From Lachnospiraceae bacterium (GTDB lineage: Bacteria > Bacillota > Clostridia > Lachnospirales > Lachnospiraceae), in NCBI GenBank assembly GCA_016290615.1, contig JAEEUS010000019.1:1-35208 (forward strand): a DNA stretch of 35,208 nt. Reading direction: 5' to 3'. The notes under the pieces are model-generated. The model was not told where the DNA came from. It saw only the letters and a program-made list of their open reading frames with translations, and did no database searches. Positions 1 to 35,208 of the stretch are shown here, one piece after another (the first letter of the stretch is position 1; each line of letters opens with the position of its first letter). The position numbers were made by a program, and so were the translations under genes.

Positions 1-66
1 TTCAGACTCGATCCGAGACGGACTGTTTTCTACGGTATATGTAAGGCATGCAGTGAGAAGGAATAG
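1..66 (+). CDS. Fur-family metalloregulator, C-terminal fragment
   Basis: The first 22 codons are open from the window edge to a TAG stop and encode a tail containing VFYGICKACSEKE. This resembles the end of Fur/Zur/PerR proteins, where a hydrophobic strand is followed by a G-x-C-x-x-C structural zinc motif. Only the last 21 residues are visible, so the metal sensed cannot be read directly. The genes directly downstream encode a zinc-type ABC importer, which makes a zinc-responsive (Zur) member the best guess. The next gene begins within about 10 bases of the stop, so both are probably co-transcribed. Confidence 0.7.
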   Translation, partial: FRLDPRRTVFYGICKACSEKE

Positions 67-73
67 ATATCAG

Positions 74-361
74 ATGAAAAGATTGATCTCAATGGCGTTT
101 GCGCTCACACTGCTTTTGTGGCTTTTTTCATCCGCGCATTTCCTTGCTCTTGAAGCGGGACATGACTGCCATGATGAAGACTGCCCGATATGCACCTGCA
201 TACAGATCTGCACCAACATGCTAAAAAACATGTCAAATGCTCTTATTGAAGTAGCACTTGTCATAGCTTTTTTGACGGTAAGATCATATACACCTTATTT
301 TTGTGAGTATATACGAACAGCTGATACTCCGATAACAAAAAAGATCCGTTTGAACAATTGA
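74..361 (+). CDS. Small Cys/His-rich membrane protein in zinc operon
   Basis: A 95-residue protein with an N-terminal hydrophobic segment (about residues 3-20, signal or anchor), a compact metal-ligand cluster HDCHDEDCPICTCIQIC (about residues 31-47), and a second hydrophobic stretch (about 55-75). The cluster holds five Cys and two His plus acidic residues, a composition suited to zinc or another soft metal at the membrane face. It lies between the Fur-family fragment and the zinc importer, which supports a metal-related role. The family is not recognised with certainty. The ATG at 74 is preceded by GAAGGA; a GTG at 53 overlapping the fur-like gene is an alternative start. Confidence 0.6.
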   Translation: MKRLISMAFALTLLLWLFSSAHFLALEAGHDCHDEDCPICTCIQICTNMLKNMSNALIEVALVIAFLTVRSYTPYFCEYIRTADTPITKKIRLNN

Positions 362-409
362 TGTAAGAAAGAAAACTCACATCAGAATAAGAAACGGAGA
401 AAGATAAAA

Positions 410-1396
410 ATGAAAAGAATAACAGCGATAATAACAGCTGCCGTAATGCTTGCATGCTGCCTTTGCGGGTGTGGTGCAAATACGGTCACAGCAGAAAATG
501 ATAACAGACTAAAGATAGTAACTACCATATTTCCCGAATACGACTGGGTCATGAACATACTCGGAGACAAGGCAGGCGATGCCCAGGTGACAATGCTTCT
601 TGATAACGGAGTGGACCTTCACAGTTATCAGCCCACAGCACAGGACATTATGAAGATATCCACATGTGATCTGTTCATATATGTCGGAGGAGAATCCGAT
701 GAATGGGTAGAGGATGCATTAAAGGAAGCCACAAACAAGGATATGAGAGTGATCAACCTCTTAGACGCGCTTGGTGACAAGATCAAAGAGGAAGAGATCG
801 TGGAAGGCATGGAAGCCGAAGAAGAGGAAGCTGATGCTGAAGAAGAGGAGGAAGAGCCTGAGTATGACGAGCATGTATGGCTCTCTTTAAAAAATGCCCA
901 GATATGCTGCGATGCCATCTGTGAAAAGATCTGTGAAGCCGATAATTCAAACGCACAAAACTACAGGGACAATACTAAGGCCTACAACAAGAAGCTTTCT
1001 GATCTTGATGCGCAGTATAAGAGTACTGTTGATGAAGCAAAATATCATACACTTCTGTTTGGAGACAGATTCCCGTTCAGATATATGACGGATGATTATG
1101 GGCTTGATTATTATGCAGCATTTGTAGGGTGTTCTGCTGAAACGGAAGCAAGTTTTGAGACGATAGTATTCCTGTCAAATAAGACCGATGAACTTTCGCT
1201 TCCTGCCATAATGACAATAGAGGGAACAGAACACAGGATAGCAGAAACTATCAGGGATAATACAAATAATAAGGATCAGAAGATACTGACTCTTGATTCA
1301 ATGCAGTCTGTGACCAAAGATGATGTAAAGAATTCTGTCACATATATTTCGATAATGGAGTCAAATCTTTTAGTTCTAAAGGAAGCAATAAACTGA
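410..1396 (+). CDS. znuA: Zinc-type ABC transporter substrate-binding lipoprotein
   Basis: Binds metal outside the membrane and delivers it to the permease encoded at 2131-2973 (cluster A-I, ZnuA/TroA/AdcA family). A lipoprotein signal is visible: basic N-terminus, hydrophobic core, and an LCGC lipobox with the modified Cys near residue 21. Metal ligands typical of the family include His71 (DLHSYQ) and His155 (YDEHVW). The third site carries FGDRFPFRY rather than a canonical His. The loop before His155, usually His-rich in zinc binders, is instead a run of Glu/Asp (about residues 126-150). The stop is 24 bases from the ATPase gene, which shares the same AAGAAACGGAGA ribosome-binding context. 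Zinc is the likeliest substrate, manganese less so. Confidence 0.85.
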   Translation: MKRITAIITAAVMLACCLCGCGANTVTAENDNRLKIVTTIFPEYDWVMNILGDKAGDAQVTMLLDNGVDLHSYQPTAQDIMKISTCDLFIYVGGESDEWVEDALKEATNKDMRVINLLDALGDKIKEEEIVEGMEAEEEEADAEEEEEEPEYDEHVWLSLKNAQICCDAICEKICEADNSNAQNYRDNTKAYNKKLSDLDAQYKSTVDEAKYHTLLFGDRFPFRYMTDDYGLDYYAAFVGCSAETEASFETIVFLSNKTDELSLPAIMTIEGTEHRIAETIRDNTNNKDQKILTLDSMQSVTKDDVKNSVTYISIMESNLLVLKEAIN

Positions 1397-1420
1397 AGAT
1401 AAGAAACGGAGAACACTGAT

Positions 1421-2134
1421 ATGTCTTATATAACGGTGGAGAATCTAGAGGTAGGCTACGATAAGAGCGTAATAAGCGAAAAACTGAATTTTAAGATAGA
1501 AAGCGGCGAGTATCTGTGCATAGTCGGAGAAAACGGTTCCGGCAAGACTACCCTTATGAAGACTCTGCTCGGACTTATAAGGCCTGTCAGTGGTCAGATA
1601 AAGAAAGCGGACGGACTTGAAAACGGCGAGATAGGATATCTGCCGCAGCAGACTGTTGTTCAGAGAGACTTCCCGGCATCTGTTAAAGAGATAGTGATGT
1701 CCGGATTCCAGGCTCGATGCGGTTTAAGACCCTTTTATAATGCACAGGAGAAAAAGCTTGCATTGGAAAATATGGAACGCATGGGTATAACTGAGCTTTC
1801 CGATCAGTGCTACAGGGAACTCTCCGGAGGACAGCAGCAGAGAGTGCTGCTTGCAAGGGCGCTTTGCGCAACAAGAAAGATCCTGCTTTTGGACGAGCCG
1901 GTAGCCGGACTTGATCCGAAGGTTACAGCGGATATGTATGAGCTTATCTCGTCACTTAACAGGGAAGGCATCACGATAATCATGATAAGCCATGATATTG
2001 CGGCAGCCACGAGGTATGCCGATCATATCCTTCATATCGGTGAGCGCATATTCTTCGGAACAACGGAAGAATATCTTGAAAGTGACATCGGAAAAAGCTT
2101 CATGACCTTGCAGAAAGGCGGTGAAAACAAATGA
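1421..2134 (+). CDS. znuC: Metal ABC transporter ATP-binding protein
   Basis: Cytoplasmic ATPase of the zinc importer. The 237-residue protein has Walker A GENGSGKTT (about residues 37-45), a Q-loop region (YLPQQ), the ABC signature LSGGQQQRV, Walker B ILLLDEPVAGLD and the switch His in MISHD. These are the standard motifs in the standard order, and the length is normal for the family. Its stop overlaps the permease start by four bases (ATGA), which implies translational coupling. Confidence 0.9.
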   Translation: MSYITVENLEVGYDKSVISEKLNFKIESGEYLCIVGENGSGKTTLMKTLLGLIRPVSGQIKKADGLENGEIGYLPQQTVVQRDFPASVKEIVMSGFQARCGLRPFYNAQEKKLALENMERMGITELSDQCYRELSGGQQQRVLLARALCATRKILLLDEPVAGLDPKVTADMYELISSLNREGITIIMISHDIAAATRYADHILHIGERIFFGTTEEYLESDIGKSFMTLQKGGENK

Positions 2135-2973
2135 TAGAAACTCTTTCTATTTATTTTGATCATAGATTTGTTGTATACGCATTTATAGTGGGTATTCTTA
2201 TAGCATTAAGCTCATCTCTTTTAGGAGTGACGCTTGTGCTAAAGAGATTTTCTTTTATCGGAGACGGACTTTCACATGTGGCATTCGGAGGAATGGCCAT
2301 AGCCAGTGTTTTAAGCCTTACAAACAAGATGATACTCATACTGCCCATAACCGTGATATGTGCGATCCTGCTTTTGCGGACAGGACAGAATACAAGGATA
2401 AAGGGAGATGCGGCGATAGCTATGATATCTGTAGGCGCTCTTGCATTCGGATATCTTATCTTAAATATTTTTTCAGCATCATCAAACCTAACGGGAGATG
2501 TATGCTCGACGCTTTTCGGCTCGACATCGATACTTACTCTGACTTCATTTGAGGTATCGCTGTGTGCTGTTTTGTCGATAGCCGTAGTTTTGATCTTCAT
2601 CGTTTTTTACAACAAGATCTTTGCCGTGACTTTTGATGAGAATTTTGCAAAGGCAGTCGGAACGAAAGCTGACGGATACAATCTTCTCATAGCGGTTGTG
2701 ATAGCGATAATAATAGTGCTTGCAATGAACCTTGTGGGTTCGCTCCTCATATCGGCACTTGTCATATTTCCTGCTCTTTCTGCTATGAGAGTATTCAAGA
2801 ATTTCAAGTCAGTAACAATATTTGCTGCGATCATCTCGGTAATATGTGCCCTGATTGGCATGCTGGTATCGTTACTTTCGGGAACGCCTGTCGGATCGAC
2901 AATAGTTGCAGTCAATGTGGCTGCTTTTGCTGTCTGCAGTCTGATAGGAGCTCTGTTGGGAGTGGAAAAATGA
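2131..2973 (+). CDS. znuB: Metal ABC transporter permease
   Basis: A 280-residue polytopic membrane protein of the ZnuB/TroC (ABC-3) family with about eight hydrophobic segments. The N-terminal stretch SSLLGVTLVLKRFSFIGDGL followed by SHVAFGG is characteristic of this family. It forms the membrane channel of the importer together with the ATPase encoded just upstream. Both ends overlap neighbours by four bases (ATGA at 2131 and at 2970), so the three distal cistrons are translationally coupled. Confidence 0.9.
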   Translation: MIETLSIYFDHRFVVYAFIVGILIALSSSLLGVTLVLKRFSFIGDGLSHVAFGGMAIASVLSLTNKMILILPITVICAILLLRTGQNTRIKGDAAIAMISVGALAFGYLILNIFSASSNLTGDVCSTLFGSTSILTLTSFEVSLCAVLSIAVVLIFIVFYNKIFAVTFDENFAKAVGTKADGYNLLIAVVIAIIIVLAMNLVGSLLISALVIFPALSAMRVFKNFKSVTIFAAIISVICALIGMLVSLLSGTPVGSTIVAVNVAAFAVCSLIGALLGVEK

Positions 2974-3557
2974 AAAGATATATCAGTGTTTTTGTGTGTA
3001 TGATTTTATGCCTGTCTATCTGTGCCTGCTCACCAAAAAACGATTCAACAGCTACAAGAACAAACGGGTATTCTCAGCAGACCGTAAATGATGTGCTTAA
3101 TGAAAAGATGGCTGAAGAAGACGGCGCGAATATACCTGCTGTAACACCTTCGCCTTCACCTGAAGCAATACAGCCTGAAGAGAATAAATCAGTTTTGGAA
3201 GCTGAGAGAGAGGCTATGACTCATGACGGAATAGATGTGGATCTTACGATGCTCTCAAGCAGCATGATCTATGCTGAGGTCTACAACATGATGACTGTTC
3301 CAGACGACTACGTGGGAAAAACCGTCAGGATGCAGGGAATCTATGATACGGTTTATGATGATAATACAAAACAACAGTATTATTTCTGCATCGTACAGGA
3401 TGCCACAGCCTGCTGTGCACAGGGAATAGAATTTGTTTTGGAGGATGGAAGTGCTTATCCTGAACCGGGAGAAAATGTTACCGTTACGGGAAGATTCGAA
3501 ACATACATGGAAGGCGAGAACATGTATTGCACACTCAGGGATGCTAAGATAATGTGA
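2970..3557 (+). CDS. Lipoprotein with OB-like domain, linked to zinc importer
   Basis: A 195-residue secreted lipoprotein: hydrophobic signal, then LSICAC as lipobox. A Ser/Pro/Glu-rich linker (TPSPSPEAIQPEE) leads to a C-terminal domain of about 90 residues with VGKTVRMQGIY, YFCIVQDATACCAQGIEFVL and VTVTGRFETY. That alternation of short strands looks like an OB-fold, and the CC pair could bind metal or form a disulfide. The start at ATG 2970 overlaps the permease stop by four bases. Being the last cistron of the import operon suggests a role in surface metal handling; this is inferred from context and no biochemical role is claimed. Confidence 0.65.
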   Translation: MKRYISVFVCMILCLSICACSPKNDSTATRTNGYSQQTVNDVLNEKMAEEDGANIPAVTPSPSPEAIQPEENKSVLEAEREAMTHDGIDVDLTMLSSSMIYAEVYNMMTVPDDYVGKTVRMQGIYDTVYDDNTKQQYYFCIVQDATACCAQGIEFVLEDGSAYPEPGENVTVTGRFETYMEGENMYCTLRDAKIM

Positions 3558-3561
3558 TCTG

Positions 3562-3570
3562 TGTTATAAT
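3562..3570 (+). promoter_or_regulatory. Extended -10 promoter for nitroreductase gene
   Basis: TGTTATAAT is a perfect extended -10 element (TG-n-TATAAT), 40 bases before the nitroreductase start. No convincing -35 hexamer is present 17 bases upstream, consistent with extended -10 dependence. It lies just after the zinc operon, for which no terminator hairpin is visible. Confidence 0.6.
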
Positions 3571-3610
3571 TATATAAGCTAGTAACTAGGAACAGAAACG
3601 GAGGGTTACC

Positions 3611-4150
3611 ATGGAATTTGCACAATTACTCGAGAGCAGAAGAAGCATAAGAAACTATAAAAGCGGAATGAGGATAAGCGAGGATCAGATCAAGGTCATG
3701 ATAGATGCTGCCATTCAGGCACCTACATGGAAGAATTCCCAGACAGGCCGCTACTATGTGGCTATGAGCGAGGATAAGATCAACTTTATCAGAAATCAGT
3801 GCCTGCCGGAATTTAACGCAAACAGCTGTGCCAATGCTGTAGCACTTATCATCACAACATACGAGACAAAACGTTCCGGATTTGAGAGAGACGGATCTGC
3901 CACAAACGAACTCGGAGACAAGTGGGGCGTATACGATCTCGGACTTCAGAATGAAAACCTTGTATTAAAGGCAAGAGAGACAGGTTATGATTCACTCATC
4001 ATGGGTATAAGAGATGCCGACAAGATAAAGGCTGAATTTGATATACCCGAGTCACAGGAAGTTGTAGCAGTAATAGCCATAGGTGTTCGTGAAAACGATG
4101 TGGAAAAGCCAAGGCGCAAGACTCCCGATGAAATCACCAGATTTTTCTAG
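3611..4150 (+). CDS. Nitroreductase family FMN oxidoreductase
   Basis: A 179-residue protein of the nitroreductase fold, which uses FMN and NAD(P)H to reduce nitro compounds, quinones or other electrophiles in the cytoplasm. The N-terminal SRRSIRNYKSG is the phosphate-binding Arg-rich motif for FMN; IQAPTWKNSQ (substrate/FMN contact) and AIGVREND near the end are also typical. Length is normal for a short, dimeric member. The natural substrate cannot be told from sequence. It is monocistronic, with its own extended -10 promoter and a bidirectional terminator after it. A second, diverged nitroreductase is encoded at 24244-24786. Confidence 0.85.
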   Translation: MEFAQLLESRRSIRNYKSGMRISEDQIKVMIDAAIQAPTWKNSQTGRYYVAMSEDKINFIRNQCLPEFNANSCANAVALIITTYETKRSGFERDGSATNELGDKWGVYDLGLQNENLVLKARETGYDSLIMGIRDADKIKAEFDIPESQEVVAVIAIGVRENDVEKPRRKTPDEITRFF

Positions 4151-4169
4151 GTCATAAAATCACACAAAA

Positions 4170-4196
4170 AAGGAGAAGACAATTCGTCTTCTCCTT
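4170..4196. terminator. Bidirectional terminator between convergent genes
   Basis: An 11-bp perfect stem (AAGGAGAAGAC paired with GTCTTCTCCTT) with a five-base loop lies between the convergent nitroreductase and HDOD genes. The minus strand has a strong T run directly after it; the plus strand has a weaker AATTATTT tract. Confidence 0.8.
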
Positions 4197-4210
4197 AATT
4201 ATTTCTTATC

Positions 4211-5449
4211 TTATGTCTCTTCTATGCTGTGGAACAGGTCTCTGTACCATTCGAGAGATCCGAGGTATGCCTCGTATACTGCATCCATTGACATTTCATT
4301 TATCAGGAGTATCCTTGAAACTTCCTGCCAGTCGCCTGCTTCGTAAACCTGAATGAAATCAAGGACATCAACAAAAGGTCCGTCATGGGTTACCAAAGCT
4401 CTGCTGATATTCTTAGAAACCTTCAGAAGTGCCAGAGCTTCCTCCATGGGCTTGTTAAGGATTATATCAACTACTGAGAATAGTCCCATCAAAAACAGTT
4501 CAGGGCCGAATACACCAAGTTCAAACTGACCGGATATGTTTTCTGCAAACTTTGCTCTGAGAAGAGAAAGACGCATGATCTCACTGGGCCTGTCTGCACA
4601 CAGCTGCTGTGTGATGGCTGTGGTGATCCATTTCTTGAGTTCTTTCTGTCCGAGCATCGCCGCAGCATGTCTTATTGACGTTATCTCTGTGGCTGAATGA
4701 CTTACCTTGTTAACCATCTTTAACAGCGAGATGATGAGCGCTGTATCTCTACCGATGATATCGGCAGCTTCGGTAAGTTCAAAGTCTTCGCTGTTAACAA
4801 GATTTAAGAGTGATATATAGTTGAGCTTTAACGGAGAAACCGTCGTATTGCCCTTTGTGATGGGCATACGGTAAAATGATCCCTCAAACAGATAATAACC
4901 GCCTTCTATCTTTAGGCTGTCAAACATACCCAGACTGTCAAGGTCGCTGGCAATGAGCTTGATCTTGGGATAGATCTGGCTGAAGTATATCTTTGCCTTT
5001 GAAATGACTATCTTCTTGTGATTTAAGAGGATATAGTCCATAAGTCTGAGTATAGGTTTGTATGGTTCAAAATCATTTACATCCAGACCGCGGATAGCGA
5101 ATTTGTATCCCTGATCCCTGAGCAGCATTATACGCTCGACAAACTGAAACTCGGGTTCAACCGAATTGTCGATAACAAGAACCATGCGGTTGTGTTCCGC
5201 CTCGCACTGCTCGCTTATATCGGAAAACAGCGATACACTCGTGATGGGCACAAACAGTTCGCAGTCTGTAGACAGAGTGTCCATACCCAGACTGTTTATA
5301 ACTTCAAAGCCCGGATTGTTTACCGCATCGAACATCGCAGATGTACTCATTACGGTTGGATCCAGAAAAGAATTCTTTTTCTGGCTCGATATAGAATAAG
5401 CACGCACTGACATGCTCTCGTCAAAAAGTGGAATAAGTGTTACAAGCAT
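4211..5449 (-). CDS. EAL-like/HDOD (YuxH-type) signalling protein
   Basis: A 412-residue cytoplasmic protein with the YuxH architecture: an N-terminal EAL-like domain (about residues 1-200) followed by an HDOD domain (about 205-400). The EAL half lacks the catalytic Glu-Ala-Leu motif and other metal ligands; only scaffold features such as YKFAIRGL and DYILLNHKKI remain. It is therefore unlikely to hydrolyse cyclic-di-GMP and may only bind it or act as a scaffold. The HDOD half shows the helical pattern DTALIISLLKMVNK. Such proteins are signalling adaptors whose targets differ between species. It is monocistronic, with AAGGGAG before the start. Confidence 0.8.
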   Translation of the reverse strand: MLVTLIPLFDESMSVRAYSISSQKKNSFLDPTVMSTSAMFDAVNNPGFEVINSLGMDTLSTDCELFVPITSVSLFSDISEQCEAEHNRMVLVIDNSVEPEFQFVERIMLLRDQGYKFAIRGLDVNDFEPYKPILRLMDYILLNHKKIVISKAKIYFSQIYPKIKLIASDLDSLGMFDSLKIEGGYYLFEGSFYRMPITKGNTTVSPLKLNYISLLNLVNSEDFELTEAADIIGRDTALIISLLKMVNKVSHSATEITSIRHAAAMLGQKELKKWITTAITQQLCADRPSEIMRLSLLRAKFAENISGQFELGVFGPELFLMGLFSVVDIILNKPMEEALALLKVSKNISRALVTHDGPFVDVLDFIQVYEAGDWQEVSRILLINEMSMDAVYEAYLGSLEWYRDLFHSIEET

Positions 5450-5564
5450 GTGGTCTCCCTTGTATTATCGTAAAATCACGTCAATAGCTATAAAAACACA
5501 TATCTATATAAATTTTACACCCAATTAGCCTATTTCACAAGAATTTTCAAACAATAATCGATAC

Positions 5565-5593
5565 TTTACAAGGATAAAATTAAGGTTTAGAAT
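5565..5593 (+). promoter_or_regulatory. Probable sigma-A promoter of ilvE
   Basis: TTTACA (5565-5570) and TAGAAT (5588-5593) are separated by 17 bases, about 40 bases before the ilvE start. The leader is too short for a T-box or large attenuator. The rest of 5450-5635 is AT-rich with no other feature recognised. Confidence 0.55.
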
Positions 5594-5635
5594 GTAATAG
5601 TTAAATCCTAATAATATGAAAGAAGGGAAATAATT

Positions 5636-6661
5636 ATGGAGAAAAAGAATCTGGACTGGGGCAATTTAGGCTTCGGTTACGTAAAAACTGACTATCGTTA
5701 CGTTTCAAACTACACAAACGGAGCATGGGATGCAGGTGTCGTGACCGAGGATGATCAGATCACGATGAGTGAGTGTGCCGGTGTTCTGCAGTATGCGCAG
5801 ACAATTTTTGAAGGTCTTAAGGCATATACTACAGAGGACGGAAAGATCGTCACATTCAGACCTGACCTTAATGCTGACAGAATGATGGATTCGGCTGCAC
5901 GTCTTGAGATGCCGATCTTCCCCAAGGAAAGATTTTTAGATGCTATAGATAAGGTAGTAAGTGCTAATGCAGCATGGGTACCTCCGTATGGCTCAGGTGC
6001 AACACTTTACTTAAGACCCTATATGTTCGGTATCAATCCCGTTATAGGTGTTAAGCCTGCTGATGATTATCAGTTCAGAGTATTTGCTACACCCGTAGGT
6101 CCTTACTTCAAGGGCGGAGCAAAGCCTCTTACAATAAAGGTTTCAGACTTTGACAGAGCAGCACCGAACGGAACAGGTATGATCAAAGCCGGACTTAACT
6201 ATGCGATGAGCTTACATGCAATCGTAACAGCTCACAAGGAAGGCTTTGACGAGAACATGTATCTTGATCCCAAGACACGTACAAAGGTCGAGGAGACAGG
6301 CGGAGCAAACTTCTTATTCGTAACAAAGGACGGAAAGGTAGTAACTCCCAAGTCAGGAAGCATACTTCCTTCTATCACAAGAAGATCACTCGTACAGGTT
6401 GCAAAGGATTATCTGGGACTTGAAGCTGAAGAGAGAGAAGTTTACTTTGATGAACTCAAGGATATGGCTGAATGCGGTCTCTGCGGTACAGCAGCTGTTA
6501 TCTCTCCTGTCGGCAAGGTTGTTGATCACGGTAAAGAGATCTGCTTCCCTTCAGGAATGAACGAGATGGGACCGATAACAAAGAAGCTTTACGATACACT
6601 CACAGGTATTCAGATGGGAAGAATAGAAGCTCCCGAAGGCTGGATAAGAGTTATAGGTTAA
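5636..6661 (+). CDS. ilvE: Branched-chain amino acid aminotransferase
   Basis: A 341-residue PLP enzyme interconverting leucine, isoleucine and valine with their 2-keto acids using glutamate/2-oxoglutarate. The PLP-binding Lys is predicted at residue 184 in MIKAGLNYAMSL. The QTIFEGLKAY and TLYLRPYMFG motifs place it in the longer BCAT group, which includes mitochondrial enzymes, rather than the short E. coli IlvE type. It has its own promoter and terminator. The convergent azlCD genes encode a branched-chain amino acid exporter, so synthesis and efflux functions sit side by side. Confidence 0.92.
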   Translation: MEKKNLDWGNLGFGYVKTDYRYVSNYTNGAWDAGVVTEDDQITMSECAGVLQYAQTIFEGLKAYTTEDGKIVTFRPDLNADRMMDSAARLEMPIFPKERFLDAIDKVVSANAAWVPPYGSGATLYLRPYMFGINPVIGVKPADDYQFRVFATPVGPYFKGGAKPLTIKVSDFDRAAPNGTGMIKAGLNYAMSLHAIVTAHKEGFDENMYLDPKTRTKVEETGGANFLFVTKDGKVVTPKSGSILPSITRRSLVQVAKDYLGLEAEEREVYFDELKDMAECGLCGTAAVISPVGKVVDHGKEICFPSGMNEMGPITKKLYDTLTGIQMGRIEAPEGWIRVIG

Positions 6662-6672
6662 TAAATGTAATG

Positions 6673-6704
6673 AAAGCGAGCATCAAGAGGATGCTCGCTT
6701 TTTT
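6673..6704 (+). terminator. Intrinsic terminator of ilvE
   Basis: An 11-bp stem (AAAGCGAGCAT with ATGCTCGCTTT) around a seven-base loop is followed by a T run. It overlaps the stop codon of the convergent azlD gene. Confidence 0.85.
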
Positions 6705-7017
6705 AGTGGATAAAAGGCATCAGTTCAACAATGAATACCATGAGACAGGCCATTACCGAAACGGCAAACAGACTTGCTCCGCGCCATGCTAAGATTATCG
6801 CAAACACGAAAGCTATTGCACCGGCAGTAGGTGATGCGGTAGCATCCATCATAGCCGGGAATGTCATTGCAGCCAGTGTCACGTATGGCACGTAGTAAAG
6901 GAATGACCTGATAAATGTATTGGTGATTTCTTTCCTTATAAGGGTAAGAGGAAGAACTCTGATCGTATATGTGACGGCGGCCATTATGAACATGTATATG
7001 TATATATTGTGTGTCAT
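6703..7017 (-). CDS. azlD: AzlD-type branched-chain amino acid exporter subunit
   Basis: A 104-residue hydrophobic protein with about four membrane segments. It carries the AzlD-family features TYTIRVLPL near the N-terminus and FLYYVPYVTLAAMTFPA in the middle. AzlD is the small partner of AzlC in exporters of branched-chain amino acids and their analogues. Its start overlaps the azlC stop by four bases, so the subunits are translationally coupled. Confidence 0.88.
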   Translation of the reverse strand: MTHNIYIYMFIMAAVTYTIRVLPLTLIRKEITNTFIRSFLYYVPYVTLAAMTFPAMMDATASPTAGAIAFVFAIILAWRGASLFAVSVMACLMVFIVELMPFIH

Positions 7018-7748
7018 GCGGCCTCCTTCTTCTCATCGCTTACCGGGAACAGGATAGCGGCAGCGGATGAAATGATAACGGTTATAAGTATTATGCGTGT
7101 TCCTGATGAAACAGATGCAACGGCAGGAACCCTTGATGAAAGATAGCTTACAAGCATCGATATGATGACAAGGGAAGCTATGATCTTATCTTTCTTTGAA
7201 GGCGGGATGATTATGGCTATGAACATTCCGTACAATCCGACGCTTAGAGCACTCACCACGTTTTCAGGCAGCAGATTTCCCATGACTACTCCCAGATAGG
7301 TTCCTATAGACCATGCGGGAACGGAGATCGCAGCGGCACCGTAGGTGTAGAAGGGATTAAGCTTTCCCGGAACGGAAACGCTTATCCCGAATATCTCATC
7401 TGTTATAAAGCATCCCAGCAAAAAGCGGTGTATGACATTCATCTTCTCTGAAAGCTTCTGAGAAAGCGCACAGCTAAGTAAAATGTATCTCGCATTTGCG
7501 ACTAATGTCATGATGGCCAGCTCAAGGTATGCGGCATTTGCACCGATCAGTGTAAAGCCGACATATTCACCGGCACTGGCTGCATTGGTCGCTGATACTA
7601 TCATGGACTGGAGTGCTGTCACGCCTGCTTTTTTTGCCACTATGCCAAGCGTAAATGCAACAGCAAAATAACCCATGGCTATAGGTACGCCATGTTTTAT
7701 GCCCATAAGGAATGCTGTTTTGTTGTTATGTTCCATTTCTATGCTCAT
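7014..7748 (-). CDS. azlC: AzlC-type branched-chain amino acid exporter subunit
   Basis: A 244-residue polytopic membrane protein. GIKHGVPIAMGYFAVAFTLG at the N-terminus, ATNAASAGEYVGF, and ANARYILLSCALSQKL are typical AzlC signatures. With AzlD it exports branched-chain amino acids. A good ribosome binding site (AAAGGAG) precedes the start, and a sigma-A-like promoter lies 36 bases upstream. The gene is divergent from holA and converges, with azlD, on ilvE. Confidence 0.9.
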   Translation of the reverse strand: MSIEMEHNNKTAFLMGIKHGVPIAMGYFAVAFTLGIVAKKAGVTALQSMIVSATNAASAGEYVGFTLIGANAAYLELAIMTLVANARYILLSCALSQKLSEKMNVIHRFLLGCFITDEIFGISVSVPGKLNPFYTYGAAAISVPAWSIGTYLGVVMGNLLPENVVSALSVGLYGMFIAIIIPPSKKDKIIASLVIISMLVSYLSSRVPAVASVSSGTRIILITVIISSAAAILFPVSDEKKEAA

Positions 7749-7783
7749 ATGTAGAGCTCCTTTATCAAAACCTCAGCTTTTCT

Positions 7784-7812
7784 ATTGTACCCACTTATGA
7801 TAAAATTGTCTA
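7784..7812 (-). promoter_or_regulatory. Probable sigma-A promoter of azlCD
   Basis: On the minus strand, TAGACA (7807-7812) and TACAAT (7784-7789) are spaced by 17 bases, 36 bases before azlC. A possible plus-strand -10 (TAAAAT, 7801-7806) for holA overlaps it, so the divergent promoters may interfere. Confidence 0.55.
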
Positions 7813-7836
7813 GAAAAAAGGAGAAACGTACTCATT

Positions 7837-8829
7837 ATGCTGCAGCTTGGTCAGGATATAGAAAACAGAACATTCAAACGCTGTTATCTTTTGTACGGCG
7901 ATGAGGATTATCTGCGCAAACAGTATAAGGATAAGCTGCTTAATGCCCTTGTCAGTGAAGGCGATACCATGAATTTCAATCGCTACGAGGGCAAGGATAT
8001 AAATATTGGTGAGGTCATAGATCAGGCGGAGACCATGCCGTTTTTTGCCGACAAGAGAGTTATCTTTATCGAAGACAGCGGTCTGTTAAAAAGCGGCGGA
8101 GAACAGCTTGCCGATTATCTTTCGGAAAGCGCTCCAGATACCGTGATAATCCTAAACGAATCTGCGGTTGATAAAAGAAGCAGGCTTTTTAAGGCGGTGA
8201 CTTCTGCGGGAAGGGCCGTAGAGTTCATGAAGCAGCCTGAGGAAACAATTAGGAAATGGATACTGGGAAAAGTTAAAAAGGAAGGAAAGAGCATAGACAT
8301 AAGGGCTCTTGATATCTTTCTTGAAAGAACCGGTAACGATATGACAACCATAAGCACTGAGCTTGAGAAGCTGTTTTCATATACGATGAACAAAAATGCG
8401 ATCTCAACATCAGATGTGGAGGATATAGTTACAGTAAGCACAAGCTCAAAGGTATTTGACATGATATCAGCCATGGCTGAGAAGAAGCAGAGCGCGGCGC
8501 TTGAGATGTATCATGACCTTTTGGCTCATAAGGAGACTCCCTTCGGGATACTGGCTCTCATCACAAGACAGTTCAATATGATGCTTCAGATAAGCGAACT
8601 GCTTGAAGGCGGCAGTTACGGAAAGCGTATCGCTGAAACTTTGTCTATCCCTTCGTTTGCCGAGCAGAAATATGAAAGACAGCTTAAGAACTTCAGTAAA
8701 AAGACGCTAAGAAAAGCACTGGATGCATGTGCTGCGGCTGATGAGAACGTAAAGATAAAGGGAATGTTACCCGAACTTAGTGTTGAACTTCTGATAATCG
8801 AGTACAGCACCGTTAATATTCACAGTTAG
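7837..8829 (+). CDS. holA: DNA polymerase III delta subunit
   Basis: A 330-residue clamp-loader subunit that opens the sliding clamp during replication. The N-terminus LLYGDEDYLRKQYKDKL is the conserved start of HolA. Further family features are TMPFFADKRVIFIED and a C-terminal helical collar domain (about residues 205-325). The AAA+-like domain has no Walker A, as expected for delta. Length is normal. AAAAGGAG before the start supports the choice of ATG. Confidence 0.9.
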   Translation: MLQLGQDIENRTFKRCYLLYGDEDYLRKQYKDKLLNALVSEGDTMNFNRYEGKDINIGEVIDQAETMPFFADKRVIFIEDSGLLKSGGEQLADYLSESAPDTVIILNESAVDKRSRLFKAVTSAGRAVEFMKQPEETIRKWILGKVKKEGKSIDIRALDIFLERTGNDMTTISTELEKLFSYTMNKNAISTSDVEDIVTVSTSSKVFDMISAMAEKKQSAALEMYHDLLAHKETPFGILALITRQFNMMLQISELLEGGSYGKRIAETLSIPSFAEQKYERQLKNFSKKTLRKALDACAAADENVKIKGMLPELSVELLIIEYSTVNIHS

Positions 8830-8872
8830 ATCAAGACGGAAATCGTATGATGGGTTGAACAGGAGGAGCGAA

Positions 8873-9565
8873 ATGGGCATATTTGATAAGCTATTTAAAA
8901 AAGGCGAACTGAAAGAAGAACCAAAGGCCGAGCAGGCTTTGGCACAACAGGCAAAAGAGGCAGAAGCTGTCGGTTGGGATGCCATTGAGAAAGAGTTTTT
9001 GAGGGTATATCCAGGACAGACTAATCCTAAACACTATGGGACAATTATTAAATGGATCATGGGTGGAGATGATCCGCTCGATGGTATCAGCGTTTACGAT
9101 GGCGGTGATTTCTGGCATTTTGTATCCTTCGGACTTACTGAGATATACGAAAAGGAATGTGAAGATCCTGAGATCAGTGGCTACGGCTATGAGCTGACAT
9201 TTAAACTCAAGAAGAATCAGTTTGAAGACGAGGAAGCTGAGATAAAGTGCATTTGCGGTATTCTCCAGATGGTTGCCAGAATGGTATTTAAAAATGGAGA
9301 CGTGTTCTTGCCTTTTGAATATCTCTACACCGGACAGACAGAGGGCATTGATGCGTATAGAAAGTCAAATCTGACCGGATTTATCACGATCAAGGATCCT
9401 ACAGTTGAAACTATCGATACACCTAATGGCAAGGTTGAGTTTTTGGAACTCATTGGAATGACTGACGCAGAGCTTAAGACTTTGTCTGATAGAGCTTCTG
9501 TTGAAGCACTTTACAACAAACTGCAGTCGGATGTTACTGATTATCACAGGGAGTCGTTGGTTTGA
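8873..9565 (+). CDS. Suppressor-of-fused (SUFU) domain protein
   Basis: A 230-residue protein with a basic, helical N-terminus (MGIFDKLFKKGELKEE) followed by a SUFU-like domain (about residues 35-225) with GWDAIEKEFLRVYPGQ and DGGDFWHFVSFGLTEIYEKE. The SUFU domain is named after the eukaryotic Hedgehog regulator. Bacterial members are widespread in Firmicutes, are sometimes linked to toxin-immunity loci, and are mostly uncharacterised. No toxin gene is adjacent here. The ATG at 8873 is chosen because AGGAGG lies six bases upstream. Confidence 0.75.
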   Translation: MGIFDKLFKKGELKEEPKAEQALAQQAKEAEAVGWDAIEKEFLRVYPGQTNPKHYGTIIKWIMGGDDPLDGISVYDGGDFWHFVSFGLTEIYEKECEDPEISGYGYELTFKLKKNQFEDEEAEIKCICGILQMVARMVFKNGDVFLPFEYLYTGQTEGIDAYRKSNLTGFITIKDPTVETIDTPNGKVEFLELIGMTDAELKTLSDRASVEALYNKLQSDVTDYHRESLV

Positions 9566-9570
9566 TAAGA

Positions 9571-9590
9571 ACCCTTTAAGACCCTTTAAG
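9571..9590. repeat. Two tandem copies of a 10-bp repeat
   Basis: ACCCTTTAAG is repeated twice in tandem, directly after the SUFU gene stop. It does not form a terminator, and no further copies were noticed nearby. Confidence 0.7.
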
Positions 9591-9600
9591 AACCAGATAA

Positions 9601-9618
9601 AGTACGATAAATCGTACT
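9601..9618. promoter_or_regulatory. Perfect inverted repeat, possible operator
   Basis: AGTACGA-TAAA-TCGTACT is a perfect seven-base inverted repeat with a four-base spacer, about 50 bases before the start at 9669. No T run follows, so it is not an intrinsic terminator. It could bind a dimeric regulator or form a hairpin in the leader. Confidence 0.4.
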
Positions 9619-9668
9619 GATACATATGCATACTGAAAGCATAGTCAGAGCACTTGCGGAGGTATGAT

Positions 9669-10043
9669 ATGGATAATAAGTCTTATATAGCAGTAACACT
9701 TTTACTTTTGATGACATTCTTTCTAGCCACAGGGATAAAGGCAAACGGAAGATCAAACAGGGTACCTGATATAACAGGGGAATACTACAGACAGATAGAG
9801 AGTGAATATCTGTCCGATGTCAGAGATAAACTTACGGACAACGGATTTTCAAATGCCGGTCTTTCGCTAACAAAACAGGTTGATGATAATGGGGCTTTTG
9901 ACTATACGCTGTCAGTTCATCACAGACGTATAGATAAGATGGATGAGGCAGAAAGAGCAAAGCTTACCGATATGATCACCGAGAATGATATCGTTATCGA
10001 CGGAAGAAAAACATCGATGGCGGTCAGATATATAGAATACTGA
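9669..10043 (+). CDS. Small protein with N-terminal membrane anchor, unknown
   Basis: A 124-residue protein. Residues about 5-25 (YIAVTLLLLMTFFLATGIKA) form a single membrane anchor or uncleaved signal; the remaining ~95 residues are polar and probably outside the cell. The family is not recognised. The soluble part has a pattern of alternating strands and helices (SLTKQVDDNGAFDYTLSVHH). GGAGG six bases before ATG 9669 fixes the start, and the DUF1653 gene follows 22 bases later, so the two may be co-expressed. Confidence 0.6.
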   Translation: MDNKSYIAVTLLLLMTFFLATGIKANGRSNRVPDITGEYYRQIESEYLSDVRDKLTDNGFSNAGLSLTKQVDDNGAFDYTLSVHHRRIDKMDEAERAKLTDMITENDIVIDGRKTSMAVRYIEY

Positions 10044-10065
10044 TAATGCTTGGAAAGGGATATTT

Positions 10066-10524
10066 ATGGAACCGAAGATTGGAAGCGTATACAGACATTT
10101 TAAAGGAAATCTCTATGAGGTAAAAGCTATAGCACTTCATTCGGAGACCGGAGAAAAGATGGTGGTCTATCAGGCTCTTTACGGAGATGGAGATACCTAT
10201 GTAAGGCCATACGATTCATTTGTATCAAAAGTGGACAGGATCAAATATCCCGATGCAGATCAGGAATACAGATTTGAAGAGCAGAAGGCTCAGGATAGCC
10301 CCGATATAGATCCGATGGTCATGCAGTTTCTGGAGACTGAGGATTTTGAAGAGAAATTTACGATTCTTGGCGGATTGCACCACAGGATAACAAAGGATCA
10401 GATAGCGATCATGGCTATGTCTTTGGATGTAACGATAGAAGACAGCGAGATCGAGGATATGTATCGTCAGTTAAAGACCTGTGTCGATACAAGACGCAGA
10501 TTTGAGACCACACGTTTAAGATAG
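10066..10524 (+). CDS. DUF1653 domain protein
   Basis: A 152-residue cytoplasmic protein. The N-terminal 70 residues match DUF1653: IGSVYRHFKGNLYEV, the strand-rich MVVYQALYGDGDTYVRP, and a final DRIKYP. The function of this domain is unknown. A helical C-terminal extension (about residues 95-152) is not part of the core domain. The gene converges on the lipid kinase gene with only five bases between stops and no visible terminator, so the transcripts probably overlap. Confidence 0.75.
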   Translation: MEPKIGSVYRHFKGNLYEVKAIALHSETGEKMVVYQALYGDGDTYVRPYDSFVSKVDRIKYPDADQEYRFEEQKAQDSPDIDPMVMQFLETEDFEEKFTILGGLHHRITKDQIAIMAMSLDVTIEDSEIEDMYRQLKTCVDTRRRFETTRLR

Positions 10525-10529
10525 TGTGA

Positions 10530-11477
10530 TCAGAAAATGAACTTGATTGCTTCTTTTTCACATGATACCGAAATGAAGTCAGCCTTTGTTTCAACTTCGC
10601 CGTCGGTATGTACCCACAGAGGAGCTGAACTGCGTACGGTATACTGATGCGCACGGTAAATCTTTATACCGTCTTTTCCAACGTGTTCGCCGTTATGAGC
10701 TGTAGGAAGAAGCTTGACTATATTTCTCTTGCTTACATTGGATACGACGCAAAGATCGATCAGTCCGTCATGGTTTGATGCTTCGGGAGCAAACATGAAG
10801 CCACCGCCCTCGAATTTGTTGTTCATGCCGCCTATGAAGATCAGCTTGTCAATGGATATGGTCTCGCCGTTTTCTTCAAGAGTGAGTTCCGCATCCGCAT
10901 ATTTGAATGAAAGAAGCTGTTTTAAGCAGATAAGAAGATAGGACAGTTTGCCCAGTCCTATTCTGTTAAGAAAATTCTTTATACCAGAGGAAAGAGCTTC
11001 CTCGCATACAGCAGCATCATAACCGATACCGGTGCTGACTAAAAAGTGTCTGTCGGGTATAGTCATCTGCCCGTCTCTTACAAGACTGTTCTCAAAATGA
11101 ACCGTTCCCGCATCCATATATAATATAGTAGGCTTGTTCAAAAGATGCCATACCGCCTCGGCGGGATTGAAAGAGATCCCCAGTGCGAGTGCGAGATCAT
11201 TGCTCGAACCGATGGGAATTGTGCTTATCGTGACATTATCATATGAAGGGAGTCCCTGAACGACCTCATTGAGAGTGCCGTCTCCGCCGCATACCAACAG
11301 ATTCAGACTTGAATTGTTCTCATACAGTTCTCTTGCATGCTCGCTGGCATCGCCGTGTTTTTGAGAAAAGAACACTTCATATTCTATGTTGTTCGTATCC
11401 AGTATGTTTCTAATGATATCCCAGTTCTTGCGTCCTCTGCCGGAACGTGCATTGGGATTGACTATCACGTGGTACAT
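10530..11477 (-). CDS. Diacylglycerol/lipid kinase family protein
   Basis: A 315-residue protein of the DagK/YegS/BmrU family, which phosphorylates diacylglycerol or related lipids at the cytoplasmic face of the membrane. The nucleotide site is seen as VNPNARSGRG near the N-terminus and CGGDGTLNEVVQGL around residues 63-76; IPIGSSNDLALALG is the following family motif. The C-terminal beta-sandwich contains KFEGGGFMFAPEASNHDGLID. Length fits the family. Which lipid is used cannot be read from sequence. Confidence 0.85.
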   Translation of the reverse strand: MYHVIVNPNARSGRGRKNWDIIRNILDTNNIEYEVFFSQKHGDASEHARELYENNSSLNLLVCGGDGTLNEVVQGLPSYDNVTISTIPIGSSNDLALALGISFNPAEAVWHLLNKPTILYMDAGTVHFENSLVRDGQMTIPDRHFLVSTGIGYDAAVCEEALSSGIKNFLNRIGLGKLSYLLICLKQLLSFKYADAELTLEENGETISIDKLIFIGGMNNKFEGGGFMFAPEASNHDGLIDLCVVSNVSKRNIVKLLPTAHNGEHVGKDGIKIYRAHQYTVRSSAPLWVHTDGEVETKADFISVSCEKEAIKFIF

Positions 11478-11511
11478 ATTAGGCCATCCTTCATAAATTC
11501 ATCTATCCGTA

Positions 11512-11541
11512 ATAATATCAAATAAAAAAAATCCAGTAAAT
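11512..11541 (-). promoter_or_regulatory. Possible promoter of the lipid kinase gene
   Basis: On the minus strand TTTACT (11536-11541) and TATTAT (11512-11517) are spaced by 18 bases, 34 bases before the kinase start. Confidence 0.4.
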
Positions 11542-11555
11542 AGGTTTTAGCGTAT

Positions 11556-11584
11556 TTTCACATCGCATTTCGTGTGCTATAATA
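11556..11584 (+). promoter_or_regulatory. Probable promoter of glyA with extended -10
   Basis: TTTTCA (11556-11561), a 17-base spacer and TATAAT (11579-11584) preceded by TGC, giving an extended -10. The transcript would have a leader of about 45 bases, too short for a riboswitch. Confidence 0.65.
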
Positions 11585-11634
11585 GTCGAGCATGATTTAT
11601 TATAGAAGCATTTTAATAAGAAAGGCGGAGAGAT

Positions 11635-12873
11635 ATGTATTCTTTAGAAGAAGTAAAAGCTGTTGATCCTGAAGTAGCTCAGGCCATAGTTGATGAGCAG
11701 GCAAGACAGAACAGTCACATTGAACTTATTGCGTCAGAAAACTGGGTAAGCAAGGCAGTCATGGCTGCTATGGGAAGCCCTTTAACAAATAAATATGCTG
11801 AAGGATATCCTGGAAAGAGATATTACGGCGGATGTGAATGCGTGGATGTTGTTGAAGATCTCGCAAGAGAAAGAGCTAAAAAGCTCTTTAACTGCGACTA
11901 TGTAAATGTTCAGCCTCATTCAGGTGCTCAGGCAAACATGGCTGTATTCTTTGCAGTAATGGAGCCCGGTGATACATTCATGGGTATGAACCTCGATCAC
12001 GGCGGACATCTTTCACACGGTTCACCGGTAAATATGTCAGGTAAGTACTTCAACTGCGTACCTTACGGTGTTGATGACAACGGATTTATAGATTATGAGG
12101 AAGTAAGACGCATCGCCAAGGAGTGCAAGCCCAAGATGATCGTCTGCGGCGCTTCCGCTTATGCACGTAAGATAGATTTCAAGAAGTTCAGAGAGATCTG
12201 TGATGAAGTCGGCGCTGTAATGATGGTCGATATCGCTCATATCGCAGGACTTGTTGCTTCAGGCTATCATGAGAGTCCCTTCCCTTATGCAGATGTTGTT
12301 ACAACAACAACACATAAGACACTTCGCGGACCCCGTGGCGGCATGATCATGTGCAACCAGGAAACAGCTGATAAGTATAACTTCAACAAGGCAATATTCC
12401 CCGGAATCCAGGGCGGCCCTCTCATGCATGTAATCGCAGCCAAGGCTGTATGCTTCAAAGAGGCTCTTTCACCTGAGTTCAAGGAATATGGAAAGAATAT
12501 CATAGACAATGCACAGGCACTTGCAAACGGCCTTATGAAGAGAGGCTTAAGCATCGTTTCAGGCGGTACAGACAACCACCTCATGCTGCTTGACCTTCGT
12601 CCTCAGGGACTTACAGGCAAGGCTGTTGAGAAGCTTCTTGACGCTGCACATATCACAGCAAACAAGAATACTGTTCCCAACGATCCTCAGAAGGCATTCG
12701 TAACTTCAGGTATCAGACTCGGAACTCCTGCTGTTACATCACGTGGAATGAACACAGAGGATATGGACAGGATCGCAGAGGCTATATCACTTGTAGTACT
12801 CGGCGGCGAGGAGAAGGTTCCCGAAGCAAGAGCTATCGTTCAGGAGCTTACAGATAAGTATCCTCTTATCTAG
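11635..12873 (+). CDS. glyA: Serine hydroxymethyltransferase
   Basis: A 412-residue PLP enzyme converting serine and tetrahydrofolate into glycine and methylene-tetrahydrofolate, the main one-carbon source. Visible motifs are [43 protein letters not shown], and [14 protein letters not shown] with the PLP-linked Lys at residue 228. Full length for the family. The start has AGGCGGAGAG upstream. The downstream traX-like, hom and aspartate kinase genes follow closely, so serine/glycine and threonine metabolism may share a transcript. Confidence 0.95.
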
Positions 12874-12886
12874 TATAATTTCATAT

Positions 12887-13606
12887 ATGAATAAGAAGAA
12901 AATGATCAGTGCCGATCTGCTTAAGTGGATCGCACTGATTACTATGTTTATAGACCATATTGGGGCGGGCATACTTGAAAAGTCATCTACATTCATGTCT
13001 GAGCATTATCAGATAGATTACGTGGCAAGAAGTATAGGCCGTCTGGCATTTCCCATATTCTGCTTTCTTATTGTGGAAGGTTATGACCATACACGTAGCA
13101 GGCTTAAGTATGCACGAAATCTTCTGATATTTGCACTGATATCTGAGATTCCGTTTGACATGCTCTTCAGATTAAAGTATTTTGATATGAGTTACCAGAA
13201 TGTATACTTTACTCTGCTTATCGGATTGTTGACGATTATGGGCATGGGATTTTTTGAAGAGAAGAACTTGAAGTTTTCTTTACTTCTGGAACTGCCGGTT
13301 GCAGCGCTCGGAGCATTCATCGCATATCTGATGAAAACGGATTACGCTGAGTGGGGTGTTGTCCTGATAGCGGTTATATTCATTACCAGAAAAAACAGAC
13401 TTGTTCAGTGTCTTGTTACAGTGCTGTTTATGATAACTAGTCCTTTCTATATGGATATAGCGATGATAGAAGCACTCGGAGCACTCTCGTTCATCCTTAT
13501 AGGAATGTATAACGGTCAGAGAAAAGGCACTATAAACAAATATGTATTTTACAGTCTGTATCCCGCGCATATCCTGTTGTATTGCGGTATACGGTATCTG
13601 TTGTGA
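12887..13606 (+). CDS. TraX-like integral membrane protein
   Basis: A 239-residue polytopic protein with about eight hydrophobic segments. The N-terminal LLKWIALITMFIDHIGAG, RSIGRLAFPIFCFLIVEGYDHTRS and C-terminal YSLYPAHILLYCGIRYLL are typical of TraX proteins, related to membrane acyltransferases (F-pilin acetylation in plasmids). Chromosomal clostridial members have no firmly known substrate, and no conjugation genes are nearby. No clear ribosome binding site precedes ATG 12887; ATG 12902 (after AAGAAG) is an alternative. Only 13 bases separate it from glyA and 13 from hom. Confidence 0.8.
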   Translation: MNKKKMISADLLKWIALITMFIDHIGAGILEKSSTFMSEHYQIDYVARSIGRLAFPIFCFLIVEGYDHTRSRLKYARNLLIFALISEIPFDMLFRLKYFDMSYQNVYFTLLIGLLTIMGMGFFEEKNLKFSLLLELPVAALGAFIAYLMKTDYAEWGVVLIAVIFITRKNRLVQCLVTVLFMITSPFYMDIAMIEALGALSFILIGMYNGQRKGTINKYVFYSLYPAHILLYCGIRYLL

Positions 13607-13619
13607 AAGGTGTTAGATT

Positions 13620-14822
13620 ATGATAAATGTTGCAGTATTTGGATACGGTACGGTAGGAAGCGGTGTTGTTGATGTAATAGATGACAACAATGAGCTCATA
13701 TCGAAAAGAATAGGCGATGATATCTGTGTTAAATACATACTTGATATCAGAGATTTCCCCGGTGACAAAAATGAAGCAAAGATCGTACATGATGTAAATA
13801 TAGTTATTGACGATCCTGAAGTTTCTATAGTCTGCGAGACAATGGGAGGCACAAAGTTTGCATATCCCTATACAAAGTCTGCGCTTGAAAAGGGAAAGAG
13901 CGTCTGCACATCCAACAAGGAACTCGTAGCAGCATACGGCCCCGAGCTTCTTGAGACGGCAAAAGCCAATAACTGCAGCTATCTGTTCGAGGCAAGCGTG
14001 GGTGGAGGAATCCCGATAATCAGACCCATGAACACATCTCTTGCTCCGGAACACATAGAGAAGATCGTAGGCATATTAAACGGAACCACCAACTATATGC
14101 TTACAAAGATGTCACGCGAGGGATCAAACTATGACGATGTCCTTAAAGAGGCACAGGACAAGGGATATGCTGAGAGAAATCCCGAAGCCGATGTCGAAGG
14201 ATATGATGCATGCAGAAAGATCGCGATCCTTTCATCGCTTATGACAGGCAAGACAGTAAACTACGAGAATATATATACTGAAGGCATCACAAAGCTTACT
14301 GCCGAGGATTTTAAATATGCAACTAAGCTTGACAAGTCGATCAAGCTGCTCGCGATAGCAGAGGATAAAGGCGGAAAGCTCGCAGCCATGGTAGCTCCTT
14401 TTATGATCGGAAGCGAACATCCTCTTAACGGCGTTAACGATGTATTCAATGCGATCTATGTAACGGGCAACAAGGTTGATGATGTAATGTTTTACGGAAA
14501 GGGAGCAGGTATGCTTCCTACAGCAAGCGCAGTTGTAAGTGATGTTGTTGAATGCGCAAGGAACATGGGAAGAAACATCTCTTTCACATGGTCTGATGAA
14601 AAAGCGCCTCTTGCTGACTGCAAGGATAATGTAAGAAGCTTCTTTGTAAGAGCCAAGGAAAGTGCAAAAGATGAAGCAAAGGCACTGTTTGGTGATGCAA
14701 AAGAGGTTGAGGCAGCTGCAAACGAATATGCATTTGTAACTGCAAAGATGAGCGAGAGAGAATTTGACGATAAGATAGTCAAGCTATCTGATGTTATAAA
14801 TATCATTCGTATCGAGGAGTAG
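13620..14822 (+). CDS. hom: Homoserine dehydrogenase
   Basis: A 400-residue enzyme reducing aspartate semialdehyde to homoserine with NAD(P)H, the branch step to threonine and methionine. The Rossmann motif GYGTVGSGV is at residues 8-16; SVGGGIPIIRPM, GILNGTTNYMLTKM and GYAERNPEADVEGYDACRK are the standard active-site blocks. A short C-terminal region (about 335-400) may be a reduced ACT-like regulatory domain. The aspartate kinase gene starts eight bases after the stop, so the two non-consecutive pathway enzymes are co-expressed. Confidence 0.93.
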   Translation: MINVAVFGYGTVGSGVVDVIDDNNELISKRIGDDICVKYILDIRDFPGDKNEAKIVHDVNIVIDDPEVSIVCETMGGTKFAYPYTKSALEKGKSVCTSNKELVAAYGPELLETAKANNCSYLFEASVGGGIPIIRPMNTSLAPEHIEKIVGILNGTTNYMLTKMSREGSNYDDVLKEAQDKGYAERNPEADVEGYDACRKIAILSSLMTGKTVNYENIYTEGITKLTAEDFKYATKLDKSIKLLAIAEDKGGKLAAMVAPFMIGSEHPLNGVNDVFNAIYVTGNKVDDVMFYGKGAGMLPTASAVVSDVVECARNMGRNISFTWSDEKAPLADCKDNVRSFFVRAKESAKDEAKALFGDAKEVEAAANEYAFVTAKMSEREFDDKIVKLSDVINIIRIEE

Positions 14823-14829
14823 GAGTATT

Positions 14830-16152
14830 ATGAAAAAGGTAGTAAAGTTCGGCGGAAGCTCACTTGCCAGTGCCGAACAGTTTGAAAAGGTCGGAGATAT
14901 CATCAGAGCCGATGAGAGCAGAAGATATGTGATCCCCAGTGCACCTGGAAAGCGTTTTGACGGTGACACAAAGGTAACGGATATGCTCTATGGCTGTTAT
15001 GCTCTTGCTGATGAAGGCAAGAAGTTTGATGCAGAGCTTAAAGCGATCAAGGAAAGATACAACGAGATCATTTCAGGACTTAAGCTTGATATGACACTTG
15101 ATCCCGAATTTGAGGAGATCGAGAAGAATTTCAAGGCAAAGGCCGGCAGGGATTATGCTGCAAGCCGTGGAGAGTTCCTAAACGGAAAGATCATGGCAAA
15201 GTATCTCGGATATACATTCGTTGATGCCGCAGAAGTTATCAAGTTTGATGAAAACGGCGATTTCGATTCCGAGAAGACCAATGAACTTCTGGGCAAAAAG
15301 CTTTCAAAGCTTGATAATGCGGTTGTTCCAGGATTCTACGGAAGCATGCCAGATTCAAAGGTAAAGACCTTTTCAAGAGGCGGATCCGACATAACAGGTT
15401 CCATCGTTGCAAGAGCGGCTCATGTTGATGTATATGAGAACTGGACTGACGTATCAGGTTTCCTGGTAGCTGATCCCCGTATAATAGATAATCCCGAGGG
15501 AATCGAGACCATTACATACAAGGAGCTTAGAGAGCTTTCATACATGGGAGCAGGCGTACTCCATGAGGATGCTATCTTCCCTGTAAGAATAGAAGGAATA
15601 CCGATCAATATCAGAAATACAAATAAGCCTACGGATAACGGTACATGGATCGTAGAGAGCACATGCCAGAAGTCAAAGTATACCATAACAGGTATAGCGG
15701 GCAAAAAGGGATTCTGTTCAATAACCGTTGAAAAGGACAAGATGAACTCAGAGATCGGTTTTGGTCGCAGAGTTCTCAATGTATTCGAGGATAACGGCAT
15801 AAGCTTCGAGCATATGCCCTCAGGAATAGATACACTTACCGTATTCGTTCATCAGGACGAGTTCATGGACAAGGAACAGCGCGTTGTATCAGGCATACAT
15901 CGCCTTACAAATCCCGATACGATCGAGATAGAAGCAGACCTTGCACTGATCGCAGTCGTTGGACGAGGCATGAAGTCACAGAGAGGTACAGCCGGAAGGA
16001 TCTTCTCGGCACTGGCTCATGCAAATGTCAACGTAAAGATGATCGACCAGGGTTCGAGCGAGTTAAACATCATCATCGGTGTATCAAACAACGATTTCGA
16101 AGTAGCCATAAAGGCTATCTACGATATCTTCGTAACTGCACAGCTTGCTTAA
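14830..16152 (+). CDS. lysC: Aspartate kinase
   Basis: A 440-residue enzyme phosphorylating aspartate, first step to lysine, threonine and methionine. The kinase start VVKFGGSSLASAEQF, the substrate motif KTFSRGGSDITGS and DPRIIDNPEGIETITYKELR are clear. The C-terminal third contains two ACT domains (one near GIAGKKGFCSITVEK, the other near ALIAVVGRGM), which usually bind lysine or threonine for feedback control. Length and domain order suit the monofunctional class with a large kinase domain. Which amino acid inhibits it is not readable. A strong terminator lies just after the stop. Confidence 0.92.
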   Translation: MKKVVKFGGSSLASAEQFEKVGDIIRADESRRYVIPSAPGKRFDGDTKVTDMLYGCYALADEGKKFDAELKAIKERYNEIISGLKLDMTLDPEFEEIEKNFKAKAGRDYAASRGEFLNGKIMAKYLGYTFVDAAEVIKFDENGDFDSEKTNELLGKKLSKLDNAVVPGFYGSMPDSKVKTFSRGGSDITGSIVARAAHVDVYENWTDVSGFLVADPRIIDNPEGIETITYKELRELSYMGAGVLHEDAIFPVRIEGIPINIRNTNKPTDNGTWIVESTCQKSKYTITGIAGKKGFCSITVEKDKMNSEIGFGRRVLNVFEDNGISFEHMPSGIDTLTVFVHQDEFMDKEQRVVSGIHRLTNPDTIEIEADLALIAVVGRGMKSQRGTAGRIFSALAHANVNVKMIDQGSSELNIIIGVSNNDFEVAIKAIYDIFVTAQLA

Positions 16153-16158
16153 AATTCG

Positions 16159-16188
16159 CGGAGCATGAACAACATGCTCCGTTTTTTT
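16159..16188 (+). terminator. Intrinsic terminator after hom-lysC
   Basis: A nine-base perfect stem (CGGAGCATG with CATGCTCCG), five-base loop and seven T's. This closes the glyA-to-lysC cluster and isolates it from the RNA gene downstream. The bases 16189-16295 are very AT-rich with no feature recognised. Confidence 0.93.
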
Positions 16189-16295
16189 AGTTGTCAAATT
16201 GTCTGAAATAAACCTACAAAATAAATAAAATATGCAAAAGCAAGATTACATAATATTAAATAGAATAAAAATAATAAAAATAATTTAAAATTGTG

Positions 16296-16323
16296 TTGAC
16301 AAAATAAATATACATGTTATAAT
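16296..16323 (+). promoter_or_regulatory. Consensus promoter of the non-coding RNA
   Basis: TTGACA (16296-16301) and TATAAT (16318-16323) are both perfect consensus hexamers, spaced by 16 bases, and the -10 is extended by TGT. It sits in AT-rich DNA. No other promoter in the window is this close to consensus, and it does not lead directly to a protein-coding start. Confidence 0.85.
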
Positions 16324-16329
16324 AAGTAC

Positions 16330-16640
16330 ATAAATAAAACAAACACAAATCTAACAAAGGAGGAACAGTCCACCGGAAAGATAAGTGTATTATTATAAAT
16401 GGCATAGCAAGTGGGACGTAAGTTGGTGACAGCCGGATGAGACCTGAAAAAATTCGATAGTAGGGTCCAGGTGTTACAGTACATGAGTACAAAGAGAGAA
16501 TACGTCGAATATGTGTCGGTACAACTGAATAGCAGAGGATGAAGTCTAGTATAGAAAGAGAGGTATAGTCCATTGGATTCATCAGTTTAACGGCGGGTAT
16601 CAATATAAATCAGGATTGGTACCCGCTTTATTGTTGTGTC
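16330..16640 (+). ncRNA. Candidate structured non-coding RNA, about 310 nt
   Basis: A segment richer in G and C than its AT-rich flanks begins a few bases after a consensus promoter and ends at a terminator-like hairpin. No plausible protein is encoded on the plus strand. Several complementary segments are visible: AGTCCA 16367-16372 with TGGATT 16574-16579; CACCGG 16371-16376 with CCGG(A)TG 16433-16439; ACCTG 16442-16446 with CAGGT 16468-16472; GTAC 16479-16482 with GTAC 16487-16490; GATGAA 16538-16543 with TTCATC 16578-16583. Some are mutually exclusive. Purine-rich linkers such as AAAGAGAGAA resemble unpaired loops of large RNAs. I do not recognise the family: it does not read as tmRNA, SRP RNA, 6S, RNase P or a known riboswitch. 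A regulatory or structural RNA is inferred. Confidence 0.7.
16593..16629 (+). terminator. Terminator-like hairpin at RNA 3' end
   Basis: A 12-base stem, GCGGGTATCAAT (16594-16605) pairing with ATTGGTACCCGC with one G-U pair, around a ten-base loop, followed by the modest T tract TTTATTGTTG. It could both terminate the RNA and form its 3' structural domain. Confidence 0.65.
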
Positions 16641-16676
16641 CAAATGAAATTAAGCTTTCTTTAAGAATTTATATAT

Positions 16677-16704
16677 TTTGTATTTTAATATTATATGGTA
16701 TACT
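16677..16704 (+). promoter_or_regulatory. Possible promoter of the GH3 gene
   Basis: TTTGTA (16677-16682), a 16-base spacer and TATACT (16699-16704), about 45 bases before the gene start. This suggests the glycosidase gene is transcribed apart from the upstream RNA. Confidence 0.4.
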
Positions 16705-16749
16705 ACAATTTGTGAAATTGGGGAGATTTTTGTTTTAGAGGTATTATAG

Positions 16750-18261
16750 ATGTCAGATTTGGAACGTACATCGTCGTGGAACGGATTAGAGATCATAGAA
16801 GAATCCGACGATGTAATGGCCGCACAGGCTAAAGAGGGCGGCGAAAACAATACGAATACAGAAGCAGCACCTGAAGGCGCAGGTAATGAACCTAAGGATG
16901 ATAAGCCGGTAAGAAAGCTCACACCCCAGGAAAAAAGGGCAGAGAGACAAAAAAGAAGAAAGCACAACAGAATAGTTGCATTTACGGTCTTTTTTGTAGT
17001 CATAGCGCTTCTTGTGGCGGGAGGTATCTTTGGATATCTGGCTATCGGAAACAAGAAAGAAGAAACTCCTCCTGCAGCTGTCGTAGAAGAGATACCGGTT
17101 ATCGAAGAAGAAAAGCCCGTTGTCGATATGACTCCAGAGATAGTGGAAGAACCTGAAGAGGAGCCGACTCCCATACCGGAGCCTGAACAGACGCCTGAAG
17201 AGATCTTCGAAGAAATGATCACAAATATGATCGCAGAAATGACTCTCGAGGAAAAGGTTGCAGGTCTATTTATCGTAACACCTGAGTCGCTCACCGGACA
17301 GCAGGCAGTTACAAAGGCAGGAGACGGAACAAAGGAAGCACTTGAGAAATATCCTGTCGGCGGAATCGTGTATTTTAAGCAGAATATAACATCTGCAGAT
17401 CAGATCAAGGAGATGATCGATAATTCAAATAGCTACTGCAGATTTCCTCTGTTTATTGCCGTGGATGAGGAAGGCGGAGATGTAGCAAGGATACAGCAGG
17501 CATTAAAGCTGGACAAGACGGCTACCGCGCAGGAACTTGGCGAAGAAAACAATACGATAACGACCTTTGATGCTTATGACACAATAGGCAAGAGACTTAC
17601 GGAATATGGCTTTAACCTTGACTTTGCGCCTGTTGCGGATGTATTGACCAATCCGGACAACAAGGCTATAGGCAACAGATCATTCGGCTCAGATCCCGAT
17701 GTTGTTGCAAATATGGTGGTTTCAGCCATGGGAGGACTGCAGCAGAATGATGTAGTGACCTGTGTGAAGCATTTCCCCGGTCAGGGCGATGCAGACGGCG
17801 ATACTCACAAGGCACTCGCTTCAAGCGACAGAACAAAATCCGATATAGAAAACTGTGAGCTGGTTCCGTTTAAGGCAGCTATAGAAAACAATGTCGACAT
17901 GATCATGGTCGGACATCTTTCTGTACCCGAGCTGATGCCGGAAAATCCCAACCTTCCATGTTCGCTCTCAAAGGAGATCATGACAGATCTTTTACGTGTA
18001 AACATGGAATACAAGGGTGTTATAATCACCGATTCGATGAGCATGGCTGCCATATCCGAATATTACGGAGCTGACGAGGCCGCAATAAAGGCATTAAAGG
18101 CAGGAGCTGATATGATACTTATGCCGGAGGATTTCGAACTTGCATTTAACGGCGTTGTCGATGCAGTAAAAGACGGTACAATAGATGAGCACAGGATTAA
18201 CGATTCCCTTGAGAGAGTATATAAGATAAAGTACAGGGATATCCTTGCAATAGCAGAGTAA
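16750..18261 (+). CDS. Membrane-anchored GH3 beta-N-acetylhexosaminidase (NagZ-like)
   Basis: A 503-residue protein: cytoplasmic acidic then Lys/Arg-rich tail (about 1-75), one membrane helix (about 77-100), an outer Pro/Glu-rich linker (about 105-155), then a GH3 domain to the end. Catalytic features are VDEEGGDVARIQ, KHFPGQGDADGDTH (the NagZ-type acid/base His/Asp loop) and ITDSMSM with the probable nucleophile Asp. NagZ-type enzymes remove N-acetylglucosamine from muropeptides; Gram-positive members act outside the cell, as the topology here predicts. The GQG replaces the more usual GHG in the loop. The long N-terminal cytoplasmic tail is unusual. Confidence 0.85.
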   Translation: MSDLERTSSWNGLEIIEESDDVMAAQAKEGGENNTNTEAAPEGAGNEPKDDKPVRKLTPQEKRAERQKRRKHNRIVAFTVFFVVIALLVAGGIFGYLAIGNKKEETPPAAVVEEIPVIEEEKPVVDMTPEIVEEPEEEPTPIPEPEQTPEEIFEEMITNMIAEMTLEEKVAGLFIVTPESLTGQQAVTKAGDGTKEALEKYPVGGIVYFKQNITSADQIKEMIDNSNSYCRFPLFIAVDEEGGDVARIQQALKLDKTATAQELGEENNTITTFDAYDTIGKRLTEYGFNLDFAPVADVLTNPDNKAIGNRSFGSDPDVVANMVVSAMGGLQQNDVVTCVKHFPGQGDADGDTHKALASSDRTKSDIENCELVPFKAAIENNVDMIMVGHLSVPELMPENPNLPCSLSKEIMTDLLRVNMEYKGVIITDSMSMAAISEYYGADEAAIKALKAGADMILMPEDFELAFNGVVDAVKDGTIDEHRINDSLERVYKIKYRDILAIAE

Positions 18262-18331
18262 ACTAAATAAGACAAAAGTCATGTGAGAAATATATCTTTT
18301 TTCACTAGAAGGCATCACAGACGTTTTATAT

Positions 18332-18374
18332 AATGAGTGTGTAAATTGAAAAATCAATGCACACTCATTTTTTT
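18332..18374 (+). terminator. Intrinsic terminator after the GH3 gene
   Basis: AATGAGTGTG (18332-18341) pairs with CACACTCATT (18360-18369); an inner ATTGA/TCAAT pair can extend the stem. Seven or more T's follow. Bases 18375-18579 hold no recognised gene; a small stem ATCGCTTGTGCGAT is the only structure noticed. Confidence 0.88.
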
Positions 18375-18579
18375 AAGATCAGATTTAAGGACTGAGACAA
18401 ACAGAATAGAATGAAGAGAAGACAAACATCGCTTGTGCGATAGGTCATCATCCGGATCTTCTTATCTTTGAAGCATAGATCCTCAATCAAGAAACTTTAT
18501 TTTGGATAAGATAAAGGAATCAAACAAAAACAAAGCGGCCGTCATCTACATAAGCCATGACAGGAAGGAAACAGTAAAT

Positions 18580-19824
18580 ATGAAAATGACAGGATCTTTA
18601 AACCATCCGCCAATGGGATGGAACAGCTATGATTATTTCGATACTACAGTCAATGAGAAGCAGGTAAAAGAGAACGCCGATTACATGGCAAGATACCTTA
18701 AGCAATACGGCTGGGAATACATCGTTGTTGATATAGCCTGGTATTCAAAACAGGCAGGACAGGCAAGAGAAAAGTATCAGTATGTTCCTTTTGCCGATCT
18801 TGAGATGGATGAGTATTCGAGACTTTTGCCCGATGAGAACAGATTCCCTTCATCAAAAGACTCAAAAGGCTTTAAGCCGCTTGCGGATTATGTGCATGAT
18901 CTGGGACTGAAATTCGGGATACATATCATGAGAGGCATACCAAGAATTGCAGCCTATAAAAGGACTAAGATAAAGGGAACTTCTCTTACCGCAAATGAAG
19001 TGGCTGATCCCTATTCGATATGCCCGTGGAATCCGGACATGTACGGTGTCGATCCTAAATCGGAAGGATCTCAAAAGTATTATGATTCACTTTTGGAACT
19101 ATATTCATCATGGGGTGTGGATTTCATTAAATGCGATGATATATGCAGGATGGATGCCGAATCTGCAAAAGAGGAGACTCAGATGCTGCACAGAGCCATA
19201 CAAAACTGCGGACGGGATATAGTTCTCAGTCTCTCGCCAGGACCTGCGATACTTACTGAGCATGAGTTTTATAAAAACAATGCCAATATGTGGCGTATGA
19301 CTGATGACTTCTGGGACAGCTGGGGATCACTCAGGGACATGTTTGACAGATGCAGACAGTGGCAGCCTTATGTGGCTGACAACGCCTATCCGGACTGTGA
19401 CATGCTGCCCATTGGAATGCTAGGAAAAGGATTCGGACAGGAAAGAAAGACCAATTTTACCATAGATGAACAAAAGACAATGATCACGCTGTGGTGCATA
19501 TTCAGATCGCCCCTGATGATAGGAGCAAATCTTACACTGCTGGATGATGAGACGCATAACCTTCTTACCAATGAAAGAATTTACGAAATGGCAAGAAACA
19601 TACGAAAATCCAAAGAAGTCTATAAGGATGATGACTTCATCGTCTGGGAAGGCAGATCAGAAGATAAAAGATATACTGCAGTATTCAATATTTCTGACAG
19701 GATGCAGCATACAATGCCGGTAAAGATCAGGGAAGGATCAACAGAGATGTGGTCGGGTAAAACTTTCGATACCCTAGAAGATGTGAGCATCCCGCCGCAT
19801 GGAGTGATCGCATTTAGCATATAG
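18580..19824 (+). CDS. GH27-family glycosidase (alpha-galactosidase-like)
   Basis: A 414-residue protein with the melibiase TIM barrel. MGWNSYDYFD at the start, YIVVDIAWY, WGVDFIKCDD (probable nucleophile Asp186) and MWRMTDDFWDSW (acid/base Asp near 242-243) are the family motifs. GH27 enzymes cleave alpha-galactosides, some beta-L-arabinopyranosides or isomaltosides; the substrate cannot be assigned. A C-terminal small beta domain follows (about 330-414). There is no signal peptide, so it acts in the cytoplasm on imported sugars. The start at ATG 18580 is supported by AGGAAGG; an upstream in-frame TTG at 18502 is less likely. Confidence 0.85.
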   Translation: MKMTGSLNHPPMGWNSYDYFDTTVNEKQVKENADYMARYLKQYGWEYIVVDIAWYSKQAGQAREKYQYVPFADLEMDEYSRLLPDENRFPSSKDSKGFKPLADYVHDLGLKFGIHIMRGIPRIAAYKRTKIKGTSLTANEVADPYSICPWNPDMYGVDPKSEGSQKYYDSLLELYSSWGVDFIKCDDICRMDAESAKEETQMLHRAIQNCGRDIVLSLSPGPAILTEHEFYKNNANMWRMTDDFWDSWGSLRDMFDRCRQWQPYVADNAYPDCDMLPIGMLGKGFGQERKTNFTIDEQKTMITLWCIFRSPLMIGANLTLLDDETHNLLTNERIYEMARNIRKSKEVYKDDDFIVWEGRSEDKRYTAVFNISDRMQHTMPVKIREGSTEMWSGKTFDTLEDVSIPPHGVIAFSI

Positions 19825-19895
19825 TCAGACTCTACTTTGCGTAGGTAGTATCATCAGACTGGCTGATATACAATCCTGACATGGAGGTAAGTATT

Positions 19896-20567
19896 ATGAA
19901 CCAATATGTTACAGGCGCGGTCATAAAAGAGATGCGCGAAAAGAATAAGATGACACAGCTTCAGTTTGCCGACAGGATAGGAGTGAGTGACAAGACAGTT
20001 TCCAAGTGGGAGACCGCAAAAGGTTATCCGGACATCACTCTTTTGGAGCCGATAGCGGATGCGCTTGGTATATCTGTTACTGAACTGATCAGTGGACAGC
20101 AGATCAGGAATGCAAATGTATCTGCAAATATGATACATTCAAAGTTCTATGTCTGCCCGGTATGCGGAAATGTGATCCACAGCATGGGCGAAACCGTCAT
20201 TCACTGTCACGGGATCCAGCTAAATCCTTCACAGGCAGAGAATTCAGACGAAAATCACATGGTTTTTGTTGAACGTATAGAAGACGAATACTACGTAAGG
20301 ATCGATCATGAAATGACCAAGATGCATTACATTTCCTTTATCGCGGCAGTTTCATCGGACCGCTGCCAGCTTGTTAAGCTCTACCCTGAAGGAGAAGCCG
20401 AGGCTAGGTTTATGATCCGCGGGGTAAAAAAGATCTATTTTTACTGCAACCGTGACGGTCTGTTTTGTCAGGATATAGTAAAAGGGATCGATGATAAAGA
20501 GAGCGGATATGATGATACGCAGGTAAGAAGGGAACTGGAGAAAGCAGCGGATATGCTGTTTGGATGA
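19896..20567 (+). CDS. HTH regulator fused to superoxide-reductase-like domain
   Basis: A 223-residue protein. Residues 1-65 are an XRE-type helix-turn-helix (MTQLQFADRIGVSDKTVSKWE). Next comes a zinc-ribbon-like YVCPVCGNVIHSMGETVIHC (about 85-105), as in the N-terminal part of desulfoferrodoxin, then a domain resembling superoxide reductase. Of the five iron ligands of that enzyme, four are matched: His in ENHMVF, His in DHEM, His in MHYISF, and Cys in YCNRDGLF. The fifth His is Asp here (YCNRD for YCNxH). It may sense iron or oxygen species rather than catalyse. GGAGG eight bases before ATG 19896 sets the start. Target genes are unknown. Confidence 0.75.
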   Translation: MNQYVTGAVIKEMREKNKMTQLQFADRIGVSDKTVSKWETAKGYPDITLLEPIADALGISVTELISGQQIRNANVSANMIHSKFYVCPVCGNVIHSMGETVIHCHGIQLNPSQAENSDENHMVFVERIEDEYYVRIDHEMTKMHYISFIAAVSSDRCQLVKLYPEGEAEARFMIRGVKKIYFYCNRDGLFCQDIVKGIDDKESGYDDTQVRRELEKAADMLFG

Positions 20568-20653
20568 TATCGTGATAATGGCTGCCGGAGTTGAGACTTT
20601 CGTGAGACTTAGCATGCAACAGGATTGAGATCATAGATTCAAAGTTAGACATG

Positions 20654-20686
20654 AAACGGGTGCCTCTTATTGGAGACACCCGTTAA
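20654..20686. terminator. Hairpin between convergent genes, likely terminator
   Basis: AACGGGTG (20655-20662) pairs with CACCCGTT (20677-20684), extended by CTC/GAG with one mismatch. T runs on either side are weak, so termination may be partial. Confidence 0.55.
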
Positions 20687-20687
20687 A

Positions 20688-20903
20688 TTATGCAAGTCTT
20701 GTTGTGAAAAGTGAGATGATACCTGCGATGATCAGTATCGGCAATGCGATATAGATCAGTCCGCCTGCTACAAGTGCTATTAAAAACAGCGGGAACAGGA
20801 TTATCCCAAGTACAAATTTGCCGATCCCCCAGGCTGCCTTTAAAGCAAACCATGCGATCTTTGCGATGAAAACTATAAGAATTATTGAGAATAATGTGAT
20901 CAT
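20688..20903 (-). CDS. Small two-helix membrane protein, unknown
   Basis: A 71-residue, almost entirely hydrophobic protein with two or three membrane segments separated by a short basic/Gly turn (AAWGIGKFVLG). No family is recognised. A strong ribosome binding site (AAAGGAGG) and normal codon use support a real gene. It lies alone on the minus strand between a regulator gene and the ketopantoate-reductase-like gene. Confidence 0.6.
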   Translation of the reverse strand: MITLFSIILIVFIAKIAWFALKAAWGIGKFVLGIILFPLFLIALVAGGLIYIALPILIIAGIISLFTTRLA

Positions 20904-21023
20904 ATTTTAAACCTCCTTTTATTACTCCCCCTTTGTTATGCATTAATTGTATTATATATATAAGAAGGTTACCATTTCTTAAAGAGCAAAATGGAAGAGG
21001 TTATTTTAGCTTTAAGACCCAAA

Positions 21024-21926
21024 TCATGAAAGATATTTTGCAATCTTTGAATACAGCGGTGCGTCGACACCGTATTTCTCAGCAAGTCTTACTACCTCGA
21101 ATATAAGGCCGTCTATCTCGGAGTCGCGCCCTGCCATTATATCTCTCTGAAGGGATGTCGTGGCATCTTTGGAAAGACCATCCAAAATGGCCAGATTTCG
21201 TTTTACTATATCTTCTTCAAAATGAATGTCCATGGCGTTTGCCAGAGCATCTATCTCGCGTATAAGTCCTGCAAAGCATTCTCTTATCTCTCCGGGTTTT
21301 TGAATCTCACCGGCAGGGACATTGTAGTACAGACCGCATGCCCCCTGGGGAGATACATATGAGAACTTGAGCAGTGCATCTCTTGATATGTTGTCTGAGA
21401 GTATACCTTCGATGCCGCTTTCAATAAGATCATTTTCTATGTCCTTAAGACATTCTCTGTATTCTGATCTGTCTCTTACTCCGAAGATCACGCGTAAGAT
21501 GTTTCCGTTCATCTGTATGCATCCCGGTTCTTTTATCTGGGCAGCCACATAGATACATCCGTCTGTTACAAGCGTGTTATCAAAATGTTTTTGCATCATA
21601 GCACCTGTTCCGAAGATGTTAAGGATAGGAATTATGACAGTATTTTCATCTGCGATCCTTTTTAACTGAGGTATGACAGAATCAAGCGAGTATCCCTTTA
21701 CACAGACAAAGATCACATCCGGCTTTTCGTCATAGCTTTCCAGAGTCGCCACCTTTGCCGGATAGATAGTGAATTCATCATCTGGTCTTATTATCCTTAA
21801 TCCTTTTTCCTTAATGGCATCAAGATGATTGCCGCGAGCTATAAAAGTCACATCTTTTGAGGCTTTTGCAAGATAAGCGCCTATTGTTGCTCCGGTACCG
21901 CCACTGCCTACGATCAGATATTTCAT
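21024..21926 (-). CDS. Ketopantoate reductase family (ApbA/PanE-like)
   Basis: A 300-residue NADPH-dependent dehydrogenase. The N-terminal Rossmann motif is IVGSGGTGATIGAYLA (about residues 4-19); FIARGNHLDAIKEKGL follows, as in PanE. DVIFVCVKGYSLDSV and the C-terminal helical domain with QRDIMAGRDSEIDGL (substrate-binding part) are typical. PanE makes pantoate for coenzyme A, but many paralogues act on other 2-keto acids, and no panB, panC or panD is close. Gene symbol therefore withheld. AAAGGAG precedes the start. Confidence 0.8.
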   Translation of the reverse strand: MKYLIVGSGGTGATIGAYLAKASKDVTFIARGNHLDAIKEKGLRIIRPDDEFTIYPAKVATLESYDEKPDVIFVCVKGYSLDSVIPQLKRIADENTVIIPILNIFGTGAMMQKHFDNTLVTDGCIYVAAQIKEPGCIQMNGNILRVIFGVRDRSEYRECLKDIENDLIESGIEGILSDNISRDALLKFSYVSPQGACGLYYNVPAGEIQKPGEIRECFAGLIREIDALANAMDIHFEEDIVKRNLAILDGLSKDATTSLQRDIMAGRDSEIDGLIFEVVRLAEKYGVDAPLYSKIAKYLS

Positions 21927-22060
21927 ATTTTCTCCTTTGATTTTAAGACAGTTATTTACTCTGCCTGATATTCATGTTTAAACAGCCAGTTATTGTTACT
22001 TAACAAAGAATATTGTACCATAATGTCAGGTGATTGATTAATACTGATGAGGAAAATGAA

Positions 22061-22351
22061 ATGAATAAACAGGAAAGAGCAATTGAGCGTATCAGACAGA
22101 TGGAAGAAATTCTTGATGAGGCAACATTGCTGCTTGATGAACTGGAAGAAAAGCTTGCCGATTATGAAAAACTCAGGCCAAAAATAAAAAAACTGGAAGA
22201 ATACTATACAGGCAGGCAATGGAAGGATGATATTGCGCTGGATGAAGCCGGCGAACTGCCCAAAGACTTAAAACGCGGAGTTTTATCGCAGGATGCTGTC
22301 TATGACATGCTGGAAAAAAACCAGAATGTAAACCGCCATGTTACATTTTGA
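22061..22351 (+). CDS. DUF4298 coiled-coil protein
   Basis: A 96-residue cytoplasmic protein. About residues 4-45 are a charged helix likely to form a coiled coil (RIRQMEEILDEATLLLDELE). LEEYYTGRQWKDDIALDEAG is the conserved centre of DUF4298. A C-terminal helix GVLSQDAVYDMLEKN ends the domain. Its function is unknown. The start at ATG 22061 has GAGGAAA upstream; earlier in-frame codons are not ATG. Confidence 0.75.
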   Translation: MNKQERAIERIRQMEEILDEATLLLDELEEKLADYEKLRPKIKKLEEYYTGRQWKDDIALDEAGELPKDLKRGVLSQDAVYDMLEKNQNVNRHVTF

Positions 22352-22364
22352 ACATGAGAGTTTC

Positions 22365-22392
22365 TTGAAGTATGTATGTTTAGGATTATAAA
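22365..22392 (+). promoter_or_regulatory. Possible promoter of the HTH/membrane gene pair
   Basis: TTGAAG (22365-22370), a 16-base spacer and TATAAA (22387-22392), about 35 bases before the start at 22428. Confidence 0.5.
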
Positions 22393-22427
22393 ATCTAAGC
22401 ATCAACCAGCACGAAAGGATATGAGAC

Positions 22428-22871
22428 ATGAATGAACTGGGAAACAAGATAGCTAAGAAGAGAAAAGATATCGGGATGACGCAGACCGATTTCGCTCAAA
22501 AACTTTTAGTGACAAGACAGACCGTGAGCAGATGGGAGTCAGGAAACGTAATGCCTGATATAGATAAGATAGGAGATATAGCTTCAATTCTTGGCGTGAG
22601 CTGTGACTACCTGTTAAGGGATGGTGTCACGGAGTGTGAGAGCAATCCCGTATCTAATGTAAGCAGACTGCTTAAGCAGGCTGTGGGCAAAAAAGTGAGT
22701 CTTTCATTTTTTGACGGCGAAGCGGATATCGATCTTTATAACGCGGACTGCACTATAACAGAATTTGAAGGCAACTGGATGAAAGTAAAGGCTCAGACAA
22801 AAAAGGGAGATATAGAAAAGCTTCTGCCTGTTTCATCCATTCTTTCATTTGAGATAAAGGAGGATGAATAG
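22428..22871 (+). CDS. XRE-family HTH regulator with C-terminal beta domain
   Basis: A 147-residue protein. Residues 1-65 form an XRE helix-turn-helix (MTQTDFAQKLLVTRQTVSRWESG). A linker leads to a domain of about 60 residues starting GKKVSLSFFDGEADIDLYN and containing NWMKVKAQTKKGDIEKLLPV. That domain has the same layout as the C-terminal part of the next protein. The stop directly abuts the next start, so both are expressed together. The bound ligand and target genes are unknown. Confidence 0.8.
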   Translation: MNELGNKIAKKRKDIGMTQTDFAQKLLVTRQTVSRWESGNVMPDIDKIGDIASILGVSCDYLLRDGVTECESNPVSNVSRLLKQAVGKKVSLSFFDGEADIDLYNADCTITEFEGNWMKVKAQTKKGDIEKLLPVSSILSFEIKEDE

Positions 22872-23234
22872 ATGGAATATGTGGCATTTGCATTCTCCAT
22901 ACTTGGCATGTTTGCTTTCTTAAATATGGGTGAGATGAAAAGAAGGATGGATAAACTTGAAGGTGAGCTTACAAAGATGAAGGGAACATCCTTTAACGAG
23001 GCAAGAAGTGATCTGGTAAGAGCAGCCAGAGACTACGAAGGAAAGAGTGTAAAGATCGAACTTAAGGAAGACTATATGGATCCGGATATAGTGTCATACG
23101 GGAATACAAAGCATGGCTCAAACACCATTATCGATGTTGACGATGAATGGATGCTCGTAAAGATATGTACTCCCAAGGCAGAAAAGATAAAAATGATCAG
23201 AATGGAAGCTATCCAGTCGATAAGCCAGGACTGA
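22872..23234 (+). CDS. Membrane-anchored partner of the HTH regulator
   Basis: A 120-residue protein with an N-terminal membrane segment (about residues 3-19), a short charged helix (KRRMDKLEGELTKMKG), and a C-terminal domain with GKSVKIELKEDYMDPDIVS, EWMLVKICTPKAEKIKM and IQSIS. This domain parallels the C-terminal domain of the preceding regulator (GK-V pattern, WM-VK, T-K--EK, and a closing I-S motif). It starts on the base following the regulator's stop. A membrane/DNA signalling pair is inferred; no experimental role is claimed. Confidence 0.65.
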   Translation: MEYVAFAFSILGMFAFLNMGEMKRRMDKLEGELTKMKGTSFNEARSDLVRAARDYEGKSVKIELKEDYMDPDIVSYGNTKHGSNTIIDVDDEWMLVKICTPKAEKIKMIRMEAIQSISQD

Positions 23235-23248
23235 TCAAAGAAATAAAA

Positions 23249-23296
23249 AATGCAATATTCGCCACAGTTTTAGCGGCAGATATTGCATTATTTTTT
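23249..23296. terminator. Bidirectional terminator
   Basis: AATGCAATAT (23249-23258) pairs with ATATTGCATT (23280-23289), with an inner GCC/GGC pair. T runs follow on both strands, serving the convergent HTH pair and aldo/keto reductase gene. Confidence 0.85.
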
Positions 23297-23302
23297 ATGA
23301 TC

Positions 23303-24232
23303 CTATGGCAGGTACTTTCCTGCAGATAGATACAGATCGTACCAGTCATGATGAGAAAGGCTTACTTCACTTGCCTTGCATGCATCCTTTATGTGATCGG
23401 GATTCATGGTGCCTATGATAGCCTGCATCTTTGCGGGATGACGCAGTATCCATGCAATAGCGACAGCTGCCTTTGATGCATTCTCGCGATCTGCGATTCT
23501 TTGCAGTGCTTCATTGAGTTTAGGATAATCCGGATTATCTATGAACGAACCCCCGAACATTCCGATCTGAAGAGGAGACCATGCCTGTATGGTGATATCG
23601 TTTAATCTGCAGTAATCAAGAGCATTGCCATCACGGTTTATTGAAAATTCAGTAGTCTTGTTGTTCATGTAAAGCGCCTGATCTATAAGCTGCGACTGCT
23701 CGAGAGAAAGCTGCACCTGATTGATGAGCAGAGGCTGTTTAACATACTTCTTTAAAAGCTCTATCTGCATCGGAACAAGATTGCTGACTCCGAAATAGAG
23801 GACCTTGCCCTCTTTTTCAAGTATGTTGAAAGCTTCAGCCACTTCCTCGGGATCATAAAGTACATCAGGCCTGTGTAAAAGGAGAGTATCTAGGTGATCC
23901 GTATTCAGTCTTCTTAAACTGTCATCAACGCTTGAAAGGATATTCTCCTTTGTCCAGTCAAACTCATTTCTGTCAAAACACAGGCCGCATTTGCTCTGAA
24001 TAAATATATCCTCTCTTTTTATGCCTGTGAGCTTAAAGGCTTCTCCGAATCTTGTCTCTGCAGCTCCGTTTTCTCCATAGCATGTGGCATGATCGAAAAA
24101 GTTGATGCCGCAATCATAAGCTGTGCTTATTACTTTTGCAGCTTCGTTTACCGAAAGATCGGGCATTCTCATGCAACCCTGTATTACTGCGGAAACATTC
24201 TGCGGACCGTTTAATATATTGATATTCTTCAT
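23303..24232 (-). CDS. Aldo/keto reductase
   Basis: A 309-residue NADPH-dependent oxidoreductase with the TIM-barrel aldo/keto reductase fold, close in pattern to YdhF-type members. The catalytic tetrad is visible: Asp in NFFDHA, Tyr in TCYGE, Lys in FIQSKCG and His in LLLHRPD. SNLVPMQIELL and the C-terminal AIAWILRHPAKMQAIIGT match the cofactor-binding region. The physiological substrate is unknown. It follows the nitroreductase gene by 11 bases on the same strand, with GGAGG before its start, and the two probably form an operon. Confidence 0.88.
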   Translation of the reverse strand: MKNINILNGPQNVSAVIQGCMRMPDLSVNEAAKVISTAYDCGINFFDHATCYGENGAAETRFGEAFKLTGIKREDIFIQSKCGLCFDRNEFDWTKENILSSVDDSLRRLNTDHLDTLLLHRPDVLYDPEEVAEAFNILEKEGKVLYFGVSNLVPMQIELLKKYVKQPLLINQVQLSLEQSQLIDQALYMNNKTTEFSINRDGNALDYCRLNDITIQAWSPLQIGMFGGSFIDNPDYPKLNEALQRIADRENASKAAVAIAWILRHPAKMQAIIGTMNPDHIKDACKASEVSLSHHDWYDLYLSAGKYLP

Positions 24233-24243
24233 TCTTCCTCCTG

Positions 24244-24786
24244 TTAAATGAAATAAACGTAGTCTTCTTTTCTGTCAGCAGGCTCTTTTGCAGGTTCTGC
24301 TGCATATCCCAGTGCACAGTGACCGATTCCTTCATATCTGTCATCTATGCCGAGCCTTTTTAAGATGCTCTTTCCAAAGTCGGAATCAAACTCCTCCTTT
24401 GCCCTGTGGATCCAGATGCTTGCAACTCCGATGCTCTGAGCCGCATTCATAAGGTTGCCCATGACAAGAGATCCGTCATATACATGAGTGGGAATAGTCT
24501 TGTCTGCCAGTACTATGAGGATCACGGGTGCTCCGTAGAAAGGATCAAAACCGGCATCCCAGCCTCCGATCTTTGCATTGCATGCAGCTATCTCATCTCT
24601 GAGATCCTGGTCGGTAACTGCGATGATTATCGGACTCTGCTTGCCCATGCCTGTTGGTGCATATGTACCGGCATTAAGGATCGCGTTAAGCTCAGCCTCG
24701 CTTATCATGTCAGGCTTAAAAGCCCTGCAGCTTCTTCTGCTTTCAAGTGTGGTAAGTGTCTCGTTAAAAATATTTGTATTCTTCAT
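24244..24786 (-). CDS. Nitroreductase family FMN oxidoreductase
   Basis: A 180-residue flavoprotein of the nitroreductase fold. LESRRSCRAFKPDMIS is the FMN-phosphate motif, and AGTYAPTGMGKQSP the second FMN contact; GHCALGYAAEPAKEP closes the fold. It differs clearly from the nitroreductase at 3611-4150. The aldo/keto reductase gene follows on the same strand. A putative promoter and a conserved upstream element (24840-24867) are shared with the YczE-like gene at 28520-29179. Reduction of quinones or nitro compounds is plausible but not shown. Confidence 0.85.
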   Translation of the reverse strand: MKNTNIFNETLTTLESRRSCRAFKPDMISEAELNAILNAGTYAPTGMGKQSPIIIAVTDQDLRDEIAACNAKIGGWDAGFDPFYGAPVILIVLADKTIPTHVYDGSLVMGNLMNAAQSIGVASIWIHRAKEEFDSDFGKSILKRLGIDDRYEGIGHCALGYAAEPAKEPADRKEDYVYFI

Positions 24787-24814
24787 ATCTTTTTCTCCTG
24801 TAAGTGATGATTAT

Positions 24815-24867
24815 ATTATCATCAAACAAACAGAGCACATCAATGACATTAATTGACGTCGTGTTTT
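24815..24867 (-). promoter_or_regulatory. Promoter and conserved upstream element, nitroreductase operon
   Basis: On the minus strand TTGATG (24838-24843), a 17-base spacer and GATAAT (24815-24820) form a likely promoter. The -35 lies at the edge of an element (24840-24857, plus-strand TCAATGACATTAATTGAC) that recurs, with 16 of 18 identities, in the YczE-like promoter at 29231-29248. Both have the same offset from the -35. Confidence 0.6.
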
Positions 24868-24872
24868 TAGTT

Positions 24873-25637
24873 TTATCTATATATCTTTACTGAGCAGTTA
24901 AGCTTGCCTTTTTTGCTGACATTCAGTTCACCGTCAAATTCAAATCTTCCGTAACCTCTTACAGAGATCAGGTCTCCTGACATTATCTTTTTGGCATTTT
25001 CCGTACAGAGTCTGCCGTTTATATAAACAAGTCCTGACTGAAAGAGCGTGACGGAATCGTTTCTTGAAAGATTGTAGACTCTGGATATGATGGCATCTAA
25101 ACGGTTGGATGAAATCTGTATCATCTTATCTGTAAGAGTGGGAGAAGTGATGTCGGATACATCCGTGCATTCGCTAACTTTAACACTCGTGTGTTTTATG
25201 CGGGTCAGATTATCAGCTATATACTCCGATATCGAATCCCTGCAAAAGAGACATGCCCTGTTATCCTTAACAAAGATGTCTCCAAGCATCTGACGCTTAA
25301 TACCCAGATTCATCAGGGCGCCAAGAAAGTCTCTGTGGTTAAGATCATCCGAGAATTTCTCGTTTAAAGGCTCTATTAAAAGAGAAGTTATCGGGAAGGT
25401 TTGCTCGTATCCCAGCTCGTCAGGATTGCCGAATCTGATCATCTTTCTCTCACTCAGATCACAGCCGCCGAATAATTTGGCGCATGCATACTTAAGCCTG
25501 CTTTCGATCTCATAAAAGTCCGAAAGCTCGGCCATGGATAAAAAATCTGTGAATGTAAAAGAACCTGTATTGTAGCTTCTTTTTGCCAGTTCTTCTAGCC
25601 GTCTTTGATTTTCTGAGCTTGTCTGATCGTTCATCAC
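24873..25637 (-). CDS. ylmH: YlmH-type S4-domain RNA-binding protein
   Basis: A 254-residue cytoplasmic protein of the YlmH family, linked in Firmicutes to ribosome quality control (RqcP2-like). TDFLSMAELSDFY is the N-terminal family motif; LGALMNLGIKRQMLGDIFV and ACLFCRDSISEYI match the central domain; the C-terminal S4 RNA-binding fold has SRLD-like SSNRLDAIISRVYNLSR and GLVYINGRLC. In many relatives the gene sits in the ylm cluster beside cell-division genes. Here it is paired with a regulator gene, its start overlapping that stop by four bases. Confidence 0.85.
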   Translation of the reverse strand: MMNDQTSSENQRRLEELAKRSYNTGSFTFTDFLSMAELSDFYEIESRLKYACAKLFGGCDLSERKMIRFGNPDELGYEQTFPITSLLIEPLNEKFSDDLNHRDFLGALMNLGIKRQMLGDIFVKDNRACLFCRDSISEYIADNLTRIKHTSVKVSECTDVSDITSPTLTDKMIQISSNRLDAIISRVYNLSRNDSVTLFQSGLVYINGRLCTENAKKIMSGDLISVRGYGRFEFDGELNVSKKGKLNCSVKIYR

Positions 25638-25969
25638 AGGTTATTTTCTCCCCATTTTTTTAACTGAAGAAGTATCGGTATAAGAGAAGCAGCTTTTTCT
25701 GAAAGGGTATACTCCACCCTGACAGGCATCTCATCATACTGTCTTCTTATAACAAGACCGTCACTTTCAAGTTCCTTAAGTGACTGGGCAAGCATCGTAT
25801 TCGTTATCCCGAAGACCGCTCTTTTAAGTTCTCCGTATCTGACAGTATCTTCCCTGTCTATTATACATAGGATCATGATCTTCCATTTTCCGCCTACGAT
25901 ATCGAGGACTTTTTTAAGGCCGCATCCCTGGCCTGCGATGTTCTCACATAATGGTTCTTTTTTACTCAT
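25634..25969 (-). CDS. HxlR-family transcriptional regulator
   Basis: A 111-residue winged-helix protein of the HxlR (DUF24) family. KKVLDIVGGKWKIMILC, VRYGELKRAVFGITNTMLAQ (recognition region) and YDEMPVRVEYTLSEKA are diagnostic. Two Cys, at residues 8 and 16, lie before the winged helix. In this family N-terminal Cys residues can sense electrophiles or disulfide stress (YodB, CatR, HypR in Bacillus). The divergent thioredoxin gene and nearby reductase genes fit that reading, as an inference. The stop overlaps the ylmH start by four bases. Confidence 0.88.
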   Translation of the reverse strand: MSKKEPLCENIAGQGCGLKKVLDIVGGKWKIMILCIIDREDTVRYGELKRAVFGITNTMLAQSLKELESDGLVIRRQYDEMPVRVEYTLSEKAASLIPILLQLKKWGENNL

Positions 25970-26006
25970 AGTCAGTTTTTCCTTACCTGGTCAATATTAT
26001 TTGCGT

Positions 26007-26036
26007 ACTTGATAAGTTTTTTATACCATATATAAT
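26007..26036 (+). promoter_or_regulatory. Thioredoxin promoter with overlapping inverted repeat
   Basis: TTGATA (26009-26014) and TATAAT (26031-26036) are spaced by 16 bases, 45 bases before the thioredoxin start. ACTTGATAAGT (26007-26017) is a short perfect inverted repeat over the -35 and could be an operator for the divergent HxlR regulator. Confidence 0.6.
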
Positions 26037-26081
26037 AAACTTAGCAGCAGGCAAAAACAAGTTAAATGAAAGGAGAACACT

Positions 26082-26399
26082 ATGGAATATAGATTTACAA
26101 ATGAAAACTTTGAAGAAGAGGTATTAAAAAGTGATGTCCCCGTTCTGGTGGATTTTTACGCAGACTGGTGCGGACCTTGCAAGATGATGGGACCGGTTGT
26201 TGAAAAGATCGCCGAGGAATATGACAAAAAGGCCAAGGTCGGAAAGGTGAATATAGATGAAGAGGAACTGCTTTCAGCTAAGTTCGGTGTCATGAGCATT
26301 CCTTACTTCGTGATAATCAAAGACGGAAAGGTCATAGATAAAGCACTGGGAGCCATGCCCAAAGAAGCACTGGAAGAAAAACTCAAAAAAGCTCTGTAG
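26082..26399 (+). CDS. trxA: Thioredoxin
   Basis: A 105-residue cytoplasmic disulfide reductant. The active-site WCGPCK is at residues 29-34, preceded by VLVDFYADWCG, and the cis-Pro is in MSIPYF. This is full length and fully canonical. AAAGGAG precedes the start. It has its own promoter and a terminator after the stop and is divergent from an HxlR-type regulator gene, which may control it. Confidence 0.95.
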   Translation: MEYRFTNENFEEEVLKSDVPVLVDFYADWCGPCKMMGPVVEKIAEEYDKKAKVGKVNIDEEELLSAKFGVMSIPYFVIIKDGKVIDKALGAMPKEALEEKLKKAL

Positions 26400-26407
26400 A
26401 AGAGATG

Positions 26408-26437
26408 AGCGCAGGTAATGCCTGCGCTTTAATTTTT
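26408..26437 (+). terminator. Intrinsic terminator of thioredoxin gene
   Basis: AGCGCAGG paired with CCTGCGCT around a five-base loop, followed by TTAATTTTT. Confidence 0.85.
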
Positions 26438-26557
26438 GGAATAATATACAATAAATTATCGTGAGACTGACAAAATACAGCGTTCTATCATGTTAATACG
26501 ATCATTTAAAACACATATAAGTGATAGTAATATATCATTATAAGTTATCGGAAAATG

Positions 26558-26587
26558 TTGACATATGTAAGCATAACTCGATAAACT
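26558..26587 (+). promoter_or_regulatory. Probable promoter of hflKC
   Basis: TTGACA (26558-26563), an 18-base spacer and TAAACT (26582-26587), 45 bases before hflK. The rest of the interval from 26438 is AT-rich, with nothing recognised. Confidence 0.5.
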
Positions 26588-26632
26588 TGTAGGGATGGTC
26601 ACAAACCAAATAATCTTATAGGGAGAAAAAAG

Positions 26633-27637
26633 ATGGGTAACAAGAAAAACGAAGACATCGTTAACGACAATCCGATCAGCGCAGGCAGCAGCCGCGTTAT
26701 CAAGATTGTAGTTACATGCCTTATTGTGATCATAATGATCATTTCATTATGCAGATGCTTCTATACCGTAAACGAGCAGAAGAATGCCGTTGTAACGCAG
26801 TTCGGAAGCATAGTAAAGGTAAATACGGCAGGACTTTACTTCAAGCCCCCGTGGCAGTCGGTACACAAGGTTGATATGACAACACACGGTACCGGAATAG
26901 GATATGTTGTTTCAGAGACAGGCCAGAATCTTACAGATACCGAGAACGGTATAATGATAACTTCGGATTTTAATCTGTTAAATATCGATTTCTATCTGGA
27001 GTACAGAGTCTCTGACCCTGTGGCATATCTGTACAACAGCGAAAATCCCGAGGCGATACTTTCAAACATCGCTCTGGCAAACATAAGGACCGTGGTATCA
27101 AACTATACAGTAGATGAAGCGATGACCACAGGCAAGAGCCAGATACAGGCAGATGTAAAGGCAGCAATGCTTGAAGAGCTTAATAAACAGAATATCGGTC
27201 TTACAGTCATAAATATTACCATCCAGGATTCAGCACCTCCTACAGAGCAGATCGTAGCTGCATTCAAGGCTGTTGAAACTGCAAAACAGGGAGCCGATAC
27301 AGCAAAGAACAATGCTTATCAGTATCAGAACCAGAAGATACCCGAGGCCGAAGCGGAAGCCGATGCGATAGTTCAGAGAGCAAATGCAAATAAGGAAGCA
27401 AGGATCGCGGAAGCGGAAGGACAGGTTGCAAGATTCAACGAGACCTATACCGAGTATCAGAAATTCCCTCTTGTAACAAAGCGTCGTATGTTCTATGAAA
27501 AGATGGAAGAGATACTGCCCGGACTTAAGGTAATAATCACTGACGGAAATACACAGACTATGATGCCCCTTGACAGTTTCAGCTCTATGGATTCACAGAC
27601 TGCTGAAACAGGTGTGACACAGGAGGTAGAACAATGA
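26633..27637 (+). CDS. hflK: HflK-like SPFH/band-7 membrane protein
   Basis: A 334-residue protein with an N-terminal membrane helix (about residues 25-46) and an SPFH domain: FYTVNEQKNAVVTQFGSIV, AGLYFKPPWQSVHKVD, and a helical coiled-coil part rich in Ala/Glu (about 215-280). HflK and HflC form large membrane cages that regulate the FtsH protease. The C-terminus is Gln/Thr/Ser-rich. Its stop overlaps the hflC start by four bases, as expected for a complex made in equal amounts. Confidence 0.88.
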   Translation: MGNKKNEDIVNDNPISAGSSRVIKIVVTCLIVIIMIISLCRCFYTVNEQKNAVVTQFGSIVKVNTAGLYFKPPWQSVHKVDMTTHGTGIGYVVSETGQNLTDTENGIMITSDFNLLNIDFYLEYRVSDPVAYLYNSENPEAILSNIALANIRTVVSNYTVDEAMTTGKSQIQADVKAAMLEELNKQNIGLTVINITIQDSAPPTEQIVAAFKAVETAKQGADTAKNNAYQYQNQKIPEAEAEADAIVQRANANKEARIAEAEGQVARFNETYTEYQKFPLVTKRRMFYEKMEEILPGLKVIITDGNTQTMMPLDSFSSMDSQTAETGVTQEVEQ

Positions 27638-28503
27638 AGAAGATAAGAAATGCACTGATCGTATTTGTAATAGCTTTTGCTGTTACGATTATCGTAGGAG
27701 CTTCAGCATATACGGTTAAGCCAAATGAGGCCGCAATGATAATAAGACTCGGAAAGATACAGTCTGTAGTTACCGAGACAGGAATGCACTTTCACACGCC
27801 TTTCATAGAGAGCGTAACATCGGTATATACCGGAGATATAATGTATGACATACCTGTATCTGACGTAATTACATCAGACAAGAAGTCAATGATCGCTGAC
27901 AACTACGTTATCTGGTCCGTAACTGATCCGACCAAGTACTACCAGACACTCGGAGCCATAAGAGGAAGGGCTGAAGAACGTATAGAAGCTGCGGTATATA
28001 ATGCGACAAAGAACACGATATCTTCAATGGCTCAGGATGAGATAATAGCTGCAAGAGGAACGACTCTGACGGATATGATAACAAAGGAAGCCAATACAGA
28101 TATCAAACAGTACGGCATAGATATAGAGCTTGCCGAGATAAAGGCACTTGACCTTCCTGATGATAACAAGGAAGCTGTTTATGAGAGGATGATCTCTGAA
28201 AGAAACAACATAGCAGCAGGCTATGCAGCAAAAGGTCAGGCTGAAGCACAGAAGATCAGAAATGAAACAGACAAGCAGGTAAGCATACTTACTGCAAATG
28301 CCAAAAAGGATGCAGCAAAGATTGAAGCAGAAGGTGAAGCAAAATACATGCAGATCCTTTCAAATGCATACAATGATGAAGGCAAGGCAGAATTCTACAA
28401 TTACTTAAGAGGACTGGATTCATTGGAGGCTCTGGCAGGAAAGAACAAGACTCTAATACTTGACAAGGATTCGGAATACGCAAGGATCCTTTACGGAGAA
28501 TAA
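27634..28503 (+). CDS. hflC: HflC-like SPFH/band-7 membrane protein
   Basis: A 289-residue partner of HflK. It has an N-terminal membrane helix (about residues 6-26), then YTVKPNEAAMIIRLGKIQ, GMHFHTPFIESV, and the long helix with MISERNNIAAGYAAKGQAEA typical of HflC. The C-terminus YLRGLDSLEALAGKN closes the domain as in the family. It likely assembles with HflK at the membrane to modulate FtsH. A strong terminator follows the stop directly. Confidence 0.9.
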   Translation: MKKIRNALIVFVIAFAVTIIVGASAYTVKPNEAAMIIRLGKIQSVVTETGMHFHTPFIESVTSVYTGDIMYDIPVSDVITSDKKSMIADNYVIWSVTDPTKYYQTLGAIRGRAEERIEAAVYNATKNTISSMAQDEIIAARGTTLTDMITKEANTDIKQYGIDIELAEIKALDLPDDNKEAVYERMISERNNIAAGYAAKGQAEAQKIRNETDKQVSILTANAKKDAAKIEAEGEAKYMQILSNAYNDEGKAEFYNYLRGLDSLEALAGKNKTLILDKDSEYARILYGE

Positions 28504-28506
28504 GAT

Positions 28507-28541
28507 AAAACGCAAGCGGTCATGAACTGCTTGCGTTTTTT
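28507..28541. terminator. Terminator of hflKC, overlapping next gene's stop
   Basis: AAAACGCAAGC (28507-28517) pairs with GCTTGCGTTTT (28529-28539), followed by T's on the plus strand. The stop codon of the convergent membrane-protein gene lies inside the loop. On the minus strand four T's follow, so it may act in both directions. Confidence 0.85.
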
Positions 28542-29179
28542 AAAAGTGGTCTTGCTATGTGCACATTGAAGAATTCTATTAAAGGTCCCATGAAGAATGC
28601 TGTGATGATCGTTCCTATACCCGCTATGGTCGGTATCTGTGAAAAAAGACCTCCCGCCATGAGAAACAGGACTACTCCCAAAATGACACATACAAGGTCA
28701 GTGATTATACGTACATACTGGAATTTACCTTTCTTCCAGGTGTTGCATATGATGAGTGCTATCGCGTCATATGTGGAAACACCAAGATCGGCCGTCATAT
28801 AAAGTGCAGATCCGAAGCATATGACAACTACGCCTACAACAAGACATATGATCCTTACAGTAATCGAAGGATCCGGCATGGCCTTTTGAAGCGCTTCATA
28901 GGTGAACTGGGTTATATAACCGAGCAAAAACAGGTTGATGAATGTCGCAATTCCTATGTAGTGTCTGTCAAATACAAGTGCAAACACCAGTAAAACGGCA
29001 TTTGTTATGGCATAGAGCGTACCGAAGCCTATGGGGACTATTGCATCAAGTCCTGCCATGAAAGACTGGAAAGGATCAACGCCTAGGGCTGCGATCTTGA
29101 ATATCCCCACACTTACCGCACAAATGATGACTCCGCATAATGACATTGCTATTCTTCTTTTCAAATTCTTTTTATCCAT
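28520..29179 (-). CDS. YczE/YitT-type integral membrane protein
   Basis: A 219-residue protein with about five membrane segments. The pattern VSVGIFKIAALGVDPFQSFMAGL near the N-terminus, repeated in looser form as ALYMTADLGVSTYDAIAL, is characteristic of YczE/YyaS/YitT proteins and shows an internal duplication. The biochemical function is unknown. AGGAG precedes its start. Its promoter region carries the same upstream element as the nitroreductase operon at 24244-24786, suggesting joint control. Confidence 0.75.
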   Translation of the reverse strand: MDKKNLKRRIAMSLCGVIICAVSVGIFKIAALGVDPFQSFMAGLDAIVPIGFGTLYAITNAVLLVFALVFDRHYIGIATFINLFLLGYITQFTYEALQKAMPDPSITVRIICLVVGVVVICFGSALYMTADLGVSTYDAIALIICNTWKKGKFQYVRIITDLVCVILGVVLFLMAGGLFSQIPTIAGIGTIITAFFMGPLIEFFNVHIARPLLKNASSS

Positions 29180-29205
29180 TGTATTTCTCCTAACGTGATA
29201 AATAC

Positions 29206-29258
29206 ATTATTAATAAATAGTGACATTGCTTCAATGACATTTATCGACATTTTGTTTT
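29206..29258 (-). promoter_or_regulatory. Promoter and conserved upstream element, YczE-like gene
   Basis: On the minus strand TTGAAG (29229-29234), a 17-base spacer and AATAAT (29206-29211) form a likely promoter. The element at 29231-29248 (plus-strand TCAATGACATTTATCGAC) matches the nitroreductase element at 24840-24857 at 16 of 18 positions, and T-rich similarity continues for about ten more bases. Confidence 0.6.
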
Positions 29259-29300
29259 GACTTTTGGATTGAAAATGTAACGTATACAGACATATAAGTA

Positions 29301-29329
29301 TGGACAAAGATATGTGCTATTTATAAAAT
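29301..29329 (+). promoter_or_regulatory. Possible promoter of the gene at 29364
   Basis: TGGACA (29301-29306), a 17-base spacer and TAAAAT (29324-29329), 34 bases before the start. It may serve the whole run of same-strand genes to 32613, where no strong terminator is visible in between. Confidence 0.5.
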
Positions 29330-29363
29330 ATAATCATAATAAAAACAGACTGGAGATAACGAT

Positions 29364-30281
29364 ATGGGATCACTTGCTGAACTGATATACGGCAGCAAAA
29401 CTGCTGAAGGAATCCTCCCGGATTCTTTTTCACTTCCGGATGACACCGAAGAAGGAAAACCCAGATTTGCCGACGGCGCGATGGATGGGATAATGATCTA
29501 TCACATGGGTCATACACCGCTTACGGATGAAGAGAAAAACGAGCTGGTGGGTTTGTTAAAACTTGCGGGAGACGGAAAGTTTGATGAGGCTGAAGGCGGT
29601 TTTGCACTGTTTTGCGGAAAACACCGCGTCGTTTCGATAATAGATGATATACAGCGTTTGATACTGGACAATAAGGACAGTTTAGATCCAAACAACATGT
29701 ACAGATTTGCTGTGAGCATGCTTACCAAATCCGCTGACAAGGAATGCCTTAAAGTAGGATTGAGCATTCTTGAGCTTTTCGATGCATATACAGATAATAA
29801 CCTGGCAGACGTGATACGTACTGTGGGACTCAGTGATGAATTCACGATCTTTAGTGTATTTAACATGAGAAACTGGCCGAATGCGGAAAAAGAGATACTT
29901 GAGCTTGCAAAGAAAGTGCGCGGTTGGGGAAGGATTCACTGCGTGGATTTTATATCTGCGGATGATGAGGAGACAAGAAAGTGGCTTTTGTTTAACGGTG
30001 TCGACAATGACGTTGTTGCCGCTTATTCCGCTATGCCTGTATATGAAAAATCAGGCATGGATGCACTTATTGACAAGGATGAGCTAAGCTACGAGGAAAT
30101 TCATGCGATTCTTACGATAGCCGATGCTCTTTTGGATGAGGGACCGGTCAGCGGTATCTCTACATTTGATGATCCCGAATACTTCCTTGAGAGGATAATC
30201 AAAAAGACGCAGGCGGATTATGAATTCTCAGAGGATGATCTTAAGATCATAGAGGCATTAAAGGAATGGAAATCTGAATGA
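29364..30281 (+). CDS. Helical protein of unknown function
   Basis: A 305-residue cytoplasmic protein, no signal or membrane segment. It is mostly alpha-helical, and the part from about 100 to 240 has repeated helix pairs (LKVGLSILELFDAYTDNN, then WPNAEKEILELAKKVRGWG, then EETRKWLLFNGVDNDVVAA) resembling HEAT-like repeats, which usually bind protein partners. The spacing is loose and no family is recognised. GGAGATAACGAT gives a good ribosome binding site. The next gene begins 18 bases later. Confidence 0.6.
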   Translation: MGSLAELIYGSKTAEGILPDSFSLPDDTEEGKPRFADGAMDGIMIYHMGHTPLTDEEKNELVGLLKLAGDGKFDEAEGGFALFCGKHRVVSIIDDIQRLILDNKDSLDPNNMYRFAVSMLTKSADKECLKVGLSILELFDAYTDNNLADVIRTVGLSDEFTIFSVFNMRNWPNAEKEILELAKKVRGWGRIHCVDFISADDEETRKWLLFNGVDNDVVAAYSAMPVYEKSGMDALIDKDELSYEEIHAILTIADALLDEGPVSGISTFDDPEYFLERIIKKTQADYEFSEDDLKIIEALKEWKSE

Positions 30282-30299
30282 TTTTTAACGGGAGAATTT

Positions 30300-30527
30300 A
30301 TGGGATATCTTATAAGTGAGACAACCAGGGAAGAAAGAGAAAGGATAGTCGAGGAATCCATAGGCAACATCAACGGATCCTGTGACGGATGCATGGCAGG
30401 CATGGCCGAAATGTATCAGGATTACATTGACGGGATCAGAGAACTTAAGGACATAAACATGGAATTCAGAGCTCACTACGAATCCGGTGAGGACAGGCCT
30501 GAAAGAAACGGCTGCGGATTGTTCTGA
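30300..30527 (+). CDS. Small Cys-containing protein, unknown
   Basis: A 75-residue soluble protein. It is mainly helical, with a CDGCMAGM motif around residues 28-35 and a C-terminal NGCGLF. The CxxC and the near-terminal Cys could bind metal or be redox active; this is speculation. No family is recognised. GGGAG lies before the start, and the gene is 18 bases after its neighbour, so co-transcription is likely. Confidence 0.55.
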   Translation: MGYLISETTREERERIVEESIGNINGSCDGCMAGMAEMYQDYIDGIRELKDINMEFRAHYESGEDRPERNGCGLF

Positions 30528-30566
30528 TCAGATGTGATATGACCTGGTAAAGAAAGCGGTATATAA

Positions 30567-31043
30567 ATGAAAAAAGAAGATAAGACAAATGTGATGAGGG
30601 TTCTCGAGGGAAAGAAGATCTCCTATGAGAGCCATTCATATGAACCTGATGCAACGCTAAGCGGCGAGCAGATAGCAGGAATCTTAGGTGAAGAAAAGGA
30701 AAAGGTGTTCAAGACACTAGTCACTCAGGCAAAGAGCGGTGCTTACTACGTATTCGTTGTTCCTGTGGCAGCTGAGCTTGATCTTAAAAAGGCAGCCAAG
30801 GCAGCAAACGAAAAGGCAGTGAGCATGATAAAGCAAAAGGAACTGCTTCCGCTTACAGGCTATGTTCACGGCGGATGTTCGCCTATCGGAATGAAAAAAC
30901 AGTTTCCCACATTTATACATGAAACAGCCCAAAACTATGATACGGTTTTTGTAAGTGCGGGAAAGGTCGGTTTTCAGATAGAACTAGATCCTAAGGATCT
31001 TATAGCTGTCGCATCATGCAGGATCGCAGATATCATCTGCTGA
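30567..31043 (+). CDS. ybaK: YbaK/EbsC-type Cys-tRNA(Pro) deacylase
   Basis: A 158-residue cytoplasmic editing enzyme that hydrolyses Cys-tRNA(Pro) made by prolyl-tRNA synthetase. YESHSYEPD, EKEKVFKTLVTQAKSGAYYVFVVP (split here as VFKTLV and YVFVVP; the Lys is the conserved one) and TGYVHGGCSPIGMKKQFPTF are family hallmarks. Full length. The ribosome binding site is weak. Confidence 0.9.
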   Translation: MKKEDKTNVMRVLEGKKISYESHSYEPDATLSGEQIAGILGEEKEKVFKTLVTQAKSGAYYVFVVPVAAELDLKKAAKAANEKAVSMIKQKELLPLTGYVHGGCSPIGMKKQFPTFIHETAQNYDTVFVSAGKVGFQIELDPKDLIAVASCRIADIIC

Positions 31044-31072
31044 TTGTTTTAATACCGGAAAGGAGAAAAGAT

Positions 31073-31390
31073 ATGACATTTGATGAACTGGTTACTAAGG
31101 TAAGAAATATGGCCCAAAAGGTGGATGCATCCAATAAGGATTTCCTTGCTGTTCAGATCAATATCGAAGGCAAGGACAGTGGTGTATTCTATGTGGAGTG
31201 CAAGGATCACAGGATAAATGTAGAGCCTTACGATTATCATGACAGAAACTGTGCGATAACAATGAACATGACAAACTTTAACAAGCTTATTGACGGAAAA
31301 CTCGATCCAGTACTCGGATATACCACAGGAAAGATAAAGGTCGACGGAGATCTCGGAAAAGCTCTTGAGTTTTCAAAGCTTTTAAAATAA
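31073..31390 (+). CDS. SCP2-type sterol carrier domain protein
   Basis: A 105-residue single-domain protein of the SCP2 fold: FLAVQINIEGKDSGVFYVEC, a strand-turn with NCAITMNMTNFNKLIDGKLD, and DPVLGYTTGKIKVDGDLGKA, the conserved C-terminal half. SCP2 domains bind lipids in a hydrophobic cavity; the bacterial ligand is unknown. AAAGGAGA before ATG 31073 decides the start. Confidence 0.85.
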   Translation: MTFDELVTKVRNMAQKVDASNKDFLAVQINIEGKDSGVFYVECKDHRINVEPYDYHDRNCAITMNMTNFNKLIDGKLDPVLGYTTGKIKVDGDLGKALEFSKLLK

Positions 31391-31408
31391 TAAAAGAAGG
31401 TAACAGAT

Positions 31409-31675
31409 ATGTACTATGTACCGGATGATACGAAACAGTGTGGTTTCTATGAATGCTGTGAATGCGGCAGCCGATTCCTTGATCTGAGGATAGCACCGAC
31501 ACTTGTATGTCCATATTGCGGCGAAGAAGTAAATATGGAGATAGGACCCGATGAGGAAATGCCGAAAGCAAAAGAGGATGCAAAGCTCATTCAGATGCTT
31601 GAAGGCGAAGATGTTTTAAAGTATGATACGCTGTTAAGTCTTGCAGTGACAGGCGGAGATTATAACTGGATCTAA
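31409..31675 (+). CDS. Small zinc-ribbon protein, unknown
   Basis: An 88-residue cytoplasmic protein with two Cys pairs, CCECGSRF (about residues 16-23) and CPYCGEEV (about 34-41), together forming a four-Cys zinc ribbon. An acidic helical tail follows (MPKAKEDAKLIQMLEGED). No specific family is recognised; such ribbons often bind nucleic acid or proteins. It is in a run of same-strand small genes with a moderate AAGG ribosome binding site. Confidence 0.65.
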   Translation: MYYVPDDTKQCGFYECCECGSRFLDLRIAPTLVCPYCGEEVNMEIGPDEEMPKAKEDAKLIQMLEGEDVLKYDTLLSLAVTGGDYNWI

Positions 31676-31852
31676 ACAAAACGGTTTACATAACTATAAT
31701 TGACTAACAAAGTCAAAACGGTAAAAGCAGGGCTGATCCGGATATCAGCATCTGATTTTGCTTTGATATGTATTTGCAGTAGATATCTTAAAACACCGAA
31801 AATAAAGGGTTTACGCAAACGACACATATGTCACTGTGATGGAGCTAAAGAT

Positions 31853-32149
31853 TTGACAGATCATCAGATAGACTGGGCATCAACTAAAGAAAGACTGGTT
31901 GCGGAAATAGTAAATCTTGGCCTTCCCGGTGAGCTGGGAGAGCTGATCGCAAAGCAGCTTGGCAGTCCCAAGGCAATGAAAAGAATGATCTCTTACTTAA
32001 GTTATGTCAGACCGCACAGTGAAGCGGAGATCGTAGATGAGATGTTAGCCATCCAGAGTGATATAGACAGATGGAAGGATAAAAAGGCATCGATTAAGGC
32101 AAACGCAAAATACAATGAATGGCGAAACAGTAACTGGGAGCAGATATGA
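31853..32149 (+). CDS. Conserved-looking small helical protein, start uncertain
   Basis: About 98 residues if it begins at TTG 31853, which has GGAG seven to eight bases upstream. The core LGLPGELGELIAKQLGSPKAM and SEAEIVDEMLAIQSDIDRW is regular, helical and well coded. The reading frame stays open back to 31700, but the upstream part has odd composition (many Cys, Ile and Arg) and no good ribosome binding site, so I treat it as leader. No family is recognised. Its stop overlaps the HD-domain gene start by four bases. Confidence 0.6.
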   Translation: MTDHQIDWASTKERLVAEIVNLGLPGELGELIAKQLGSPKAMKRMISYLSYVRPHSEAEIVDEMLAIQSDIDRWKDKKASIKANAKYNEWRNSNWEQI

Positions 32150-32613
32150 GCAGACTAAAGGAACTTAGAAAGTATATAGATGATCAACTTAGCAAGATGC
32201 AGGATAAAGACGAGCAGAGAAGTGCCATAGTTCATTTATACGGAGTTTCGCTTGCAGCTACAATGATAGCAAAAAGGCGCGGACTTGATCCGGAACTGGC
32301 ATCCATGGCAGGCATGCTGCATGATCTTTATGCATATATGAACGCATCCTATGATGATCATGCACACAGGGGAGCAGATCTGGCACGTGACATCCTTTCA
32401 AAGCTTAAGCTTACAGATGATAATGAAACAGAACTCATCTGCTGCGCAATCTATCATCATGACGACAAACTGGTCACAGATTCTGATTTTGACGAGGTAC
32501 TAAAGGATGCTGATGTCATTTCGCACTGCATGAATGATATCTCAAAGCCAATAAAGGAAAAAGAACAGGCCCGTTTTGAGAAGCTGTGCGAAGAGTTTCA
32601 GATGCTTTATTGA
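32146..32613 (+). CDS. HD-domain phosphohydrolase
   Basis: A 155-residue metal-dependent phosphohydrolase. The HD motif GMLHDLYAY lies at about residues 63-71. HAHRGADLARDIL, IYHHDDKLV and LKDADVISH add the remaining metal ligands of the fold. HD proteins of this size commonly hydrolyse nucleotides or phosphomonoesters, and the substrate cannot be assigned. It is translationally coupled to the gene upstream. Confidence 0.8.
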   Translation: MSRLKELRKYIDDQLSKMQDKDEQRSAIVHLYGVSLAATMIAKRRGLDPELASMAGMLHDLYAYMNASYDDHAHRGADLARDILSKLKLTDDNETELICCAIYHHDDKLVTDSDFDEVLKDADVISHCMNDISKPIKEKEQARFEKLCEEFQMLY

Positions 32614-32723
32614 GAATTTTTTCTTAAAAAATCTTCCATTTAATGGTAAAATATTAGATACTGACGGGAAAAATAAAGGGCAAAAAGTATATAAGACGAT
32701 AAGTGATTTAAGGAGAAATGCTT

Positions 32724-34658
32724 ATGGGACTTGTTAGAACCAACGAAAAGTGTGTAGGCTGCAACCGTTGTATAAGCGCCTGCCCGAGTCTTGGTACGAA
32801 TGTAGCCATTGAAAGAGACAGAGGAAATGTTATCGAAGTCGATGAAAAGAAGTGCATCGCATGCGGAGCATGTATCGATGCCTGCGAGCATGAGGCAAGG
32901 GAATACACCGATGACGTTGACAGATTCTTCTCAGACCTTAAAAAGGGAGAAAAGATATCGGTCTTGATCGCCCCGGCATTCAGGGCAAACTATCCCAATG
33001 ATTATGAAAATCTTCTTGGAATGCTTAAGAAACTCGGAGTAAACCGTTTCATAAGCATATCATTCGGTGCCGATATCACGACATGGGGATATATCAAATA
33101 CATTACAGAGAGGAATTTCTACGGAGGAATCTCTCAGCCGTGTCCGGCAGTTGTGGGTTATATCGAGCGTCATATCCCGGAACTCATTCCGAAACTGATG
33201 CCTGTTCAGAGCCCGATGATGTGCGGAGCCATATATGTAAAGAAATACATGAAGGTACCGGATAAACTCGCATTTATCAGTCCGTGCATCGCTAAAAAGA
33301 ATGAGATCGATGATCCGAACAATAACGGATATGTTTCATACAATCTCACATTCTCTCATCTAGTAAAATATCTGAAGGAAAATCCGGTAAGCGGATATCA
33401 GCCTTTTACAGATGAACTCGAGTACGGTCTCGGATCTATCTATCCGATGCCCGGCGGATTGAAGGAAAATGTATACTGGCTTTTGGGAGAAGATGCGCTT
33501 GTTCGTCAGATGGAAGGCGAACATCACATGTATGAATATCTTGAAAGAAACAAGGACAAGATAAAGAGCAGCAAATTCCCTTATCTTTTCATTGATGCCC
33601 TAAACTGCACTAACGGATGTCTGTACGGACCGGGTGTTGATGCAAGAAAGACTATGGATGAGAACACCTTTGTGAGCATCCAGAAGATAAAGGCTTCAAG
33701 CAAGAACGATTCAAAGAAGAACGCATGGAGCAGAAAGCTTACTCCCGAAAAGAGACTTGCTGCACTTAACAAGCAGTTTGAAGGTCTTAATCTTGATGAT
33801 TTTGTAAGAAAGTATACGGATAGAAGTAAGGACTGCGTCTATAGGATCCCTTCAGCTGCACAGATCGATGCTATCTTTGAAGATATGCACAAGTATGACA
33901 GTGAAAAGCAGCATATCAACTGCGGCTGCTGCGGTTATGATACATGTCGTGACATGGCGATCGCTATCTTTAACGGCATAAACCATAAACATAACTGTGT
34001 TCACTATATAAAAGACCGTGCTTACGATGAGAAAGACAGAGCGATAGCTCTTTCCGATGAAGTACAGCAGGCCAGAGACGAGATGCAGGCAAAGAAAGCT
34101 GAGCTTGCCGAGGAGATCAGAGATAACTTTGAGAATCTCTCTGAATCTATCGGGCAGATAGAAGATACAAGTGCTGACAATGCAAATCAGACAAGCGGAA
34201 TCTACAGTGCAATGACTGAAGTCGATGAATTTGCTGAGACACTTAAGGAAGTTCTCACAACAATAGACGGATATCTCGCAAAACTGGCTGAGAATAACGG
34301 ACAGGTAATCGCTATATCTGCTCAGACCAATCTTTTGGCACTTAATGCAAGCATAGAAGCTGCACGTGCAGGTGAAGCGGGCAGAGGATTTGCGATCGTT
34401 GCAGAAGAGATCAAGAAACTTGCCGAGGATTCAAAGTCTACTGCGGATGACAGCAATAAGAACAACGAAGACATTAAAGAGACGATTGAAAAACTGGAAG
34501 TTCAGGTTGAAAGACTTACTCAGATCGTTGAAGGCGTTAACCAGAGGGCGGAGAACCTGGTGGCTTCTTCCGAAGAGACCACTGCTTCGATCGGCACCAT
34601 GAGAGCCGTAACAAGAAGCGTTGAGGAATCTCTGGCTCAGATCTTGGAGAATTCTTAA
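32724..34658 (+). CDS. [FeFe]-hydrogenase-like domain fused to chemoreceptor domain
   Basis: A 644-residue soluble protein with no membrane helix. Two [4Fe-4S] ferredoxin motifs open it ([12 protein letters not shown] from Cys10; [11 protein letters not shown] from Cys44), then an H-cluster-like domain to about residue 330. The H-cluster cysteines appear as SQPCPA (Cys140), SPCIAKKNE (Cys188) and [10 protein letters not shown] (Cys295, Cys299). Thus all four [4Fe-4S] ligands are kept, but the adjacent Cys that shuttles protons in active enzymes is Pro139. A further Fe-S motif, CGCCGYDTC (400-408) with Cys425, precedes a coiled coil and an MCP signalling hairpin with [21 protein letters not shown] redox or hydrogen sensor driving CheA is inferred. 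Start ATG 32724 has AGGAG eight bases upstream; ATG 32718 is too close to it. Confidence 0.85.
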
Positions 34659-34671
34659 AATTTTAAACTGT

Positions 34672-34697
34672 GATAGCCGTCCGTTGTGGCGGCTATC
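34672..34697 (+). other. Strong intercistronic hairpin
   Basis: GATAGCCG (34672-34679) pairs with CGGCTATC (34690-34697), with possible inner CC/GG. No T run follows, so it may be an mRNA processing or stability element rather than a terminator. It lies 30 bases before the histone-like gene. Confidence 0.55.
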
Positions 34698-34726
34698 TGA
34701 GTATATGGGTACAGGAGGGTATCTTT

Positions 34727-35053
34727 ATGGCAACAGCAAAAACCACATCTAAAACAGCAGCAAAAACAACGGCGAAGAAACCTGCAGCAAAAAAGCCTGC
34801 AGCCAAGAAGACAACAGCCAAGAAGCCGGCCTCAACAGCTAAAAAGACAACAAGCGGAAGCCGTATTCAGGTAACTGCTACTGAAAAGAAACTTGTTGAA
34901 CTTTACAGACAGGCTGATTCGGATACAAAGAAGGCTGCACTTGCTCTGTTGAAGGGCGAAAAGACGCAGACAGGAAACATACTAACATCCATCCTGGAAG
35001 ACAGCGGACTTCTTAACAACATTACGGATATCATTCCGGGACTTAAGAAATAG
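34727..35053 (+). CDS. Histone H1-like Lys/Ala-rich protein
   Basis: A 108-residue protein. The first 45 residues are a low-complexity basic tail made of AAKKP-like and AKKT-like repeats (for example KKPAAKKPAAKKTTAKKPAS), as in eukaryotic H1 C-termini and bacterial H1-like proteins. The rest is a small helical domain (LVELYRQADSDTKKAALALL) with a C-terminal GLLNNITDIIPGLKK. Non-specific DNA or RNA binding is inferred from the tail. GGAGG before ATG 34727 gives a strong start. Confidence 0.75.
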   Translation: MATAKTTSKTAAKTTAKKPAAKKPAAKKTTAKKPASTAKKTTSGSRIQVTATEKKLVELYRQADSDTKKAALALLKGEKTQTGNILTSILEDSGLLNNITDIIPGLKK

Positions 35054-35082
35054 AAGGTTTCGGGGGAGATAAAGTGGAGATA

Positions 35083-35208
35083 GTGAACTACCCCAACCTG
35101 CGCTTCGCTTAGGAAGGGGCTTCCTGCTTCAACCACCACTGCGTTAACTAAGATATACTTAACTGACGTCTTATACGGTGTCCACAGGCTTTTGGTCTTA
35201 AGACCGGT
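35083..35208 (-). mobile_element. Probable IS200/IS605-type element end (partial)
   Basis: On the plus strand GTGAACTACCCC begins at 35083 and AGGAAGGGGCTTCC follows, a pattern typical of IS200/IS605/IS1341 subterminal ends read in reverse. CCCC 35091-35094 pairs with GGGG 35116-35119, CCT with AGG, and GCG with CGC, giving the imperfect subterminal hairpin. On the minus strand a reading frame stays open from the edge through VVVEAGSPFL, a sequence seen near the 3' ends of many tnpB genes. The transposon gene would then lie beyond the window, transcribed leftwards, with the element end near 35083. Confidence 0.55.

What the first reader, a model, noticed from the sequence alone, without database searches (positions are those of the whole stretch)
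16296..16640. Free-standing, highly promoted non-coding RNA of about 310 nt
A perfect TTGACA/extended TATAAT promoter leads into a compositionally distinct segment with several complementary stems, purine-rich linkers and a 12-bp terminator-like hairpin, and no protein frame. It sits between the lysC terminator and a gene with its own promoter, so it is not a leader. I do not recognise its family, so it may be a known large RNA (raiA-type, or another structured family) or a new one.
Basis: partly seen in the sequence, partly recalled or inferred. Interest (0 to 1): 0.75.

Follow-up and report, generated by a model that had tools for sequence, protein, structure and literature searches.

The report
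Ribosome-docking RNA with tiny terminal gene
Many gut and rumen bacteria carry a strongly promoted, folded RNA gene that ends in a ribosome landing site and a tiny gene of a few codons pressed against its last hairpin; it matches no family in the public RNA catalogue searched and looks built to hold ribosomes, for a purpose still unknown.

Summary
Window 16296-16640(+) is a free-standing RNA gene: perfect TTGACA/TATAAT promoter, about 305 nt, terminal hairpin, fold z -3.2, strong covariation among congeners, no Rfam family over it. But it is not purely non-coding. Its most conserved part is a Shine-Dalgarno site, spacer, start codon (TTG here), 5 codons and a stop against the hairpin (MDSSV). 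In 106 of 108 hairpin-bearing motif copies the start-codon frame stops after 5-11 codons at the hairpin; the other two frames do so in 20 and 4. A covariance model of this module hits 144 of 299 family genomes; 38 of 38 parsed new copies, of 60 fetched, repeat the rule. Upstream lies often (66 of 89) another Shine-Dalgarno module, mostly without start codon yet with a stop 2-3 codons on (96 of 117). One genome has eight modules in tandem. RNAs of the same plan were read in 17 genomes of seven other families of the class. I read it as a ribosome-docking RNA whose early stops spare the folded core. The cellular role, decoy or ribosome buffer, is inferred.

The parts
16296..16323 (+). sigma-70-type promoter, TTGACA-16-TATAAT with extended -10
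   Evidence: 12 of 12 matches; promoter-like site upstream of 89 of 97 homologues against 2.4 expected
16330..16635 (+). predicted transcript; the 5' end is placed about 7 nt after the -10 by inference, neither end is mapped
   Evidence: promoter position, alignment of relatives, terminal hairpin
16359..16384 (+). 5' Shine-Dalgarno module: GGAGG, spacer, then CCG GAA AGA TAA; no start codon, stop after 3 codons
   Evidence: pattern search of own genome; stop after 2 or 3 codons in this frame in 58 of 67 and 38 of 50 upstream copies
16415..16419 (+). 5' arm of the long-range covarying helix, pairs with 16502-16506
   Evidence: 4 of 5 pairs with changes on both sides (helix 3)
16502..16506 (+). 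3' arm of the long-range covarying helix
   Evidence: helix 3
16460..16477 (+). covarying hairpin (helix 4)
   Evidence: 3 of 4 pairs with changes on both sides
16479..16490 (+). GTAC-loop-GTAC hairpin, nearly invariant in the genus (helix 5)
   Evidence: CAGUAC-type hairpins are seen by eye in other groups
16559..16572 (+). 3' Shine-Dalgarno site and conserved spacer (AGAGGTATAGTCCA)
   Evidence: the own 16S gene ends in TGGATCACCTCCTTT
16573..16590 (+). mini-ORF TTG GAT TCA TCA GTT TAA (MDSSV, stop)
   Evidence: same frame with a stop against the hairpin in 106 of 108 homologues and 38 of 38 parsed later ones
16592..16627 (+). terminal hairpin, 13-bp stem and 10-nt loop, one base after the stop codon; terminator-like with a weak U tail to 16640
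   Evidence: -18.6 kcal/mol, z -4.91; 8 of 14 pairs with changes on both sides (helix 8)

Best explanation
This is a free-standing RNA gene of a family spread over many genera, here called a ribosome-docking RNA. From a strong promoter it makes a structured RNA that carries one or more Shine-Dalgarno modules. The last module drives a mini-ORF of 5-11 codons whose stop lies against the terminal hairpin. Upstream modules, where present, have mostly lost the start codon while keeping a stop 2-3 codons on, or have a 1-3-codon minigene. Shown by comparison: promoter, structure with covariation, Shine-Dalgarno sites, frame-specific stops. Inferred: small subunits or ribosomes dock at the modules, and the early stops abort any initiation so that no ribosome runs through the folded core. 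Most likely role, inferred: a decoy or buffer that binds initiating ribosomes, or a gauge of free initiation capacity, with the number of modules (one to eight seen) setting its capacity.
For: Stop of the start-codon frame after 5-11 codons at the hairpin: 106 of 108, against 20 and 4 of 108 in the other frames in the same zone. In later copies 38 of 38 parsed, against 11 and 2 (60 fetched). Start codons: TTG 97 and ATG 11 (pattern allowed GTG too); ATG 26 and TTG 12 (start codon not demanded by the parser); one GTG by eye (L263). Stops TAA 39, TAG 39, TGA 28. Upstream modules: stop at 2-3 codons in the start-codon frame in 96 of 117, other frames 16 and 5. Tandem modules: eight in L284, five upstream ones in L281, three upstream in L277, three minigenes and a 3' module in L175. 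Same plan in 17 genomes of seven other families, the 5' half not seen in one of them (L182). Promoter in 89 of 97. Anti-Shine-Dalgarno end of the own 16S confirmed. 144 of 299 family genomes.
Against: No expression, ribosome-profiling or binding data were available. 23 of 89 RNAs with a promoter hit have no upstream module that my pattern finds, so the 5' module is not universal. In 16 of 117 upstream copies a stop lies at that distance one base out of frame, which fits a translation stop badly; and in frame 2, 36 of 67 copies have a stop within the first five codons, though mostly at other places. The spacer is more conserved than a plain Shine-Dalgarno site needs, so a protein or another RNA may be the true partner. 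The 3' peptide shows amino-acid preferences (MDSIV, MDEIV; MLDIKSEQK-like in other families), which a pure decoy does not need. Many of the copies counted are close relatives and not independent.
Confidence: 0.42

Rival explanations
1. Ribosome-stabilised regulatory RNA: the 5' module works like a STAB-SD, a strong Shine-Dalgarno site without start codon that blocks 5' decay, and the translated 3' mini-ORF guards the 3' end. The structured core is the active part, acting on unknown mRNAs or proteins.
For: The 5' module has a strong Shine-Dalgarno site and usually no start codon: ATG in 8 of 117 copies. [quoted passage not shown] The core has long-range covarying helices and differs between groups.
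Against: Does not predict stops kept after start-less modules, nor RNAs that are almost all modules (L284; L175). 23 of 89 RNAs lack the 5' module by my pattern.
Confidence: 0.3
2. Micropeptide gene: the RNA exists to make the short peptide (MDSIV-like, or MLDIKSEQK-like), for example as a signal or a ribosome-stalling peptide.
For: Frame conserved. Amino-acid preferences at codons 2-5; D and E make up 34 percent of residues after the first in 123 distinct mini-ORFs. MLDIKSEQK or near variants in 19 of 19 loci (18 distinct RNAs) of other families, found with a pattern for that peptide, with synonymous and conservative changes.
Against: Within Lachnospiraceae the peptide varies in sequence (73 distinct outcomes among 108) and length (5-11); a long structured core is not needed for it.
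Confidence: 0.13
3. Leader or attenuator: translation of the mini-ORF hinders the terminator that follows and lets transcription enter the next gene (here GH3).
For: The stop touches the hairpin (104 of 106 within -4 to +2 nt), U tails are weak (4.9 and 4.5 T in the first 8 nt), and a GH3 relative is downstream in 30 loci.
Against: The next ORF is on the opposite strand in 33 of 101 loci. By eye, many downstream genes have their own promoter. Contexts are unrelated.
Confidence: 0.07
4. Protein sponge of CsrB type: repeated GGA-bearing modules sequester an RNA-binding protein.
For: Repeated modules of variable number; the 5' copy can form a small hairpin GG(A)GGU/ACC(A)CC.
Against: Many modules read GAGAGG...AGUCC and lack a GGA in the loop. 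The small hairpin is no more stable than shuffles (z -0.72 and -1.08). It does not explain start codons and frame-specific stops.
Confidence: 0.05

Closest known systems
STAB-SD elements of Bacillus (cry3A-type leaders)
   Same: A strong Shine-Dalgarno site without a start codon; known here from one review passage and its reference (PMC3997798), otherwise recalled
   Different: STAB-SD lies in the leader of a long mRNA; here the whole gene is a free-standing RNA, with a stop kept 2-3 codons on and sometimes tandem arrays
Lambda-bar-type minigenes (AUG, one codon, stop), recalled
   Same: In other families of the class the 5' module is AUG, one or two codons, stop (for example MRK, MR) behind a strong Shine-Dalgarno site
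   Different: These sit in a conserved structured RNA gene; no toxicity or drop-off data
uORF attenuator motifs (for example the fthC motif, PMC11109978, passages seen)
   Same: SD-like site, start codon and a stop in or at a hairpin near a terminator
   Different: Those lie upstream of one gene type; this one is free-standing with varied and often opposed neighbours
raiA-motif RNA (ModT; PMC11706538, passages seen)
   Same: Structured RNA with a conserved sigA-type promoter, widespread in Bacillota
   Different: No Rfam match in any scan; no mini-ORF module in the passages seen
tmRNA
   Same: Structured RNA with a short internal reading frame
   Different: No tmRNA match here; the genome's tmRNA is elsewhere (C22, 145.5 bits)

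Membership tests
Any Rfam 15 family | score at or above the curated cut-off | tested here: not met
   window, element at E up to 10, nine relatives at E up to 1, 20 relatives at gathering: no family over the element
raiA / ModT (RF03072) | match to the covariance model | tested here: not met
   part of the whole-Rfam scans; the model was not run on its own
tmRNA (RF00023) | model match | tested here: not met
   element not matched; the one match over the cut-off is at C22
RNase P RNA (RF00010) | model match | tested here: not met
   the only match in the genome is at C74, 302.5 bits
6S RNA (RF00013) | model match | tested here: not met
   the only candidate is elsewhere, C74:56020-56181, 33.2 bits against a cut-off of 46.4
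uORF attenuator | fixed downstream gene on the same strand | tested here: not met
   downstream ORF on the opposite strand in 33 of 101
uORF attenuator | short ORF with SD site before a terminator-like hairpin | tested here: met
STAB-SD element | strong SD site without start codon in the 5' part | tested here: met
   5' modules; not found in 23 of 89 RNAs
STAB-SD element | ribosome binding that slows decay | not testable with these tools
   needs RNA half-life measurements
CsrB-type sponge | repeated GGA in hairpin loops (recalled) | tested here: not met
   many modules lack GGA in the loop; small hairpin not above shuffles

The most novel reading that the evidence does not exclude
A new class of bacterial RNA, spread over many families of one class: a free-standing ribosome-docking RNA made of one to eight repeated Shine-Dalgarno modules, most of them closed by an early stop codon even where the start codon is gone, around a variable structured core. 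It would control or report the pool of initiating ribosomes through RNA alone.
Probability: 0.35. Interest if true: 0.92.

Novelty: categorically new. Interest (0 to 1): 0.8.

Why it matters
About half of the sampled Lachnospiraceae genomes, 299 from 298 genera, carry the 3' module (144 of 299), and RNAs of the same plan were read in seven other families, so a common RNA of gut and rumen bacteria has no family in Rfam. Start-less Shine-Dalgarno modules that keep stop codons would be a new idea in translation control. The claim is directly testable by ribosome profiling and toeprinting.

Tried and rejected
RNase P, 6S, tmRNA: tested by model; their matches lie elsewhere in the genome. Rfam families: none over the element. 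Leader of GH3: rejected as a general role because neighbours vary and are often opposed. Antisense ORF 16256-16603 (115 aa): relatives also have long stop-free antisense stretches, as a purine-rich sense strand gives, but in L007 and L008 of 16 the longest is under 60 codons; a shared frame was not tested formally. CsrA sponge: see rivals. A likeness of the spacer AUAGUC to the bases before the tmRNA resume codon (recalled) was set aside: the frame does not fit. Complementarity of GGAGGU...UCCA to the 16S 3' end was noticed but not tested for significance. Literature: the rows listed by six searches and what I saw of five papers (passages; outline with abstract; sections 6 and 9 of PMC8040213) show no description of this RNA. 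The supplementary tables of PMC8040213 (3161 candidate RNAs) could not be looked up, so an unnamed earlier listing is possible.

Rows dropped: of 134 distinct motif hits, 26 without a strong hairpin were set aside; 18 of these have a record title on display and 17 of the 18 are not titled Lachnospiraceae. L075 (no frame-0 stop) and L133 (15 codons) are the two misses of 108 and were left out of later sets (one search left out L133 only). With the cruder test, stop ending at or before the hairpin start plus 3 nt, the frames score 87, 36 and 43 of 108; one search repeats it as a zone of -7 to +5 nt, chosen after seeing the spread, with 106, 20 and 4 (104, 19 and 4 for -5 to +5). In one search, 22 of 60 fetched hits did not fit my parser; read by eye, 21 show SD, start codon, short ORF and stop against the hairpin, and L296 is unclear. 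The 60 were picked by me from the list, mostly strong hits without a locus plus a few from near-complete assemblies. Of the 36 of 391 class genomes with a BLAST hit I read the RNA in 17; the other 19 were not checked and several look like low-complexity matches. Of the 11 places (3 control hits), one is the window's own, five are such RNAs (L171, L172, L173, L175, L176) and five are not (L166-L169, L174).

Full report
Observation. Window 16296-16640(+) contains a perfect TTGACA-16-TATAAT promoter with an extended -10, followed by a purine-rich segment that folds better than shuffles (z -3.16) and ends in a 13-bp hairpin (z -4.91). lysC with its own terminator lies before it and a GH3 gene after it. 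Rfam 15 has no family over it in the window, in nine relatives or in 20 more loci. RNase P RNA, tmRNA and a weak 6S candidate are elsewhere in the genome. The own genome holds one copy: the pattern of the module with up to 3 mismatches finds only the two modules of this RNA, and model R1 finds one match.

Homologues and structure. BLAST found the element in 17 of 61 genomes, the own one included. In a 16-sequence alignment from the genus (A1) the consensus structure has 39 pairs, 18 with changes on both sides; the covariation score is 0.346 against 0.208 +/- 0.012 for shuffles (0 of 500 reach it) and at most 0.078 for slid partners. The long-range helix 16415-16419/16502-16506, helix 4 and the final hairpin carry most of the evidence. 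The structure was derived from this same alignment, so the slid control leans towards it, and the shuffles ignore relatedness.

The mini-ORF. The most conserved block is GAGGTrnAGTCCATTGGA. Of 134 distinct hits in the loci then held, 108 are followed by a strong hairpin. In 106 of these the frame that starts at TTG or ATG stops after 5-11 codons at the foot of the hairpin, 104 of them within -4 to +2 nt of the computed hairpin start. In the zone -7 to +5 nt the three frames score 106, 20 and 4 of 108. The pattern itself demanded NTGGA, so I tested the rule on copies found another way. Covariance model R1 of the 3' module hit 144 of 299 family genomes, 123 of 245 good ones. I fetched 60 further hits. 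38 could be parsed without demanding a start codon; 35 of these do not match the first pattern, and in 38 of 38 the frame-0 stop lies within 5 nt of the hairpin start, against 11 and 2 of 38 in the other frames. Of the other 22, read by eye, 21 fit and one is unclear. R1 was built from sequences with the motif, so these copies are not wholly independent of it. Codon 2 (GAN) varies mainly at its third base in 64 distinct 5-codon ORFs, but part of that set was selected for GA there; MDSIV and MDEIV are the commonest peptides.

Upstream modules. A second copy of the Shine-Dalgarno block lies towards the 5' end: GGAGGnACRGWCCA, then usually CCN in place of a start codon. A stop follows after exactly 2 or 3 codons in the start-codon frame in 58 of 67 copies and 38 of 50 copies from the later loci, together 96 of 117, against 16 and 5 of 117 in the other frames; a few of the 117 are pattern hits that look false. 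ATG stands in the start position in 8 of 117. In 49 of 67 the open stretch upstream in that frame holds no ATG, GTG or TTG. The 16 cases one base out of frame I cannot explain. Between promoter and 3' module, 63 of 89 RNAs have one such copy, 3 have two and 23 have none by my pattern. Locus L284, from a one-contig genome, holds eight modules, most about 56 nt apart; the codons in the start position are CCA, AAG, AAA, CCG, AAA, ATG, ATG and ATG, and a stop follows each. In L281 four of five upstream modules keep an early stop.

Wider range. A class-wide pattern search gave 10 of 391 genomes, with 3 control hits; five places outside the own genome proved to be RNAs of the same plan in other families. 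BLAST with one of them hit 36 of 391 class genomes. In all I read the RNA in 17 genomes of seven families, in one only its 3' half. There the 5' module lies just after the promoter and has a real ATG with one or two more codons (MRK, MRN, MR, MYK and so on; L175 has three tandem MFR minigenes). The 3' ORF reads MLDIKSEQK or a near variant, more distant in L176 and L206, with its stop at or inside the foot of the hairpin, in 19 of 19 loci (18 distinct RNAs) searched with a pattern for that peptide. Common descent with the Lachnospiraceae RNAs rests on the shared GGUACAGUCC-start block and plan and on short likenesses in the core seen by eye; it was not tested formally.

Context. Neighbours vary: a GH3 relative in 30 loci downstream, a lysC relative in 17 upstream, a protein that I read as an amidase in 12, and the downstream ORF on the opposite strand in 33 of 101. 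By eye many downstream genes have their own promoters. It is a gene of its own, not a leader.

Mechanism. That the 3' module is held in frame by translation is well supported by comparison. That ribosomes dock at the 5' module is inferred from its Shine-Dalgarno sequence; the own 16S gene (1550 bits) ends in TGGATCACCTCCTTT. I infer that the early stops abort stray initiation before the structured core. The role as decoy, buffer or gauge of ribosomes is my best guess (0.42 for the whole). A STAB-SD-guarded regulatory RNA is the main rival (0.30); that precedent is taken from a review passage (PMC3997798).

Novelty. No Rfam family matches. What I saw of the papers (listings; passages, abstract and sections) does not describe it, with the limit that supplementary tables could not be looked up. 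Parts of the plan are known (STAB-SD, minigenes, uORF attenuators); their union in a free-standing, sometimes tandem-repeated RNA is not known to me.

Noticed in passing
L284 (G274:C1:2346890-2347580), flanks in L297: Eight Shine-Dalgarno modules in tandem behind a TTGACA/TATAAT-like promoter; only the last three have ATG, each is followed by an early stop.
   Followed up: partly
L036, two hits 890 nt apart: Two copies of the RNA on the same strand of one contig (titled Eubacteriales), with near-identical 3' modules (MDNEY and MDSEY).
   Followed up: no
L171:2092-2166: A Gut-1 RNA (RF01706, 72.6 bits) and a tRNA gene lie downstream of the related RNA.
   Followed up: no
G000:C74:56020-56181 (L158): A 6S-like candidate below the Rfam cut-off (33.2 of 46.4 bits), about 4 kb from the RNase P RNA gene.
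   Followed up: no
L173 and L175: In two families the RNA lies next to a gene that I read as ThiF/TcdA-like from the DNA; not tested by profile.
   Followed up: no
window 16559-16575: GGAGGU and UCCA of the module are together complementary to the 16S 3' end (UGGAUCACCUCC) with an internal loop; may be chance.
   Followed up: partly
upstream modules, 16 of 117 copies: The stop triplet lies one base out of the start-codon frame, in several as ACAGTA(A/G); unexplained.
   Followed up: no
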